Shown one piece after another: positions 1-64,000 of a DNA stretch of 64,000 bases. Below the pieces are notes generated by a model that was given only the letters and a program-made list of their open reading frames with translations, was not told where the DNA came from and searched no databases. The first letter of the stretch is position 1, and each line of letters starts with the position of its first letter. Both the position numbers and the translations under genes were made by a program. Source of the DNA: Leptothermofonsia sichuanensis E412 (GTDB lineage Bacteria > Cyanobacteriota > Cyanobacteriia > Leptolyngbyales > Leptolyngbyaceae); the NCBI RefSeq assembly GCF_019891175.1, contig NZ_CP072600.1, positions 3,534,001-3,598,000 of the forward strand. The letters run 5' to 3'.

Positions 1-2064
1 CATTCGCCCAAACACCGTCACACCACTGACTGTCGTGGGGGGTCCCCAACCACTGGCTGGATCGGTGCCACCGGAGGAAACTGCAAACCGGCTGAGGGCA
101 TCATCATTCACACCCGCACCTGCATCCAGGATGGCATCGGTGAGGGAAAGGCTGTAGCCGGTATCGATCAGCAAAGGTCCCGTGATGGTCCGCTGGATGA
201 TGATCTGGGGAGTTTGTTTAAATTCCCGTTCCGCATCGGCATCGGCAAACCCATAGGGTTGTTGCAGCCGCAGCGAAGGCTGGATGGGGGCGCGATCGCC
301 ACTCAATTGCTGAAACCCACCCGGATCGAGGGTACAACCCATCAATTCCAGCCGATCCAGGGCGGCTCTGGCAATTAAGGGTTCATCTGCCGGGAAATCA
401 TGGCGGCGCGTCAGGTACAGTCCCTCTAACCGCACCGTCAGCCGATCCATGACGGCATCGAATTGCGCCTGTTCCTCTGGAGTGGTGCCCACGACATGGG
501 TGGGACGAAAGCGCAGGGGTTGAGTCAATACAATGGTGGGACGCTGACCGCTGCTGGCACGGATGATCAGGGAGCGGTTCAGTTGTAAATTGGCACCCCC
601 CGCTTCAAGTACAGGATTGGAGATCGCCCCCAGATCCAGGACGTGGGTCATGCTGTCCCGAATTTCGATCACCAGGGGGGTGGTTAAATCCGCAATATCA
701 TGCAGGGCCTCCTGTAACCCGTTGGGATTGTGGTGGTAATTCACCACTACAGTGGTGACTGGCTCTCCCAGCCAGGTCTGGGGCGCACTGGCACGGGAAA
801 TGGGATGGGCACCCACCGGACCTACAGCGGCGCTGGTATAGGTGAGTAGCAGGCGTTCCTGGAGTGCCGTCGCTTCCGCTTCTGTGGCCACGCCAATCAC
901 CACCCTGCCAATCAGTGGATCGATGGCAATTTCGCGGTTATTCAGGGGCGATCGCAACCCTGCTTCCCAGGCACACAGGTTGGCCCCCCGAAAGGTCCAG
1001 TCTTCAGCCAGGAAGGGGGGCTGGGGCAGGTGGAATTGCAGTCCTGCCTCCGACAGGTTCAGCACCTCCAGGACAGGATTGTTGGGATCGACCAGACTGG
1101 CGGGGTCGTAGATCTCAACACTGACGTACTGGGTGGGAACCCCGGCGATCGACCCCTGGGTCAGCCGGGCGGGGGGAATTGGACCCGGTGTTTCATCCAC
1201 CAGGGAGACTACGGGTGGCTGGCGCTCCGGGTCAAATCGGGCGGTATTGAACAGGCGCACTGGTTCCGTATAGCTCCGGCCTGCCTCACCCGGATGCACA
1301 TCCAGGCGCACAATGAAGGTTGCCTGACTCCCCGTTGCCGTTCCACTCCGATCGGTGATACCCTGCATCACCGGGCGGGATATATCCACCCGATAGGTCG
1401 CCAGCCGCCACAGAAAAATTGCCGGATTGGGCAGGTTATAGCGAATATTCCCCAGTGCTGGTGGTTTCAGGTCGGGGAGATGGGCAAAGGGGTCGAAGGG
1501 AGTATTCAACAAACTCAACAGCGCCGGATCGCGCACTGGCACCGTTCCCCCCCGCACAGCCTGATTGGCTTGTCGATGGAGGTCCGGTCGGTTCAGGGTA
1601 GGAGAAGGCTGGAGTTCCCCGGTCAGAAAGCGATCGCGATAGGGTGGTTTGCCACCCTCATCTGGACGCTGGTGGTTAAGGTGCTGGTGCCAGACCAGAT
1701 TCTCGCGCAACTCCACACAATGTACCCCCCAGCGGGTCAGGTTGTAGGTCAGCCGTTCGATCGCCCCCAGGGTGCCTTTACGCCGACGCAGAGCGATCGT
1801 ATCCGCCACATCTGCCCGCAGCGTTAACGGATCCCCTTTCAACGCACTGGTTCCCAACAAGTCCCCAATATAAGGAATCACCCAGTCATCACAAGTGTCA
1901 ATAAACAAATCGTGATACAGGGATTCAATATTTTCGTGAATCGCACTGTAAATGAATTCGACCAATTCCAGATAATGCTGTAGTTGACCCGCAGGCAACT
2001 GTTCCGCATCTTTAATCTGGTAGATTTCAGGGAGGCGATTGTAGAGAGAGACGCGAGGAGACAT
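1..2064 (-). CDS. Baseplate gpI-like protein fused to a beta-helix region (3' end off window)
   Basis: The minus strand is open without a stop from an ATG at 2064 to the window edge (688 codons, C-terminus missing). Residues about 1-120 look like a P2 gpI/phage tail protein I module: they start MSPRVSLYNRLPEIYQ, then acidic helices and IDTCDDWVIPYIGDLLG, then RRRKGTLGAIERL, a typical signature of the wedge-closing tail protein in contractile injection systems. The middle is beta-rich. From about residue 470 there are short repeating beta strands (LNRSLIIRASS, LTVRLEGLYLTRR, ALDRLELMGCTLDPGG) resembling rungs of a right-handed beta-helix. It follows the two large wedge genes and is probably co-transcribed. 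The gpI assignment is fairly firm. The beta-helix, and a role as a fibre or binding part, are inference. No clear Shine-Dalgarno is visible. Confidence 0.75.
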   Translation of the reverse strand, partial: MSPRVSLYNRLPEIYQIKDAEQLPAGQLQHYLELVEFIYSAIHENIESLYHDLFIDTCDDWVIPYIGDLLGTSALKGDPLTLRADVADTIALRRRKGTLGAIERLTYNLTRWGVHCVELRENLVWHQHLNHQRPDEGGKPPYRDRFLTGELQPSPTLNRPDLHRQANQAVRGGTVPVRDPALLSLLNTPFDPFAHLPDLKPPALGNIRYNLPNPAIFLWRLATYRVDISRPVMQGITDRSGTATGSQATFIVRLDVHPGEAGRSYTEPVRLFNTARFDPERQPPVVSLVDETPGPIPPARLTQGSIAGVPTQYVSVEIYDPASLVDPNNPVLEVLNLSEAGLQFHLPQPPFLAEDWTFRGANLCAWEAGLRSPLNNREIAIDPLIGRVVIGVATEAEATALQERLLLTYTSAAVGPVGAHPISRASAPQTWLGEPVTTVVVNYHHNPNGLQEALHDIADLTTPLVIEIRDSMTHVLDLGAISNPVLEAGGANLQLNRSLIIRASSGQRPTIVLTQPLRFRPTHVVGTTPEEQAQFDAVMDRLTVRLEGLYLTRRHDFPADEPLIARAALDRLELMGCTLDPGGFQQLSGDRAPIQPSLRLQQPYGFADADAEREFKQTPQIIIQRTITGPLLIDTGYSLSLTDAILDAGAGVNDDALSRFAVSSGGTDPASGWGPPTTVSGVTVFGRM

Positions 2065-2122
2065 GGGAGGAAAGTGGATATGGGTTTTTAGTTAATGAAA
2101 GGCTCAATCTAAACAAGTGACA

Positions 2123-2150
2123 CCTCACTCCTCACTCCTCACTCCTCACT
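2123..2150. repeat. Heptanucleotide tandem repeat (CCTCACT x4)
   Basis: Four perfect copies of the 7-mer CCTCACT lie between two injection-system genes. The TGA stop of the upstream wedge gene (2146-2148) is inside the array. This matches the short tandemly repeated repetitive (STRR) sequences known from cyanobacteria. Confidence 0.9.
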
Positions 2151-4794
2151 CCACCAGCGAAAGGCTGAGGCTGAAGTGGGTAGTGTGGAGGGCAAGGATG
2201 TGGGTGTCGCCGCATATCAGGACGGGATCCAGGATTGGGGGGGTGGGCAGGCTCAGTGTTGTCGGATCATCATTGCTGTCCGGTAGTAAGCCCAGATGGG
2301 TTACCTGACACCATTTCACCCCAGGGACATTTTGCACAGTGCCTTCAATGCGGCTGGCGTATTCTTTTTGTCCAAATTGACGCTGGCGAATGCCCAGTAA
2401 ACCGCTGGAGCCATCGATGCCATTCCCGGCTTCACCCGTAACGCCGATCGCGGCTTTGATGGCGGTCTGAATCTGGTCTGCCGGAATTCCTGGCTCGATG
2501 CCTGCTTTGATCGTGACGTAGATGTATTTCAGCCTGCCCTGCTCCACCTGAATTGGAAAGCGCCCAGGTCCCCGGCTGCTGTTATAGCGGCTGAGCAGGG
2601 TACGGATTTCCTTGAACTCTTCGTCCCTGCCTGTTTCCATCAGGACAGTGAGCACCATTGTGGGAATCTGGTTCACCAGTTTCCAGGCAGCCCTGACCTT
2701 AGAAACCCCAGAAATCGCCAGGGTTTCGGTTTCAAAATCTCGAATACTCACCAGTCGCCCCAGACTCTGGATTTTGCCAGGAGCGGCTGCACGGGCATTG
2801 TCGCCGTCTTCTGGTTGGGAGCCACCCGTTGCTGCCTGGGGTAACCAGATTTTGTCCAGGCGATCGAGTTTGCCACCCTGGACAGTAGTGTTTTCCTTCA
2901 ATCTGCCGTAGGCACCAATACCTGTGCGATAGCGGGCAACCACATTGCCAATCCCAGAGGGCAGGCGGGCACCTGTTCTGCCGTCCCCAAACTGTACCCA
3001 ACTGCCGCCATTCGCATCCTCCCGAACGATATAAACTTCGTCCCTGGCACCGGCACCAAACAGGGAAGGAAGCCGTTTCCAGAGCCGATCATTGACATAA
3101 ACCTCTAATGCAGGCACTTCTGGCGGGGTTTCGCTGTTGGAGTTGAAGTAGGTGAGTGGCGCTTTGGGCAGTTTAAAGGTCTGAAAGACCTGCCGACTGT
3201 CGCCATTACCCAGAACCGCGTCTTTTTCTGCCTTGCCCTGGGTGGCATCGACTATATTGCCGTAGACAGTAACGGTCGGGTCGTCTTCCTTAAAATCCTC
3301 TTGCTGAAAGGGGACTGATTTTTGATCCAGCGAGATTTCCCAGAGCCAGGGATGGATCTGGTCTTTGCCGCTGAGGGAAAAGCTTTCGCGGGAGTTGGTG
3401 ACGGTTACCCGCAGGGTTTCCTGCTCCGTTTGCAGAATCAAACTTCTGCCTGCCAGCGATCGCACCTGCTCGTAGGTACCAAAAAAGTTGAGTTTGACCT
3501 GGGTAAAAGGACCACTCAACCATTGGGTGGGCGATCGCAACACAATTTCTGCACTCTTCACCTCATGAAACTGAATCTGACGAATATCGCTCTGTTCAAA
3601 AAGAATACTATCATTTGTAATCAACTTCGCATCAATTTCGACAACAGTAGAAGAACCAGTTAGATTACCCCTTTTCAATGAATCTGAACGAATTTTGCGA
3701 ATTTCCTTGACTACAACAAAGGGAACTGAACTGGAAACCCCATCGAATTGAGTTAATCCCTGGCAGATCAGGGGATTACCCACGGCCAGATCATCTACAG
3801 TTTGATCGAACGGCATTTCGGTTTCTCGTAAGGGCGAGTAGTAATCTTGATCAGTGGTGGAGGGAGAATCGAGTCCCCAAATTTGCCGGGTGAAACTGGT
3901 GGGGGTCTGGCTGGCTTGGGGTGGTGTGCCACTGAGACGAGTTGTCAAAGCGGGTGCATTATGCCCAAAGTGGCGAAAACTGCGTCCCAGCCGGTATGCC
4001 CTCACAGTCGTCCCCCGGTTGACGGTCAGCCTGCCTTCAAACTCCACGATCGTCCGGTCCAGAATTTGCTCTACTCTGGCAACGATCAGAATTTCGGCGG
4101 GTTCCTGCGCGGTATAAGGGGTACCCGTGACATCGAACATGGTGGTGTTGGGAATCAGCATCAGGCGATCGCCTTTCTGCAATCCCAGGGCCGCAATACT
4201 GGTCAGATCTCGCTGGTTACCAACGGATTCAATTTCGAGGCGATTCCCCCCAGCCGTGATGGGTTGAGGATTACGGCGGAGGCGATACAGGTGAAATTGG
4301 GACAGGGCAGGATAGGCGATCGCCTCCTGGATGGTTTGAAAGTCTGCCGGTTGGGGGAGCGGTTCCAATTGCGCCTTAATCGGGAAACCCGCAGGAATGG
4401 TGACCGGCTGATTGCCCTTTACCCCAAAAGCAAAGGTGGCTTTGCCGCCCAATCCCGGTGACAGACGATAGCCCAACAGTCGCACCAGATCGGCAATGCT
4501 CTCCCGCCACCGGGCAGTACGCAGGTACGCTTCGTTGGCGTAGAGTTCCTGATAAAAGGTAAGGATGTCACCCAGGATGGCGGCTCCCTCCAGCAGGGCA
4601 ATACCGGGGTCATCCGATTCACGGTGAGTCCAGGCTGCCAGTGTTTCATCCTGGTTCAGTTTCCGCAGCATGGCATCCCGCATATCGGTGTAGGTGCCAA
4701 TCCGGTAGTTCAGGTGAGACAGGCCCGGTCGGTTGAGGGGACGTTGGGGAAACCGGAGTGGTTCCACACAGTCGTTGCGGCATTCGTCAGTCAT
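2146..4794 (-). CDS. Contractile injection system baseplate wedge protein (Afp12/gpJ-like)
   Basis: An 882-aa protein of the 'putative baseplate assembly protein' class that forms the wedges around the spike in phage-tail-like injection systems. The N-terminus has the helical segment typical of the family, with GIALLEGAAILGDILTFYQE and NEAYLRTARWRESIADLVRLLGYRLSPG at about residues 60-120. A beta-rich central region follows. A gpJ-like C-terminal part contains WVQFGDGRTGARLPSG and RYRTGIGAYG (about 600-640), then SIRDFETETLAISGVSKVRA. The start overlaps the stop of the preceding wedge gene by ATGA, so the two are probably translationally coupled. The C-terminal end runs into a heptamer array that supplies the stop codon. 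The N-terminal layout is shared with the neighbouring 878-aa protein, suggesting a structural pair as in Afp11/Afp12. Confidence 0.85.
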   Translation of the reverse strand: MTDECRNDCVEPLRFPQRPLNRPGLSHLNYRIGTYTDMRDAMLRKLNQDETLAAWTHRESDDPGIALLEGAAILGDILTFYQELYANEAYLRTARWRESIADLVRLLGYRLSPGLGGKATFAFGVKGNQPVTIPAGFPIKAQLEPLPQPADFQTIQEAIAYPALSQFHLYRLRRNPQPITAGGNRLEIESVGNQRDLTSIAALGLQKGDRLMLIPNTTMFDVTGTPYTAQEPAEILIVARVEQILDRTIVEFEGRLTVNRGTTVRAYRLGRSFRHFGHNAPALTTRLSGTPPQASQTPTSFTRQIWGLDSPSTTDQDYYSPLRETEMPFDQTVDDLAVGNPLICQGLTQFDGVSSSVPFVVVKEIRKIRSDSLKRGNLTGSSTVVEIDAKLITNDSILFEQSDIRQIQFHEVKSAEIVLRSPTQWLSGPFTQVKLNFFGTYEQVRSLAGRSLILQTEQETLRVTVTNSRESFSLSGKDQIHPWLWEISLDQKSVPFQQEDFKEDDPTVTVYGNIVDATQGKAEKDAVLGNGDSRQVFQTFKLPKAPLTYFNSNSETPPEVPALEVYVNDRLWKRLPSLFGAGARDEVYIVREDANGGSWVQFGDGRTGARLPSGIGNVVARYRTGIGAYGRLKENTTVQGGKLDRLDKIWLPQAATGGSQPEDGDNARAAAPGKIQSLGRLVSIRDFETETLAISGVSKVRAAWKLVNQIPTMVLTVLMETGRDEEFKEIRTLLSRYNSSRGPGRFPIQVEQGRLKYIYVTIKAGIEPGIPADQIQTAIKAAIGVTGEAGNGIDGSSGLLGIRQRQFGQKEYASRIEGTVQNVPGVKWCQVTHLGLLPDSNDDPTTLSLPTPPILDPVLICGDTHILALHTTHFSLSLSLVE

Positions 4795-7427
4795 TGGCGA
4801 CCTCCCCGGATCTTGAACTCGATAAAGCCGTCTTCTAAGTGGTCCGGGTCATTCCGGATCCGCAGAATTTCGTTGGCACGCACCATGGCAATCTTGTCTG
4901 TGCCAGGAGTGGCGGCATTCCAGCGTTTCATCTGCACGGAAATGACGTGTTCCACCCCCTGAATTAACTGGATGCGCCCAATGATTTCGCTGGCATGAAG
5001 GGGTTGCCCAAAGGTCCAGCGATCGGGATGGAAGAACGCCATGCGCCCATCCGGGGTGTACCCCTCGGAGAATTCCTGTTCCAGCAAAAATCGGATGTCC
5101 TCCGGCCAGTATTCGGGATGGATGCAGAGCGCCACGCGAATATCGAGGGGCACAAACCGGGGTGGGCGAATTTCCAGGTCTTCCCCCATCAGACGCACGG
5201 CATCCAGGTAGCGGGCAATCTGTTGCTGTAGCTCATCGTTCAGGGTGGAGGTGCCCAGTGGGTCGATCGCCACCTGCACCGTCCGCCAGCTTCCCGTCCA
5301 GGCATAGCGGGCAGCCGCCCTCGACACATCGGGTAATTCCTGGGCGCGGTTGACATAGTCCGGTAAGGTTACGGCTCGTAACTGGCGCAGCCGGTAAGCC
5401 TCCGGTGCTCGCCGTAGAATGTCGGTCACGGGTTCCGGATCGCGACCATCGGTAACATCAAAGGGGTTCCAGATGGCTACCACCCGATCCTGGAACAAGG
5501 GATCAAACTGCACCAGGCTGTCTGCTCCGATGTTCCCCCCGGTTCCCAGTCCCACCTGATAGGTGCAGCGGACGATCGCCCCGGTGGGCAGGCGTTTGCC
5601 ATTTCTGCCATTGCCAAACCGGATCAGGCTGTTGCCTAACTCATCGGTTTCAACCATAAAGCGATCGCCGGCCTCGTCGCTGTCATCGCTGTGGATCAAA
5701 TCAATAACTTCATCCCAGATATCCCCCCCATTGACGGTGACAGCCAGCGTCGATTTGGGCGGAACTTCGCCACCGGGCGGCGTGTTGAGATAGGACAGGG
5801 GGCGATCGGGCAACCGGCAAATGGTGCCCCAGCGCTCCGTTCCATCATCGGTGCGTTCAAAATAGGCGAAGGGAACACCAGGAATGGCAGGGGTTCCCGG
5901 TTCCCGAAACTCGGCGGTTGCCGGACGACCGTGATAGACCCGCACCAGATTGCCGTGGAACAGGGAAATATTTTCTACAAGCCCGGTCGGGCAGTTCACG
6001 GTGAAGCAATAATTGAACTTCAGTTGGTCGGCTGGTCGCCATTTCACCCGCACCAGCCATTCATTCGTGAGTGGATCGCGCAGAGCAGTTGCACCCTCAT
6101 CCCCCGGTAGCAGTTGCAGGAGTTGCCGTTTCAGCGGGTTGCGCCCGGCAGGTTCTCCTGTCGCTGGATTCAACCATTCCTGAATTAGCAGATGGGTCCC
6201 TGGACGCTGGCGAATCAGATTTTGCACCAGGGTTGCAGCCGTTTCTCCAGGTGTGGTCAGTTTCAAATCTGCCTGGGTGCTTCCGGCTGCGAGGGAGGGA
6301 ATGGCATGACTCCAGGTATACAGTCCTGCCTGGTTCAGCAGGTGGTGCATATCGGGTACATGAATTTGCAAGTGCTCCCCGACCCGGATCACAGAAAATG
6401 TCAGAAGATGATCGGTATCGACCAGCAACCAGGAGCGATCGAGTTCCTGGAGGGTAACAGTCAGGTTAGGGGAAAGGGTAATCCCGGCGTCAGCAAAGCG
6501 ATCGCGAAACTGAGCGGAAATCGTGTTGGTGTCCAGGTCGGTTTGAAACATGGTCCCAACCGTAAACAGGGGTGGGGCTTCTGCCTGGGTCATAAAGACA
6601 ACCGTTGCGGCAGACTCATAGTCTCCCTCCGTCCACACCTGGAACTGGCGCGGCATGGTAAAGACCTGGTTGGGTGCCACGGTCACTGCCAGCCAGGTGC
6701 TGGACTGGTTGCCCTGGTGGATGTGGTAATCCATTAAGCGGGCGTGACGTGCCAGAGAAACCCGCTTGCGAGCAGTTGCCAGGTATGCTTCGTTCATCAC
6801 CCGATCCTGGTAGTCGCTCAGTTCATCTGCGGCCACACTGAATAGTTCCAGCAAAACCTGATCCAGGTCAGCTTCACTGGTGGGTTGCCAGCCCGGTACT
6901 CGTTGCATCATGGCTGCGATCATTGTGTGGCGGAAGGTGTCGTAATCCTTGGCAAGGTAGTTGATGGCTGGTTCCTCCGGGAGGGGCAGCGCCTTTTCCC
7001 ACTCCGGTGCACAGTCGGTATTGAAACAACCAGGACGGAACTTGAAGCGAATTTCACTAAAGATTGGATCGATGTTGGGATATTCAACACTGAGGGTATA
7101 GGTGGAATAATCCCCAATCGGAGCAACGGTGAGTTGCAGAATGGAGGGATCGGCGGTAGGGGCAATGTCGGTTACCTGCACCTGTCCTACCGCATCCCCT
7201 GCCAGGAGCCGGAACCCGCCAGAGATAGGGAAAAGCCGGGTTGCTGGCACGCCATTGGTGGTGAAATCCTGCACCAGATTGGTTAACTCATGGGTGGTGT
7301 AGAAATGCACAGCCAGTTGGGCTTCAGTGGGAGTCAGGGTCACCAGCACCAGACGCATGCCATTCAAGCCGCTGGCATCCAGATTATTGGCCCGTTCGTT
7401 CCGGGCTTCGGGATTGAGGATTGTCAT
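4791..7427 (-). CDS. Contractile injection system baseplate wedge protein (Afp11/gpJ-like)
   Basis: An 878-aa baseplate wedge protein. The N-terminal third is a beta-rich domain. It is followed by NYLAKDYDTFRHTMIAAMMQRVPGW (about 153-177; the first part is the family signature) and a helical segment ending in NEAYLATARKRVSLARHARLMDYH. The C-terminal half has the gpJ-like signature RFGNGRNGKRLPTGA and YQVGLGTGGNIGAD (about 605-640), then a long conserved region with LPDYVNRAQELPDVSRAAARY. It starts 2 bp after the gp25 gene and ends in an ATGA overlap with the second wedge gene, giving the order gp25, Afp11-like, Afp12-like usual in extracellular contractile injection systems. Like its neighbour, it probably builds the hexagonal baseplate that triggers sheath contraction. 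Confidence 0.87.
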   Translation of the reverse strand: MTILNPEARNERANNLDASGLNGMRLVLVTLTPTEAQLAVHFYTTHELTNLVQDFTTNGVPATRLFPISGGFRLLAGDAVGQVQVTDIAPTADPSILQLTVAPIGDYSTYTLSVEYPNIDPIFSEIRFKFRPGCFNTDCAPEWEKALPLPEEPAINYLAKDYDTFRHTMIAAMMQRVPGWQPTSEADLDQVLLELFSVAADELSDYQDRVMNEAYLATARKRVSLARHARLMDYHIHQGNQSSTWLAVTVAPNQVFTMPRQFQVWTEGDYESAATVVFMTQAEAPPLFTVGTMFQTDLDTNTISAQFRDRFADAGITLSPNLTVTLQELDRSWLLVDTDHLLTFSVIRVGEHLQIHVPDMHHLLNQAGLYTWSHAIPSLAAGSTQADLKLTTPGETAATLVQNLIRQRPGTHLLIQEWLNPATGEPAGRNPLKRQLLQLLPGDEGATALRDPLTNEWLVRVKWRPADQLKFNYCFTVNCPTGLVENISLFHGNLVRVYHGRPATAEFREPGTPAIPGVPFAYFERTDDGTERWGTICRLPDRPLSYLNTPPGGEVPPKSTLAVTVNGGDIWDEVIDLIHSDDSDEAGDRFMVETDELGNSLIRFGNGRNGKRLPTGAIVRCTYQVGLGTGGNIGADSLVQFDPLFQDRVVAIWNPFDVTDGRDPEPVTDILRRAPEAYRLRQLRAVTLPDYVNRAQELPDVSRAAARYAWTGSWRTVQVAIDPLGTSTLNDELQQQIARYLDAVRLMGEDLEIRPPRFVPLDIRVALCIHPEYWPEDIRFLLEQEFSEGYTPDGRMAFFHPDRWTFGQPLHASEIIGRIQLIQGVEHVISVQMKRWNAATPGTDKIAMVRANEILRIRNDPDHLEDGFIEFKIRGGRQ

Positions 7428-7429
7428 CG

Positions 7430-7810
7430 TCAGCCTCCCTTCCGTTCAAACCGCAGTCGGCGCTGTTCCTCAGTTCCGGCAATCCGGTATTTCAGGTCAA
7501 TCGAAATCGTTTCATGGCGGGTTTCCACGGTCAGATCGTCCAGGGTAATACGTTGCCCCAACCAGCGAGAAATGGCCTGACTGACCATCGCCTTCGCCAT
7601 CGCTTCCGTAACCTCCCCCGCCCCTTCAAACACCAGTCGTCGGACCCCTGCTCCAAATTCCGGCACAAACGCCCGCTCTCCCGGATTGGTCAGTAACAGT
7701 TGCATGACCTCATCCCGGATATGCTCTTCCAGACTGGCGATCTGGACAGTGCGCCCATCCCTGCCAATCCGAAACGGAAACGATAAATGCCGACCGTCGG
7801 GGAGTGTCAT
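7430..7810 (-). CDS. GPW/gp25 family baseplate wedge protein
   Basis: A 126-aa gp25-like protein with lysozyme-like fold ancestry. It is a conserved core wedge component that nucleates sheath assembly in contractile tails. The diagnostic segment is LLTNPGERAFVPEFGAGVRR at about residues 49-68, preceded by the helical EEHIRDEVMQLL. The length is typical of the family. It starts inside the stop of the PAAR-like gene (ATGA overlap at 7807-7810) and ends 2 bp before the first wedge gene, so the three are one translation unit. Confidence 0.92.
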   Translation of the reverse strand: MTLPDGRHLSFPFRIGRDGRTVQIASLEEHIRDEVMQLLLTNPGERAFVPEFGAGVRRLVFEGAGEVTEAMAKAMVSQAISRWLGQRITLDDLTVETRHETISIDLKYRIAGTEEQRRLRFERKGG

Positions 7811-8139
7811 TGTGCCACCGCCTTTAGTTGAGTGTTCACAATCATGGCAACGCCCTGGGGGGTGCCCTCAGCGTTGATGCACTGGCCGATGCTGGACTGA
7901 ACCAGCGTTCCGGTTCCATTCACAGTGACCTGGGAAGACCCGGCTGACCATTCAATGCGGACACAGGGGGAATATTTCAGCCCCACTGTAAACGGGCACC
8001 CGGCAACCAGATGCACGTCCGATTCCAGCAGTACGGGCGCATTCTCCGCCAGGACTCCCGTATTTGCTGTTAATAAAATTGCCTGCCCCCCGTGGGGACA
8101 CAGGACCTGGCTGTTTGTCGTCAGTTGATTGCCTGGCAT
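7807..8139 (-). CDS. PAAR-like spike-tip protein
   Basis: A 110-aa protein with the look of PAAR/DUF4280-like tip proteins. The short N-terminus contains VLCPHGGQAILL, a central conserved CPFTVGLKYSPCVRIEW (residues about 49-65) is followed by a glycine- and valine-rich beta region, and a third cysteine lies in SIGQCINAEGTPQG. In contractile systems this protein caps the VgrG/gpV spike and may hold a metal through its Cys and His residues. The position directly after the gpV-like gene (the two share one base as TAATG) and before gp25 agrees with that role. Function is assigned from context and motif resemblance. Confidence 0.7.
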   Translation of the reverse strand: MPGNQLTTNSQVLCPHGGQAILLTANTGVLAENAPVLLESDVHLVAGCPFTVGLKYSPCVRIEWSAGSSQVTVNGTGTLVQSSIGQCINAEGTPQGVAMIVNTQLKAVAQ

Positions 8140-8672
8140 TAGCGCACCTGGAATGCTCCATTGTTGACATTGACCCCAGCACTGGACAGCACAATCTGAG
8201 TGGAGCCAATTTTGAGGGTGATGTCGTTATCCGTCATCGTCAGTTCTGCCCCACCGGCATGAAGCAGTTGCACTTTCGGGGCGATTTCATCATCATCCAT
8301 GACCAGCTTGTGGCCCCCGGTGGTCACAAGCACCCGTGTTTTTGTCCCTCCTGGTGAGGGTAGATCGCCACTCCCCCACCAGCCCCCCGTCCACAGGGGA
8401 CGGGAGGGATCTCCCGCCTCAAATTCAATCCACACCCCATCCCCCACCTCCGGCAACACCACCAATCCATGATTGGGACCCGCAAAGGGCACAACCGGAA
8501 ATGCCCAGTCCAGGTCAACCGTCCCAAACAACTCCGGTACCTGGGCTTTCACCCGCCCCAGGTTTTCTGGATCATCCACATCCCGCACAATGCCGCGATA
8601 CTTGCCGTAATAGCGAGACTGGGATTGTTCAGCCAGGTTGACCAGGAGTTGTTCGTGGGTGTTGGAGGACAT
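8139..8672 (-). CDS. gpV/VgrG-like spike protein (baseplate assembly protein V)
   Basis: A 177-aa phage baseplate assembly protein V homologue. The N-terminal OB fold shows KYRGIVRDVDDPENLGRVKAQ (first 20 residues are the family signature), then PEVGDGVWIEFEAGDPSRPLWTG. The C-terminal part has short beta repeats (KVQLLHAGGAELTMTDNDI, TLKIGSTQIVLSS) typical of the triple-stranded beta-helical needle. Together with the gpD-like hub it forms the membrane-piercing spike. Family members are usually about 150-220 aa when hub and spike are encoded separately, as here. A 100-bp G/A-rich repeat lies immediately upstream, so the usual Shine-Dalgarno cannot be told apart from the repeat. Confidence 0.9.
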   Translation of the reverse strand: MSSNTHEQLLVNLAEQSQSRYYGKYRGIVRDVDDPENLGRVKAQVPELFGTVDLDWAFPVVPFAGPNHGLVVLPEVGDGVWIEFEAGDPSRPLWTGGWWGSGDLPSPGGTKTRVLVTTGGHKLVMDDDEIAPKVQLLHAGGAELTMTDNDITLKIGSTQIVLSSAGVNVNNGAFQVR

Positions 8673-8675
8673 GGG

Positions 8676-8776
8676 AAAGGAGAGGAGAGAGAGGAGAGAG
8701 GAAAGAGGAGAGAAGAGAGGAAAGAGGAAAGAGGAGGGAGGAGGGAGGAAAGAGGAGAGAGGAAAGAGGGGGGAGG
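8676..8776. repeat. G/A-rich degenerate heptamer repeat
   Basis: About 100 bases made only of G and A in units such as GAGAGGA and AAGAGGA. It lies between the hub and spike genes and contains no coding sequence. It resembles degenerate STRR arrays. Confidence 0.75.
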
Positions 8777-8810
8777 TTGTTTAGTGGTTAGTTGTTGGGT
8801 TTTAGTTGTA

Positions 8811-8831
8811 AGACGGGAGACGGGAGACGGG
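8811..8831. repeat. Heptanucleotide tandem repeat (AGACGGG x3)
   Basis: Three perfect copies of AGACGGG lie a short way beyond the G/A-rich array and just downstream of the hub gene stop. The unit length is the same but the sequence differs from the other arrays in this cluster. Confidence 0.85.
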
Positions 8832-8860
8832 AGTTAAGGATTGAGGGTTGAAAGGTGTCC

Positions 8861-10033
8861 TCAAAAAATACTCCCCTGCACGTTGAAACTGACCGTGGCA
8901 CTGGCGGCGATCGCACCAGGTAAACCGGCATTATTGTTGGCGGCAGGAGGTTCGGAGCGGGCGTTGCGCCGGAGGGTGAAGGTTTGAGCATAGTTGGAGC
9001 GGGTGAGGGTGTGGGTAACCTGGATAATCTGGTAGTCACCACTGAGAAGTTGGTCGGAACTGCGGACGGTGATGACCCGGTAGGGGCGGAGAACACCGGT
9101 GTAGCATTCGCCCAGGACACGCCCGGTGGCCCGGTAAGCGAAACTGGATTGGGTGGTGGAAGCCTGGGTTGCCTGGGCAATATCAACCCGATCGCCGTAG
9201 CGGGGGCGTAGCCGTTGGGTGGCAGGGGGGGCATCACGGGGAAAGGCAGGGTTTTGTCCAAGCAGGGCGATGCGATCCGGATCTGCCTCACTTTCGGTGA
9301 CGCTGCGATCGGTCAGGCTGAGGGCAGCCGTGCTGGTAAGGACGGGACTCTGGGCATTGTATTGGGGACTGAAGCTGTCAATGTTGCGATCGCCCCCCAG
9401 TAACACCAGATCCGGTAATCCATCCGGTCGTTCAGGAAAGGCCTTGAAACAGCCGATACTGGCTCCTGGTGAATTCCCCGGTAAGACATAGGCATGAAAG
9501 TCGGGATGGCGGCGGGCAAGCATTTGCAGCAGGTGTCCGGTGGTTCCCTGCTGCATCACAAAAGGGGGAAGAGAACTTGTCGGTGCCGGTGTGGTATCCA
9601 CTTCAACCGAGGCAATCTGCTCCACTTCCCGCAGGAGTTGTTCAGCAATCTGGTGATCCTGGCGATTTTCATGGGGCACAGTCTGGTCTTCCCGTCCCAA
9701 ATACACCCCATCATCGTTGACCCGCACCACTTTGATGCTCTGTCCCGGTTGACCACTCATCTGATTTTCAAAGCCCACAATGGGACCATCAATCAATGGC
9801 ACAAATGCCCCATTACCCACCTGAACTTCGATCCGCACACGGGAAAACTCCCGCAAGAATCGCTCATCCTGCTGACTCCATCTGCCCTGAGCATCTGTGC
9901 AAATCGGAATCTGGAGTCGGGCTTCCCAGATGATATCGATTTCCTGCTCCACGGTGATTTCCTCCACCTTGTCGAGCTGGTCACGGGTGGCGGGGGTGTT
10001 GTTGAAGAAGAGGCGGTATTGGACGGGGGGCAT
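8861..10033 (-). CDS. gpD-like baseplate hub protein (late control D family)
   Basis: A 390-aa homologue of phage late-control protein D/VgrG N-terminal hub, which carries the spike and connects it to the tube. Recognisable parts are MPPVQYRLFFNNTPAT at the start, RVRIEVQVGNGAFVPLIDGP (about 75-95), EQLLREVEQIASVEV, LLQMLARRHPDFHAYV, and the C-terminal SGDYQIIQVTHTLTRSNYAQ. The ATG at 10033 is preferred. An open frame continues to 10129, but those residues are encoded by a G/A-rich repeat and would give a proline/serine stretch foreign to the family. The C-terminal tail after RRNARSEPP is low complexity. Confidence 0.87.
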   Translation of the reverse strand: MPPVQYRLFFNNTPATRDQLDKVEEITVEQEIDIIWEARLQIPICTDAQGRWSQQDERFLREFSRVRIEVQVGNGAFVPLIDGPIVGFENQMSGQPGQSIKVVRVNDDGVYLGREDQTVPHENRQDHQIAEQLLREVEQIASVEVDTTPAPTSSLPPFVMQQGTTGHLLQMLARRHPDFHAYVLPGNSPGASIGCFKAFPERPDGLPDLVLLGGDRNIDSFSPQYNAQSPVLTSTAALSLTDRSVTESEADPDRIALLGQNPAFPRDAPPATQRLRPRYGDRVDIAQATQASTTQSSFAYRATGRVLGECYTGVLRPYRVITVRSSDQLLSGDYQIIQVTHTLTRSNYAQTFTLRRNARSEPPAANNNAGLPGAIAASATVSFNVQGSIF

Positions 10034-10095
10034 GGGGAAGGAGGGAGGAGGGAGGAGTTGTGAGAGGGGAGAGGGGAGAGGAGGGAGAGGGATGT
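10034..10095. repeat. G/A-rich heptamer-like repeat
   Basis: A purine-rich stretch with units such as GGAGGGA and GAGAGGG lies between the LysM gene and the hub gene. It artificially extends the hub reading frame upstream. Confidence 0.7.
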
Positions 10096-10143
10096 TCTGG
10101 AACATCCATCGATGTCCCATGCCCCTCATCCCCTGGTAAATTT

Positions 10144-10416
10144 TTACTGCGGTGGGACGTTAATGAAGCGGGAGGGAGTGTTGACCAGGTGGTTGGCTTC
10201 CAGTTCGGTGTTGGCATCGGCAATGTGCCAGAACCAGGTGGGGTTGTTGTATTGTCGCTGTGCCAGGATGTCGAGGCGATCGCCCCGCTTCACAACGGTC
10301 GGGTTGCCCACCAGGGGGGGCAGTCGCCTCAGGCTTACGGCTCTGACTGTCTGCCCATTCCGGGCTTTACCATCAACCAGTGCCTGCTGGTAATAACGAG
10401 AAGTTTCTAGAAACAT
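10144..10416 (-). CDS. Small LysM-domain protein of the injection system
   Basis: A 90-aa protein with a LysM-like module at about residues 42-88 (VVKRGDRLDILAQRQYNN then PTWFWHIADANTELEANHL). In Afp/Pvc-type systems the LysM adaptor (Afp7/Pvc7-like) is fused to a tube-like domain and sits between tube and hub, inside the baseplate. Here the tube-like domain is encoded by the separate gene upstream, 32 bp away, so the adaptor seems to be split in two. A GGAGA about 10 bases ahead of the ATG supports the start. Confidence 0.82.
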   Translation of the reverse strand: MFLETSRYYQQALVDGKARNGQTVRAVSLRRLPPLVGNPTVVKRGDRLDILAQRQYNNPTWFWHIADANTELEANHLVNTPSRFINVPPQ

Positions 10417-10448
10417 GGGTCAGTTCTCCAGGGTTGGTTTTCCAGTCT

Positions 10449-11120
10449 TCAAAACGGTATCAACTCCGCCGCTGACTCGACGGTGTTTGCCAGGTTTAAG
10501 ATGGCCTGGGCTTCTTTGGCGATGGTGGAATACTCCTGAGCACCTTTGGCGACGTTGTCATCGCTACAGGTGCGGATGACGTTGACAGACAGACCCAGGT
10601 TGACTTCGGCACGAACGGGGTTGAGCAGAGCATCGTATTGCTGTTCGGTGATGCTCATGGAGTCGATGGTGACGGGCAGGATGCGGGTGAGTCCCCAGAT
10701 GAACAGGATGCGGGGGTACTGTTCGCGGGGGATGAGTTGGGTGGGAGGGCTACTGCCCCCCCCGCCGAGGGCACCCCCGATCGCGTCCAGGGCAGTTCCG
10801 AGCAGTCCGCCAATCTTGTTGCTGGGGTAGACCATTTTTTCCAGGGCGGCCAGTTGGGGACCAATGCCAAAGGTGCGGGCCAGGGGATTGTTGGAATTCA
10901 ACTGGTCGGCGGCATCAAATTCGGCTTTGATCGTAATCCGCTCCACGGGAGGATCACCAGCCTGGGTGGTTTCCCGGCGAGCGCCTCCTGTGGGGCGGGG
11001 AGGAATCTGGATGGCACGGGTCATGGTTTCAGGATTGAACTGAAAGATGACGATGTTGGGCAGTGGTCCCAGAAAATCACTGCCGTACTCGACCAATGCG
11101 GCGTGAAGGAGGTAGGTCAT
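10449..11120 (-). CDS. Contractile injection system tube-like adaptor protein (CIS tube domain)
   Basis: A 223-aa protein with the N-terminal CIS-tube signature. LHAALVEYG is followed by IVIFQFNPETMTRAI (about 24-38), VERITIKAEFDAAD and, further on, PRILFIWGLTRILPVTIDSM and ALLNPVRAEVNLGLSVN. This family links the hub to the tube and usually carries a C-terminal LysM, which is missing here and is encoded by the next gene. It is known from eCIS loci as an Afp7-like component. A heptamer array separates it from the 96-aa gene upstream. Confidence 0.82.
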   Translation of the reverse strand: MTYLLHAALVEYGSDFLGPLPNIVIFQFNPETMTRAIQIPPRPTGGARRETTQAGDPPVERITIKAEFDAADQLNSNNPLARTFGIGPQLAALEKMVYPSNKIGGLLGTALDAIGGALGGGGSSPPTQLIPREQYPRILFIWGLTRILPVTIDSMSITEQQYDALLNPVRAEVNLGLSVNVIRTCSDDNVAKGAQEYSTIAKEAQAILNLANTVESAAELIPF

Positions 11121-11146
11121 GGGGGAGGGGGGAGGGGAGAGGGTTA

Positions 11147-11195
11147 TTAGTTATTAGTTGTTAGTTGTTAGTTGTTAGTTGTTAGTTGTTGGTTG
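11147..11195. repeat. Heptanucleotide tandem repeat (TTAGTTG x5 plus degenerate units)
   Basis: Five perfect TTAGTTG copies (11154-11188) are flanked by TTAGTTA and TTGGTTG. The TAA stop of the 96-aa gene (11182-11184) lies inside the array. Confidence 0.92.
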
Positions 11196-11472
11196 GGGAA
11201 GGGGGAGAACGGATGGCGGCGATCGCCGCCTGGGCTATGGTCTGGTTAATGGATGCAATGTCCTGATGGAGGGTGACAGGGAGGGTACCCAGGTTCAGGT
11301 CACGCCCTGGTCCGGGTTGACCCTGGGGCAGCGCTCGCAGGAATTCAGACTGATGAGCCAGTTCCCGCAGCAGGGCTGGACCCAATTCTCTGGCAATCGC
11401 CTGGGCTGTAGCGGGATCGATTCCCTGGGTGCGAAGCTGGATGCGATCGATGTGAATTCTGATTGGACTCAT
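11182..11472 (-). CDS. Small protein of the injection-system cluster, unknown function
   Basis: A 96-aa protein not matched to a known family. It is predicted mainly helical, with IRIHIDRIQLRTQGIDPATA at the N-terminus, ARELGPALLRELA in the middle and a second helix SINQTIAQAAIAAIR near the end. It begins in an ATGA overlap with the stop of the AAA+ ATPase gene, so its expression is tied to that gene. The last residues (PSPTNN) and the stop codon come from a heptamer array, so the native C-terminus may have been altered. Possible roles are an ATPase partner or an assembly factor, from position only. Confidence 0.6.
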   Translation of the reverse strand: MSPIRIHIDRIQLRTQGIDPATAQAIARELGPALLRELAHQSEFLRALPQGQPGPGRDLNLGTLPVTLHQDIASINQTIAQAAIAAIRSPPSPTNN

Positions 11473-13622
11473 GCTTCCATTCCCTCCACTAATTGGGCAT
11501 AAATACCAAATTGTTCCAGGCTGACCGGGCGATTCAATTTGTCATATTCCCGTTTCACCGCTGCAATGACGGGTGCCATGGTTAATTGAGGGCGATCGCC
11601 ATTCTGGTTTGGGTGCCCGGCTGTTTGCAAACAGGCATTGAAAACAATGGATCGAATGTGTCCTCCTGCCAGGGGAAATTGACGGGACAGGAACTCTATG
11701 TCCAGGGCTGAAGCATCTACGGTTTCAGGGATAACCTGTTGCCAGATGCGTTTGCGTTCAGTCAGATCAGGCATCGGAAAATCCACGATATAGCGCAATC
11801 GGCGCAAAAAGGCTTCATCCAGATCCTGTTTGCGGTTACTGGCTAAAATGGCCAATCCCTTAAAGCGCTCCATTCGTTCCAGCAGATAGCTGATTTCTAA
11901 ATTGGCGTAGCGATCGTGGGCGTCTTTGACTTCAGTTCGCCGCCCGAACAGAGCATCGGCTTCATCAAAAAAGAGAATGATGTCAGATAGATCAGCCGCA
12001 TCAAATAACCGCTTCAGGTTTTTCTCCGTTTCGCCGATGTACTTGTTGACCACCTGGGACAGATCAATCCGGTACATGGGCAGATGCAGACAACCTGCCA
12101 AAATTTCGGCTGCCATGGTTTTGCCTGTCCCTGGCGGACCCGTGAACAGAACGGAAATGCCGCACTCGTTCCAGACCTGGGCAGTACCCCAGTCGTAATG
12201 GACCCGGGTCAGCGATCGCATCGCCTGCTCAATTTCCTGGAACAACCTGGTTTGTTTGGCGGGCAACACCAGTTCTTCCCCGTGGAAGCGGGGGGTGACC
12301 TCCTGGGCCAGTTCACCCAGGTCCAGATCCAGTTCGGCCCGGCAGGCCGTTACCAGATCCGTTGCCCGCAGGGGTTGATCCAGCCCTTTCAAGCCATCGC
12401 AGATTGTCTGGATGGTTTCCGGTTCATAGCGAAAACGACGGGCACATTCAGCCATTGCCTGGGTCAGATTGGGATCGGTGGTTCCCAGGGCTTGCTGCCA
12501 ATATTGCAGGCGATCGCCATAGGACAGGCGAGGCACCTCCACGATGGGAAACAGAGCCTCGGTGGGCACCGAAGCCAGTGCCTGACGGTCTGCAATCCCC
12601 AGAAAGAGAGTGATCGGGAGCGATGACAGGGCAAACCAGTCAACGGCTGCCGGACTGTGCTCTCCCTTACCGGCATGGGGCGGGTAGTGGGGGATAAACA
12701 AATCGACGCCCCGTAACCAGCACGCGGTTGCCAGCGACTTCCAGTAGGGGGTTGCCTGGTCAGTGAACCCACCTGATGACTGCACCATCACAATCGGACG
12801 CCGGGTGATCTGGGCCATTCCTTGCAGTACGGGCGCAACCGGCGTGCCGCCAGCCCGACGGATGGGCACAATCCGCAATGCCCGGGCAGGGTGGGCACGC
12901 AGTCGCCCCGCAACCAGTCGCGCCTGATCGGAGAGGGGGGAGGCACTGGCGGTCAGGGGGGTTAAGCTGGATGGCAGGGGGGTGTCGGGGAACAGTAGCA
13001 GAGTGGCAACCAGGGGTGGGACGCTGATCGGGCTATGCCAGGTCAGGCTGGGATGAGCCGCATTATCCAGGTGCAGCAATCCAGAGCGCCAGAGAGGATG
13101 GGCAGGATCGGCGATCGCCAGCACAGCCTCCGGTTCATCCCACAATTGTTGCGCCAGAGCCAGGGTGGGATGGGTGGTGGTGGCATCATTCAGGCAAGCC
13201 GCAATGACAGCACCAGCAGCGTGGTCAAAGGTGGCCGTCAGTCCCAGCGCCAGCACAAAGGTGGAAACCGGATCGAGGCAGAGGGTGGCGATCGCCCAAC
13301 CCAGGGAACCCAGGGCAGCCCCATCGGTGGCTGGGGGAGGATCCAGGAGTTGTTCTGAGAGGTAGCGGGCGGTCACATCCGTCTGGAAAAACTGACATTT
13401 TTGCTCCCAGTAGCGGGTCAGGTCCAGGCTGGTGAGGAGGGCATCGGTCGGGGGCGGCAGGGGGGCAGGCGGGACAGCCGTTGCCCCCTGCAAATGCCAG
13501 CGCCAGCAAACCTCTCGCCGCAGCCGCCGCGTCACCTGAGCCAGCCAGTAATTAGCACTGGCATCGGTTGCCCGCAGGTTGGGGGAAAAGCTGGTGAAGG
13601 AGGTCCTCGGCCCGGTGATCAT
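11469..13622 (-). CDS. AAA+ ATPase of the contractile injection system (Afp15/Pvc15-like)
   Basis: A 717-aa protein. The N-terminal ~440 residues are a long alanine- and leucine-rich region without a recognised motif. The C-terminal AAA+ module has Walker A GPPGTGKT (about 494-501), Walker B DIILFFDEAD (about 544-553), a sensor segment LAILASNRKQDLDEAFLRR and an arginine finger in the same region. This ATPase class is a hallmark of extracellular contractile injection loci, where it is thought to help assembly or cargo loading. It is absent from true phage tails, so it is a main argument against a prophage. It overlaps both neighbours by ATGA (with the DUF4255 gene and the 96-aa gene). Confidence 0.9.
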   Translation of the reverse strand: MITGPRTSFTSFSPNLRATDASANYWLAQVTRRLRREVCWRWHLQGATAVPPAPLPPPTDALLTSLDLTRYWEQKCQFFQTDVTARYLSEQLLDPPPATDGAALGSLGWAIATLCLDPVSTFVLALGLTATFDHAAGAVIAACLNDATTTHPTLALAQQLWDEPEAVLAIADPAHPLWRSGLLHLDNAAHPSLTWHSPISVPPLVATLLLFPDTPLPSSLTPLTASASPLSDQARLVAGRLRAHPARALRIVPIRRAGGTPVAPVLQGMAQITRRPIVMVQSSGGFTDQATPYWKSLATACWLRGVDLFIPHYPPHAGKGEHSPAAVDWFALSSLPITLFLGIADRQALASVPTEALFPIVEVPRLSYGDRLQYWQQALGTTDPNLTQAMAECARRFRYEPETIQTICDGLKGLDQPLRATDLVTACRAELDLDLGELAQEVTPRFHGEELVLPAKQTRLFQEIEQAMRSLTRVHYDWGTAQVWNECGISVLFTGPPGTGKTMAAEILAGCLHLPMYRIDLSQVVNKYIGETEKNLKRLFDAADLSDIILFFDEADALFGRRTEVKDAHDRYANLEISYLLERMERFKGLAILASNRKQDLDEAFLRRLRYIVDFPMPDLTERKRIWQQVIPETVDASALDIEFLSRQFPLAGGHIRSIVFNACLQTAGHPNQNGDRPQLTMAPVIAAVKREYDKLNRPVSLEQFGIYAQLVEGMEA

Positions 13623-14869
13623 TGCACATTCACCTCCAGGCTGGTAATTGCCTGTTGCCCATTTACCCGCAGGATGACCCGATAGCTTCCTGCCGGGATG
13701 GGTTGGGGCGAACGAAAACGTGCCCGCCGATTGGTCTGAAGCGGAGGAGGCTCCGGTATCACCGGGATGATCACATCGTCCGTCTGGTATTTGGTCTGAC
13801 CATCCTGGTACAGTGCCACAACCCCATCATCCCGCTCTTTCCCCAGTAGCCGTCCTGTCAGGTTGACATTCAAAACAATCCCCTCTGCCATTTCGCTGGG
13901 AGAGGGAGCCACGGCTGTTGCGCTCTCTAAGCGAGGCAGCAGATTGGCAATTAATAAATTACTCGATCGCAGTCTGCCACCGGGTAGGGGTTGCTCCACA
14001 ACCAGGGGCAGGCTGCCAGCGGACAGCGTGCTGCCATCGCTGATTGCGCCATCGACCTGACATTGCACCAGAGTGGGGGTGCGGTTCAAAATTGTGAGGG
14101 GAGTGGTGCCCAGACGAACAACCAGTCCAGTGGCATCCAGCCCCGTGCCCTCAAGATTGAGAGCAGCACCCGCCTCAAATTTTTCAGGTGTCACCCGGGT
14201 CAGCATCGGACCCAGGGAAGGCAACACCGGAATTTGAATCCCCGCTTCGCCAATCACCAGGTTTCTGGTATAGGTGCTCCCCCCTTCCGTCACGGTTTCT
14301 GTCTGGGTGTAATCAATCCCCACTAGCAGGGAATAGGATGATGGTTCACTGGTCACAATCATGACTGGGCGCACTTCAAAGCCAATGGAACAGCGATACT
14401 TTTCATCAGGTCCCTGCATTAACTTTGAAATTAAATCTGCCGATGTTTCGTCAAAGGTAACTTTGAGTTCCTCTGGATTGTCCTGGAGGGGAGCGAGGAT
14501 TTCGCTGCCTAAGGTACTCCTTAACCTCAAGAACGACATTTCCTGTAACGCTCGAATTCCTTCTCCCAGAAGGTGGTGGGCATTGATGCTGTCACTTTCG
14601 CCCTGGAGGTCAAACGCCGTCAGCATATACTTCAGCACCAGCCACAGGGGAGCGGGTTGCCCCTCATCCAGGGATTGATTTCGCAGACTGGGTTCAAACT
14701 GAACCTCGTACAGAAACAGGTTCAGCCGGGGATTGGTGATACCAGTACCCGTGGCTTCCGGTCTGCCCACCCGAATGTTGCTGACCGTTCCCGCTAAACG
14801 GAGAATCAGGTAAGACTGCAAGAGCTGGCTGACAGCACCGATCGCGTGTCCGGTATCGGCAAATGCCAT
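13619..14869 (-). CDS. DUF4255 protein, probable tail terminator (Afp16/Pvc16-like)
   Basis: A 416-aa protein with an N-terminal DUF4255 module (about 1-190): AIGAVSQLLQSYLILRLA, then TGITNPRLNLFLYEVQFEPS, and PLWLVLKYMLTAFD. DUF4255 proteins cap the tube and sheath at the distal end in eCIS. The remaining half holds IPT/TIG-like Ig folds (LTRVTPEKFEAGAALNLEGTGLD, of which the first 20 residues are typical) and a beta-rich C-terminus, an extension beyond a minimal terminator. The gene precedes the ATPase with an ATGA overlap, the order seen in related loci. Confidence 0.85.
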   Translation of the reverse strand: MAFADTGHAIGAVSQLLQSYLILRLAGTVSNIRVGRPEATGTGITNPRLNLFLYEVQFEPSLRNQSLDEGQPAPLWLVLKYMLTAFDLQGESDSINAHHLLGEGIRALQEMSFLRLRSTLGSEILAPLQDNPEELKVTFDETSADLISKLMQGPDEKYRCSIGFEVRPVMIVTSEPSSYSLLVGIDYTQTETVTEGGSTYTRNLVIGEAGIQIPVLPSLGPMLTRVTPEKFEAGAALNLEGTGLDATGLVVRLGTTPLTILNRTPTLVQCQVDGAISDGSTLSAGSLPLVVEQPLPGGRLRSSNLLIANLLPRLESATAVAPSPSEMAEGIVLNVNLTGRLLGKERDDGVVALYQDGQTKYQTDDVIIPVIPEPPPLQTNRRARFRSPQPIPAGSYRVILRVNGQQAITSLEVNVQ

Positions 14870-14881
14870 AGGGTAAGCCTC

Positions 14882-15913
14882 CTAGCCGAGACGCAGGTAA
14901 TGTCGATTCAGGCGAGATGAGAGGGAGTCGGAGGGTGGGGGAAGGGGAGGAGGAGCGGGAGGGGGAGCGGGAGGAGACAGAGAAACCGGAGGAGTTTCCA
15001 GGGTGAGCTGGATGGTGCCAATGGAGAGGATTAAATCCTGGGTTTGCAGGGTGGGAGAGGTTACGGTTTCAGAGCGGGAGGAAAGGGGTGGAACCGACGG
15101 GGATGGCAGCGATCGCAGCGAGTCGCTGTTTTCCGTTGGAGCTTCTACAGCCTGCTCTAACCCGGTTTTGGCAGCCGCTGAAGCAACGGTTGAATTTTGC
15201 CCGACCCAATCCCACATTGCCTGGAGATAGGCTGTTCGGGAGGGAGGGAGGGGGAGGGAGGAGTCTGGGCGATCGTCCACCGGGACTGGGGCAGCCAGTT
15301 CAGGTCCAGCGATTGATTCCGTCGGCGTTTCCAGGGGAGCGGGGGCGGGGGACTCTGTTCCCCTGGTAGGGAGGGAAGACCACGCCGGTAGCGAGGAGTC
15401 CCGTACAGACCGGAACAGGGGAGGGGGAGGAGAAGCAGCAGGCAGATGCTCGACCTGTTCCAGGGCTTCCAGCGGTGAGGAAGAGGGATTTACCGCGGAT
15501 TCCGGGGGCGAAATGGGCAGTTCCCGTTCCCCACGCTGGGCTGCTGACACCCCTTCAGTTGCTGGCAGAACTGGCGGTGGGGGATTATCTACCCTGGGAC
15601 TATCTACCCTGAAGCTATCCACCCTGGGTGAAACTGGCGCAGACTGGAAAGCAGGGGCGATCGCGCCATCCTCTGTTTCCATGTCAGTGGTGGAGTCAAC
15701 GCTGGCGTTAACGGCAGCGTTAACGCCAGGGTCAGCAGCAGATCCCACCACTTCTTCGGTCTGTTCAACCTCCAGCGGAGATGGGGCAGAGGGTCCGCCC
15801 GGCTCCCTCAGGGAAATGTCCCCAGAAGGCTGTACCTGTTGCCTGGCAGGGTGCCCGGCACGCGCTACGGAAAGTCCGGTTTGTTGAATCAATCGAGCAA
15901 AGTATCCACTCAT
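14882..15913 (-). CDS. Proline-rich, probably disordered protein of the injection-system cluster
   Basis: A 343-aa protein with a short amphipathic N-terminus (MSGYFARLIQQTGLSVARAG) followed by about 300 residues rich in Pro, Ser, Glu and Val, with no globular motif. Polyproline runs and SSRLNRHYLRLG lie at the C-terminus. The start overlaps the stop of the cysteine-containing baseplate-like gene by ATGA. Proteins of this build, with a conserved short N-terminus and long disordered tail, recur in eCIS loci without a known role. It could be a scaffold, a linker or a loading factor. A tape measure is unlikely because the sequence is not helical. Function is unknown. Confidence 0.6.
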   Translation of the reverse strand: MSGYFARLIQQTGLSVARAGHPARQQVQPSGDISLREPGGPSAPSPLEVEQTEEVVGSAADPGVNAAVNASVDSTTDMETEDGAIAPAFQSAPVSPRVDSFRVDSPRVDNPPPPVLPATEGVSAAQRGERELPISPPESAVNPSSSPLEALEQVEHLPAASPPPPLFRSVRDSSLPAWSSLPTRGTESPAPAPLETPTESIAGPELAAPVPVDDRPDSSLPLPPSRTAYLQAMWDWVGQNSTVASAAAKTGLEQAVEAPTENSDSLRSLPSPSVPPLSSRSETVTSPTLQTQDLILSIGTIQLTLETPPVSLSPPAPPPAPPPLPPPSDSLSSRLNRHYLRLG

Positions 15914-16791
15914 CGATTCCGCTCCCGCTCAATCAGGGTCAGAAAGCGATCGCGCCTCCAGGCAGGCAGGGATAAAATCACTGCTTCTGTCCAGTGATAA
16001 TGGGATGCCAGCCGATGGACTGTTTCCAGAAGCTGGTCCTGCACTGCCCACAGGCGTTGCAGAGCCACGGCTCCCAGGTCCACAGCATGGCTATCCTGGG
16101 CACCACAGGCGGGGCAGTTGACCGCCAGGGTCAGGTTCACCAGCGGATCCATCTCTGCCATCAGCGGATTCAGGATCGCCATCGTCCGCTCTTTTTCCCA
16201 GGCCGCCTGGAATGCCTCCTGCTGCTCAACGGCTACCAGGGATTGGATCATCATCCGCAGGGCGGTCGATTCATCGGAAAAGGATTGGGATCGCCAGTGG
16301 AGCTGGTCCAGCCCGGTCGGGCGGCGCAGGGAAAACGCCTGGTTGCCCAGGGCAAATTCGATGCTATCGTGCTCCTCTGCTCGATGCTGCATCTGGCTCA
16401 ATTCCTCCAGGGAAAACTCCAGATCCATTGCCTCTCCACAATCAGGCTGGAGACAGGTCAGTTCCACTGTTAATTCTGCCCGTCCGCCCTGGGTTGCCAG
16501 GGTGAGCAGTGCTTCTGTGCGTTTACCCACCTCCAGATGCCAGAAAAACTGATGATCCAACAATGGGCGATCGCGATTCCAGGTGCAACTGGCCAGGATT
16601 TGCGTTTCCAGATAGGGACGGGAGGTGTGAGAGAAGTCAATGTTCTGGTCATCCAGCCCCTGCCCAAACGGGCGCAGCCATAACTCCGCCAGCCCAAACC
16701 GGGTCCACAGGGTCACCGGAATCGGTGGAAAAGGGAAGCGATCGCCCCCTGGAGTCTGTCCATTAGCCTGCTGCTGGAACATCACTCCGTT
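15910..16791 (-). CDS. T4-baseplate-like protein with two cysteine pairs
   Basis: A 293-aa protein located between tube and DUF4255 genes. It resembles the uncharacterised 'T4 bacteriophage base plate protein' family found in eCIS loci. Two candidate metal-binding pairs are visible: CLQPDCGEAM (about residue 126) and NCPACGAQDSHAVD (about 230). The rest is alpha-helical (LEFSLEELSQMQ, SLVAVEQQEAFQAAWEKE). The start at 16791 is chosen because GGAGG lies 6 bases upstream. This start overlaps the end of the tube gene by 29 bases. A longer frame to 16944 would run deep into the tube gene. It may be a tube/sheath assembly chaperone or baseplate component; this is inference. Confidence 0.65.
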   Translation of the reverse strand, partial: NGVMFQQQANGQTPGGDRFPFPPIPVTLWTRFGLAELWLRPFGQGLDDQNIDFSHTSRPYLETQILASCTWNRDRPLLDHQFFWHLEVGKRTEALLTLATQGGRAELTVELTCLQPDCGEAMDLEFSLEELSQMQHRAEEHDSIEFALGNQAFSLRRPTGLDQLHWRSQSFSDESTALRMMIQSLVAVEQQEAFQAAWEKERTMAILNPLMAEMDPLVNLTLAVNCPACGAQDSHAVDLGAVALQRLWAVQDQLLETVHRLASHYHWTEAVILSLPAWRRDRFLTLIERERNR

Positions 16792-17293
16792 CATCCGGTT
16801 CCTCCGTCGCCACATCCCGATCCCACCCCTCCAGCTCGATCTTGATTGATTCAATGGCAACTGCATTTGCATTCGCATCCAGTCCAGGGACTGCTGTAAA
16901 TTCACTGACCCAGCAGTTGTGCAGAAAATAGCGGAAGGCAACATGGCCCTTTTCGTTCAACACCTCCAGCACCAACTCTTTTTTGTACTCCGCCAGGTCC
17001 ATTGCCGAATCCCCTGCATAGGGGTGCACCTTATTCGCCCAGGCTTCAAATTCCCGGTCATGGGTCATCCCTCGCTCCAGGGTGACGGCATCGTAGCTGG
17101 TTCGTCCGGGTGATTTGTGATCAATACTGTTTTCCCCGCCTGCCCGATGGTTGACCACCTGGGTGGTGCGTTTCAGCGGACTCACCTTCGAAACTCCCAG
17201 CACGGTTCTCCCATCCCACTTGACGCGAAACTTAAAGTTTTTATAGGGATCGCGCCGGTGAGCATTTTTGATAAATCCAAACCCGTTTGTCAT
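16763..17293 (-). CDS. Tail tube protein (gp19/Hcp-like)
   Basis: A 176-aa tail tube protein of the T4 gp19-like family, forming the inner tube propelled through the target envelope. Typical segments are PYKNFKFRVKWDGRTVLGV at residues 17-35, SYDAVTLERGMTHDREFEAW (about 66-85) and a C-terminal IKIELEGWDRDV, where the last strand joins neighbouring rings. Length and order (sheath, then tube) are usual. Only one such tube gene is seen here, whereas many eCIS loci have two or three. Confidence 0.93.
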   Translation of the reverse strand: MTNGFGFIKNAHRRDPYKNFKFRVKWDGRTVLGVSKVSPLKRTTQVVNHRAGGENSIDHKSPGRTSYDAVTLERGMTHDREFEAWANKVHPYAGDSAMDLAEYKKELVLEVLNEKGHVAFRYFLHNCWVSEFTAVPGLDANANAVAIESIKIELEGWDRDVATEEPDERSDVPAAG

Positions 17294-17430
17294 GGATTTC
17301 CTCCCAAATGGTTAATGCTGGACTCTGGACTGGAAGCCCATCTGAAAAGCCCCATCCGCTAAAGTTCGCGGCTAAACCTGGCCAGTTTTTAGATCGGCTT
17401 GTCCGGGTTGGTGACATCCAAAATCCAAAA

Positions 17431-19029
17431 TCACAACTCCCCTGCAATTTGTTGGATTTTAATAATCACAAACTCTGCCGGTTTCAGGGGCGCAAAGCCC
17501 ACTTCAATGTTGACAATGCCGCGATCGCGATCTGCCTGAGTTGTCGTCTGTCCATCACACTTGACGTAAAAGGCTTTGTCAGGCGTGCTGCCCTGGAATG
17601 CGCCCTGACGGAACAAATTCAACATAAAGGTATTGAGGTTCAACCGGATCTGTGCCCACAGCGGTTCGTCATTGGGTTCAAACACCACCCACTTCGTTCC
17701 CCGATAGAGGGATTCTTCCAGGAACAGCGTCAGCCGCCGAATTGGGATGTACTTCCACTCAGAGGCGAGGCGATCAGCCCCTTGCAGAGTCCGCGCCCCC
17801 CACACCACCCGCCCGACTGCCGGAAATGCTCGCAAACAGTTGACCCCCAGAGGGTTCAACTCCCCATTTTCGGCATCGGTCAAATTCACACTCAAATCCA
17901 CCACCCCATTTAGCCCTGCATCCAGGCCAGCCGGTGCTTTCCACACTCCCCGCTGAGCATCGGTTCGGGCAAAGACACCGGCGATCGCCCCAGAGGGGGC
18001 AAAATCTTCAAGCTGGTTTTCCCGCAGGGGATTGGGCTGTCTCAAACGGGGGAAGAACAATGCGGCATTTCTGGCATTGCTACTGCCCACATTACTGATC
18101 ACGGCATCGACCCCGGTTCTGGCATCCTCCTTCCGATCCCAGTCGCTGGGCGGATCGACTAACAGAAAAGCCCGCCGATCCAGGCAATACTTCGCCGCTG
18201 CCGTAATGACGCTACCATCCACATCCCCTGTGCTGGTGTAGGGCGGGATGCACAGAAGGTTGAACAGATCCGTTTTCTCCAGGGCATAAAGCCCCCGCTT
18301 TTCTGCCCGCATCAATGGATCAGTCGGATCGTCGAACTGCAAATGCGTCAGTCCACTACCATTACTCCCACTGTTAGCCGTTGGGGTAATCGGAGAGGAA
18401 ATCGGGATTTCTGAAGGTCGCACATTGGGGACAATCCAGTTGCCGCCTAGATCCTTCCGCACCCGCAGCAGATCCGAGCTTTGTACCAGCACCCTGGGAA
18501 CATACCGGGGGTTGGCTGGATCCACCGAAAGATTGATCAACTTCTCGCTGGCAAGGGTTCTGCCACTGACCGGCTCGACTTCCACCACGGTTAAGTTAAA
18601 CAAAAATGTCAGCGGATTGGCGGGATCGGTCGGATCTTTGGTGTTGTGATCGACCGTCAGCCTCAGATTGTTGCCCCATGCCCCCTCATTGGCCGCAACC
18701 AGTTGCAGAAAATCATTGGGAGCGGCAGCACCGGTTGGCAGGTTAATCGTAGCGGCGGTTCCGCCATTGTGAAGCCGCACGATGATCGCCTGACTGCCTC
18801 CATTCTGGAAGAAATCCCGTACTGCAAAACCCAGGTTACTCTCGCCCCACAGCCCGCCAAAGATGCGTCCAAAGTCGCCGAAGCTGTTGATGGTAATCGG
18901 TTCATTGGTCGGTCCCCGCACTGCTCGACCCACAAAGGCTGTAATTGAAGTGGCAACCCCGGTAATTGTGCGAACCCCACTGGGAACCTCCTCAATATAA
19001 ACACCGGGATAGGTAGGAGTGGTGGGCAT
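17431..19029 (-). CDS. Contractile tail sheath protein
   Basis: A 532-aa sheath protein. The N-terminus TYPGVYIEEVPSGVRTITGV (residues 5-24), followed by SITAFVGRAVRGPTNEP, is the classic sheath start with the N-terminal arm that links subunits. Further typical parts are FGRIFGGLWGESNLG, AVRDFFQNGGSQAIIVRL, and the C-terminal YIPIRRLTLFLEESLYRGTK and WVVFEPNDEPLW, with FVIIKIQQIAGEL at the end. The sheath contracts to drive the tube. As second gene of the cluster it is probably one of the most highly expressed. The 137-bp gap to the tube gene has no other gene and includes a possible hairpin region without clear terminator. Confidence 0.95.
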   Translation of the reverse strand: MPTTPTYPGVYIEEVPSGVRTITGVATSITAFVGRAVRGPTNEPITINSFGDFGRIFGGLWGESNLGFAVRDFFQNGGSQAIIVRLHNGGTAATINLPTGAAAPNDFLQLVAANEGAWGNNLRLTVDHNTKDPTDPANPLTFLFNLTVVEVEPVSGRTLASEKLINLSVDPANPRYVPRVLVQSSDLLRVRKDLGGNWIVPNVRPSEIPISSPITPTANSGSNGSGLTHLQFDDPTDPLMRAEKRGLYALEKTDLFNLLCIPPYTSTGDVDGSVITAAAKYCLDRRAFLLVDPPSDWDRKEDARTGVDAVISNVGSSNARNAALFFPRLRQPNPLRENQLEDFAPSGAIAGVFARTDAQRGVWKAPAGLDAGLNGVVDLSVNLTDAENGELNPLGVNCLRAFPAVGRVVWGARTLQGADRLASEWKYIPIRRLTLFLEESLYRGTKWVVFEPNDEPLWAQIRLNLNTFMLNLFRQGAFQGSTPDKAFYVKCDGQTTTQADRDRGIVNIEVGFAPLKPAEFVIIKIQQIAGEL

Positions 19030-19089
19030 AGTAAACTCCTTTTGCGAGTATGGCAGTTAGAACATGAAATGGGAACTAGATGGTTGTTG

Positions 19090-19506
19090 CTATGGAGTCG
19101 GATCTCGACCCACTAAGATTTCGATCGTCGCTCGATTGGCGGGATTAGCCGCATAGGTGCTGCTGAATTTGAGGATAATTGGATCTCGCTGGAATACAGA
19201 TACTGCACCTCTCCCCAGGTAGAAATGGGGTTCATCCAGGGCGATCGCACCGGAATCTGTTGTCCCGTCACTGACAATATAGGTCAACCGTCTTGCCGGA
19301 TCATCCTGACTGTAGAGGGTTGATTTGATTAATAGAAAATTGACTCGACTGGCAGCCCCCGGTTGAATTTCAACCACCTGATTAACTGCACCAGGTTCGA
19401 CTGTAACTTCAATCTTGTCGTAAGCCTCGACGGATTTGGCTCTGGTAATCAGGACTTGAGGTCCTCCTACGATCTGTACGTTTAAGGTCACATTGACTGT
19501 TGCCAT
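19090..19506 (-). CDS. Small beta-rich protein at the head of the injection-system cluster
   Basis: A 138-aa protein of unknown family, the first gene of the cluster. It is beta-rich, starting MATVNVTLNVQIVGG, with VTVEPGAVNQVVEIQPGAAS in the middle and KFSSTYAANPANRATIEIL near the end. It has no signal peptide or membrane segment and few charged clusters. GAGGAA lies 7 bases before the ATG. It ends 60 bp before the sheath gene. Position suggests a structural or decorating protein of the particle, but nothing in the sequence proves it. Confidence 0.65.
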   Translation of the reverse strand: MATVNVTLNVQIVGGPQVLITRAKSVEAYDKIEVTVEPGAVNQVVEIQPGAASRVNFLLIKSTLYSQDDPARRLTYIVSDGTTDSGAIALDEPHFYLGRGAVSVFQRDPIILKFSSTYAANPANRATIEILVGRDPTP

Positions 19507-19653
19507 AAGGGTTCCTCAATTGCAAAAGGAACTGCTCGGTAATCGACCCCTCACCCAGATTGACACCCAGATTTTTCAATTACTAGATTTTTCAACTACT
19601 ATTGGTTTTTGCATACAGGTGAATATACCGTCAGCCAGTAATTTTTAGTTTTC

Positions 19654-19689
19654 AGTGCCAACTTCAGTTGGCTTGCTGAAGCAAGCACT
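19654..19689. repeat. Compound palindrome (REP-like)
   Basis: AGTGC at 19654-19658 pairs with GCACT at 19685-19689, enclosing two smaller hairpins (GCCAACT/AGTTGGC and TTGC/GCAA). The layout is that of a three-way palindromic repeat. Confidence 0.6.
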
Positions 19690-19826
19690 ACGAACAATTC
19701 CCTGACAAAGTCAAAGTATAGTTAATGCAAAGTGCAATGCAAAACCACGACGTAACCACGAATAGAGAAGATGACATAACACAGCATTTGCCGTGAAGTA
19801 TTGACTGAAAATAGTTATAGAACTCC

Positions 19827-19846
19827 ACTCACCCAAAAGGGTGAGT
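19827..19846. repeat. Perfect hairpin ACTCACCC-AAAA-GGGTGAGT
   Basis: An 8-bp perfect stem with a 4-base loop is followed by GTCACC, which makes a second overlapping palindrome (GGTGAGTCACC). There is no T-run after it, so it is not a standard terminator. It could be an operator or a processed leader element. Confidence 0.55.
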
Positions 19847-20099
19847 CACCAGGAACAGAGATAATTTCATCAAACAGCTACTTCGACCAATCTGTGCATC
19901 CGAATCAATGGTTGAATGAACAGGTTCATTTTCAGCAACACACCCACTTTAATTCACATTAAACTCACAGTGCTTCAACTGATACGCTTTTTAAGCATTA
20001 GATCCGTATTTCAGTAACAACTATTTACTTAAACACCGCCATCAAATATACGTGGAAAGTAATTATACTTACTTGAAAGCGAATGGCATGAGGGGTTAA

Positions 20100-20132
20100 A
20101 GATCTCCAACTGCTTCGAGAAATTGGAGATCT
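20100..20132. repeat. Inverted repeat AGATCTCCAA / TTGGAGATCT
   Basis: A perfect 10-bp stem with a 13-base loop lies between the LOG-family gene end and the injection cluster. It resembles the common cyanobacterial AGATC-type hairpins, another of which is at 27096-27161. Confidence 0.6.
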
Positions 20133-20224
20133 GAAGCGATCGCATTTGGCCTAATATTCAGCAACATTCACCTGAAGACTATAGGACTGACATACTGACT
20201 GAGTAAAAACAGCCCCAATCCGCT

Positions 20225-21292
20225 TCATTTTCTTTCTGGGTGCCTGGACTCTTCTCGCGGGATGCCCAATCGATTCACTTCTGCAATCAACTGATACAGT
20301 CGTCCCAGGTCACGCTGGTTGAACTGAAACACCAGACGAGAAACACCAACCGAGGCATCCTGGGCTTCCTGGGGCAGGGGCGCACTCTTTTCAATCCGCC
20401 CTTTGACCAGAATGTCGCTGAAGTTTTCGTTAAGCCACTCGACATGCTCATCCGAAAGTTCAGAATTGAGACGGAAAACCAGTCGGGTGCCTACATAGCG
20501 GCAGGAGTGGAAGACCCGGTAGAAACTGGTGATCGCCTCGCAGGCTACATCCACCCGATCTGTAATGGTATACAAATTGGGGTCTTCCGGGCTGATCAGT
20601 CCCCGTTGCAGTAATTGCTTGTTGATATAGGCGCTCCAGTCGTGCCAGTAGTCCCCGCCTGGGCGGTCAATTAACACCAGGGGCATGGGAGCCGATTTAC
20701 CTGTCTGGCTCAGGGTGAGGCATTCAAAGGCTTCATCCTGAGTGCCAAAGCCACCAGGGAACAGTGCCAGAGCATCACTTTCCCGCAGAAAAAAGAGCTT
20801 GCGGGTAAAGAAGTACTTAAACGGAATCAGCTTGCGATCGCCCTCAATAAAGGAATTGGCACCCTGCTCGAAGGGAAGCTGGATATTTAACCCAAACGAC
20901 TTTTCCCGTCCGGCTCCCTCATTGCCAGCCTGCATAATGCCGGGACCTGCCCCCGTCATCACCATAAACCCCTGTTGCGTAATGGCTCTGGCAAATTCGA
21001 CTGCCATGCGATATTCCACTGTCGTGGGTGCAATGCGTGCCGAGCCAAAAATCGAAATTTTGCGGATATGGCGGTAGGGATAAAAGATGCGGAATGCCCG
21101 CTCCATATCCTGTAGAGCCGCATTGCAGATCTTCCAGTCAAGCCGGTCGAAATCATCCTCTGCCATGCGGACGATGGTAGCAAGGGCTAACTGAATTAAC
21201 TCCCCATGCTTCATGTGCGGCAGGCGATCAAGCAGGCGAATCACATCTGCATGAAGCGACTCAGATGCATTTGGCAGCGGAGATGTAGCCAT
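20225..21292 (-). CDS. LOG family protein (Rossmann-fold nucleotide-binding, PGGxGTxxE motif)
   Basis: A 355-aa protein with a LOG/TIGR00730-type domain. It shows KISIFGSARI (about 75-85), a glycine-rich MVMTGAGPGIMQAGNEGA (about 104-121) and the catalytic-type motif FPGGFGTQDEAFE (about 180). Family members with this motif include cytokinin riboside-monophosphate phosphoribohydrolases and other nucleotide monophosphate nucleosidases. The ~90-residue C-terminal extension and N-terminal helical part make it longer than classical LOG (about 190 aa), as is common in cyanobacteria. The start at 21292 is chosen because GGAGGG lies 5 bases upstream. The longer frame to 21442 has no such site. The exact substrate cannot be read from sequence. 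Confidence 0.85.
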   Translation of the reverse strand: MATSPLPNASESLHADVIRLLDRLPHMKHGELIQLALATIVRMAEDDFDRLDWKICNAALQDMERAFRIFYPYRHIRKISIFGSARIAPTTVEYRMAVEFARAITQQGFMVMTGAGPGIMQAGNEGAGREKSFGLNIQLPFEQGANSFIEGDRKLIPFKYFFTRKLFFLRESDALALFPGGFGTQDEAFECLTLSQTGKSAPMPLVLIDRPGGDYWHDWSAYINKQLLQRGLISPEDPNLYTITDRVDVACEAITSFYRVFHSCRYVGTRLVFRLNSELSDEHVEWLNENFSDILVKGRIEKSAPLPQEAQDASVGVSRLVFQFNQRDLGRLYQLIAEVNRLGIPREESRHPERK

Positions 21293-21459
21293 GAATCCCT
21301 CCAACAGGCAGCATTCTATTGTATCCAGATTCGAGTGCCTCTCGTCTAAGTAGAATGCCCAGGCTGAAAGAAATTTTTGCCCGGATATTTGCTCATTCGG
21401 AGAATACCAGCTCTGGAAAACACCTGTTGGAGCAGGGTGCACTACAACCCCAACCAGCC

Positions 21460-21792
21460 CTATCCCCTGTTTCCTGTCCCCTGCTTTTCAGCAACCCCTC
21501 CCACAATTCCACGGGTTCTCACTGAACCCGGTTCCGTCTCAGCTTCTATCTGGAGGAAATTCAGAGTCCTCTCCCGCCGTGTTCGCTGTTCAGATTCATT
21601 CAGCAGACTGGTCAGGATCATCATAATAATGGCGATCGCAATTGCTATCAAAAATAAGTTCGGTAACTCATCACCCACCTGGCTGACCCGTCGCCACTCC
21701 CCACATACCCGACAATACTCCACATCTTGTTTGTCAGGATGGGTCACAATCTGGCAACGGGGCATGAATCGGTCACTGTAGGGGCACTTCAT
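21460..21792 (-). CDS. Small membrane protein with N-terminal cysteine motif
   Basis: A 110-aa protein of unknown family. The N-terminus has a possible zinc-ribbon: CPYSDRFMPRC (residues 3-13) and YCRVCGEW (about 31-38). One strongly hydrophobic helix follows (LFLIAIAIAIIMMILTSLL, about 50-68) and then a charged region. GAGG lies about 8 bases before the ATG at 21792. Upstream in-frame codons to 21990 look non-coding. The last residues (KQGTGNRG) are encoded by a CCCTGTT-like heptamer repeat, so the C-terminal tail is probably repeat-derived. Confidence 0.6.
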   Translation of the reverse strand: MKCPYSDRFMPRCQIVTHPDKQDVEYCRVCGEWRRVSQVGDELPNLFLIAIAIAIIMMILTSLLNESEQRTRRERTLNFLQIEAETEPGSVRTRGIVGGVAEKQGTGNRG

Positions 21793-22233
21793 TGGACTAT
21801 CCTCGATTTTCAGCAAAAAGTAATCTGTTGTATGGCAAACAGAGCGATTCCCACTCCGTTTTGTATATCTATTTGATATATATTTGATATACAAAAATTC
21901 TGTATCCAATGCTACAAAACTCTGGGATGGATTGAGGGCAAGAGGGGAGCGTTGGCTGGCATGGTCATGAGGTAGTCCCTGCGATCGCACCTGAAATGCC
22001 GATTAAATTTACGATAAGACTTGAAGATTCAGTAAACTGCCAGTAGAATTAATTCCATCCGTCTTGGCTCAGGTGGTTTCAATAGCAAAGTTCTTTGTGG
22101 GAGCGGAGCGTATAAACAAATGATGAAACCTGACTACAGGATCTATGTTTCTGTCCCAAAGTTGGATACAATTGATAGCCGGAATAGCGCAAATTCAGCC
22201 AAACGTATATCAACGGAGTATTCTGAAGCCAAC

Positions 22234-22800
22234 ATGGACAGAAAACCTGATAGAAAACTGGTGAGCTTCCGCCTGCCCGAAGATCTCATGCAAGACCTGA
22301 GACAGCGGGCAGAAAGCGATAATATCTCTGTGACTGAACTGGTTTACCGGCTGTTAAAACAGGGACTCCAGGCTAATGTAGATGACCGCATTTCCGCCTT
22401 AGAAGCGGAACTTCAGGAGCTTAGAAAACTGCGGCAGATGCATTTCAGCGGTCTTTCCCCCGCTCCCTTCTACACCATGCTTCCTGCCAGTGGGTACGCT
22501 CCAGAGAGTGACATCGAAACCAGACAGCGCGTTGCCAGGTTAGAGGCCCAACTGGAGGAAGTCATGACGAATGTCAAGCACATTGGGGCTTTGCCTTCCT
22601 ATTTGGCAAAACTGGAAACTTTGATTGAGGAGGTGCAAACCAGTCGAGTGGTGACCCCAGCTCCGCCTATCGATAATTCAGCAAATGCCTGGTGTGAGGA
22701 GGTTGAACGCAAGAATGTAGATCGGGAAATTGTTCAGTCCGTGTATCCCACTAAAAAGTCCCCTTCAGAGTCAGAGCGTTCATCTGAGGAAGTGGCATAG
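22234..22800 (+). CDS. Ribbon-helix-helix protein with coiled coil (possible antitoxin/repressor)
   Basis: A protein of about 188 aa. Residues 5-46 form a ribbon-helix-helix (CopG/Arc-like) DNA-binding module: KLVSFRLPEDLMQDLRQRA, then ISVTELVYRLLKQGLQ. A coiled-coil stretch follows (DDRISALEAELQELRKL), a proline/tyrosine linker, a second coiled-coil (RQRVARLEAQLEEVMTNV), and an acidic C-terminus. It precedes the PIN-like gene by 85 bp on the same strand, the layout of antitoxin-toxin pairs, but the C-terminal part is longer than in usual antitoxins. The start is ambiguous: 22234 puts the DNA-binding fold at the N-terminus as usual, while an in-frame ATG at 22120 is also possible. Neither has a strong ribosome-binding site. 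Confidence 0.7.
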   Translation: MDRKPDRKLVSFRLPEDLMQDLRQRAESDNISVTELVYRLLKQGLQANVDDRISALEAELQELRKLRQMHFSGLSPAPFYTMLPASGYAPESDIETRQRVARLEAQLEEVMTNVKHIGALPSYLAKLETLIEEVQTSRVVTPAPPIDNSANAWCEEVERKNVDREIVQSVYPTKKSPSESERSSEEVA

Positions 22801-22885
22801 GTCACCTGTTGATGTTGCGTGATTACATTCGTGGTTGAATTCGTCAGGTCTCATCAATGTTTCGCATTGTGTCCCATAGAGATTT

Positions 22886-23827
22886 ATGCGCAATGCTTTA
22901 ATTACTGCTAATGTTTTCCAGAATGTCTTCAAAGATATTCTGGGAAAATCAACCCCGCACCAGCGATACTATGTCGATTTGCTACGCCGACTGGCCGTGC
23001 AGGACGTTCGCTGGTACATGACTGATCATGATTACGCACTAGCCTGCAACTTCTGGGGAATCTTCAGTTTCTATGAAGATCCGGTGTGTATGGAGGCTTA
23101 CTGGAACCTCCTGCAACTGGTTCATGTTTGCCCAATCGACACCTGGATCCTGGAAGAAGCCGGGTACTACCACCAGATCAACTTCTGTGATGCCTTGCGG
23201 TTAGCCACGGCTGTTGCCTACCAACTGGATGTGATTGTCACCTGGGAACCCTATTTGTTTGCCCGAACGCTGAAAGAACATCATCAATTTGAAAGTAACT
23301 GGTCCTTGTTTGTGCGAATTCCCAGTCACAGTGGTGAGTCCGATGAAACTGCCGAATGCAAAATCGGGGTCTTTTCTGTAGGGGCGTTTCTACTCTGGCC
23401 CGACAGCGCGGCTGAACTGGTTGCCAGTGAAGTGCAGACCCTGCCGTATTTCTGCCTGGAGCAATGCAATCTTCTCTGTGGCGACGCAAATGAAGCATCG
23501 GTCTTCCTGCGCAATCCCTCCGGGAAACTGTTTGAAGCCACCGCCAGGGGAGTGACTCCCTTTGATGCGATTCAACGGGCTGTGGACCAAATAGCCAACG
23601 ACTGTTTTCCAACCTTGCCACCCCGTCACTTGAGCCGCTTTTTTGTTCCCCAGGCAACTCTGTTTGGGGCAGATGCCCCGATTGAAGTCGTGATCCGCAT
23701 TGAGTGTGCCAGTCAGAGCTTTCAGGAAGGAGCCAGCCACAGCAGCGTTTTTTATGCTGCTACCGATGCCTATGTCAAAGTCATTAACAAAATTTGCCAG
23801 CACCCCAATTCGTCAGTTGTGGCCTGA
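22886..23827 (+). CDS. PIN-like domain fused to a LeuA-type regulatory domain
   Basis: A 313-aa protein. The N-terminal half resembles PIN-domain nucleases. ALITANVFQNVF occupies the place of the usual first-acidic motif (DTNVLLD-like) but lacks the aspartate. FCDALRLATAVAYQLDVIVT (about 99-118) then WEPYLFART matches the PIN C-terminal motif. The second half resembles the allosteric dimerisation domain of 2-isopropylmalate synthase: YFCLEQCNLLCGDANEASVF, GVTPFDAIQRAVDQI and SSVFYAATDAYVKVINKI. The catalytic TIM barrel of LeuA is absent. With the RHH gene just upstream it may form a toxin-antitoxin-like or regulatory pair. The missing first aspartate suggests weak or no nuclease activity. Domain assignment is by eye; the combination is unusual. 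Confidence 0.6.
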   Translation: MRNALITANVFQNVFKDILGKSTPHQRYYVDLLRRLAVQDVRWYMTDHDYALACNFWGIFSFYEDPVCMEAYWNLLQLVHVCPIDTWILEEAGYYHQINFCDALRLATAVAYQLDVIVTWEPYLFARTLKEHHQFESNWSLFVRIPSHSGESDETAECKIGVFSVGAFLLWPDSAAELVASEVQTLPYFCLEQCNLLCGDANEASVFLRNPSGKLFEATARGVTPFDAIQRAVDQIANDCFPTLPPRHLSRFFVPQATLFGADAPIEVVIRIECASQSFQEGASHSSVFYAATDAYVKVINKICQHPNSSVVA

Positions 23828-23833
23828 TGGTCT

Positions 23834-24655
23834 CTACACCAGAGGAAAGAAAATTCTCATATAGGTTGCCACCATCGCCTCTCCCCAAAAGGCTGCCAGC
23901 AAAGCGCCCAATGCCAGAAAAGGACCAAATGGCATCGGTTGACGACGGTTGAGGATGCCGAGGGCGATCGCCCCGCCGCCAATCAGCGAACCGACCAGAC
24001 AGGCAAGGAAACCTGCCAGCAGCAAATACTTCCAGCCTAGCCAGGCACCCATCATGGCGGCCAGTTTGGCATCTCCTGCGCCCATTGCCGTTTGTCCCAG
24101 GGTAATGGTTCCCACCAGGCTAATGATTTCGACCAGCCACAACCCTACCACCACCCCCACCATCCCATACATGAGTTGGTGGATGGCACCCGTTAAAGTC
24201 CCGGTTGTCAACAACCCCAAGGCCGCCTGAAACCCCAACCCGATGACCAAACCTGATTGAGTTAATGGGTTGGGCAATGTCATGGTGTCCAGATCGATCA
24301 GCGCCAGTGCCAGCAACCAGCTCAAAAACAGCCAGTACCCCAACGTCAGCCAGGACCAGCCAAATAGCCAAAACGTTAACAGATACAACAATCCTGTCAC
24401 CCCCTCTACGAGGGGATAGCGCACCGAAATGGGTGTACCACAATGGGCACAGCGCCCCTTTAACCACAACCAGCCCAAAACAGGCACATTCTCTCGCTTC
24501 CTCAGTGGAGTCAGACATTTGGGACAGCGAGAAGGGGGATAGAGCAGCGACAGCCCTGCTGGAATGCGATATACAACCACATTCAGGAAGCTGCCAACGG
24601 ATGCCCCTAAAAGCAATATGGCAACAGCAACAGACAGATCAAAGAGAAGATTCAT
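23834..24655 (-). CDS. pilD: Prepilin peptidase (type IV, A24 family)
   Basis: A 273-aa inner-membrane aspartic peptidase that cleaves and N-methylates type IV prepilins, needed for pili, motility and DNA uptake. The N-terminal methyltransferase-like domain has GASVGSFLNVVVYRIP and the zinc pairs RCPKC and RCAHCGTPIS. Catalytic aspartates are in DLDTMTLPNPLT and MGAGDAKLAAMMGAWLGW. Six to eight hydrophobic segments span the sequence. The start at 24655 (MNLLFDLSVAVAILLLG) is typical; an upstream frame to 24706 has no family resemblance. It converges with the PIN-like gene with only 6 bases between the stops. Confidence 0.93.
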   Translation of the reverse strand: MNLLFDLSVAVAILLLGASVGSFLNVVVYRIPAGLSLLYPPSRCPKCLTPLRKRENVPVLGWLWLKGRCAHCGTPISVRYPLVEGVTGLLYLLTFWLFGWSWLTLGYWLFLSWLLALALIDLDTMTLPNPLTQSGLVIGLGFQAALGLLTTGTLTGAIHQLMYGMVGVVVGLWLVEIISLVGTITLGQTAMGAGDAKLAAMMGAWLGWKYLLLAGFLACLVGSLIGGGAIALGILNRRQPMPFGPFLALGALLAAFWGEAMVATYMRIFFPLV

Positions 24656-24905
24656 GGGAGCGTTGGGGGACCAGATACAGGGTACAGTTTTTTTCAGGTT
24701 TCCCAATTTCCGGTTCCCAGTTTTCTTTCAGGCACCAGCTGATGGTCTGTCAAGAGTTATTTTGTTTGTGGGTTAAAACCCCCAGAATAATAACCTCAAA
24801 TAATAACCTCTTTTCTCTCCCAGACTCAATTCACATCGCTATTCAGCAGCGCCTCCTGTGCCCGATCCCCCATTTCCTATTCTCTATTAGTTAAGACTAA
24901 TTAAG

Positions 24906-24984
24906 ACGCTGCTGAATCTGGGCATGAAGAAGGTGAAGGATGAATTGAAACGAAGTTCCAATTCATCCTGCTTTTCAGCAACGC
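24906..24984. repeat. MITE-like element, family A copy 1
   Basis: A 79-bp element with imperfect terminal inverted repeats (GCTGCTGAATC / TTTTCAGCAACGC) and an internal palindrome GATGAATTG / CAATTCATC. Close copies lie at 40796-40876 and 46534-46614. A further terminus-like sequence lies at about 24838-24855, so two elements may once have adjoined here. Confidence 0.8.
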
Positions 24985-24996
24985 GATTAATCGCGA

Positions 24997-25281
24997 TTAA
25001 TAAAGTTCTGACTCAATCTGACTGAAGGGCACAAAGCACTCCTGTGGCAACAGAACTGGTTTACCCCCAAAAATAAGCTTGCCCCGGTGGGTAAAGCGAT
25101 TAATGGCGACCCCGATGGGACGCTGGGTTAGTCCCGGATGAACTTCGTAATAGGTTGTGTAAATCTGTCTCGCGGAACGGATCAAGGCAGGATCTAGCAG
25201 GGCTGTAAAGTCTGCTGAATCATCTACCCGACTATGCGTTTGTTTCTGTGATACGTACACCACTGTGTAACCCCTGTTCAC
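24997..25281 (-). CDS. Conserved-looking hypothetical protein (GTG start)
   Basis: A 94-aa protein of unknown family, beginning at a GTG with no in-frame ATG nearby. The sequence is soluble and mixed: GYTVVYVSQKQTHSRVDD, then a helical LLDPALIRSARQIYTTYYEV, and PQECFVPFSQIESELY at the end. No metal or catalytic motif is clear. It stands alone between a MITE-like element and a repeat-bearing intergenic stretch. The codon pattern and balanced composition support a real gene, but the function is open. Confidence 0.55.
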   Translation of the reverse strand: MNRGYTVVYVSQKQTHSRVDDSADFTALLDPALIRSARQIYTTYYEVHPGLTQRPIGVAINRFTHRGKLIFGGKPVLLPQECFVPFSQIESELY

Positions 25282-25450
25282 TTCGTTTGACTTTAGTACA
25301 TTTGTCCGACTTTGGCAAGGGAGGGGTAAAGAGTGAGGAGTTGTTAGTAGCTGGTTGTTCGTGGTTAGAAAGGGGTGAAGGGGTGAAGGGATGAGTGTCC
25401 GTCAAACGTGTGAGGTTTTAGCACTCAGCTATCTGTCCCCCATCAATCTC

Positions 25451-25492
25451 GAACTTCCAACTCCGAACTTCCAACTCCGAACTTCCAACTTC
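25451..25492. repeat. 14-bp tandem repeat (two heptamers, x3)
   Basis: Three copies of GAACTTCCAACTCC (third with one change) lie downstream of leuB. A 14-base unit fits the heptamer periodicity of the other arrays. The 230-bp gap in which it lies holds no gene. Confidence 0.8.
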
Positions 25493-25512
25493 AAACTCTC
25501 AACGCTCAATTC

Positions 25513-26601
25513 TTATTTCCCTCCAATCGCCTGGATCAATGCATCTCCCATCGCACGACAGCCCAGTAGAGTCATGCCCTCAGACATGATGTCTCCCGTT
25601 CTGTAATCTTGGTCTAACACTTTTAGCACAGCTTCTTCAATTCGATCCGCCGACTCAGATTGATTTAATCCGTAGCGCAACATCATGGCAGCACTGAGAA
25701 CCATTGCCAGCGGATTTGCCCTGTCTGTTCCTGCAATATCGGGGGCAGAGCCGTGAACGGGTTCATAGACCCCTGGACCGGAGGACCCTAGACTGGCAGA
25801 GGGCAACATCCCAATACTGCCAGTGAGCATGGCAGCCGCATCGGACAGGATATCGCCAAACAGGTTGCCCGTAACAATTGTGTCAAATTGACGAGGATTG
25901 CGCACCAACTGCATAGCAGCGTTGTCTACGTACAGATGGGTCAGTTCCACGTCGGGATACTCGGATGCAAGGGCAGTCATGCGATCGCGCCACAGTTGGG
26001 AAACTTCCAGGACATTTGCCTTATCAACAGAGCAGAGTTTTTGCCGCCGCTTACGAGCCGTCTCAAAAGCGACGCGCCCAATCCGGTCAATTTCGGACTC
26101 GGTATAGGCCATTGTGTTGACGCCCCGCTTCTCTCCAGTTTCGGTGGCAAAAATGCCTCTGGGCTGGCCAAAATAAATGCCCCCTGTCAATTCGCGCACC
26201 ACCATAATGTCCACACCTTCGACCACCTCTCGCTTCAGGCTGGAGGCATCGATCAACTGGGGCAGAATGGTAGCAGGCCGCAGGTTGGCAAACAGTTCCA
26301 AGCCTGCCCTCAGCCCCAAAAGCCCGGTTTCGGGGCGCAAATGACGTGGGAGCGAGTCCCATTTGTAGCCGCCGATCGCCGCCAGCAGCACGGCATCACT
26401 TTGTTTACAGATTTCTAACGTCTCGGGGGGTAAAGGCTCACCCCTGGCATCGATCGCCGCCCCGCCAATCAGGGCTTCTTCAAATTCAAAGGATAGGTTA
26501 CTCTGTTTGCCGATCTCGTTCAGCACATCTACGGCAACTGCCATAATTTCGGGACCAATTCCGTCGCCGGGAAGGAGTGTAATCTTAAAGGATTGTGTCA
26601 T
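25513..26601 (-). CDS. leuB: 3-isopropylmalate dehydrogenase
   Basis: A 362-aa NAD-dependent enzyme oxidising 3-isopropylmalate in leucine biosynthesis; cytosolic homodimer. Motifs are [12 protein letters not shown] at the N-terminus, [14 protein letters not shown] (about 138-151), the lysine/aspartate catalytic region and [20 protein letters not shown] (about 240-260), then [18 protein letters not shown] for NAD binding. Length is normal. The start at 26601 gives the usual N-terminus; the frame extends to 26637 without resemblance. It is a single-gene unit, with a heptamer-type array downstream. A protein with a LeuA-type regulatory domain is encoded about 1.7 kb away, which may be coincidence. 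Confidence 0.96.
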
Positions 26602-26679
26602 GTCGGTCGTGAATCCTGGGGTAGTGCCTGGGCGCAATGCGGCTACCTATCATACCCTGGATATGACCCGGCGAATGTG

Positions 26680-26904
26680 TTAAGGTTTTTTGCCCGCCTC
26701 CTGTTCCTCCAGTGCCCTTTCCGTGCGATTGTGGGGGTTCGTTTTGGGCGTCCACAGCTTGAATGACGCCATCATCACGTTGTTGATCGCCGTGCGGGTC
26801 TTGTAACTGGCACCACTGAGGGGCTGAGGCAAAAACTTATCTCCAAATCCGATGAAGACCAGAATCAATACAAGCCAGACCGGAATCCAGGATTTGTGGA
26901 ACAT
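26680..26904 (-). CDS. Small single-span membrane protein
   Basis: A 74-aa protein. After a short basic start, one hydrophobic helix (WIPVWLVLILVFIGFGDKF, about 6-24) is followed by PLSGASYKTRTAINNVM and a charged C-terminus. It looks like the short, conserved cyanobacterial hypothetical membrane proteins. It lies upstream of leuB on the same strand with 78 bp between. No function can be assigned. Confidence 0.65.
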   Translation of the reverse strand: MFHKSWIPVWLVLILVFIGFGDKFLPQPLSGASYKTRTAINNVMMASFKLWTPKTNPHNRTERALEEQEAGKKP

Positions 26905-27346
26905 AGGGGGAACAGGCCGTTGCCTGTAGAACTCTTTAATTTAAGCATTCCCTCAAATCGACATATTCAATCATTGAAACCCGGTCAACCAGGAATCACG
27001 CCATGCTAATCCAGGATCGGGAGCAGTAGGACATCACTATAACCATAAGGGTTATTAACCCGGTAGTAGTTACGCGATGTGCAACTTGGAAGCCAAGATC
27101 CCCGGTGTCTCGTAGACTTCAATCGAATTGACTGGCTAACTTCCTCAGACACCGGGGATCTGGAGATTGTCGCACTTCGCATTAGTTACCTGATGTGCAG
27201 GTTATTGGCTGAAGTTCCTGAGTTCTCGTTCAGGGAATCTCAAATTTGAGGTTTTCCCCTTGGCAAGCCAGCCCTTGTTATGCTGTTCTTCTGACCCTGT
27301 TTCCTGTTTCCTATCCCCTGTCCTCCTACTTTCTGCTCCCTGTTAT
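26905..27346. other. Gene-free region with a perfect long inverted repeat
   Basis: This is the divergent promoter region between the small membrane protein and the photolyase. It holds a 15-bp perfect inverted repeat, a direct repeat TAGTTAC..GATGTGCA (about 27067 and 27183) around it, and a pyrimidine-rich CCTGTTT/CCTGTCC stretch directly before the photolyase start. No gene is seen. Confidence 0.6.
27096..27161. repeat. Inverted repeat AGATCCCCGGTGTCT / AGACACCGGGGATCT
   Basis: A perfect 15-bp stem (27096-27110 with 27147-27161) closes a 36-base loop. It is flanked by near-direct repeats TTACGCGATGTGCA and TTACCTGATGTGCA. This is a likely small mobile or REP-type hairpin. Confidence 0.75.
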
Positions 27347-28777
27347 ATGTCTGATTTGATTCTATTCTGGCACCGTCGGGATTTGCGGATTGCAGATAAT
27401 TTAGGATTGGCGGCGGCTCGCCAGCGCTCTGCCAGGGTGATTGGGGTCTTTTGCCTGGATCCAGATATCCTGGGGCGGGATGATATAGCCCCTGTTCGGG
27501 TGGCATACCTGGTGGGTTGCCTGCAAAAGCTGAAACAGCGATATTCCGAGGCGGGCAGTCAGTTGCTCATCCTGAAGGCGGCTCCCCAGGAAGGAATTCC
27601 CCGGCTGGCAGCCTGTCTCAGCGCTTCGGCTGTATTTTTTAACCAGGATGTGGAGCCTTATTCCCGCGATCGCGATCGGGCGGTGGCGGCGGCTCTGCGC
27701 GAGCAGGGGGTAGAGGTCCATCACTTCTGGGATCAATTGCTGCATCCTCCTCAAACAATTAAAACCGGGTCAGGTCAACCCTACACGGTCTACACCCCCT
27801 TCTGGCGTAATTGGAGTCGCCAGCCAAAAGCAGATCCCTGCGAAACACTGGCAGGAACCCAGGGATTGACCGACCAGGAGCAGGCACTCGCCCGGCAGGC
27901 AGGAGCCATCGAATTGCCCACAGCAAAAGAGTTAGGCTTTGTCTGGGATCGCGATTTGCTGGTCGAACCGGGGGAGAAGGCTGCCCAGGAGATGCTGGAG
28001 AATTTTTGCGATCGCGCCATTACTGAATACGCTGAACAGCGCAACTTTCCTGCCCATCCAGGGACTTCCCAACTCAGTGCCCCGCTTAAGTTTGGTGTCA
28101 TCGGTATCCGTACCGTTTGGGCAGCCACCCAGGTGGCGCTGGAAAATACTCGCAGTGACGAAGCCAGGGCTGGAATTCAAACCTGGCAGCAAGAACTGGC
28201 ATGGCGCGAGTTTTATCAGCATGTCCTGTACTTTTTCCCGCAACTGGCAGAGGGTCCCTACCGGGACTCCTTAAAAGCCTTTCCCTGGGATAACAATGAA
28301 GCACACTTTCAGGCGTGGTGCGAAGGCAAAACCGGCTATCCCATTGTGGATGCGGCCATGCGCCAGATGAATGCAACGGGTTGGATGCACAATCGCTGTC
28401 GGATGATTGTGGCCAGCTTTCTGACCAAAGATTTACTGATTAACTGGCAGCGCGGTGAGAAGTACTTTATGCAAAGGCTGATTGACGGTGACCTGGCCGC
28501 TAACAATGGTGGCTGGCAGTGGAGTGCTTCCAGCGGTATGGATCCCAAACCCCTGCGAATTTTTAACCCGGCCAGTCAGGCCAAAAAGTTTGACCCCGAT
28601 GCCGAATATATCCGCCGATGGCTCCCGGAACTGGCAGGTGTCGATACAGAGGCTCTGGTGACGGGTAAGATTCCAGTAGAGGATTGCGATCGCAGCGGCT
28701 ATCCCCTACCTATCGTAGACCACAACCAGCGACAACAGGAATTTAAGCAACGATATCAGCAGCAGAAACAGCGATAG
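27347..28777 (+). CDS. phr: Deoxyribodipyrimidine photolyase (class I CPD)
   Basis: A 476-aa light-dependent DNA repair flavoprotein. The N-terminal antenna-binding Rossmann domain begins [20 protein letters not shown]. The C-terminal FAD domain has [50 protein letters not shown] and [20 protein letters not shown]. The whole closely follows the Synechococcus (Anacystis) photolyase type that uses the deazaflavin antenna, as recalled from that protein. The ATG at 27347 gives the family N-terminus; codons back to 27260 are encoded by a CCTGTTT-type repeat. It converges with the pyruvate kinase gene with 81 bases between, containing a 13-bp direct repeat. Confidence 0.96.
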
Positions 28778-28858
28778 AGAGTATGGCTGATTTTGGGTAT
28801 GAATTTTGGGTATGAATTTTGGGTTGTGCGGTAGAAGGTGTTTACCCTTCACCGGCCT

Positions 28859-30280
28859 CTATCCGATAGCATGAATTTTAAGAAAGTTTGTGCCGCCAGT
28901 GGTACGCATCGGAATACCTCCCATGATCAGGATGCGATCGCCCGATGCAACCAGATTTCGTGTTTTCAAGCACTGTTCAACCTGATTAACCACCGCTTCA
29001 AATTGATCGGCTTCTTCCTGGAGAAGAAAAGGTCTGACCCCCCAGATCAGATTCAGGCGATTGTATACCCTGGGGTTGGGTGTCATTGCCACCAGGGGCG
29101 CTCTGGGGCGCTCTTCAGCAGCAAGGCGGGCAGTAAAGCCAGTATTGGTCAGAGCCACAATACAGCTTAAATCCAGGTTTTCATCAACGGCGTTCAGGGC
29201 TTCACAAATGGCATGGGTGGCGTCATTTCCATCCGGCGGATTGTTGACAAACCGCAGGTCTTTTTCGACCTCGCGGGCGATCCGTGCCATCATTTTGACC
29301 GCGTCCACAGGGTAGCTCCCGATCGCGGTTTCGCCAGAAAGCATCACCGCATCCGTACCATCCAGAATGGCATTGGCAACATCGCTAGCCTCTGCCCTGG
29401 TAGGGCGCGGGTTCTGAATCATGCTTTCCAGCATCTGGGTCGCCGTGATCACCGGGATACCCTTTTGATTGCAGCGGCGAATGATGTGTTTTTGAATCCG
29501 GGGCACCTTCTCCGGGCTAACCTCTACCCCCAGGTCACCCCGTGCCACCATCACTCCATCACACTCACTTAAAATTTCCTCCAGGTTAGCCACTGCCTGG
29601 GGTTTTTCCAGCTTGGCAACCACAGGCGTGTCAGCCGCCCCCTGTTCTGCCAGCAGTTGCTTTAACGTGCGGACATCATCTGCCGTGCGAATGAAACTGA
29701 GGGATACCCAGTCTACGCCCACCGCAACTCCAAACGCCACGTCCTGTCGATCTTTGTCGGTCAGAGACGGCAGACGCAGGTTCAGGCTGGGGAAGTTGAC
29801 CCCTTTGTGGCTCTTTAAAGTGCCCCCTTTAATAACCTCACACCGGACTGCTGAACCCTGAACATCCTGGACGCTCAACTCCAGATAGCCATCGTCCAGC
29901 AGTACCTGGGTTCCCGGTCTGGCTTCTTCAGCAACGTAGGGATAGTCGATCGCCACGGTGCCGGGTTCATGCTTAAACTCATCCAGGGGCAGCAGGGTCA
30001 GGGTGTCACCTTCCACCAGTTTGATGCCTCCATCGGGCATCTCCCCAACACGAATCTTGGGACCCTGTAAATCTTGCAGAATTGTGATCGGAGTATCTAA
30101 TTCCTGGGAAACAGAACGGATGAGGGCCACGGTTTTAGCATGGTCATCATAGCTCCCGTGGGAGAAGTTAAGCCGCGCCACGCTCATGCCAGCCTGGACC
30201 ATCTGCTCCAGGACCTCCCGAGAGCGAGTGGCTGGTCCAATCGTGGCAACGATCTTTGTTCGGTGGGGAGGGGTGGGCAT
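28859..30280 (-). CDS. pyk: Pyruvate kinase
   Basis: A 473-aa enzyme converting phosphoenolpyruvate and ADP to pyruvate and ATP, the last step of glycolysis. It shows [20 protein letters not shown] at the start, [14 protein letters not shown], the active-site [35 protein letters not shown] and [22 protein letters not shown]. It lacks the C-terminal PEP-utiliser-like extension found in the longer cyanobacterial paralogue, so it is the short type. The ATG at 30280 gives the normal N-terminus; the frame continues upstream to 30382 without resemblance. Confidence 0.96.
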
Positions 30281-30687
30281 AGGCAAATCCCAGAGTTCGG
30301 TGTTTAAGAGTAGTGCCCCCATCCTAAAGGATGTTCGGTGGTTCTCCTGTCGCCCAGACAACCGAGTCTGGGGAATGAGCACGTTTTAACAAATTCATCC
30401 GATTCCTGAGCAGGGCACAGTCTTCCCTGTACCAGGCACCCGCTCCGATCGCGGCAACCGGGCAGCAATTCCGTGGGTAAACGCGATTAATTAGTAGCTA
30501 AACATACCAATTCCATTACTTTTCGCCTGTTTAATCAGGTAAAGTTCGTTGGCGCGCAAGCAGCGCGTGAGCAGCCTGCAATTAATTTGGTATTTGGGTT
30601 TTGCTACTGGCATGACAGTCCCCCTGGTTGCAAGATGTTTACGCGGCTGGCTGGTCTACGGAACCTAACTGAAGAGAGGGTTACACA
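30281..30687. other. Gene-free divergent promoter region
   Basis: About 400 bases lie between pyruvate kinase and the secreted Ala/Lys/Glu-rich protein. It contains short GC-rich palindromic pieces (about 30551-30575, CGCGCAAGCAGCGCG) and an A/T-rich core around 30480-30540, likely holding both promoters. No gene was recognised. Confidence 0.5.
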
Positions 30688-31266
30688 ATGTTCAAGTTTC
30701 TTAGTCAGCAATTCAAGCGAGTTATTCTCGCATTCGTTTTCGCTCTGGGGGTTGTGATTGGGCTGCCTGGAGTTGCCCAGGCAGATCCAGCCCTTCATTT
30801 GGCTTCCTCTGATCTATCCAGTCTGATGAATTGGTCAAATGGAACCAGCCACCCGGTCGTGTTGGCCGACATTAGTACCGCCATTGATGCCATTGAGGGT
30901 GCCACCCTGGATGCTGATGCCGAAGCGAAGGCAGCCGAGAAAGCCGCAAAGGCGGAAGCCAAAGCTGCAAAGGAAGCAGCCAAAGCCGAGGAGAAAAAGT
31001 TGAAAGAAGCCGCGAAGGCAGAGGCAAAGAAAGCGAAAGCAGAAGCGAAGGCTAAGGAAGAAGCGGAAGAAAAAGCAGAAGAGGAAGCGAAGGCAAAAGC
31101 CAAAGCAGAAGCTAAGAAAGCCAAAGCAGAGGCCAAGGCAAAAGCAAAGGCAGAGAAGGAAGCACTAGAAGAAGCGAAAGCAAAAGCAAAGGCAGAGGCG
31201 AAGAAAGCCGAAGAAGAAGCCAAAGCTGAGCAGGAAGCCATGGCAGATTCCGAAGCAACTGACTGA
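30688..31266 (+). CDS. Secreted Ala/Lys/Glu-rich helical protein
   Basis: A 192-aa protein. The N-terminus is a signal peptide (FKRVILAFVFALGVVIGLPG then VAQA, cleavage near residue 32). A short non-repetitive part to about residue 72 follows. The remaining ~115 residues consist almost only of A, K and E, in units such as AEAKAKAEAKKAKAE, predicting a long, uninterrupted charged alpha helix. It is probably periplasmic or lumenal. No catalytic motif. It is followed by the DUF1275 and LTxxQ genes on the same strand. Related low-complexity sequence occurs in TolA-like spacers and histone-H1-like proteins, so similarity searches would mislead. Confidence 0.75.
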   Translation: MFKFLSQQFKRVILAFVFALGVVIGLPGVAQADPALHLASSDLSSLMNWSNGTSHPVVLADISTAIDAIEGATLDADAEAKAAEKAAKAEAKAAKEAAKAEEKKLKEAAKAEAKKAKAEAKAKEEAEEKAEEEAKAKAKAEAKKAKAEAKAKAKAEKEALEEAKAKAKAEAKKAEEEAKAEQEAMADSEATD

Positions 31267-31338
31267 GACAACAGACAGTCAGTGTCCCATCAATGCACTC
31301 AATTGCACTGTTTCAATCCCTGTAACTGAGGAACTGCA

Positions 31339-32151
31339 ATGGCTGTAACTACACGCACAGATGCTCCATTTAGCTTAAGTGCCTTTTTAATTAGTGATGG
31401 ACCTGCTGGCTTCTTGTTGAGCTGGGTAGCTGGTTTTGTTGATACCTCTGCATTCATTATCTTATTTGGCATATTCACGGCCCATGTAACTGGAAATATT
31501 GCCCTGGCAGGTTCCTCATTTGTCAGTTCTGATACTGAGACGACCATTACTCGCTTGCTAATGCTTCCCACTTTTATGGTGGCCGTTGCGCTGACTTCGC
31601 TGCTGGCACGTTATGCCCGTGCCAGAAACTGGTCTGTTTTTGCAGTTTTGCTGACCGCTGAAGCGATCGCCCTTGGCGTTTTTTTGTTCATTGGCATTAC
31701 GCTCTCGCCAGCCTTACTGCTGGATGTGCAGGAGGAATATATTTTGCCGATTGGGATGGCGGGGGTTGTGGCTATGGCAATTCAAAACGCCCTGATGAAA
31801 GAGTCAAAGGGGGTATTTAAGAGCTATATTCCAACTACTGTCATGACCGGCAATACCACCCAATTGACGATTGACCTGGTGCAGTATGTCAGCGCAAAGC
31901 TGGCTAAACCGTCAGATTCCATGCCTGACCCGGCAGCAGAAGCCCAAGAGGCTCTGGAGCGTCTGGGTCGTTTCTTTCCTGTGATTGCAGGTTTTGCCCT
32001 GGGAGGGTTTGGGGCAGCCTACTTCATTCTGGTTTCTGAAACCTGGTGGAGTCTGATTTTTCCCCTGATCGTCATTTCAACATTAGCGATCGCAGCCTTC
32101 GTTGAACACAATCGCAAATCTTCAGTTGCCTTCAGCCAGGATTCTCACTGA
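31339..32151 (+). CDS. DUF1275 (YoaK-type) membrane protein
   Basis: A 270-aa polytopic membrane protein with about six hydrophobic spans. The DUF1275 signatures are LSWVAGFVDTSAFIILFGIF (about 28-47) followed by TAHVTGNIALAG, and later GMAVVAMAIQNAL-like GVVAMAIQNALMKES and TVMTGNTTQLTIDLVQY. The transported or sensed substrate of this family is not established. It lies 72 bp after the Ala/Lys/Glu-rich gene and 64 bp before the LTxxQ gene, so an operon is likely. Confidence 0.88.
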   Translation: MAVTTRTDAPFSLSAFLISDGPAGFLLSWVAGFVDTSAFIILFGIFTAHVTGNIALAGSSFVSSDTETTITRLLMLPTFMVAVALTSLLARYARARNWSVFAVLLTAEAIALGVFLFIGITLSPALLLDVQEEYILPIGMAGVVAMAIQNALMKESKGVFKSYIPTTVMTGNTTQLTIDLVQYVSAKLAKPSDSMPDPAAEAQEALERLGRFFPVIAGFALGGFGAAYFILVSETWWSLIFPLIVISTLAIAAFVEHNRKSSVAFSQDSH

Positions 32152-32215
32152 AACAGGATTTTCAAGCAATGCCTGCCTCGACCGTCAGTCACTATCCACT
32201 GGGAGACTACTCACC

Positions 32216-32797
32216 ATGAAACATTTGTTCGTATCAACTTTCGCCTGTTTGATGGTTATTCTGAACCTGTTGTTTGCCAGTCCAGCCCAGGCACAGCCGC
32301 TGGTCATGGTTTCATTTCCAGGACTACCCGTTGCAGAAGCCACTGAAAGTGCCGTGGATTTTATTAAGAAACTGGAGGCTGAGGTTCTGCCTCAACTGGA
32401 GAGCATTCTGACACCTGAGCAGCGGGACCAGTTCAAATCTGCGATCGCCGATGGCACCAGTTTCCGTAAGGCATTCAAGTCCCTCACCCTCACCCCTGAC
32501 CAGAAGACCCAGTTGGGAGCACTGCTGAAGTCGCTGCCTAAGAAAGATGCCTTTGCCTCTCTGACTCCCGATCAGAAGAAGCAACTCTTCATGAAAAAGA
32601 AGGAACTGTTCATGCCAACCCCAGAGGAGTTGGGTGAAAAAATCAGCGCTGGCATGAAGATGGGACAGGAGAAGGCTGCGAAGTTTATGCCTGGTGACAG
32701 TGGAAGTTCATTCATGCCATCACCAGCTGATATTGTGGCAAAAATTACCGCCAAGATGAAGATGATGCAACAGAAGTTTCAGTCCATCACCGAGTGA
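32216..32797 (+). CDS. Secreted LTxxQ-motif helical protein (Spy/CpxP-like)
   Basis: A 193-aa protein. The signal peptide (LFVSTFACLMVILNLLF then ASPAQAQ) is cleaved near residue 26. The mature part is helical, with three LTPxQ-type motifs: ILTPEQRDQFKSAI (about 69), TLTPDQKTQLGALL and SLTPDQKKQLFMKKKE, followed by two methionine-rich helices. LTxxQ is the hallmark of Spy/CpxP periplasmic chaperone-like proteins, though here the repeat layout differs. Methionines (KMKMMQQK, MKMGQE) could bind metal. GGGAG precedes the ATG by about 10 bases. The longer frame from 32102 overlaps the DUF1275 gene and is not preferred. Confidence 0.75.
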   Translation: MKHLFVSTFACLMVILNLLFASPAQAQPLVMVSFPGLPVAEATESAVDFIKKLEAEVLPQLESILTPEQRDQFKSAIADGTSFRKAFKSLTLTPDQKTQLGALLKSLPKKDAFASLTPDQKKQLFMKKKELFMPTPEELGEKISAGMKMGQEKAAKFMPGDSGSSFMPSPADIVAKITAKMKMMQQKFQSITE

Positions 32798-32825
32798 GCA
32801 ACGGATACCTTCACGGGTCAACATA

Positions 32826-33955
32826 TACTTTGCCGGGGTATAGATTTTACCCTCTAGATAAAGTAGAAATGAGGTAGACCGTTGAGTGTTGAGCACGGTG
32901 CCTCCCAATGATCCAACTGAGCTTTAGTGCCGAAGAGATTGAGCAACTACATTACGAACGCTTTCACCATCCACATCCGCGTGTGCAACAAAAAATGGAA
33001 GCGTTGTATCTCAAAAGTCAAGGATACTCGCATCAGGAAATTACCCGGTTGCTTCGGGTGACAAAACCAACGTTGTTGAGCTATCTGCGAGATTATGAAA
33101 CTGGGGGGATCGGCAATCTCAAAGAATTGACCTTTTATCGACCCCAGAGTGAACTGAAACAACATCAACAGACTTTGGAAGCATACTTCCGGGCAAATCC
33201 TCCAAAGACCCTAGCGCAGGCTTGCGCCAAGATCGAAGAACTGACTGGTATTGTCCGTAGTCGGGAGCAAGTGAGGGTGTTTCTCAAATCGATGGGGATG
33301 CGTTGTCGGCGAGTGGGGATGTTGCCCGCCAAAGCTGATGTAGAAGCGCAGGAGGAGTTCGTCAAAAAAAAACTAGACCCACGACTGCAAGAGGCAAAAG
33401 CAGGTCAGAGAGCCGTCTTCTTTGTCGATGCTGCCCATTTTGTTCTGGGGGCCTACTTAGGGTTTTTGTGGTGCTTTGAACGCTTGTTTATCAAGTCGGG
33501 GGCAGGAAGGCAACGGTTCAATGTCTTAGGGGCCCTCAACGCCGTGACTCATGCGTTAATCACCGTCACCAATGAGACTTATATCAACGCTCAAAGTGTC
33601 TGTGAATTACTGCACAAACTGGCAGCTCTGGGATTAGACATTCCGATTACGCTTGTGTTGGATAACGCTCGGTATCAGAAGTGTGCGGTTGTGATGGAGT
33701 TGGCTCAATCATTGAACATTGAGTTGTTGTATCTAACGGTCTATTCTCCCAATCTCAACTTGATTGAGCGCTTGTGGAAGTTTGTCAAGAAGCAATGCTT
33801 ATATTCGATTTATTATGCTGACTTCTCTGCATTTAAGGAGGCGATTACTGCTTGTCTCAACCAGTGTCATACGACGTATAAACCTGAGTTAGATTCGCTG
33901 TTAACCTTGCGTTTTCAGTCCTTTAAACAAGTAAAAACTATACCCTGACAAGGTA
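32826..33955 (+). mobile_element. IS630-family insertion sequence
   Basis: A complete element. The terminal inverted repeats are TATACTTTGCCGGGGTATAG (32824-32843) and, reverse-complemented, TATACCTTGTCAGGGTATAG (33938-33957), 17 of 20 identical. The outermost TA on each side (32824-32825, 33956-33957) fits the TA target duplication of IS630 elements. It has one transposase gene, full length with the DDE triad intact. Confidence 0.9.
32908..33948 (+). CDS. IS630-family transposase
   Basis: A 346-aa transposase. The N-terminal helix-turn-helix region (KSQGYSHQEITRLLRVTKPT, about 32-51) binds the ends. The catalytic core has VDAAHF with D174, LDNARYQ with D252 and LNLIERLWKFVKK with E287. The second and third acidic residues are spaced 34 apart (DD34E), typical of IS630. 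No frameshift is seen, unlike many IS630 copies that need one, so the enzyme is probably active. The short 3' space ends directly in the right inverted repeat. Confidence 0.93.
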   Translation: MIQLSFSAEEIEQLHYERFHHPHPRVQQKMEALYLKSQGYSHQEITRLLRVTKPTLLSYLRDYETGGIGNLKELTFYRPQSELKQHQQTLEAYFRANPPKTLAQACAKIEELTGIVRSREQVRVFLKSMGMRCRRVGMLPAKADVEAQEEFVKKKLDPRLQEAKAGQRAVFFVDAAHFVLGAYLGFLWCFERLFIKSGAGRQRFNVLGALNAVTHALITVTNETYINAQSVCELLHKLAALGLDIPITLVLDNARYQKCAVVMELAQSLNIELLYLTVYSPNLNLIERLWKFVKKQCLYSIYYADFSAFKEAITACLNQCHTTYKPELDSLLTLRFQSFKQVKTIP

Positions 33956-34030
33956 TATCTTATTGATCAATTTTATTGATCAGCCCCCTGATACCTTTCC
34001 TTTACGTCTTTGTTTGTCCTCTCAATACCC

Positions 34031-34204
34031 ATGAACACTGAGTTGTCACCTATTGTAAAGTCACTCATTGCCTTTGCTCACCCTGTCTTTATGCTGGGGG
34101 CACTGGTTGGAGCGCTGTATGCCCTTTATCTTGGGGTTTTATCCAGAAGAACACGGAACACCGATGAAACCGGGGAGTCGGACAAGCTGCCGCCAATAAA
34201 ATGA
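34031..34204 (+). pseudogene. Truncated DUF4079-like membrane protein gene (5' fragment)
   Basis: Only the first ~45 codons look genuine: MNTELSPIVKSLIAFAHPVF and GALVGALYALYLGVLSRRTR, the start of a DUF4079-type cyanobacterial membrane protein with its first transmembrane helix. After about 34160 the frame reads through sequence that belongs, on the other strand, to a truncated MFS gene, and stops at 34204. The normal protein is several times longer. The break lies about 200 bp from the IS630 element, so an IS-related deletion is a fair guess. Confidence 0.6.
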
Positions 34205-34398
34205 GCCACCACTTCGGTCAATGAACTCAAGCCAATGCTGAAACCCACCGACGTTGCCGATAGCCCAACCTGATTGACGAACAACAGGGGGATATAAAAG
34301 CTAATTAAGCCAAACCCAACCTGACAAAACAATCTCCCGATTGCCTGCACCCAGACCTGGAAGTTCAGCGATCGTAGCGAAGATAACCATTCATTCAT
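34126..34398 (-). pseudogene. Truncated MFS transporter gene (5' fragment)
   Basis: About 75 codons resemble the start of a major facilitator transporter: a first helix (VWVQAIGRLFCQVGFGLISF), then YIPLLFVNQVGLSATSVGFS and LTEVVAHFIGGSLSDSP. At GGSLSDSP, where a basic loop GRK/R-type motif should follow, the frame enters the DUF4079-like fragment of the other strand and stops at 34126. The other ~10 helices are missing. The two fragments face each other and share one junction near 34160-34175. Confidence 0.65.
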
Positions 34399-34478
34399 TC
34401 AGCTAACCTGGGAAATCATTCAAGCTTAGGCAATTTCTCAATACCATACCGTTCAGGGTGACCAGGTTTGCACGTCAA

Positions 34479-34526
34479 CCCTCTTTAATTACTCTTGAAG
34501 AAGATAGATTCCGAGAATACCCTGTT
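34479..34526. repeat. 48-bp dispersed repeat C, copy 1
   Basis: It begins CCCTCTTTAATTACTCTTGA and matches 46613-46661 with only a few differences. No inverted repeat is evident inside it. Both copies are followed at some distance by ACAAAGG/CCTTTGT low-complexity sequence in opposite orientation. Confidence 0.75.
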
Positions 34527-34594
34527 TGACGACCAGCAGTGCATTGTGGCAGAAGTTTTCCACCACAAAGGCACGAAGGGACACAAGGTTTCTT

Positions 34595-34663
34595 AAAGCC
34601 TATCCGAAAACTTCCTCAATCTGGGTTCGAGCTTTGGCCATTGGGGCTTTTCGGATAGGCTTT
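34595..34663. repeat. Hairpin element B, copy 1 (16-bp perfect terminal inverted repeats)
   Basis: AAAGCCTATCCGAAAA at 34595-34610 is the exact reverse complement of 34648-34663. The interior includes CTTCCTCAATCTGGGTT. A second, diverged copy is at 58165-58232. Confidence 0.82.
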
Positions 34664-34725
34664 TAGTGCGCTTTGTTTCTTTGTGGTTTAACCTGAAACT
34701 GGCGGATTATTTTCGGCAACCTGCA

Positions 34726-35682
34726 CTAGCTTGACTTGAGTGCTAATGCCAGCAAACATCGCCAGACCGCCAGATTGCTGGGTTGAATCATGGCAGACCG
34801 CAATCCAGTCATAATCGCATCCAGTTTGTCCCCATTGGCATACTTTTCGCAGGCGGTACCGATCAGCAAATTCTGAATATGCTCGGCAGCCGTATAGGGT
34901 TGGGCAGTTCTGCTGGATGGCGGAACTGCCGGGCAACCTCGCTGGATGTCGTCTTTTCCTTCCAGCCGACGCTGTTGTTGATAAATGCGGGCAATATCAT
35001 CAAAAAACTCACGTTCGATGGAGCTAATCGTATGGGTAATGGACGCGGCATGTAAACGGTACTGGTAGCGAATAGAGGGGTCATACCAGACCCGGTTGGA
35101 CTCTCCCAATCTCAACTGTAGATCGATGTCCTCGCCGGTTGAAAAATAGTCGCGAAAACCACCCAACTGGCGCAGTACCTCTGCCCGGACAGCGAACGTA
35201 CAGAAATGGGTACGGGTGACTCCATTCTGGAGTTCAGCCGTGATCTCTTCAGCATAAGTGCCACAGTTGAACTGAACAACCAATAGCCCCTTAGAGTCAA
35301 TAGCCGAATAATTACCGCAAATTGCCCCAAATTCTGGATTATCGAGTAGCCAACGAACCTGGTCTTTCAGTCGCTGATGGGGATACAGATCGTCAGCATC
35401 GCAGCGCATGATGATGTCACCACGCGCCACTTCTAACCCGGTGTTCATGGCTGCGGCAATCCCTTTGCCCGAATTATCGATTACCCGTATGCGCGGGTCA
35501 CCGAGCTGGACCACTTTTTCCAGAGAAGCATCGGTACAGCGATCATTAACGACAATTACCTCCAGGGGGATGTCCCGTTCACAGAGGATTGAAATCAGCG
35601 CATCCGCTACAAATTTTTCGGCATTGTACAGAGGGACAATGACGCTGGCAATCACGGGCTGAGTCGGATGCACGATTCGCAA
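34726..35682 (-). CDS. Glycosyltransferase family 2 (TTG start)
   Basis: A 318-aa GT-A fold transferase. It has ASVIVPLYNAEKFVADALIS at the start, EVIVVNDRCTDAS, GDIIMRCDADDLYPHQRL (the DxD-type nucleotide-sugar/metal site) and FSTGEDIDLQLRLGE. It starts at TTG with GAGGAG about 9 bases upstream and no better ATG. Unlike the five tandem neighbours it lacks the AWQRRG C-terminal motif and ends LAVWRCLLALALKSS, so it is a more distant paralogue. It is separated from them by a 390-bp gap and may have its own promoter. Likely role: adding a sugar to the surface polysaccharide built by this locus. Confidence 0.85.
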   Translation of the reverse strand: MRIVHPTQPVIASVIVPLYNAEKFVADALISILCERDIPLEVIVVNDRCTDASLEKVVQLGDPRIRVIDNSGKGIAAAMNTGLEVARGDIIMRCDADDLYPHQRLKDQVRWLLDNPEFGAICGNYSAIDSKGLLVVQFNCGTYAEEITAELQNGVTRTHFCTFAVRAEVLRQLGGFRDYFSTGEDIDLQLRLGESNRVWYDPSIRYQYRLHAASITHTISSIEREFFDDIARIYQQQRRLEGKDDIQRGCPAVPPSSRTAQPYTAAEHIQNLLIGTACEKYANGDKLDAIMTGLRSAMIQPSNLAVWRCLLALALKSS

Positions 35683-36072
35683 TTCTATTTACTCCTCTGA
35701 AAACAGGACAGCATCAGGCGTGGCAGAAAATTTACCATAGGAGGAAAAAGGATTGATCAGCCGTGTCGCCTGAGTCTTTAATCGCGTTTTGCCAAAGCTC
35801 CACAGTAGCTAAAAACAAGTGTGGATTCCAGAAATACACCCATTCAGACCAATTTGAAACTAATAATTCATGTGCCAGGAGTAGAATTCCCCAAAAATAC
35901 TGAGCTTACGGCAATATTGGCGGAGTTTTATCTTCCTTTCAGGTTTTTCGATCAGAGGGAACACATACTTCATAAGACTGGTAGTACCTGGCACAAACCC
36001 AACAACTATGCTGGACTCCTGGATTCTGAATTCTGACTCCCTCAAACGGGTTGCTGCACTTGCCACGGAATA
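35683..36072. other. Gene-free 390-bp region inside the glycosyltransferase locus
   Basis: No gene with coding character was recognised. It is A/T-rich in the middle. A CTGGACTCCTGGATTCTGAA-type stretch near 36012 looks repetitive. It may hold a promoter for the distal glycosyltransferase. Confidence 0.5.
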
Positions 36073-37038
36073 TTAGGGATCTGGATCTGGATACCCTTCC
36101 GATGAAGGAAACCCTTTGTCAGGTAGGGGCTTAACGGCTGCACAAACCAGCAATCGCCATCCCTCAAGACTAAGGGGCAGGGCTTTAATCGCCCGCCAGC
36201 CATAGAGGAGGGCAGTCTGTCGCTGATGGCTGTTAAATGCCCACCAACCGTATTGGAGCATAAAATGATGGCGCGAGGCGCGATCGCCCGCTGGACGCCA
36301 GGTATCTTCCGCCTCAAACTGGCCCTCAATGCCTCGCCGCTGCCAGGCGTGTTCACAGGCCTGCCTGGCTTCCAGGCGTTGGGCGATCGGATTTCTGCCA
36401 CTCACTGAGTGGGGATGAAGGCGGTACTGAAGCACCGCTTGAGAGAGGTTTGCCAGTTGCCCAACTTCACCCAGCTTCAGCCATAGATCGAGATCATGGG
36501 CTGAGTGATAGGCTTCATCATAGCCACCCACTTTCTCCAGCGCATAGCGGCGGATCATCGCACTGGGATGGCAGATGCTACCATGACCTGCCAGGGCTGC
36601 TTTCTGGATTGCTTCATCGGTCTGGGGAAGGTCCAGAAAGGTGAGTAGCCGTCCTGCTTCATCAATCAAATGGTGGGAACCACCCACACAAACGACCGCT
36701 GGATGTTGCCGCAGAAAGTCAACTTGCAGGGCAAAGCGATCGGGCAGGGCAATGTCATCAGCGTCCATCACGGCGATGAACTCACCTCTGGCTTGCTGCA
36801 ACATCTGATTACGGGTACGAGACACTCCCTGATTGGAATGGCAACTGAGGCGAATTCTCTGATCGCGTTCAGCGTAGGTTTGGAGCACAGACAGGGAATG
36901 GTCTGTCGAGCCATCATCGGCAATCAAAAACTCAAAGTCATCGAGGGTCTGGGCCAGAATGCTGTCGATCGCCTGTCCGACGTAGCGCTCTGCATTATAA
37001 ACCGGCATGATGACTGAAATCAGTGGTATCTGGCTCAT
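36073..37038 (-). CDS. Glycosyltransferase family 2, tandem paralogue 5
   Basis: A 321-aa member of the tandem set. The GT-A domain has ISVIMPVYNAERYVGQAIDS, FLIADDGSTDHS and GEFIAVMDADDIALPDRFAL, then the acceptor-side HSAHDLDLWLKLGEVG. The C-terminal domain shared by the set contains HAWQRRGIEGQFEAE and MLQYGWWAFNSHQR. It starts at 37038 inside the stop of the upstream gene (ATGA), with GGAGGAG a few bases before. Last gene of the coupled array. Confidence 0.88.
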   Translation of the reverse strand: MSQIPLISVIMPVYNAERYVGQAIDSILAQTLDDFEFLIADDGSTDHSLSVLQTYAERDQRIRLSCHSNQGVSRTRNQMLQQARGEFIAVMDADDIALPDRFALQVDFLRQHPAVVCVGGSHHLIDEAGRLLTFLDLPQTDEAIQKAALAGHGSICHPSAMIRRYALEKVGGYDEAYHSAHDLDLWLKLGEVGQLANLSQAVLQYRLHPHSVSGRNPIAQRLEARQACEHAWQRRGIEGQFEAEDTWRPAGDRASRHHFMLQYGWWAFNSHQRQTALLYGWRAIKALPLSLEGWRLLVCAAVKPLPDKGFPSSEGYPDPDP

Positions 37039-37973
37039 TCCCGCTCCTCCACTGGCATTGGTTTGATCGCAGCACAGGCCAGTAACCTCCACCCTTCGAG
37101 ATCCAAGGGTTTAGTGGCGATCGCCCGACTGCCATAGAGCATTGCCGTCCCACGCTGGCAACTATTAAATGCCCACCAGCCATATTGCAGCATGAAGCGA
37201 TGACGGGAGGCAGGGTCAGCCCCGGGTCGCCATTCGCCAGTTGCCTCAAACCGTCCCTCAATCCCCCGCCGCTGCCAGGCACGTTCGCAGGCTATCCGGG
37301 AATATTCCGTTTCCAGGTTTGGGTTCTGCTCGCTAATGGAACGGGCATGAAGTCGATATTGCACCAGGGGCTGCTTTAGATTCGCCAGCTTTCCCACTTC
37401 ACCCATTCGCATCCACAGATCCAGGTCTTCGCAGACGGGCATGGCTTCGTCATAACCACCGATGGCGATCGCTGTTGCCCGCCGGAACATCACGGTTGGC
37501 TGGTGCACCCCACCACAGCCGGTCAGCAGTTGCCTCTGAATGTCCGTGTCTTCCTCTGGAACAGCAAAACAGGTCAGCAACAACCTGCCAGCTTCGTCAA
37601 TTAGCTGGTAAGAGCTACCCAGACAAACCACGTCAGGATGGTCTTGGAGAAAGGCGATCTGGCGCGACAGGCGATCGGGCAGGGCAATGTCATCGGCATC
37701 CATCATGGCAACGAACTCCCCCTGTGCCTGTGAGAGTAACTCATTGCGAGTCCGGGCAATTCCCCTATTTTCTCTAGAGATTAAATGGATTCGTCCATCT
37801 TTCCGGGCATATTGTTGAAGCAGGGCAGGCGAAGCATCGGTTGATCCATCGTCTACAATGATGAATTCAAAATCCTTGAACGTCTGACCCAGGATGCTTT
37901 CAATCGCCTGAGCCAGATAGGCTTCGGCGTTAAAAACCGGCATCAAAACCGACACAGCCATGCCAGGATTCAT
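37035..37973 (-). CDS. Glycosyltransferase family 2, tandem paralogue 4
   Basis: A 312-aa protein. It has VSVLMPVFNAEAYLAQAIES, FIIVDDGSTDASP, GEFVAMMDADDIALPDRLSR, and CEDLDLWMRMGEVGKLANLK. The C-terminal ERAWQRRGIEGRFEAT and MLQYGWWAFNSCQRGTAMLY are nearly identical to paralogue 5, suggesting a recent duplication. It is coupled to both neighbours through ATGA overlaps. Confidence 0.88.
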   Translation of the reverse strand: MNPGMAVSVLMPVFNAEAYLAQAIESILGQTFKDFEFIIVDDGSTDASPALLQQYARKDGRIHLISRENRGIARTRNELLSQAQGEFVAMMDADDIALPDRLSRQIAFLQDHPDVVCLGSSYQLIDEAGRLLLTCFAVPEEDTDIQRQLLTGCGGVHQPTVMFRRATAIAIGGYDEAMPVCEDLDLWMRMGEVGKLANLKQPLVQYRLHARSISEQNPNLETEYSRIACERAWQRRGIEGRFEATGEWRPGADPASRHRFMLQYGWWAFNSCQRGTAMLYGSRAIATKPLDLEGWRLLACAAIKPMPVEERE

Positions 37974-38902
37974 TTCAGGTCAACCTCCGGCAGGGGTTTG
38001 ATCAGGGCGCACGCCAGCAATATCCAGCCCGGACTGGCAAGGGGGAAGATTTGAATCGAGCGAATGCCATAGGCGATCGCCGCCCATCGCTGGCCGGTAT
38101 TAAAGAACTGCCAGCCATAGCGCAGGATATCCTCATAACGAGAGGCGCGATCAGTAGGTCGCCAGGGTTTTGTTGCCCGAAACTGCCCCTCGATGCCCCG
38201 TCGCTGCCAGGCACGTTCGCAGGCGATGCGTTTCTGGTGATTCTGCTCGGACTGTTTCCGTTCGCTCACAGAATTGGCATGTTGCCGATACTTCAGAACC
38301 GTTTCCGGTAAGTTTGCCAGTTTGCCAATTTCACCCAGCTTTAACCACAGGTCTAAATCCTCTGCCGGACACAATGACTCGTCATATCCTCCCACCTGGA
38401 TCAGGGCAGCTCGCCGCATCATGGCAGAGGGGTGGTTGATGGGCGTCGTGCCTGATAACGCTTTCTGTTGAATCTCCTGGTCCTGCTCTACCTCCGCATA
38501 GTGGAACAACACCCGTCCCGCCTCATCGATAAAATCCTGGGCACCACCCACACAGACCACCTCTGGATTCTGCCGCAAAAACCCCACTTGCAGCGCAAAC
38601 CGATTGGGCAGGGCAATATCATCCGCATCCATCCGGGCAATGAACTCCCCCCTTGACCGGGCCAGCATTTCGTTGAGTGCCCGAACATACCCCGTGTTGG
38701 GGCGACTGATTAACTGAATCCGGGGGTCTTTCTGGGCGTAGCGGTGCAGGAGTTTCGGTGATCGATCCGTAGAGCCATCATCAACAATCAAAAACTCAAA
38801 GTCCCTAAAGGTTTGGGCAAGGATGCTCTCCACCGCTTCAACAATGTATCGTTCGGCGTTGTAAACCGGCATTAACACAGAAATGGTAGGTGCACTAGTC
38901 AT
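37970..38902 (-). CDS. Glycosyltransferase family 2, tandem paralogue 3
   Basis: A 310-aa protein. It has ISVLMPVYNAERYIVEAVES, FLIVDDGSTDRSP, GEFIARMDADDIALPNRFAL and PAEDLDLWLKLGEIGKLANL. The C-terminal ERAWQRRGIEGQFRAT and LRYGWQFFNTGQRW are shared with the set. The start ATG at 38902 overlaps the stop of paralogue 2 by 8 bases (ATGACTAG). A longer frame to 38944 is an overlap artefact. Confidence 0.88.
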   Translation of the reverse strand: MTSAPTISVLMPVYNAERYIVEAVESILAQTFRDFEFLIVDDGSTDRSPKLLHRYAQKDPRIQLISRPNTGYVRALNEMLARSRGEFIARMDADDIALPNRFALQVGFLRQNPEVVCVGGAQDFIDEAGRVLFHYAEVEQDQEIQQKALSGTTPINHPSAMMRRAALIQVGGYDESLCPAEDLDLWLKLGEIGKLANLPETVLKYRQHANSVSERKQSEQNHQKRIACERAWQRRGIEGQFRATKPWRPTDRASRYEDILRYGWQFFNTGQRWAAIAYGIRSIQIFPLASPGWILLACALIKPLPEVDLK

Positions 38903-39842
38903 AAATGAAATAGCTTGTTCGGGGTGACGGTTTGACCAGCGCACAGGCTAAAAGTTTCCAGTTTTCCAAGGCGGCGGGTTGGAGCGCGATCGCCTCTAGC
39001 CCACAGGCTGCTGCCGTGCCTCGATAGCCCTGACAAAACGCCCACCAGCCATACTTGTGTAAAAAGTCAATCTGGGCAGCGCGATCGGGCGTCGGGCGAT
39101 ACCACACAGCCGGAACTTCAAAGTGTCCCTCCACTCCCCGCCGTTGCCATGCTCGTTTACACGCTTCCTGTGCCATTTCCCTTTGATAGAGAATGTTTTC
39201 GGCGCTGACTGACTTCCGGTGGAACCGATATTTCAGCACCACATCCTTAAGATTAGCTAACATACCCACTTCTCCAAGTCTCAGGAGCATGTCCAGATCT
39301 TCGACTGTCACCATGCTGGCATCGTAACCGCCAATCTTCAGCAGGGCTGTCTTGCGAATCATGGCACAGGGGTGATTGATAATCGTGCTGCCCGCCAGAA
39401 GGCGTGCCTGAATTTCATTGTGCTCTTCCGGCATGGTTGCCAGCGAAACGGTTCGCCCTTTGGGGTCAATAATCTCAAACGCTCCACCCACACAGACCAC
39501 CTCCGGGTGCTGTTGGAGAAAGGCAACCTGACTGGCAAACCGGGTTGGGGTGGAAATGTCATCTGCATCCATGCGAGCCAGAAACTCACCACAGGCAAGC
39601 CCCACCATCTGATTCAAGGTATGGATCAGTCCCCGATTTTCTTGACTGATCAGGCGAATGCGGGCGTCCCGGCTGGCATAGGCTTGCAAAATTTTCAGGG
39701 AGCGATCGCGCGACCCATCATCGGTGATCAGAAACTCAAAATCAGTAAAGGTCTGTGCCAGAATACTTTCTACCGCTTCAGCCACATAGGACTCAGCGTT
39801 ATACACAGGCATTAACACCGAAACCATTGGTGACAGACTCAT
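38895..39842 (-). CDS. Glycosyltransferase family 2, tandem paralogue 2
   Basis: A 315-aa protein. It has VSVLMPVYNAESYVAEAVES, FLITDDGSRDRSLKILQ, GEFLARMDADDISTPTRFAS and VTVEDLDMLLRLGEVGMLAN. The C-terminal domain is KRAWQRRGVEGHFEV with HKYGWWAFCQGYRG. It starts in the ATGA overlap with the stop of paralogue 1. DDGSRD replaces the usual DDGSTD of the group, a minor change. Confidence 0.88.
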   Translation of the reverse strand: MSLSPMVSVLMPVYNAESYVAEAVESILAQTFTDFEFLITDDGSRDRSLKILQAYASRDARIRLISQENRGLIHTLNQMVGLACGEFLARMDADDISTPTRFASQVAFLQQHPEVVCVGGAFEIIDPKGRTVSLATMPEEHNEIQARLLAGSTIINHPCAMIRKTALLKIGGYDASMVTVEDLDMLLRLGEVGMLANLKDVVLKYRFHRKSVSAENILYQREMAQEACKRAWQRRGVEGHFEVPAVWYRPTPDRAAQIDFLHKYGWWAFCQGYRGTAAACGLEAIALQPAALENWKLLACALVKPSPRTSYFIYD

Positions 39843-40759
39843 ACCAGTTTACTCCCAGGGAATGGATGTATCAGCGATGCCAGGAGTAGTTTCCAGCCAG
39901 AACGCCCCCACGGTTTGAGGGCGATCGCCCGCTGCCCACAGCGACGGGCGGCATCCCGTCTGCCCCCTGCAAGCCCTTCCCACCCCCGCTGGAGCCAAAA
40001 GTCATAGGTCACCAGATGGTCTTCAGATTGGCGGATAAATTCACCCTGAATTCCCCGCCGCTGCCAGGCACGCTGACAGGCTTCCAGGGCATCGCTGCTC
40101 AACCTGTCTTGTCTGGTATGGCTCAGGGACTGGCTATGCAGACGGTACAACACCAGAGATTCCTTTAAATTTGCAAGATTACCTATCTCACCCAATCTCA
40201 GCCACAGGTCTAAGTCCTCAGCATAGGGTAGAGTCTCGTCGTAACCACCAACCTGATTTAAGGCAATCCGCCGTATCATGGCGCAGGGATGATGAAGAAG
40301 AGAAATGCCGCCCAACATTAAGCGTTGTAGTTCGTCATTTCCTTCTGGCATTGGACAGTGGGCAATGAACTGTCCTCTGTCATCAATCCAATCTAGAGCA
40401 CTACCAACACACACCACATCCGGATGTTCCTGTAAAAACTGCACCTGCTTTTCAAAGCGTTCGGGTAGGGCAATATCATCCGCATCAAGGCGCGCAATGA
40501 ATTCCCCCCGGGCGTGCGTTAACAACTCATTCAGGGATTTCGTCAATCCCCAGTTTTCCCGACTGGTCAGGTGAATCCGGGCATCTCTGCTGGCGTATGC
40601 CTGCAAAATTTTAAGTGTATTATCCGTTGAACCATCATCCACAATCAGAAATTCAAAGTCAGTGAATGTTTGGCTCAAAACACTATCGACGGCTTTGGCA
40701 ACGTACCGCTCAGTGTTATAAACAGGCATCAAAACAGAAATTGTTGGACTACTTTTCAT
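39839..40759 (-). CDS. Glycosyltransferase family 2, tandem paralogue 1
   Basis: A 306-aa protein and first gene of the coupled array. It has ISVLMPVYNTERYVAKAVDS, FLIVDDGSTDNTLKILQ, GEFIARLDADDIALPERFEK and YAEDLDLWLRLGEIGNLAN, and the C-terminal QRAWQRRGIQGEF. The C-terminal part after this is shortened and differs (WLQRGWEGLAGGRRDAARR). The start at 40759 is chosen for the conserved MKSSPTISVLMP. The frame runs further upstream to 40900 only because a MITE-like element reads through. GGGAGA lies about 11 bases upstream. Confidence 0.87.
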   Translation of the reverse strand: MKSSPTISVLMPVYNTERYVAKAVDSVLSQTFTDFEFLIVDDGSTDNTLKILQAYASRDARIHLTSRENWGLTKSLNELLTHARGEFIARLDADDIALPERFEKQVQFLQEHPDVVCVGSALDWIDDRGQFIAHCPMPEGNDELQRLMLGGISLLHHPCAMIRRIALNQVGGYDETLPYAEDLDLWLRLGEIGNLANLKESLVLYRLHSQSLSHTRQDRLSSDALEACQRAWQRRGIQGEFIRQSEDHLVTYDFWLQRGWEGLAGGRRDAARRCGQRAIALKPWGRSGWKLLLASLIHPFPGSKLV

Positions 40760-40795
40760 AAAGCAGAAGTCTCCCATTCTTACAGAAATTTTTGA

Positions 40796-40876
40796 GGCAT
40801 TGCTAAATCTGAGGATGAAAAAGGTGCTGGATGAATTGAGACTTCGTTCCAATTCATCCAGCTTTTCAGCAACGCC
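40796..40876. repeat. MITE-like element, family A copy 2
   Basis: An 81-bp element with ends GGCATTGCTAAATCTG and, reversed, GGCGTTGCTGAAAAGCTG, and the internal GATGAATTG / CAATTCATC palindrome. It lies between two glycosyltransferase genes. The TGA stop of the upstream one (40866-40868) is within its terminus. Confidence 0.85.
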
Positions 40877-41945
40877 GAAATTTTTGACGCCAATAAGCAA
40901 TATACTCTGAGGGAGACCACCTCAATGCATACAGGGATAGCACCACCTTAAGAAAGAACCCTTGTTTGATCGTAATATGCTTCAGCCAGCAAACAAATTG
41001 GCGAGCCACAGACCTTCTGACTTTACGTTGGATTGTATTTGTCAGGTTGGGATCTGATGCATTCTGCTCTGCCAGCCGGTCAATAAAAGCGTGATAAATT
41101 TTCCTCACTCTGCGATGGATACTGACCACACGTTCTATTGGAAGATAAAGATCTGGAAGGTAGTACCAGTTAAAGGGAATCACGAAAAATCCTCTGAGGT
41201 CTTTCATGTCTTCCAGACTGATTGCTTCACCGGTTAAGGCTTTAATATTTGTCTGCGATTGAGTTAAAGAGTAAACAGCCTGCTCTGCCCGCCTGACTGC
41301 TGATATGCTTTCATCGTGAAGCCGTAATTTCAGCAATACTTCAGGCAAAATGGCAAGTTTGCCCACTTCAGCCAGACGGCAACAGAGGACATAATCCTGC
41401 CCATAACGATAGGTTTCGGTATATCCTCCCATTTCCATGAATGGAACTCGCCGAAACATAAACTGACTGTGTCCACCAGGATAGTGCTCAAATAACAGGT
41501 ACCACTCAATTAAATCTGGTTCAAATACATCCGGGATGACTTTAATTGGATTGCCTGCCGCATCTGTCAACTCAATTAATGAAGACACCAGGACAACGTC
41601 TGGATGATTATCTAGAAAATGGACCTGCTTTTCAAGACGATTCAGCAACGAAATATCATCAGAGTCCTGTCGAGCAATGTATTCTCCTCTGGCAAGTTTA
41701 AGTCCCTGGTTTGCAGAAGCATAAGGACCAATATTGATTTTATTTCGGATAAATTTTAATCTTTGATCCTGGGCGGCGTATTGGTGAAGAATATTAGTGG
41801 TCTCATCGGTTGAACAGTCATCCACAATGATTAGCTCCAGATCATTGAATGTCTGGTTAAGAATACTCTCGATCGATTCTTTCAGGTATTTTTCACCGTT
41901 ATAGACAGCCATCAAAACAGTGACTTTGGGGGCTTGATTTGTCAT
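40866..41945 (-). CDS. Glycosyltransferase family 2 (divergent member)
   Basis: A 359-aa transferase with VTVLMAVYNGEKYLKESIES, LIIVDDCSTDETTNIL, GEYIARQDSDDISLLNRLEK (DSDD in place of DADD) and YRYGQDYVLCCRLAEVGKL. It lacks the AWQRRG domain and ends in a helical, basic region. The final residues RRC and the TGA stop are encoded by the end of a MITE-like element, so the original C-terminus was probably replaced or shortened. The ATG at 41945 is followed by the typical N-terminus. Confidence 0.86.
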   Translation of the reverse strand: MTNQAPKVTVLMAVYNGEKYLKESIESILNQTFNDLELIIVDDCSTDETTNILHQYAAQDQRLKFIRNKINIGPYASANQGLKLARGEYIARQDSDDISLLNRLEKQVHFLDNHPDVVLVSSLIELTDAAGNPIKVIPDVFEPDLIEWYLLFEHYPGGHSQFMFRRVPFMEMGGYTETYRYGQDYVLCCRLAEVGKLAILPEVLLKLRLHDESISAVRRAEQAVYSLTQSQTNIKALTGEAISLEDMKDLRGFFVIPFNWYYLPDLYLPIERVVSIHRRVRKIYHAFIDRLAEQNASDPNLTNTIQRKVRRSVARQFVCWLKHITIKQGFFLKVVLSLYALRWSPSEYIAYWRQKFRRC

Positions 41946-42013
41946 TGATGCCGTGACCTTAAACAGTTCTTAAACCAGTAACCTTAAATCAGTAACCGTG
42001 AGAGAACCCATAC

Positions 42014-42913
42014 TCATTTCTGGATTTGCAGAATAGCCGCCCCTTTCTCATTAGCAATCAGTGATACAGAAGAGCAGTTAAATTCCTGCTGCCATCGCTC
42101 TACAATTTTTTGTTCATCTTCCCTGCCAGCATCATCCATTACAATAACGGCGCGATCGCTCAGAGCTTCAAATAAAACTGGTAAGGCTGGATAACGAGAT
42201 AGGGCCTGTAAATCGCCCGGAGGTCCATCAATTACCAACAAGTCTATTTTTTGCTGGAGCTTCGCAAATAATTCACGGGTGTCATACCACTGCCAGGTCT
42301 GATGCTTGATTGGAACCTCCTCTAAGGGAGCATAGATGACTGTAGCCACCTCTGACAGACCGTGATGAATCACCTGATGCATGGATTCCTTAGCATAGGA
42401 CTCGTCGTGATCCAGAGAGAAAATCTCTCCCTGTCCTATCCGTTTCACTTGATAACCCATTAGCAGGGTAGAAACACCACTACCAGCTTCCACAATTAAC
42501 TTAGGCTGATGCTGATTCATCAACGAAATCAACAGGACCACAAAATCTGGAGAAATTGCCCAGCCTCGCATGGCAGGAAGTGGACTATTGAGCTTCAGCA
42601 CATTAAAAATCGAAAACATGGCTTCTATTTGCCGATAATCCCGTTCGCGAGATTGAGATTCAAGTGCCAGAGCTTTCTGAAGCTGGTCATTCTGCTGGTA
42701 TAAAGTATTTTGAATTCTGTAGTAACTCTCAAGTTGAATCGCTACAATCAAGACAAAGGCGACAACACAACCAAGTATTGCTAATTCAGGGATATTTTTG
42801 TAAGTCAGTAAAACCAGAATAGCCAGTAAACAACCTGAAAGGGCACTAATTACCAGTGTTTTCAGGTTAACTGGTAAAACATTTTCCAATTCCGGCTTTT
42901 CTATTGCAGACAC
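42014..42913 (-). CDS. Membrane-anchored class I methyltransferase-like protein (GTG start)
   Basis: A 299-aa protein. Two hydrophobic helices near the N-terminus (LVISALSGCLLAILVLLTY and AILGCVVAFVLIVAIQL, about 20-65) are followed by a coiled-coil stretch, then a methyltransferase-like domain: LIVEAGSGVSTLLMGYQV (motif I, about 140-157), GEIFSLDHDESYAKES and IDLLVIDGPPGDLQA. The fold resembles Methyltransf_24-type SAM-dependent enzymes. The GTG at 42913 is chosen because GAGGAGA lies about 7 bases upstream; a TTG at 42928 also fits. In a polysaccharide locus it may methylate a terminal sugar at the membrane, which would end or cap chains. This is inference. Confidence 0.72.
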   Translation of the reverse strand: MSAIEKPELENVLPVNLKTLVISALSGCLLAILVLLTYKNIPELAILGCVVAFVLIVAIQLESYYRIQNTLYQQNDQLQKALALESQSRERDYRQIEAMFSIFNVLKLNSPLPAMRGWAISPDFVVLLISLMNQHQPKLIVEAGSGVSTLLMGYQVKRIGQGEIFSLDHDESYAKESMHQVIHHGLSEVATVIYAPLEEVPIKHQTWQWYDTRELFAKLQQKIDLLVIDGPPGDLQALSRYPALPVLFEALSDRAVIVMDDAGREDEQKIVERWQQEFNCSSVSLIANEKGAAILQIQK

Positions 42914-43071
42914 TTGAGTTCTCCTCAACTATACTCTAAATCTCCTGTAGCAGTCTTAAATCAGTTGTGAGAGTGAGAGGCTTTGCAAGAAAGGATACCT
43001 GGGGAATTCTTTCGCACAATCCAGATAGGGCGCTATATTAACCCAGCAGTATAGACAGAATACACTCTCTA

Positions 43072-44130
43072 TCATTGCAAGTTTAATAAATCAGGATTCA
43101 CTTTAACTTCATTACAAAGAACATAATCACAGGGATGATTAATCATCCAATCTTGCTGTGCCTGGGAATTATGCCAGTCACCAATAGAGATGTACTTCAA
43201 AATTCTAAATCGATGAATTTGAAAGTCTAAGTTTTCGACATAACAATTTGAATCAAACAAGATTTTGAAAATCTGGGGCCAGAAAATCTTGCGCCAGTAT
43301 CCAGGTTTAACGTCCAGTTGAGGAACATACAACCTTCTAATCTCATGGGAGGCGAATCCTAGTGCCAGAGAAAAAGTACTGACACCAACCACTAAATTTC
43401 TGGCACTCAGAATTGTGCTGACATCTTTTTCAAGGCTAGAAGACTGGATTCTTAGATCTGGAAATCGCTGCTTAAGTTGAGTGATACAGGGATTGCTGAA
43501 ATCATTTTGGGTGACAATTAAAATATCTTTAAAACCAAATTCATGAATGATCTTCAGATAGAAACTAAGGGGAGGCTGAACATAGGTGTTATGAACGTTC
43601 CGTCCGTTGAAAATATCACCAGATCGAATATGTATTACCAGAGTTTCATCACCGACTGAAGTGTCTTTCTGATAGTTAATTAGTGGAAAAATCTGGTTTT
43701 TCAGAATGTTTCTATAATCAGCCAGACTAAGTAAAAATGGAAAGCAGTCATATTGATAAAAAAAATTCCTCACCAGAGAGCTTTGAATTGAAGAGGAAGT
43801 ATGACTGAACTGTTGAGCTAAATCATTGAACAGAATTGTGGAACTTGAGAGATCAAGATAGGGCAATTTATCTGGAACAAATGGATGAGTAGAAAATCCT
43901 GCTTTTACTCGCAGAAATTTATGTTCAGGGACATAGAGCGGCGAATTTATTTTGTCTGCTATGTAACGGGCATTCGCTATCTGGATCATGTTATTTCCAA
44001 GCTCACCCAACCAATCTTTAAGATATACAGATCTGTCCAGATACCGGATCCAGAATAATATTTTTATGGGACGCAAAAAAATCAGGGAAAAAACCTGGAT
44101 GATTAGAGCTAATTTTCTGAATTGATTCAT
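43072..44130 (-). CDS. Fucosyltransferase-like glycosyltransferase
   Basis: A 352-aa protein. A hydrophobic basic N-terminus (ALIIQVFSLIFLRPIKILFW) suggests membrane association. Key motifs are LGELGNNMIQIANARYIADK (about 41-60), like the LGNxMFQ motif of alpha-1,2-fucosyltransferases (GT11/related), and VIHIRSGDIF (about 163), the HxRxGD GDP-fucose site shared by alpha-1,2/1,6- and O-fucosyltransferases. It is more A/T-rich than its neighbours, a hint of separate origin. It sits between the exporter ATPase and the methyltransferase-like gene, consistent with assembling an exported glycan. Confidence 0.65.
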   Translation of the reverse strand: MNQFRKLALIIQVFSLIFLRPIKILFWIRYLDRSVYLKDWLGELGNNMIQIANARYIADKINSPLYVPEHKFLRVKAGFSTHPFVPDKLPYLDLSSSTILFNDLAQQFSHTSSSIQSSLVRNFFYQYDCFPFLLSLADYRNILKNQIFPLINYQKDTSVGDETLVIHIRSGDIFNGRNVHNTYVQPPLSFYLKIIHEFGFKDILIVTQNDFSNPCITQLKQRFPDLRIQSSSLEKDVSTILSARNLVVGVSTFSLALGFASHEIRRLYVPQLDVKPGYWRKIFWPQIFKILFDSNCYVENLDFQIHRFRILKYISIGDWHNSQAQQDWMINHPCDYVLCNEVKVNPDLLNLQ

Positions 44131-44173
44131 TGCTCTCAGTTAAATTCATCTCAACAATCAATCATCAGATGTG

Positions 44174-45457
44174 TCAAGCCAGAGGAACAAGTTGCCATTT
44201 TTTCTTTTGGTAAAAAACGCCTCGATTGACCTTTTCCTGGCTGATAACATCAAATGCAAGTGACTCATAGGCATCTAATGAGTAAAGTGCTCCATCCTTT
44301 AAGGCAATATTTAGAACATAAGCTCCTGGCAACAGTCCCAGTGCCGGGAAATAGGCTTGCAGCTCATATTTCCCAGGGGATACCTCAAACGTCTGATGAT
44401 CGTACTCCTGGCTCATGTGCACCATCAGGCTGTTGTCTCTGGCAGGCTGATAGATAGATAGGAAAAAACCAAGATTGCTTAATGGTTTATGTACATTGCA
44501 GGCAACGCAAAAGTATAGTTCCTGTCCGCTGTTGGGAACTTCAACGATATTACCCTCTGTGTCCTTAAAGTAAATTCCGGTGATATCAGCACCTGCACTT
44601 TCCAGGTCGCTGACTGCTGGTAGAAACAGGGGCAGAGACCTTTGGCTACTTTTTGTTGGAATCAGTTCTTGCTCGTATTGATCCATGATGGAACGAGCAT
44701 CCCCACAGGCGACAACGTGTCCTTTGGACAGATAGACAGCCGTTGTACAGATGTTCAAAATACCTTGAAAGAAGTGACTGACAACAATAAAGGAAGTGCC
44801 CTGCTTGCGCAATTCAGCCAGTTTGCGATCGCACTTTAAGCGAAATCGGATATCGCCGACGGACAACACCTCATCAATGAGCAAAATGTCAGGTTCAGTG
44901 TGAATGGCGCAGGCAAACCCAAGCCGTGCTGCCATACCGGAACTGTAGCTATGCACAGGAGAATCAAGGGCTTCGCCAATTTCAGCAAACTCTACAACAG
45001 CGTCAAACCGCTGTTTAATTTCCTGGGTTGTCAGTCCCAGAACAGACATGTTGGCGTAAATATTTTCCCGTCCAGTCAGGATGGGGTTGAACCCTGCTCC
45101 CAGCGCAATCAAGGGGGCAACCCGTCCTCTGACCTTGACCATGCCAGTATCCGGTTTGATGATGCCACTGACAATTCTCAGCAAGGTGGTTTTGCCACTT
45201 CCATTGGCTCCCACTAAACCGAGTGCTTCTCCGCGCCGCAACTGCATTTTGACCTGGTTGAGTGCCCAAAATTCCTGCGGTCGCAGCCTGTCCCTGCCAC
45301 TGTTTAATCCCACCAGTTCCGAACTGATGTCCTGCAAACCATAGAACAGCGATCGCTTTAAGCTGCGGCAAAACTTCTTGGAAACCCCTTCCACAGAAAG
45401 AACGATTTCATCATCCAGGGCGGTAGCTACAGAACCCTCTGAAATTGATGCCATCAT
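44174..45457 (-). CDS. wzt: ABC transporter ATP-binding protein for polysaccharide export (Wzt-type)
   Basis: A 427-aa ATPase. The nucleotide-binding domain has Walker A VGANGSGKTTLL (about 78-89), the signature YSSGMAARLGFA (about 170) and Walker B PDILLIDEVLSVGD. The C-terminal ~150 residues form a beta-sandwich-like region (GADITGIYFKDTEGNIVEV and LQAYFPALGLLPGAY), as in Wzt proteins that recognise the chain end before export. Together with the permease it exports a finished glycan across the inner membrane. It overlaps the permease stop by ATGA. Confidence 0.92.
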   Translation of the reverse strand: MMASISEGSVATALDDEIVLSVEGVSKKFCRSLKRSLFYGLQDISSELVGLNSGRDRLRPQEFWALNQVKMQLRRGEALGLVGANGSGKTTLLRIVSGIIKPDTGMVKVRGRVAPLIALGAGFNPILTGRENIYANMSVLGLTTQEIKQRFDAVVEFAEIGEALDSPVHSYSSGMAARLGFACAIHTEPDILLIDEVLSVGDIRFRLKCDRKLAELRKQGTSFIVVSHFFQGILNICTTAVYLSKGHVVACGDARSIMDQYEQELIPTKSSQRSLPLFLPAVSDLESAGADITGIYFKDTEGNIVEVPNSGQELYFCVACNVHKPLSNLGFFLSIYQPARDNSLMVHMSQEYDHQTFEVSPGKYELQAYFPALGLLPGAYVLNIALKDGALYSLDAYESLAFDVISQEKVNRGVFYQKKKWQLVPLA

Positions 45458-46332
45458 GCACTCATCCTCTCAATCACAAAGGGCATGGCAATCCGATAGA
45501 ATAACCAGCCGAACAAAAGTCCTCCAATGGCAATTCCACTCATGATCCAGAACCCCTCAGGGTTGGACACAATGCCAGTGGTTGCCAGATCTCTAATCGT
45601 TACCAGCAGAGGGGTAACCGGGTTCAGTTGAACCAGGGCAGCAAAGGTTCCCTGTTGAGGCACTGGATAAATAACCGGGGTCAGAAACAGCCATAATCCT
45701 AATGCCAGTGACAGTCCCCTTGAGATGTCTTCGTAGAGGGCAGCAATTGGAGCCAGAATCAGCCCAATCCCAGTTCCCAGAGCAATCAGGTGAATGAGGG
45801 CAACGGGTGCCAGAATCACCGTCCAGGCCACAGGCATCTTGAACCAGAAGAACAAACCTACAATCAGAATCAGCTTGATGCCAAAGTTAAAGAAAACCTG
45901 CCCCAACTGGGACAGAATAATGGCCTCCCGCGGAAAGTTGATGCGGGATAGCATGGGTTTAGCTGTACCCACGGCATGAATAGGACTGTTGACTGAATCT
46001 GTAAACGTCTGCCACAGTGCCACACTGAACATAACGTAAGCAGGATAGGGCAGATTGGTTTCGCCTATATTTAAGATTTTGGCGTTGTTCGCCAGGGTCA
46101 ATCCAGCCGCTGTAGCGATCGCTGGCACAAATGCCCAAAAAATTCCCAGAAAGGACTGGCGGTATTGGGCGCTGATATCCCTCACCAGCAACCGCCATGC
46201 CAGTTCTCGTGATGCCAGCAGGTCGCGTCCCATCTCGCGCAACAACCGCAGGGGATGCCTTAACCGACTCTCTGGAGTGTAAATGACTTCGGGCAGATGC
46301 TGGCGCTGCTCCTGCATAAAGGGTTTTCTCAT
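45454..46332 (-). CDS. wzm: ABC transporter permease for polysaccharide export (Wzm-type)
   Basis: A 292-aa ABC-2 type permease with about six transmembrane helices. The N-terminal cytoplasmic helix is followed by LAWRLLVRDISAQYRQSFLG and IFWAFVPAIATAAGLTL. SRINFPREAIILSQLGQVFF and LFLTPVIYPVP follow, the latter typical of O-antigen/teichoic-acid type exporters. It is the first gene of the minus-strand polysaccharide operon. The ATG at 46332 is preferred; another at 46317 is possible. Confidence 0.92.
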   Translation of the reverse strand: MRKPFMQEQRQHLPEVIYTPESRLRHPLRLLREMGRDLLASRELAWRLLVRDISAQYRQSFLGIFWAFVPAIATAAGLTLANNAKILNIGETNLPYPAYVMFSVALWQTFTDSVNSPIHAVGTAKPMLSRINFPREAIILSQLGQVFFNFGIKLILIVGLFFWFKMPVAWTVILAPVALIHLIALGTGIGLILAPIAALYEDISRGLSLALGLWLFLTPVIYPVPQQGTFAALVQLNPVTPLLVTIRDLATTGIVSNPEGFWIMSGIAIGGLLFGWLFYRIAMPFVIERMSA

Positions 46333-46533
46333 CAAGCTAACGTCGCAAGGCTATTTCAATCTGCATCAATCAACTGCTCAAAAATTGCTCCTTTCAAGGT
46401 GCTTCCGTCAGGATACTTCAACATCTTTACAAAATGTATGATTCAGTGTGCCGCATTCTTATCTCACTGCAAACTACCGGCAACGCTACTATTAATCCCA
46501 TCCCTTCACCAAAAATTCACTATCTCTCTTTAA

Positions 46534-46614
46534 GGCATTGCTGGATCTGGGTATGAATTAGAGCGTGTATGAATTGAAACTTCGTTCCAATTCATACTGC
46601 TATTCAGCAGCGCC
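46534..46614. repeat. MITE-like element, family A copy 3
   Basis: An 81-bp element with ends GGCATTGCTGGATCTGGG and ATTCAGCAGCGCC, with the internal TATGAATTG / CAATTCATA palindrome. In this copy both arms carry compensating changes relative to copies 1 and 2 (GATGAATTG to TATGAATTG with CAATTCATC to CAATTCATA), which suggests selection for the stem or gene conversion. Confidence 0.83.
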
Positions 46615-46661
46615 CTCTTTAATCACTCTTGAAGAAGATAAATTCTGAGGATACTGCGTTT
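46613..46661. repeat. 48-bp dispersed repeat C, copy 2
   Basis: It begins CCCTCTTTAATCACTCTTGA and abuts MITE copy 3 directly. The partner copy is at 34479-34526. Confidence 0.75.
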
Positions 46662-46695
46662 CTACAGCCCTGCCTGGAAATGCCAGATGGGACAT

Positions 46696-46735
46696 GAGGC
46701 AGAGCCTCCTGTCGTTCGTTACAAGGCAGAGCCTC
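46696..46735. repeat. Short palindromic repeat GAGGCAGAGCCTC, two copies
   Basis: A perfect palindrome at 46696-46708 and AAGGCAGAGCCTC at 46723-46735, separated by 14 bases. Confidence 0.6.
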
Positions 46736-46821
46736 ATAACGAGGGAAAAGAGCTTCTTAACGAGGGAAATAAACTTTGTGTCCTTTGTGTCTTTGTGGTG
46801 AAAACCCTCTGCCCCAATGTA

Positions 46822-47391
46822 CTAAGCAAACAGATCAAAAACTGGAATACGAAAACCTGGCAGAGTGGTTTGGGTACTGGCAGTCTCCGTTTCGTTCAAT
46901 ACCAGCCATTGCTCTGAAGTAACGATCATGACCAGGCGATTTTCAGGAAAGAGCAACCAGACCTCCTGACAGCCCGATCGCAAATACTCCCGCGCTTTAC
47001 TGAATAACATCTCTGCCGAATCATCCGGGGAAGCAACCTCTCCAATTAACGGATAGCTATGCGGAAAAATATTGGGTTGACCGTACTGTTCCAGCAGTTC
47101 TGCCGTGAGGTACGCCACATCTGGGCGACGCCTCTGTTGATCAGTGCGACAGGGAGCTTCTGGATAAACTTTGCCCCCCTGCCCGGTGGTTACTAAATGT
47201 TGTCTCCAGGCGTAAATTAAATTCCCTTGAGCGGCAGCGTGGCTTAGTGTCATCCCCGTTTTCTCAATCAGTTCCCCATCCACTTCTTCCATGCCTTCGG
47301 GCACTTCGTCATAGTACTCCGGTGGTAGATGGGCGTCGTCGTAATCCTTTTCATCTTCATCCAGAAGGGGGGAAGTAGAGGTAATGACCAT
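46822..47391 (-). CDS. Uma2 family protein (DUF820, PD-(D/E)xK fold)
   Basis: A 189-aa protein of the Uma2 family, abundant in cyanobacteria and related to restriction-endonuclease folds; the biological role is unclear. It shows YYDEVPEGMEEVDGELIEKT at the N-terminus, RRRPDVAYLTAELL (about 87-100), LIGEVASPDDSAEMLFSKAR with the E-x-S-P-x-D core, and EYLRSGCQEVWLLFPENRLV. The residues expected for the nuclease site (D in RPDVA, E in GEVAS, K in SKAREY) are present. It stands alone, convergent with nothing and divergent from the alpha-mannosidase. Confidence 0.85.
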   Translation of the reverse strand: MVITSTSPLLDEDEKDYDDAHLPPEYYDEVPEGMEEVDGELIEKTGMTLSHAAAQGNLIYAWRQHLVTTGQGGKVYPEAPCRTDQQRRRPDVAYLTAELLEQYGQPNIFPHSYPLIGEVASPDDSAEMLFSKAREYLRSGCQEVWLLFPENRLVMIVTSEQWLVLNETETASTQTTLPGFRIPVFDLFA

Positions 47392-47463
47392 GGTTCTGAC
47401 CTGGGATGTGGAACGCGGTGTACACCTATTATGTAATGTGCAGTCATGTGAGCGGTATTACCA

Positions 47464-50400
47464 TTGAGCCATTCAGTTTCTACCCCAGAGGAGCCAATTT
47501 CCCAGGCAATTGAGAAATTGCGGCGTCTGACCCAGATCAGTATTCAATCGACCTGGCGTTATTGGGATGGGGAATTGCCCATTGCTGAAGCGGTGCAGCC
47601 AGAAAGCTGGAAAGACTGGGCGATCGCAGACCTCAACGCCAGAAACCATATTGCCTGGGCAAAAGGACGACAGGTTCGCTGGCTGGCACAAACAATTACG
47701 GTGCCTGCCGATCTGCAAGGCTATCCTCTGCAAGGGCTATGTTTGCGGCTGGCTCTCACCTGGTGGGCAGAAAGTGCTCAGATTTTTGTCAACGGACAGT
47801 TGGGGCAGGAAGGGGATTTGTTCGATTGCTCTACCCGATTGTTGTTGAGTCCAGCTGTGACTCCCGGCGAAACCCTTGCGATCGCCCTTCGTCTGGTCAG
47901 CCCCGGTCACGACGATGGTGCCCTGGTCAAATCCCGTTGCCTTTACGAGTCCCCCTCCCCTGACCATCCCCTCGAACCGGGTTTCATTGCTGATGAACTC
48001 GCCGTCCTGCGCAGGTACCTGGAAACCTTCGCCCCCGAAAAGCTGGTTATTCTATCCGATGCGATCGCCCAAATCGACTGGTCAACCCTCCCTCTTCCCT
48101 CTTCCCCCCTCCCTTCTCTCTTCAATCACTCCCTGACTCAACTCCGCGATCGCCTCCTCCCCCTTTCCCCCTTCCTGAAACAGCGCAAAATTTATCTCCT
48201 GGGACATGCCCACCTGGATATGGCATGGTTGTGGACGGTCGAAGAAACCTGGAAAGCCGCAGAACGCACCTTTGAATCTGTTCTTACCCTGCAACAGGAT
48301 TTTCCAGAACTCATCTTTTGCCATTCCACCCCTGCCCTCTATGAGTGGATTGAGCAAAATCGCCCCGACCTGTTCGCCTCCATGCAGCAACAGGTAAAAG
48401 CTGGGAAATGGGAACCGATTGGTGGACTCTGGGTAGAGCCAGAGTTGAACCTGATCAGTGGCGAGGCGATCGCTCGTCACATCCTCTATGGACAGCGGTA
48501 TTTCCAGGAAAAATTTGGCAGTTTCAACCGCATCGCCTGGTTACCCGACACCTTTGGCTTCAACTGGCAGCTTCCCCAATTCCTCAAACAGGGTGGCATG
48601 GATTACTTTGTCACCCAAAAACTCCGTTGGAACGACACGACCCAGTTTCCCTATGAACTGTTCCAGTGGCAGGCGCCTGATGGTAGCCAGATTCTCAGTC
48701 TCATGTCTGCTCCAATTGGAGAGGGCATTGATCCAGTCAAAATGGCAACCTATGCCTGCAATTGGGAAACTAAGACAGGTATTCCGTTTGCTCTCTGGCT
48801 TCTCGGTGTGGGGGATCATGGGGGGGGACCCACCAGAGATATGTTAGAAATTGCCCGTCGCTGGCAACAATCTCCTTTTTTCCCACAACTGGAGTTTATA
48901 AGTGGGTTGGCGTTTTTGGAGCAGGTGGAGCAGGCAGCAGGCGGCAGGCAGCAGGCAGAGGGGGAAGAGGAAACAAAGGAAAATTCCTCTCTACCTGCGT
49001 CCCAGCCTGCCTTAGAAAGGCGAATACTCTCTGCTCCGGCTTCCTTGCCACGCTGGAACTCCGAACTCTATCTGGAATTTCATCGTGGTTGCTACACTAC
49101 CCATGGGGATCAGAAAAGGTTCAACCAGAATTGTGAGCAATTACTCTATCAGGCGGAACTTTGGGCATCCCTGGCAGCGATCGCCGCAGACCTTACCTAT
49201 CCTAAAGCAGACTTAGAAGCGGCCTGGAAGCAGGTGCTGTTTAACCAGTTTCACGACATTCTGCCCGGGTCATCTATTCCTGAGGTTTTTGAAGATGCCA
49301 ATCGGGCATGGGAAGCAGCCCAGGCGGCTGGCATTGAGATTGTTCACCAGTCTCTACGGGCGATCGCCCGTCAGATTAAAGTTCCAGCACCACCCACTCC
49401 TGACGCTCGATTGATCATCGTCTTTAATCCCTTAAACTGGGCACGATCAGAAATTGTGTCTGTAGATCTGGCCGGGCAAATCGAGTTTGAGGACTCAGAT
49501 ATGCTGCAACAATGGGAAGTCAGACAGATAGACGGGCTTCCGGTTGCTCTACAACATCAGACCGGAGGGGATACCGAAACCCAGGCGAATTCCATTTCAT
49601 TTTTAGCCGCGGCGGTTCCTCCGATTGGTTACCGCTGTTTCTGGCTATGCCCCTGTCACCGGATAGGGGAACCTGCAACCCCCACGGCTGAATCATTTGT
49701 CCTGGAAAATGAGTTTCTGCGGGTAACGGTTAACTCCGAAACAGGCGACCTGTCTGGAGTATTTGACAAAATTCAGCAACGGGAGGTTTTGAACGGGGCG
49801 GGCAATCAACTTCAAGCCTTTCAGGACAGGGGGCAGTATTGGGATGCCTGGAATATTGACCCACACTACGCTGACTATCCGTTGCCCCCGTCGGAACTGC
49901 TCCAGATTGCTCCAGTTGATCCCACGCGCTGGGGGAACCTTAAAACAGCGATCGCCGTTAAACGTCAGGTGGGGTGCTCCATTTTTGAGCAAACCTACAT
50001 CCTGGAAGCCGGGTGTCCTGGGCTGAAGATCCACACCCAGGTGGACTGGCGCGATCGTCACACCCTGGTCAAAGCGGCTTTTCCACTGAATATCACAGCC
50101 AGTCACACCACCTGCGATATCCCCTGTGGGGCCGTTCAGCGAACCACTCAACCGCAAACTGAAGCAGAAACTGCTCAGTGGGAAGTGCCCGCCTTACATT
50201 GGGCGGATCTGAGTGACGGAACTTATGGAATCAGCCTCTTGAGCGATTACAAGCATGGCTTTGATTGTCAATCTAGCCAAATTCGCCTGACGTTATTGCG
50301 GGGTTCCGAGTGGCCCGATCCAGATGCCGATCGAGGATTTCATTCCTTCACCTATACCCTTTACCCCCATGCTGGAAACTGGCAGTCTGCAAGTACTGTG

Positions 50401-50748
50401 AAATATAGCTATGAACTGATTCAGCCACTCCAACCCGTTTGCCTGCTGTCCGCGGCATCTGCTCCAGGAGCCAGTCTGGCACCAGAGGGGCAACTACTCA
50501 ACCTGGGTGTGAATAGCCTCGTAATCATGGCATTCAAACCATCCGAGGCAAACCCAACGGAATACATCCTGCGCTGCTATGAGGGGCATGGAGGGACGAC
50601 CAAGCTATGCTTGCAAAGCGATCTGTCTCTAAGACTCAGTCATCCAGTTGATTTGCTGGAGCGCCCCACAGACTCCGCTGAGATAAAGGGACAAACTGTA
50701 ACAATTCATCCCTGGAAAGTAGTGAGTTTTAAGGTTTCCACCCGCTAG
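47464..50748 (+). CDS. Alpha-mannosidase (GH38), TTG start
   Basis: A 1094-aa glycoside hydrolase family 38 enzyme that removes alpha-mannose units, probably cytosolic since no signal peptide is seen. The catalytic domain has LGHAHLDMAWLW with H250 and D252 as zinc ligands, GLWVEPELNLISGEA, and WLPDTFGF with the nucleophile/zinc ligand D362, followed by GVGDHGGGPTRDML. The middle three-helix bundle (FNQFHDILPGSSIPEV) and the C-terminal beta-sandwiches follow. The TTG is the only start: an in-frame TGA lies 15 bases upstream and no ATG follows for a long way. A heptamer array (48930-48957) and a pyrimidine repeat near 48090-48122 are inside the gene and encode low-complexity linkers. Confidence 0.9.
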   Translation: MSHSVSTPEEPISQAIEKLRRLTQISIQSTWRYWDGELPIAEAVQPESWKDWAIADLNARNHIAWAKGRQVRWLAQTITVPADLQGYPLQGLCLRLALTWWAESAQIFVNGQLGQEGDLFDCSTRLLLSPAVTPGETLAIALRLVSPGHDDGALVKSRCLYESPSPDHPLEPGFIADELAVLRRYLETFAPEKLVILSDAIAQIDWSTLPLPSSPLPSLFNHSLTQLRDRLLPLSPFLKQRKIYLLGHAHLDMAWLWTVEETWKAAERTFESVLTLQQDFPELIFCHSTPALYEWIEQNRPDLFASMQQQVKAGKWEPIGGLWVEPELNLISGEAIARHILYGQRYFQEKFGSFNRIAWLPDTFGFNWQLPQFLKQGGMDYFVTQKLRWNDTTQFPYELFQWQAPDGSQILSLMSAPIGEGIDPVKMATYACNWETKTGIPFALWLLGVGDHGGGPTRDMLEIARRWQQSPFFPQLEFISGLAFLEQVEQAAGGRQQAEGEEETKENSSLPASQPALERRILSAPASLPRWNSELYLEFHRGCYTTHGDQKRFNQNCEQLLYQAELWASLAAIAADLTYPKADLEAAWKQVLFNQFHDILPGSSIPEVFEDANRAWEAAQAAGIEIVHQSLRAIARQIKVPAPPTPDARLIIVFNPLNWARSEIVSVDLAGQIEFEDSDMLQQWEVRQIDGLPVALQHQTGGDTETQANSISFLAAAVPPIGYRCFWLCPCHRIGEPATPTAESFVLENEFLRVTVNSETGDLSGVFDKIQQREVLNGAGNQLQAFQDRGQYWDAWNIDPHYADYPLPPSELLQIAPVDPTRWGNLKTAIAVKRQVGCSIFEQTYILEAGCPGLKIHTQVDWRDRHTLVKAAFPLNITASHTTCDIPCGAVQRTTQPQTEAETAQWEVPALHWADLSDGTYGISLLSDYKHGFDCQSSQIRLTLLRGSEWPDPDADRGFHSFTYTLYPHAGNWQSASTVKYSYELIQPLQPVCLLSAASAPGASLAPEGQLLNLGVNSLVIMAFKPSEANPTEYILRCYEGHGGTTKLCLQSDLSLRLSHPVDLLERPTDSAEIKGQTVTIHPWKVVSFKVSTR
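48930..48957. repeat. Heptanucleotide tandem repeat inside the alpha-mannosidase gene
   Basis: Four GCAGGCR units (one with G as last base) encode AGGRQQAE-like linker residues between the catalytic domain and the following helical region. The reading frame is kept. Confidence 0.85.
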
Positions 50749-50847
50749 TACCCCGGTGGGTTGTCAGCCTTCAATTTGTGAGTCTGGAATCGAGAAGAGG
50801 CTATTATTTTGGGGTTTTCAACCCACAAAGTAATTCTTGGCAGTCCA

Positions 50848-50979
50848 CTAGTCCTCGTGATCTTCAAAGGGATCATCCAGTTCCTTGGCTGGAGGACCAA
50901 ACGCAGTGTAGATGGCATATCCGGTCAGAGCGACCAGAGCGACCCCGATAGAAATATTAAGAGCTATTGCAGGTTCCAT
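50848..50979 (-). CDS. psbN: Photosystem II protein N
   Basis: A 43-aa membrane protein required for assembly and repair of photosystem II, encoded opposite to psbH as in all cyanobacteria and plastids. Reading the minus strand gives [20 protein letters not shown] then [18 protein letters not shown] and EDHED, the normal length and ending. One transmembrane helix spans about residues 5-26. It is divergent from psbH with 81 bases between and converges on the alpha-mannosidase. Confidence 0.97.
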
Positions 50980-51060
50980 TGTCGTGATAAATATGAGTAC
51001 GTGACCCCATATAATGTAACGTTAAATAACAAACTCTGTCGAGACAATCATAGGTGACTC

Positions 51061-51249
51061 ATGGCAATACGGACACGGTTGGGAGATGTTCTGAGACCCC
51101 TGAACTCTGAGTACGGCAAGGTTGTTCCCGGTTGGGGCACAACCGTCCTGATGGGAGTCTTTATGGGGCTGTTTCTGGTATTCCTGCTGATTATCCTGCA
51201 AATTTATAACTCTTCTATCGTGCTGAATGACTTCACTGTGGGCTGGTAA
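51061..51249 (+). CDS. psbH: Photosystem II reaction centre protein H
   Basis: A 62-aa thylakoid protein with one transmembrane helix, needed for photosystem II stability and the QA-QB electron step. It reads [40 protein letters not shown], then [18 protein letters not shown], the normal pattern for cyanobacterial PsbH. It is followed by a rho-independent terminator and tatA. psbB and psbT, which are neighbours in plastids, are not adjacent here. Confidence 0.97.
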
Positions 51250-51309
51250 GTTCTGACAGTTGATTTGATTCAGTGCATTCATCTTGAATTCAGACCTGAT
51301 TCAAGTTTT

Positions 51310-51331
51310 CCCCGGCTTGTCCGGGGCTTTT
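51310..51331 (+). terminator. Rho-independent terminator after psbH
   Basis: A 6-bp GC stem CCCCGG-CTTGT-CCGGGG is followed by CTTTTTG. It lies 61 bases after the psbH stop and upstream of the tatA ribosome-binding site, so psbH and tatA may be separately transcribed or linked by read-through. Confidence 0.8.
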
Positions 51332-51391
51332 TGTCTGGTCGTATTTTGTCTGGTCTTATACTGGAGTTGGACGATCGCAGGAGGCACCACC

Positions 51392-51736
51392 GTGAATATC
51401 TTCGGAATTGGTTTACCAGAAATGGCAGTGATTCTGGTTCTGGCTTTATTGATCTTTGGACCCAAAAAGCTGCCGGAAATTGGTCGCAGTCTGGGAAAAG
51501 CCATTCGTGGATTCCAGGAGGCTTCTAAGGAGTTTGAGGCAGAGTTTAAGCGGGAAGCAGAGCAGCTAGAGCGGGTGGTCAAAGAACCGATGGAAGCCAG
51601 GCTGGAAACTCCTGACCAACCAGTTCTTTCTCCATCCACGACTGACGGGGCTGCCCAGGAAGCCAGTTCAACTGAGAGTTTCACCACCTCTGAAGTCGCT
51701 GCCGATCCTGTTTCAGAGGCAAAGGTTTCTGGTTAG
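51392..51736 (+). CDS. tatA: Twin-arginine translocase TatA-family subunit
   Basis: A 114-aa TatA/TatE protein that forms the pore of the Tat system for exporting folded proteins over thylakoid and plasma membranes. It has [20 protein letters not shown] at the N-terminal membrane helix, the [20 protein letters not shown] hinge and amphipathic helix, and an acidic low-complexity tail. The GTG start at 51392 is chosen because GGAGG lies 8 bases upstream. The longer frame from 51284 would add a second hydrophobic stretch not found in the family. Confidence 0.93.
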
Positions 51737-51768
51737 GGGTGCCCCATTTCTGAGTTAGCCTCTCCCAG

Positions 51769-51877
51769 CTAGTGGTCTGTCAAATTAAATTTGACAGGTA
51801 ACTGAATACTGAAAGGCTGATTGAAGTTAAATTTTGAGGGTCTGCGACCCGTCAAAATTTTTCTGACTGAACACTAG
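51769..51877. repeat. MITE-like element with nested palindromes
   Basis: A 109-bp stretch bounded by CTAGTG and CACTAG. It contains the perfect palindrome CTGTCAAAT-TAA-ATTTGACAG and a second stem AAATTTTGA-GGGTC / GACCC-G-TCAAAATTT around a TGC loop. The TAG stop of glcF (51874-51876) is part of its right end. Confidence 0.75.
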
Positions 51878-53235
51878 TACAACTGGATATGACGAATCGA
51901 GTAGTCTAACAATTGCATTGGATGGAGTACCGGCAATGATTTTCCCTGGAGTTTGAGATGATGGCTGATCTGCACAAAGCAACCAATGTTGGCTGAAGCA
52001 ATCACGGACGCTCCAGTGTTGGTCAGGTTTTCTACTTTTTGTCGCCCCAGTTCAGCAGCAACCTCTGGCTGCAAAATGTTGTAAATCCCGGCACTGCCAC
52101 AGCAAAGTGCAGCATCCACAGGTTCTCGCAGTTGCACTCCTGGAATTTGTTTCAGGAGTTGCCGGGGTTGAACGCTAATTTTTTGCCCATGCAGCATGTG
52201 ACAGGCATCCTGATACACCAGGGGTAAAGGTTGATCTTGCAGGGGTGAAAGGGGTGCAGTCAATCCTACCTCTGCCAGAAATTCCTGCACGTCTTTCACC
52301 TGGCTGGCAAAGGTCCTGGCTTTTTCCCGGTACTGCGGGTCATCTGACAGAATGCTGCCGTATTCTTTCAGCGTATGTCCACAGCCAGACGCATTGATCA
52401 GTACATAGTCCACACCTGTATCGGCAAAGCAATCAATCATCTGGCGTGCAAGGGTCTTTGTCTGTTCTTCCTGTCCCTGGTGGTGGGTTAAAGCGGCGCA
52501 GCAACCCTGAGATTTGGGAATGACTACTTCACACCCATTCGCAGTCAGAACCCGAATTGTGGCATCATTCACCTCTGGGTTAAACAGGCGTTGGACACAC
52601 CCCAGAATGAGGCCTACGCGGTATCGAGTTTTGCCCTGTGCCGGAACCTGGGCTGGCTGGTGATCCTCAAATGCGTGAGGGGAAAGGGGCGGCAGCATTG
52701 CTTCCATTGCAGCCAGTTTGGGCGAGAGTTGCTGCAAGAAACCCAGCGATCGCACCCACTGCTGCAACCCTGATTTCTGGTAAATCCCCAGGGGGCGGAG
52801 TAACCAGCGCATTCGCTGGGGATAGGGGAAAGTGGAAAAAATAAACTGGCGGAGTAGTTTTTCAGGCAGCGATCGGGAATGGTTGCGCTCAACCTGCTGC
52901 CGGGTGGATTCAATCAACCGGTCATAGCGCACCCCGGAGGGGCAGGTGGTGACACAGGCAAGGCAGCCCAGGCAGGTATCAAAATGCGCCACGGTGGCTG
53001 GAGAAAGGGGGATTTCTCCCGTATTCACCCCATCCATCAGGTAGATTCTTCCTCGGGGAGAGTCGGTTTCTTTGCCAATCACGCGATAGCTGGGGCAGGT
53101 TGAAAGGCAAAAGCCGCAGTGGACACAGGCATCGATCAGTTTGGGGTCAGGCGGGGAGTGGGAGTCGAAGGCAGGGGAAGGGAGGGAAGAGAGAGGGGAG
53201 AGGAGAGAGGAGAGAGGAGGGGTGGGTTCTGCCAT
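51874..53235 (-). CDS. glcF: Glycolate dehydrogenase iron-sulfur subunit
   Basis: A 453-aa subunit of membrane-associated glycolate dehydrogenase, which oxidises glycolate to glyoxylate in photorespiration. Two 4Fe-4S motifs are CVHCGFCLSTCPSY (about 37-50) and CLGCLACVTTCPSG (about 93-106). Two CCG-type domains follow, with SQGCCAALTHHQGQEEQTK and DAALCCGSAGIYNILQPE (cysteine/heterodisulfide-reductase-like). The ~30 N-terminal residues (PLSSLLSPLSSLPSP) are encoded by a G/A-rich repeat and are not family sequence. The last residues HIQLY and the stop are supplied by a MITE-like element. The glcE gene lies 202 bp upstream on the same strand. Confidence 0.93.
   Translation of the reverse strand: MAEPTPPLSSLLSPLSSLPSPAFDSHSPPDPKLIDACVHCGFCLSTCPSYRVIGKETDSPRGRIYLMDGVNTGEIPLSPATVAHFDTCLGCLACVTTCPSGVRYDRLIESTRQQVERNHSRSLPEKLLRQFIFSTFPYPQRMRWLLRPLGIYQKSGLQQWVRSLGFLQQLSPKLAAMEAMLPPLSPHAFEDHQPAQVPAQGKTRYRVGLILGCVQRLFNPEVNDATIRVLTANGCEVVIPKSQGCCAALTHHQGQEEQTKTLARQMIDCFADTGVDYVLINASGCGHTLKEYGSILSDDPQYREKARTFASQVKDVQEFLAEVGLTAPLSPLQDQPLPLVYQDACHMLHGQKISVQPRQLLKQIPGVQLREPVDAALCCGSAGIYNILQPEVAAELGRQKVENLTNTGASVIASANIGCFVQISHHLKLQGKSLPVLHPMQLLDYSIRHIQLY
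53174..53222. repeat. G/A-rich heptamer-like repeat inside the glcF 5' end
   Basis: GAGAGGA/GGAGAGA-type units, in frame, encode a Ser/Leu/Pro-rich N-terminus that is absent from other members of the family as far as known. Confidence 0.7.
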
Positions 53236-53437
53236 TTTCTGGGGGGATGGGTCTTTTCGGGCAAGCAGGGGTTTTGAGTTTTTTTCAATTTGATTTTTTC
53301 AGTATGATTTTTTTCAATAGGCGTTTCAATATCGGTCATTAATTCAGCCATTGCCAATCATTCAAGCGTTGACCAGGCACATTTCCAGGCACATTGCTAA
53401 TTCCCTCACTCCATCGCCTCTCTACCCCTTTCTGCCG

Positions 53438-54811
53438 CTAAATTCCTCCTACAAATCGGTGGGGACTGAACCGGGAATTGGGGTCAAACTGGCGCTTCAG
53501 GGCTTGCATCAGGGGGAGGGCGTTGCCAGGATAGCCCCAGACATCGACCTGTTGTTTGAGTGCCACTGGAGCTTGCAGGAGGGAGAGAAAGCCCCCCTTA
53601 GCTTCGCACAGCGATCGCAGTTGCAACAGATGCTCTGGAGGAAGGGTCGAGTTGAGGAAAACCAGCCTTCCCAGCCCACTGGCAGCATGGATCTGTCCAT
53701 ACCAGGCAAGCTGGGCAGAGATTACCTCTCCCATGTGTTCTAACACGGTGACAGCTTCAGTGGGTCTTATCCCTATTTTGCAGGTTATTGCCGACTCCTG
53801 GTGCGTCGCTGTCATGCAATTTCTGATCTGCTCCCATAGAGATCCATCTACTTCCGGGTCGGCGCAACCACTCAACTCCAGCGATCGCCCTAGTTCAAGG
53901 GTACGACTGACCTGCTGCTGCACACTGGCCTGGATTCCCTGGAATCGGGCGGCGATCGCCATACCCGTAACCGGGGGCAACGCCAGGGCTTGCACCAGTT
54001 GGGCAGATAGCAGATCAACCGATGCTGGCGTCAGCACCGATCTCAGGAGTTCCCGAATCATCCGTTGAATTTGACCGGGTTCCCCCCACAACACCACCGT
54101 CTGGGACGCTTCTGGCAGGGGATATACCCGAAACGTTACCTGGGTCAAAATGCCCAGAGTGCCGTAGGAACCAGTCAATAACTTCATCAAGTCATAGCCA
54201 GCAACATTTTTGACCACCCGCCCTCCAGCTTTAGCCATTTGCCCATCTGCACGAACAAAGGAAATTCCCAGCAGCATGTCCCGCACACTGTTATACCGAT
54301 GCCGCCATGAGCCAGTGTCTCCAGTTGCCACAATTCCACCAATGGTTGCCTGCTCTGGAAATGCAGGGTCGATCGCCAGAAACTGCCCGGCCTTAGCCAG
54401 CAGTGCCTGCAATTCAGCAAACTTCATACCGGATTCAACCGTCACCGTCAGATCCCCCACCGCATGATCAATCAACCGATCTAACCGCCCTGTACTAACG
54501 ACCATCAATGGCCTGGAATCAACCGGGTTTCTGGTTCCGGGTCCCACCAACCCGCCCCAATCCAGCTTGCTACCAGATCCGCAGGGCAGCACACTGCATT
54601 GCTCACGACTGGCTGCCAGCACAACCTCCGCCAGTTCTGCCGCAGTAGGGGGAGCCACAACCCCAAGGACCGTTGTTCCAGGCACAACTGCTCGTTCCAA
54701 CTGGGACCGCCAGACAGCGTCCAGGTTCTCCCAGGGCTGGATGACTGAAGTTCTTGCCAGTGCTACGATCGACCCCAGGTTCATTCCATTGTTTGCAGAA
54801 CATTCACCCAT
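53438..54811 (-). CDS. glcE: Glycolate dehydrogenase FAD-binding subunit (GlcE-like)
   Basis: A 457-aa flavoprotein of the FAD-linked oxidase (PCMH) family, the partner of GlcF. The FAD domain has CSVLPCGSGSKLDWGG (about 76-91), DLTVTVESGMKF, EQATIGGIVATGDTGSWRHR (the second FAD loop), and GGRVVKNVAGYDLMKLLTGS (about 197-216). The C-terminal part with LLQLRSLCEAKGGFLSLLQA and FDPNSRFSPHRFVGGI is typical. It is more like GlcE than GlcD because it is short of the full C-terminal cap. The start is uncertain: ATG 54811 or ATG 54784 are both possible. Confidence 0.85.
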   Translation of the reverse strand: MGECSANNGMNLGSIVALARTSVIQPWENLDAVWRSQLERAVVPGTTVLGVVAPPTAAELAEVVLAASREQCSVLPCGSGSKLDWGGLVGPGTRNPVDSRPLMVVSTGRLDRLIDHAVGDLTVTVESGMKFAELQALLAKAGQFLAIDPAFPEQATIGGIVATGDTGSWRHRYNSVRDMLLGISFVRADGQMAKAGGRVVKNVAGYDLMKLLTGSYGTLGILTQVTFRVYPLPEASQTVVLWGEPGQIQRMIRELLRSVLTPASVDLLSAQLVQALALPPVTGMAIAARFQGIQASVQQQVSRTLELGRSLELSGCADPEVDGSLWEQIRNCMTATHQESAITCKIGIRPTEAVTVLEHMGEVISAQLAWYGQIHAASGLGRLVFLNSTLPPEHLLQLRSLCEAKGGFLSLLQAPVALKQQVDVWGYPGNALPLMQALKRQFDPNSRFSPHRFVGGI

Positions 54812-54984
54812 GCTTGTAGCGCAACTCCTCACTGGCAAACTCAGTGGTAAACAGTGCCTGGTAACGGATCAATCATACGGTTTTCAGGTTCTATCCTGTG
54901 CAAGTTTCAGCGTTTCTTAGAGTCGGCAATTAAAGCCACACGGAGCCAGATATCGGGTGTGATGAATGCAAATAAAAATGTTCT

Positions 54985-56103
54985 ATGAAAAAAATTCTGG
55001 TTATTGAAGATGAACGCTCCATGCGAGAAACCATTCTGGAACTGCTGGAAGCAGAGGGTTTCCAGGGGATTGGGGCGGAAAATGGCAGCATCGGTATTCA
55101 GAAGGCACAGGAATATCTTCCAGATCTGATTCTTTGTGATGTGGTCATGCCCCATCTAGATGGTTATGGTGTCCTGTCTTCCCTCCGTCATAATCCAGCA
55201 ACAGCCACCATTCCATTTATTTTTCTCACCGCAATGGGTGCGAGAGAGCGTGTCCGCGAAGGGATGCAGATGGGAGCGGATGACTATCTGACGAAACCGT
55301 TTACTGCCGAAGAATTGTTGGGGGCGATCGCCAGCCGATTTGCCCGCCAAGCCATTCTTACCAGTCAGTCCCAGCAGCAGCTTGATGACCTGCGGAACAG
55401 TATTGCGCTCTCCCTCCCCCATGAGCTACGCACCCCACTGCATGGCATCCTGGGTTTAGCAGGACTGTTGCTCGAAGATTATCAGACGATTGAACGCCAG
55501 GAAATTCTGGAAATTGCAGAAGGAATTTATGCTGCCGCTGATCGATTACACCGCCTGATCCAGAACTATTTGCTATATGTTGAGTTGGAACTGACCACAA
55601 AAGACCTCAACCGGATTACGCGGCTGCGCAGTGCTTCGACCCATTATCCCAAAGTTCTGATTGCAAACGTTGCCACTCAGATAGCAAAACGATACGGGAG
55701 GGAAACCGACCTGTTCTTAAACCTGGAAAATACTGTAGTTCAAATTGCTGATTTAAAGCTGCACAAAATTGCCGAAGAGTTGATAGACAATGCCTTCAAG
55801 TTTTCCAAAGCTGGCACTGCCATCCAGCTAACGACGGTGGCCGATGCCGAAGGCTTAACCTTGTGGATTACCAATCATGGGCGGGGGATGACGGCTGACC
55901 AAATTGCCAGCCTGGGAGCATACATGCAGTTTGAACGAAAATTTTATGAACAACAGGGTTCCGGCTTGGGGCTGGCGATCGCAAAACGGCTGGTTGAACT
56001 TCATGGGGGAAGTTTGAGCATCGAAAGTACCCCCGGTCAGCAAACTACCATTCAGGTTACCTTACCCGGCAGCCATCAGGTTTCAACTAATCCAAGGCTT
56101 TGA
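54985..56103 (+). CDS. Receiver-histidine kinase hybrid
   Basis: A 372-aa cytosolic signalling protein. The N-terminal receiver has acidic pocket E8/D9, phosphorylated D52 in LILCDVVMP and K104 in YLTKPF. The kinase part has the H-box LPHELRTPLHGILG with H146, the N-box EELIDNAFKFSKAG, G1 WITNHGRGM and G2 GSGLGLAIAKRL. No sensor domain or membrane segment is present, so it probably receives phosphate or a signal from a partner kinase. It ends in a 17-bp tail-to-tail overlap with the response regulator. Confidence 0.9.
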   Translation: MKKILVIEDERSMRETILELLEAEGFQGIGAENGSIGIQKAQEYLPDLILCDVVMPHLDGYGVLSSLRHNPATATIPFIFLTAMGARERVREGMQMGADDYLTKPFTAEELLGAIASRFARQAILTSQSQQQLDDLRNSIALSLPHELRTPLHGILGLAGLLLEDYQTIERQEILEIAEGIYAAADRLHRLIQNYLLYVELELTTKDLNRITRLRSASTHYPKVLIANVATQIAKRYGRETDLFLNLENTVVQIADLKLHKIAEELIDNAFKFSKAGTAIQLTTVADAEGLTLWITNHGRGMTADQIASLGAYMQFERKFYEQQGSGLGLAIAKRLVELHGGSLSIESTPGQQTTIQVTLPGSHQVSTNPRL

Positions 56104-56764
56104 GCCGATACCCCAATCCATACACGGTTTCAATCACATCCCCTGGAGCACCTGCTGCTCTCAATTTAGCCCGCAAATTTTTGACATAGGTTTTAATCGT
56201 TTCTTCCTCTGGGGGGTCCTGCCAGGACCATGCCTGTTCCAGCATGGCTGCCCGACTCAAAACGCGCTTCCCATTGCGCAATAGCGCCTCCATCAGGGCA
56301 AACTCTTTGGGGGTGAGTCGCAGAGGGCAGCGATCGTAGGTGACTTCATAGCTGCTGGGATCTAAACACAGGCATCCCCAGGTTAAAACAGGAGCAGACC
56401 CTGCCTGCCCCCGGCGCAACAAGGCCCGGATCTGGGCCAGAAGTTCCTGGATCTCAAAGGGTTTCACCATGTAGGCATCCGCTCCAGCATCCAGCCCAAT
56501 CACCTTATCCAGGCAGGTGTCCCGCGCAGTCAACATCAGCACAGGGGCCAGAATGCCATTGCTCCGAATTCGCTGGCACAAACCAATTCCATCCAGTTTC
56601 GGCAACGTCACATCCAACAGGATGAGGTCATAAACAAATTCTCTAATTTGCTTCCAGCCAGATTCTCCATCCCTCACCCAGTCGATCGCATACCGCTGCG
56701 CTGCCAGGACTTCAGTTAAAGAGTCGGCTAAGTGGGAGTCGTCTTCTACAAGCAGAAGTCTCAT
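56087..56764 (-). CDS. OmpR-family response regulator
   Basis: A 225-aa regulator. The receiver has D8/D9, D51 in LILLDVTLPKLDG and K101 in YMVKPFE. A C-terminal winged-helix domain has LTPKEFALMEALLRNGKRVL and TIKTYVKNLRAKLRAAG, then VIETVYGLGYRLKALD. The start at 56764 is typical; the frame extends to 56800. It is convergent with the receiver-kinase, which may phosphorylate it. The target genes are unknown; nearby photorespiratory genes are candidates by position only. Confidence 0.9.
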   Translation of the reverse strand: MRLLLVEDDSHLADSLTEVLAAQRYAIDWVRDGESGWKQIREFVYDLILLDVTLPKLDGIGLCQRIRSNGILAPVLMLTARDTCLDKVIGLDAGADAYMVKPFEIQELLAQIRALLRRGQAGSAPVLTWGCLCLDPSSYEVTYDRCPLRLTPKEFALMEALLRNGKRVLSRAAMLEQAWSWQDPPEEETIKTYVKNLRAKLRAAGAPGDVIETVYGLGYRLKALD

Positions 56765-57020
56765 AGCACCAGAGAGTGGAGTGAGGCGGAGTAGAGTCAC
56801 TCCTGCCCCTTCCTAAATGTGCTATACAACAGGGTGTCTAAATTGTAATTTTCAATACATCTGTAATTTTCAATACATCCGTCTTAAATAGAACCCTAAA
56901 CCCTGGAAAATAGATAGCGGGTTCCCAGACTTTCCATTCTGGCAGCCCCCTTCTGTTTACACCGTTCCGTCTACCCATCGTTATCCGCCCATTGCATTCC
57001 TAACACCCTCTAAATTGCTC

Positions 57021-58166
57021 ATGACACAAACTCTTGCGATCAACAATAGCCAGCGGCTCCAACTTGCCCCCTTAAAGGTTCCTGATCGTCTGCTATTGGG
57101 ACCAGGGCCTTCCAATGCCCATCCTGCGATCCTGCAAGCGATGGACACAGCGCCAGTTGGGCACCTTGATCCGGTATTTCTGGGACTGATGGATGAGATT
57201 CAGTCCTTACTGCGCTACGTCTGGCAAACCAACAACCCGTTGACGATCGCAGTCAGTGGCACTGGTTCTGCGGCAATGGAAGCCACCATTGCCAACTCTG
57301 TAGAACCCGGAGATGTGGTTTTGGTAGGGGTCATGGGCTACTTTGGCAATCGCCTGGTTGACATGGCAGGTCGCTATGGTGCCGACGTGCGCACAATCAC
57401 CAAACCCTGGGGACAGGTCTTTACCCTGGAAGAACTGCGGATTGCCCTGGAAACCAACCGCCCTGCTATTTTGGCCCTGGTTCATGCTGAAACCTCGACT
57501 GGCGCCCGGCAACCCCTGGAAGGGGTGGGTGAGTTATGTCGAGAGTTTGGCTGCCTGTTGTTAATCGACACGGTGACCAGTCTGGGCGGCGTTCCTATCT
57601 TTCTGGATGAATGGGGAGTAGACCTGGCTTATAGCTGTAGTCAAAAAGGGCTGGGTTGCCCACCCGGTGCATCGCCCTTTACCATCAGTTCCCGCGCTAT
57701 GGAAAAACTTCAGCGGCGCACGGCGAAAGTTGCCAACTGGTACCTGGATATGACGCTGCTGGGCAAGTACTGGGGACCGGAACGAGTTTACCACCATACC
57801 GCTCCCATCAACCTTTACTACGCTCTGCGCGAAGCCCTGCGACTGATTGCCGAAGAAGGACTGGACCATTGCTGGCAGCGCCATCAAAAGAATGCGGAGT
57901 ATTTGTGGGAACGGCTGGAAGACATTGGGCTAACCCTCCACGTCGAGCGAGCATTTCGTCTGCCTACTTTAACGACCGTCCGGATTCCGGATGGAGTGGA
58001 TGGGAAGGCGATCGCCCGCACACTTCTGACTGATTACAACATCGAAATTGGCGGCGGCTTAGGTGAACTCGCCGGAAAAGTCTGGCGTATTGGTTTAATG
58101 GGCTATAACAGCCGCCCAGAGAACGTGGATAGACTGGTGGAAACCCTGAAAGCAGTCCTAGCTTAA
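57021..58166 (+). CDS. Alanine/serine-glyoxylate aminotransferase (class V)
   Basis: A 381-aa PLP-dependent transaminase converting glyoxylate to glycine, using alanine or serine as donor; cytosolic. Motifs are LLLGPGPSNAHPAILQAM (about 24-41), ISGTGSAAMEA-like AVSGTGSAAMEATIANSV, ALVHAETSTGARQPLEG, LLIDTVTSLGGVP and YSCSQKGLGCPPG with the PLP lysine K209. The C-terminus EIGGGLGELAGKVWRIGLMG is typical. Together with glcEF and the reductase at 58923 it forms a photorespiratory set. Donor preference cannot be read from the sequence. The TAA stop touches a hairpin element. Confidence 0.93.
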   Translation: MTQTLAINNSQRLQLAPLKVPDRLLLGPGPSNAHPAILQAMDTAPVGHLDPVFLGLMDEIQSLLRYVWQTNNPLTIAVSGTGSAAMEATIANSVEPGDVVLVGVMGYFGNRLVDMAGRYGADVRTITKPWGQVFTLEELRIALETNRPAILALVHAETSTGARQPLEGVGELCREFGCLLLIDTVTSLGGVPIFLDEWGVDLAYSCSQKGLGCPPGASPFTISSRAMEKLQRRTAKVANWYLDMTLLGKYWGPERVYHHTAPINLYYALREALRLIAEEGLDHCWQRHQKNAEYLWERLEDIGLTLHVERAFRLPTLTTVRIPDGVDGKAIARTLLTDYNIEIGGGLGELAGKVWRIGLMGYNSRPENVDRLVETLKAVLA

Positions 58167-58232
58167 AGCCTTCCGAAAACTTCCCCAGTCTGGGTTTAGA
58201 CTTTAACCGTTCAGGCTTTTCGGATGAACCTT
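58165..58232. repeat. Hairpin element B, copy 2
   Basis: AAAGCCTTCCGAAAA at 58165-58179 and, reversed, AAGGTTCATCCGAAAA at the right end, with CTTCCCCAGTCTGGGTT inside. It is diverged relative to 34595-34663. Confidence 0.7.
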
Positions 58233-58237
58233 ATAAA

Positions 58238-58261
58238 AAGAGGGGGCTTTCCCCCCTCTTT
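58238..58261. terminator. Hairpin AAGAGGGGG-CTTT-CCCCCCTCTT, possible terminator
   Basis: A strong stem lies 70 bases after the aminotransferase stop, with a few Ts but no clean T-run, so it may act as a bidirectional terminator between the aminotransferase and the pentapeptide gene. Confidence 0.5.
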
Positions 58262-58288
58262 CCCCCCTGAGGAAACGCCAGAGGCGAA

Positions 58289-58347
58289 CACTCCTCACTT
58301 CTCACTCCTCACTTCTCACTTCTCACTCCTCACTCCTCACTTCTCAC
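58289..58347. repeat. Heptanucleotide tandem repeat (CACTYCT x8)
   Basis: Eight consecutive units of CACTCCT or CACTTCT (58289-58344). The TGA stop of the pentapeptide gene (58344-58346) is inside. It is the longest array in the window. Confidence 0.93.
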
Positions 58348-58844
58348 GGACATCCCAGCGATTCTCGCGTATCCACCCCTGTCCTGGGATTGACGCCACT
58401 GGCAGATTTGCACAACTCCAAAACCTGCACTTTGTCCAGAGCCGCGTAGCTAAAGTCGGCTCCAGACACTGTGGCATTCTTAAAATTTGACTTTAGCAAC
58501 ATAGCTGAATCCAGAACTGCCCCACTCAGGTCAGCACCGGCAAAGTTTGTAATGTAGGCAATGCCATCGCTGAAATCGACCCCTTGCAGATTGGCATTCG
58601 TCAAATTGGCTCCATTGAATACCGCCCCTCGCAGATCGGCACCCTGAAAATTGGCTCCTTGCAGATCGGCATCACCAAATTCTGCCTTGATCAGGCTTTG
58701 CCCCACATAGTCTTTGACCGTTGCTTCCAGGTCATCATAGGAACGAATTGCCGCAGAACTGGCAGCCAGAACTGGCAGAGAAAACCCAGCCACACTCATT
58801 AAGAAAACAGTACAAAATACCAGGAAGGATTTGAGTACGCGCAT
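58344..58844 (-). CDS. Secreted pentapeptide-repeat protein
   Basis: A 166-aa protein. The signal peptide is SFLVFCTVFLMSVAGFSLPV with cleavage after LAA near residue 28, giving a periplasmic or thylakoid-lumen product. The mature part has a short helix (SYDDLEATVKDYVGQSLIKA) and then about a dozen A(D/N)LxG-type pentapeptides (DADLQGANFQGADLRGAVF, GANLTNANLQGVDF), forming a right-handed quadrilateral beta-helix. Two cysteines near the C-terminus (ELCKS, ESLGCP) may form a disulfide. Lumenal members are common in cyanobacteria; role unknown. The last residues border a heptamer array that supplies the stop. Confidence 0.85.
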   Translation of the reverse strand: MRVLKSFLVFCTVFLMSVAGFSLPVLAASSAAIRSYDDLEATVKDYVGQSLIKAEFGDADLQGANFQGADLRGAVFNGANLTNANLQGVDFSDGIAYITNFAGADLSGAVLDSAMLLKSNFKNATVSGADFSYAALDKVQVLELCKSASGVNPRTGVDTRESLGCP

Positions 58845-58922
58845 GATGAACAAAAGGTTGAATAGCCTGCTGGGATTAACGTTAACATTTGATGCCTGCA
58901 ATTTATCGCCGCCTGGATCACC

Positions 58923-59948
58923 ATGTCTCAATTCAAGGTTTTTGTAACTCGCCGGTTGCCGGTGGATTTCACGGCCCTGGAACAAATTGCTACGGTCGAA
59001 GTATGGCAGGAGCGCCAGCCACCGCCCTATGAGGTGCTGCTGGAGCAGGTGAAGCAGGTGGATGGACTGTTATGCCTGTTGACTGACCCAATTGATCGCC
59101 CCCTAATTGAGGCAGCCACCACCCTCAAAGTCATCAGCCAGATGGCAGTCGGTTATGACAACATTGACATTCTGGCAGCAACGGCACGGAAAATCCTGGT
59201 GGGACATACACCAGGAGTGTTGACCGATGCCACGGCGGATCTGACCTGGGCATTGATAATGGCCGCCGCCCGCCGCGTGGTAGAGGGCGATCGCTTTACC
59301 CGCTCCGGGCAGTGGACAACCTGGGAACCCGATCTACTCCTGGGACCCAACATTACAGGTGCAACCCTGGGCATCCTTGGGCTGGGGCGCATTGGTCAGG
59401 CCGTCGCCCAACGAGCCAGAGGTTTTGCCATGCGTGTGATTTACCACAGTCGCCACCGTTGTCCTCCGGATCTGGAACAGTCTTTAGGCATCGAATACAG
59501 TTCCTTTGCCCATCTTCTACAAGTATCGGATTTCATCACCATCCACACCCCTCTATCCGAAGACACCCATCATTTGTTCAGTGATGCTCAGTTTGAGCAA
59601 ATGAAGTCCTCCGCGATTTTGATTAACACGGCACGGGGAGCCATTGTTGACCCCGATGCCCTTTACCGCGCCCTGAGTCGCGGACAAATTGCCAGGGCTG
59701 CCCTGGATGTTACTGAACCAGAACCCATCCCAATGGAGAGTCCTCTGCTGACACTGGACAATCTCATCATTACCCCCCACATCGGGAGTGCCAGTGTGCA
59801 AACCCGTCGAAAAATGGCCGAAATGGCGATCGCCAACCTGATAGCCGGGTTGAACAACCAGGTGCTGCCAAATTGTGTCAATCCAGCGGTTTATAGCTGG
59901 GAACAGGGAACAGGGGACGGGTTACAGGGCAGCAGCACCACCTTCTGA
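58923..59948 (+). CDS. Glyoxylate/hydroxypyruvate reductase (D-2-hydroxyacid dehydrogenase)
   Basis: A 341-aa NAD(P)-dependent reductase that turns hydroxypyruvate into glycerate (or glyoxylate into glycolate), the last reducing step of photorespiration. It has [20 protein letters not shown], then [17 protein letters not shown], the nucleotide loop [20 protein letters not shown] (about 150-169), [26 protein letters not shown] and the catalytic His in [11 protein letters not shown]. The last ~15 residues ([18 protein letters not shown]) come from a GGGAACA/GGGGACG heptamer-like repeat. The start ATG at 58923 lies 78 bases from the divergent pentapeptide gene. Confidence 0.9.
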
Positions 59949-60022
59949 CGCCCGGACCACAGATGACTGAAAACCACTATAGAATAGGGATCTCCCTTTG
60001 CATTGATGCTGAATACTTTGAC

Positions 60023-61369
60023 ATGACTGCGACTTCCCGCCGGTACCATATCACCACGTTTGGCTGTCAGATGAACAAGGCTGACTCTGAGCGCATGGCT
60101 GGCATTCTTGAAAAGATGGGCTTTGAGTGGGCAGAGCAGCCAGATGATGCCAATCTCATTCTCTACAATACCTGCACTATTCGAGATAATGCAGAGCAGA
60201 AGGTTTACTCTTACCTGGGCAGACAGGCAAAACGTAAACAGACAGAACCCGATTTGACCCTGGTAGTGGCTGGCTGCGTCGCTCAGCAGGAAGGAGAGAG
60301 TTTGTTGCGGCGGGTCCCTGAACTGGATCTGGTCATGGGTCCGCAACATGCCAACCGGTTGCAAGAGTTGCTAGAACAGGTGTTCAGTGGCAGTCAGGTC
60401 GTGGCAACTGAGCCAGTTCACATTATGGAGGATATTACCAAACCTCGCCGTGACAGCCAGATCACCGCCTGGGTGAATGTTATCTATGGTTGCAATGAAC
60501 GCTGTACCTATTGTGTAGTCCCCAGTGTGCGGGGGGTGGAACAATCTCGCACGCCGACTGCAATTCGGGCAGAGATGGAAGCCCTGGGCAGGCAGGGTTA
60601 TCGGGAGGTGACCCTGCTGGGGCAGAACATTGATGCCTATGGACGGGATTTAGCGGGAGTCACTGAGGATGGGCGACATCTGCATACGCTGACGGATTTG
60701 CTTTATTTTGTCCATGATGTGCCAGGAATTGAGCGGATTCGGTTTGCCACCAGCCATCCACGCTACTTCACAGAGCGATTGATTCGTGCCTGTGCAGAGT
60801 TGTCAAAGGTCTGTGAGCATTTCCATATTCCCTTTCAATCGGGGGACAATGCCGTCCTAAAGGCCATGGCACGGGGCTACACTCAGGAAAAGTATCGTCG
60901 GATTATTCATACAATTCGTAAGTACATGCCGGATGCAGCCATCAGCGCTGATGCGATCGTCGGATTTCCTGGTGAAACGGAGGAACAGTTTGAGAACACC
61001 CTGAAACTGGTGGAGGATATTGGCTTTGACCAGTTGAATACAGCCGCATACTCACCCCGTCCGGGGACTCCGGCTGCTCTGTGGGAGAACCAGTTGAGTG
61101 AAGAGGTGAAGAGCGATCGCCTCCAGCGCCTGAATCATCTAGTTGCCACTAAGGCGGCTGAGCGGTCTCTGCGCTACCTGAACCGGGTTGAGGAAATTCT
61201 GGTTGAGGACCAGAACCCTAAAGACCCCTCTCAGGTGATGGGACGTACTCGTAGCAATCGGCTCACTTTTTTCCCCGGAGCCATTGAGGCGTTGAAAGGC
61301 AGGTTAGTCAACGTCCGAATTACGGCTGCACGTGCATTCAGCCTGACGGGAGAACTCTTGCCAGAATGA
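60023..61369 (+). CDS. miaB: tRNA-2-methylthio-N6-dimethylallyladenosine synthase
   Basis: A 448-aa radical-SAM enzyme that adds a methylthio group to i6A37 of tRNAs. The N-terminal cluster cysteines are in [27 protein letters not shown] and [11 protein letters not shown]. The radical-SAM motif is [17 protein letters not shown] (about 148-164). [26 protein letters not shown] and [15 protein letters not shown] follow, then a C-terminal TRAM domain ([20 protein letters not shown]). The ATG at 60023 matches the family N-terminus; the frame runs upstream to 59963. Confidence 0.96.
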
Positions 61370-61536
61370 GCTTCAACTCCAACAGGCAGATTTGAATCAG
61401 GATTATAGCCGGAGGCAGAGAACAGGGGACGGGATATAGGGAAGGGAAGATGACAGGATCAAGCTTTGAGTGTTCTAATCTGGCCTGATTTGTTCTATCC
61501 TGGTTTGTTCTATCCTGGATGGCTACTGCTATAGCT

Positions 61537-63141
61537 CTACACGTTCTTCAATTCCTGCACGACCTGTTCTATCACACCCTGCCAGTCTCCCGGTTGGGTC
61601 TGGCGGAAGAGGCGCATCGTGGGATACCAGGGAGTGTCTGGCCGGTGCAGCATCCAGCGCCAGTCAGGAATATAGGAGAGGAGAGTCCACACAGGTTTGC
61701 CCAGAGCACCCGCCAGGTGGGCAACAGACGTGTCCACGGTAATCACCAGATCCAGTTGGGCGATCGCGGCAGCCGTCTCAGCCATATCCGTCAATTGCTG
61801 ACTTAAATCCTGGATGTGGGATTCCTGCCAGCCCAGTTCCAGCAGGTCCATCTGGGGAATCCCTTTTTGCAGGCTGTAGTAAGCAATGTTTGGGATTTCC
61901 AGAAGTGGCTGAAAGTACGTCAGGGGACAGGAGCGAACCTGGTTACGCTTATAAAGATTACCGCCTGACCAGACAATTCCAACTTTGAGCTGAGCACCGG
62001 GTGGGGTATTCAGTCGAACAGTGGATTCTCTGGGAGGATGCAGATAGGGCACCTGAGCTGGTACGGTGTCCAGCGTAGTCCCAAGAATATGGGGCAGACT
62101 GAGTAAGGGAGCGTAGGTGTGGAATTCGGGTAAGGGATAGCCCAGGGGCACCATCTGATCAATGCCAGCAATAGATGAAAGCAGGCGCATCAACGGTTTA
62201 TGGCAGGTCAGTACTACCCGTCCTCCCCGTTGAGCTGCGATCGCAGCATAGCGAATGAATTGGATGGTGTCTCCCAATCCCTGTTCCGCGTGGAGCAACA
62301 GGGTACGCCCTTTTAAGTCAGCCCCATCCCAGACGGGCTGCTTGAACGGGCAGGGAGGAAACTCCCCTGTTTGAAACCGCCACTCATATTCAGCAAAGCC
62401 CTGACCATAGTCGCCCTGGGTCAGTAACAACAACCCCCGGTTGTAGTGCGCATTGGGAAAGTTGGGATCCAGCTTGAGTGCCCGCTCAAAACAATCGGCA
62501 GCTTCCTGAAACCTGCCCTGATCCTGTAGGGCAGTCCCCAAACTGATATGCGCCTCAACATAGTCAGGTTTGACCGCCAGTGCTCGCTGGTGGTAGGTGA
62601 TGGCTACGTTTGACTTGCCCTGCCGTTGCAGGATCGCCCCAATATTGTTGAGGGCACGGGGTTCATCCGGTTGGACAGAGAGCGCTTGCTGGTAATAGGA
62701 CAGGGCTTCCTCCAGCTTATTCTGGTCTTGCAGAATGGCTCCCAATCCATCGTATGCCTTCAGATTATTGGGTTCAAAGGTAACAATTTGACTATAGGTG
62801 GCGATCGCCTCCTCTATCCTTTGTTTCCCCAGTTTCCAGAGGGCAAGGCAAAGATTTTCCCGTGCGCCTGTAAAACCTGGTTTTAACGCCAGTGCCTGAC
62901 GATACAGCGGGATTCCGTCTTCAAACCTGCCATTTTGACAGGCAATCACTCCCAACAGGTTCAGCGCTTCTACCTGTTGAGGTTGTTGCTGTAAGATGTG
63001 GCGAGCGATTTGTTCTGCCTGGGGTAGCCGCCCTGCCTGATGGTGTGCTTTGGCCGTGGCAAGGGCTTCGCTGAGGTTGAATTGGGAGAATGGCTGGGAA
63101 TTATTCACAGGCAGAGTCAAGATGAAAGGTGGAATGGGCAA
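61537..63141 (-). CDS. TPR protein with GT9-like glycosyltransferase-type C-terminal domain
   Basis: A 534-aa protein. Residues about 30-260 hold six to seven tetratricopeptide repeats (AHHQAGRLPQAEQIARHILQ, YDGLGAILQDQNKLEEALSY, ALNNIGAILQRQGKSNVAIT). The C-terminal ~260 residues resemble heptosyltransferase-like GT-B domains: LLHAEQGLGDTIQFIRYAAI (about 290), KVGIVWSGGNLYKRNQ, and ITVDTSVAHLAGALGKPVWT. Such TPR-GT proteins are frequent in cyanobacteria and may act in protein or surface glycosylation. The start is TTG 63141 or GTG 63108; there is no clear ribosome-binding site. Confidence 0.85.
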   Translation of the reverse strand: MPIPPFILTLPVNNSQPFSQFNLSEALATAKAHHQAGRLPQAEQIARHILQQQPQQVEALNLLGVIACQNGRFEDGIPLYRQALALKPGFTGARENLCLALWKLGKQRIEEAIATYSQIVTFEPNNLKAYDGLGAILQDQNKLEEALSYYQQALSVQPDEPRALNNIGAILQRQGKSNVAITYHQRALAVKPDYVEAHISLGTALQDQGRFQEAADCFERALKLDPNFPNAHYNRGLLLLTQGDYGQGFAEYEWRFQTGEFPPCPFKQPVWDGADLKGRTLLLHAEQGLGDTIQFIRYAAIAAQRGGRVVLTCHKPLMRLLSSIAGIDQMVPLGYPLPEFHTYAPLLSLPHILGTTLDTVPAQVPYLHPPRESTVRLNTPPGAQLKVGIVWSGGNLYKRNQVRSCPLTYFQPLLEIPNIAYYSLQKGIPQMDLLELGWQESHIQDLSQQLTDMAETAAAIAQLDLVITVDTSVAHLAGALGKPVWTLLSYIPDWRWMLHRPDTPWYPTMRLFRQTQPGDWQGVIEQVVQELKNV

Positions 63142-63161
63142 GGTGCAGGATTGGAGTCTGG

Positions 63162-64000
63162 TTAGAGCCTGATCCCTTTCAAACTACTGCGTGGATCGAA
63201 ACTCCGAATGGAACGCAGTTTTTCGTAATACTCCCGTTCAACGGGCGATAGATCTTTAGGAGGTGTGATCACAATCCGGACAATCTGGTCGGTGCGATCG
63301 CCCTTGGGAGTCCGCCAGCCCTTGCCCCGCAGGCGCAGCGACTGCCCGGAACGAATACCAGCGGGCACATTCATGGTCACAGGACCATCGGCAGTCGGCA
63401 CTTCTACCTGAGCGCCTAAAACCGCTTCCTCTGGCGAGATTGGTACTTCACACAGGAGGTTGTCACCATCAAACTGGAAAAAAGGATGGGGAGTGACTTC
63501 CACGGTAAGGTACAGGTCCCCCCGTTGACTGGTGTAATAGGGGCTGTGCTGACCTTTCCCCTTGACCCGGATGCGGCTTCCAGGTTTTGCCCCTGGAGGG
63601 ATCCGCACTTCAAACTCTTCCCGCCCCAGGACCAATCGTTTTTGAACCCCGTGGAACGCTTCCGAAAGGCTGAGGGTAATGGTCGCTTCTGTATCCAGCC
63701 CGGTGCCGGTGCCGGTATCAAACCCGGTCGAAAACCCATCAAACCCGGTAGTTCTCCGGGAGGTGCGGTACCCCGTTTGGGGTCCGGTTCGTCCACCAAA
63801 CCCAGTGCTGCCTGTGCCCATACGACCGAGGAGTTCGTTGATGAACTCTTCAAAGCTGCCGTATTGCCCAAATTCAAAGTTGTCGAAGTCTACGCTAGTA
63901 AAGGGCGATCGCCCGCCGCTCGCGGCTGCCCCTGCGGACTCAGCCTGTTTCCAGTATTGCCCAAAGCGATCGTACTTCTGTCGCTTATCCTGGTCTGACA
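63162..64000 (-). CDS. DnaJ/CbpA-type co-chaperone (5' end off window)
   Basis: The C-terminal ~280 residues of an Hsp40 protein run to the right edge in an open frame. The piece begins just after the J domain (LSDQDKRQKYDRFG-like end; here SDQDKRQKYDRFGQYW), followed by a Gly/Phe-rich linker with an unusual threonine/glycine repeat (STGFDTGTGTGLDTEAT). Two substrate-binding C-terminal domains follow (LSLSEAFHGVQKRLVLG, RIPPGAKPGSRIRVKGKGQ, TMNVPAGIRSGQSLRLRGK). No CxxCxGxG zinc motifs occur, so it is a type II (CbpA-like) member. Confidence 0.88.
   Translation of the reverse strand, partial: SDQDKRQKYDRFGQYWKQAESAGAAASGGRSPFTSVDFDNFEFGQYGSFEEFINELLGRMGTGSTGFGGRTGPQTGYRTSRRTTGFDGFSTGFDTGTGTGLDTEATITLSLSEAFHGVQKRLVLGREEFEVRIPPGAKPGSRIRVKGKGQHSPYYTSQRGDLYLTVEVTPHPFFQFDGDNLLCEVPISPEEAVLGAQVEVPTADGPVTMNVPAGIRSGQSLRLRGKGWRTPKGDRTDQIVRIVITPPKDLSPVEREYYEKLRSIRSFDPRSSLKGIRL

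Follow-up and report, generated by a model that had tools for sequence, protein, structure and literature searches.

Among described systems, the closest to the locus reported here are the toxin-antitoxin pairs VapBC and FitAB, in which an RHH gene comes first and a PIN-fold gene second. Their antitoxins carry a toxin-binding tail, VapC binds VapB, and a VapBC member is recognized by an antitoxin-like DNA-binding gene that adjoins the PIN gene and by a PIN catalytic site built from four acids. RHH DNA binding is also coupled to metabolite sensing in the ligand-sensing repressors NikR (RHH plus ACT domain) and MetJ. LeuA and citramalate synthase, on the other hand, are metabolic enzymes with a regulatory domain at their C-terminal end. 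In M. tuberculosis LeuA, L535, A536, V551, Y554, A558, A565, and A567 are reported to be residues of the leucine site, and the yeast enzyme is reported to have lost feedback inhibition by leucine when G531, G533, and A536 were mutated (PMC2704214).

The gene pair described here, which occurs in two subfamilies, shares with VapBC and FitAB the order of the genes and possibly autoregulation, which would act through boxes upstream of the pair. It differs from them in that the catalytic quartet is broken in both subfamilies, the PIN half is fused to a LeuA regulatory domain, a divergent membrane-protein gene is frequent, and toxicity is not indicated. With LeuA and citramalate synthase it has in common the fold of the C-terminal domain and, in subfamily 2, a GxGPVDA/GxGPIDA loop; unlike those enzymes, it has no enzyme part and carries a PIN fusion, and most of subfamily 1 has an altered loop. 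A link between RHH DNA binding and metabolite sensing would liken it to NikR and MetJ, but here the sensor would be carried by the partner, a second protein that descends from a PIN toxin. Since the full set of catalytic acids that defines VapBC is lacking, we class the pair as a derived variant and not as a VapBC member.

The stretch that was analyzed, hereafter the window, comprises 64,000 nt of Leptothermofonsia sichuanensis E412 (GCF_019891175.1, NZ_CP072600.1 positions 3,534,001-3,598,000). An earlier note, made from these letters, had pointed to two ORFs whose order resembles that of an antitoxin and a toxin. Both were found in the ORF list of the window (Table 1), and the order extends well beyond it: the PIN-LeuA gene is immediately preceded by an RHH gene on the same strand in 18/18 loci of subfamily 1 and 8/8 loci of subfamily 2. 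The two genes are therefore conserved jointly, with an antitoxin-like DNA-binding gene adjoining the PIN gene in 26/26 loci. The gap between them ranges from ~30 to ~330 bases (22 loci), and no PIN-LeuA fusion without an RHH gene was seen among the loci found. Promoter and terminator scans of window positions 21400-23950 yielded no excess over shuffled sequence.

Table 1. Features of the RHH/PIN-LeuA locus, in window coordinates
Feature	Position	Strand	Evidence
RHH DNA-binding protein, 188 aa, with helical low-confidence C-terminal extension	22234..22800	+	ORF, model, 26/26 loci
Degenerate PIN - LeuA-regulatory-domain fusion, 313 aa	22886..23827	+	ORF, Pfam, AlphaFold, VIA-align
PIN-fold half, residues 1-170; Thr7, D49, D102, E121, TANVFQN motif	22886..23395	+	
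LeuA/citramalate-synthase regulatory domain, residues 187-308	23444..23809	+	PF08502; Z 15.6 to 3f6h; LeuA alignment
Putative operator, GTATATC boxes	21859..21896	.	
Second putative operator box (CAAACGTATATCAA), ~29 bp 5' of RHH start codon	22200..22213	.	
Divergent gene, 110-aa protein, putative regulated target	21460..21792	-	

The RHH ORF, as called mechanically, opens at 22120, and conservation sets in at about the internal ATG at 22234, as the earlier note implied. The predicted RHH fold of the first protein rests on Pfam matches that are all below threshold (CopG_antitoxin, 24.2 bits against a cut-off of 28), on an AlphaFold model, and on weak Foldseek matches. The model has helices at residues 16-29 and 33-46 preceded by an extended segment, and its pLDDT has a block mean above 90 at residues 11-40 and a whole-protein mean of 65.1. 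Foldseek placed Arc at the top and also matched VapB-type antitoxins, AmrZ, and CopG, all with E 0.3 or worse. The RHH proteins of subfamilies 1 and 2 are homologous over 60 columns (99.3%). In subfamily 2 a variable linker follows, and then a conserved C-terminal tail (e.g., PLAALRKLL) that resembles the toxin-binding tail of antitoxins.

The N-terminal half of the second protein was assigned by fold. Pfam gave no PIN match in the window protein, and PDB sequence searches with this protein, and then with its profile, returned no matches; fold comparison did. In the AlphaFold model (mean pLDDT 80.6, from an 11-row alignment), VIA-align superposed residues 1 to ~170 on VapC/FitB-type proteins with a best Z of ~10-11, and in profile-profile comparison the N-terminal half matched, with a probability of 97.2%, a profile built from five PIN proteins of cyanobacteria that stand alone; the three proteins of this profile that were scanned by Pfam all match PIN_3. 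These results bear out the PIN-like fold that had been suggested from the sequence. The suspected loss of the first catalytic aspartate was likewise confirmed, the window protein having Thr7 at this position. Throughout subfamily 1 the position is occupied by Thr (17/18) or Cys (1/18), and the remaining acids are kept: D49 in 18/18, the fourth acid (E121) in 18/18, and the third (D102) in 17/18 (Asn in L096), the second position being uncertain because D49 falls a few residues off the canonical one in the alignments. A TANVFQN motif occupies the first-Asp site; most subfamily 1 proteins conserve it, and subfamily 2 does not share it. All 8 proteins of subfamily 2 retain the first Asp, followed by Glu, and the third and fourth acids are absent in 8/8. 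The PIN-LeuA proteins of the two subfamilies are nonetheless homologous over 275 columns (99.5%, E 2e-22).

A four-acid PIN catalytic site was thus found in neither subfamily, and judging from the alignments neither is able to build the usual one. The loss of different acids in two homologous lineages is what would be expected if nuclease catalysis were dispensable and the fold were not. Rough dN/dS ratios point to constraint: 0.06-0.15 for the PIN half (4 pairs, dS high), 0.08-0.11 for the LeuA half (3 of 4 pairs computable, dS also high), and 0.07-0.14 for the whole gene (5 pairs, dS saturated in some). Since both subfamilies are without the four-acid site and yet have low dN/dS, the PIN half appears to be kept for a noncanonical role or a new site, and the conservation of D49, E121, and D102 in subfamily 1 would allow for a noncanonical active site. 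The earlier note had offered either an amino-acid-responsive nuclease or a dead-PIN regulator; because the two subfamilies lack different catalytic acids, the second part of this alternative is favored and the first is not.

The C-terminal half matched the Pfam family LeuA_dimer (PF08502) at residues 186-303 with E 2.5e-8 and 34.3 bits, against a cut-off of 24.9. Foldseek retrieved the isoleucine-bound regulatory domain of LiCMS (3f6h, E 4.5e-7) and M. tuberculosis LeuA (3fig, E 1.2e-5), and the alignment of the domain on 3f6h listed in Table 1 was obtained with VIA-align. The above-cut-off profile match and the regulatory-domain fold together assign this half to LeuA_dimer; the enzyme part is absent, in agreement with the earlier description of a LeuA-regulatory-like domain standing without it. 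When the LeuA of the same genome was searched against the PDB in order to map the leucine pocket, only the enzyme part aligned. The GxGP loop of the domain presumably corresponds to M. tuberculosis G531-G533. Its second Gly is replaced by Ser or Thr in 15/16 rows of subfamily 1, with Gly in L099 only, and the loop is intact in 8/8 proteins of subfamily 2; the LeuA rows in this alignment were chosen by the GxGP motif itself and hence are no test of the motif. Set beside the yeast mutations described in PMC2704214, the altered loop suggests that leucine itself may not be the ligand in subfamily 1. From the loop sequences, a branched-chain ligand is plausible for the domain of subfamily 2, whereas most of subfamily 1, to which the window belongs, may plausibly have changed or lost its ligand.

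The pair of RHH and PIN-LeuA genes was detected in at least 26 of 388 cyanobacterial genomes, 18 with subfamily 1 (including the window) and 8 with subfamily 2. Members of subfamily 2 were missed by a scan that scored five candidates per genome and were found by further scans. Among 58 relatives, the fusion is present in 11 and damaged in two of these (G006 and G023), and the window RHH protein used as a query matched all 11 carriers and, weakly, two non-carriers. A scan of named genomes gave ten relatives, which include Leptolyngbya sp. FACHB-36, L. cf. ectocarpi LEGE 11479, and MAGs labelled Leptolyngbyaceae or cyanobacterium. RHH matches were obtained in 52 genomes, comprising 26 carriers and 26 non-carriers. 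All 17 of the 388 genomes with an RHH-profile match of E 1e-24 or better carry the partner (PIN-only in G191), in a ranking that favors carriers, as the profile was made from them. No PIN-LeuA gene lies beside the RHH match in eight of the non-carriers (G001, G017, G284, G385, G122, G329, G217, and G272).

The distribution of the module is patchy, and altered copies occur in four genomes. The reading frame of the fusion is broken in G006 and G277, which may be an assembly error, and in G277 (subfamily 2) the N-terminal part lies in another frame. The fusion of G023 (L010 2251-3714) is truncated near the end of the LeuA domain, within its last part, and G191 (L096 3072-3635) has a PIN-only protein with Asn at the third acid, with the RHH gene present and no LeuA domain. 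In L010 a gene that looks by eye like a transposase follows the shortened fusion gene. In G001, which belongs to the genus of the window, a remnant of the fusion, ~40 residues from its C-terminal end, was seen at L044 ~2600-2720, directly downstream of a gene that we take to be glmS-like; no other fusion match was found in this genome, and the module seems to have been lost from its lineage. A different RHH pair was observed in G001 (L045 2140-3012) and G284 (L161 2026-2951), with partners of ~140-150 aa that resemble each other and have no relation to PIN-LeuA. The plasmid collection contained no match to the window PIN-LeuA protein. Membership in an anti-phage defence family was considered and rejected, as none of the four proteins tested had a PADLOC match.

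The RHH gene is preceded by a long intergenic region, beyond which most loci have a divergent gene. Neither this gene nor the boxes described below figured in the earlier note, and both are new here. The divergent protein of the window has one hydrophobic segment and the pairs Cys-x9-Cys and Cys-x2-Cys, which we read by eye as a possible zinc ribbon; Pfam gave nothing above cut-off for it. Its homologs were found in 8 of the 58 relatives, all of them among the 11 carriers, and in all 8 the best match is at the RHH/PIN-LeuA locus, with one extra weak match elsewhere in G030. When 24 of the 26 loci were inspected (L118, which has too little upstream sequence, and L099 were left out), 21 had a divergent ORF with a hydrophobic segment within 700 bp, the others being L060, L094, and L097; up to three ORFs of at least 45 aa were considered per locus, and a hydrophobic segment was defined as a 19-residue mean of at least 2.0. 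As a rough background, such an ORF was found for 23 of 113 genes, although these were genes of at least 150 aa and the comparison is not like for like. Zinc-ribbon-like cysteines are present in 15 of the 21 divergent ORFs. Several apparently unrelated types of divergent membrane-protein gene were observed (L056, L095, L096, L162, L051, and L052), as if the putative target gene had been exchanged.

The intergenic region is rich in GTATATC-like boxes. Counted in 23 of the 26 loci (leaving out G037, G256 (near-identical to G262), and G214), at least one box is present in 22/23 upstream regions, spanning both subfamilies, with L060 lacking it. The 23 regions hold 62 boxes against a shuffled mean of 6.9 and maximum of 18 (500 rounds), and 7 box pairs with a spacing of exactly 11 bp (shuffled mean, 0.01); because the pattern was devised with the sequences already in view and the loci are related, the counts are not independent, and the shuffles ignore both. 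Box density is 5.9 per kb upstream versus 0.30 per kb in the remainder of the same loci. When no pattern was preset, the most widespread 8-mers were TATACAAA (17/23), ATATACAA (16), and GATATACA (15). In the window, the boxes at 21859-21896 form a perfect 11-nt inverted repeat (TTTTGTATATC/GATATACAAAA) around an 11-bp direct repeat, and the box close to the RHH start recurs in 3 other loci. We infer that these boxes are putative operators of the RHH protein.

A scan of 10 genomes with the box pattern placed the locus among the matches in 10/10. Specifically, 6 of the 9 matches with up to two mismatches are at the locus, the other three lying elsewhere in G030, G023, and G018. With up to three mismatches there were 48 matches, 11 at the locus and 37 elsewhere, compared with 19 in all for a reversed control, and a differently spaced, wrong pattern gave no matches. 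These counts give no strong sign of a large regulon, and a few further sites may exist. Three-mismatch matches in or just beyond leuA were noticed at G015:C1:3742070 and G018:C221:27520, and they were judged to be chance because their positions differ.

The gene leuB (25513-26637) lies 1.7 kb from the pair, a nearness that the earlier note had raised as a possible link. Among 24 stretches (23 distinct loci), the leuB motif was seen near the pair in the window only, with the other stretches covering 3-13 kb and that of the window 24 kb. On this count the nearness looks like chance, and the link is not upheld. On the other side of the pair, the window contains a gene for a contractile tail sheath protein (17431-19029, - strand; PHROG tail sheath, E 6e-56) beside a small gene without a PHROG match (19090-19506), possibly part of a phage-tail-like injection system or of a prophage. 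Directly upstream of leuA in two other loci (L100 3219-3737 and L102 2705-3166, both - strand) there is a gene that we take to be a LabA/NYN (PIN-like) protein, so a PIN-superfamily gene may adjoin a real leuA too.

We consider that the RHH protein and the degenerate PIN-LeuA protein are probably a switch for their own genes and for the neighboring membrane-protein gene, and not a toxin system. The computed basis consists of the predicted folds, the gene pairing, the degeneracy of the acids, the constraint, the enrichment of boxes, and the frequent divergent membrane ORF; contact between the proteins, DNA binding, lack of nuclease activity, the ligand, and the direction of control are what we infer from it. 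In this model, the RHH protein would act at two promoter regions, its own and the one of the divergent membrane-protein gene, by binding the GTATATC boxes there. The PIN-LeuA protein, derived from a PIN_3/VapC toxin and presumably no longer a canonical nuclease, would bind its RHH partner as VapC binds VapB and would raise or bridge the binding of RHH to DNA. The LeuA-type domain would dimerise the complex and would most likely switch state on binding a small ligand akin to the branched-chain amino acids. Stated in full, as a domesticated VapBC-type module turned local transcriptional switch, with a dead PIN co-regulator and a LeuA domain that dimerises and likely senses a ligand, we give this explanation about an even chance of being right. 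Several observations count against a switch: three of the 24 loci have no divergent membrane ORF and the ORFs are of several types, the module is patchy and L060 has no box, and the box at -29 is very near the start codon. More tentatively, and with somewhat less confidence than doubt, the pair could be a new type of metabolite-responsive, two-protein transcription regulator that combines a nuclease-less VapBC with the allosteric domain of leucine synthesis, a bidirectional promoter, and exchangeable small membrane proteins, in which an amino-acid (or 2-keto-acid) signal read on the pseudo-toxin would control RHH binding.

The same locus could alternatively encode a true VapBC-type toxin-antitoxin with a noncanonical nuclease site, whose toxicity the LeuA domain gates by the level of branched-chain amino acids. 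The VapC/FitB-type fold, the conserved D49, D102, and E121 of subfamily 1, and the invariable RHH gene upstream speak for it, and every fusion seen is accompanied by an RHH gene, as would also be expected of a toxin dependent on its antitoxin. Such a toxin is nevertheless unlikely, given that the first Asp is missing in 18/18 proteins of subfamily 1 and the third and fourth acids in 8/8 of subfamily 2, and that the natural variant L096 has lost the third acid as well; the PADLOC and plasmid results are weak circumstantial points in the same direction. It is similarly improbable that the switch operates as proposed with a LeuA domain that dimerises only and senses nothing. In its favor, the LeuA regulatory domain also serves for dimerisation, as its Pfam name states, L096 is entirely without it, and most subfamily 1 proteins have an altered GxGP loop, but the loop is intact throughout subfamily 2 and in L099, and in the three computable pairs the two halves, LeuA and PIN, are under similar constraint. 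Least credible to us is that the degenerate PIN has turned into another kind of enzyme or into an RNA-binding protein and that the RHH protein controls only its expression: entries named for the cyclodehydratase RohQ (9oq8, 9c5w) are among the fold matches of the PIN half (Z ~8) and TANVFQN sits at the first-Asp site, but the motif is not shared by subfamily 2 and the flanking genes inspected suggest no pathway.

The earlier note knew of no described system that joins an RHH protein with a PIN-LeuA fusion, and our searches of open-licence papers, judged by titles and the starts of abstracts, showed none. If the proposed switch is correct, the locus would be a natural and testable case in which a toxin-antitoxin pair has come to serve ordinary gene control, its sensor domain originating from a metabolic enzyme and its catalytic site having been lost across the family by two routes. 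It offers concrete candidates for the operator, the partner, and the class of ligand. For RHH-PIN pairs of Cyanobacteria, it would mean that gene order alone is insufficient for annotation as a toxin.
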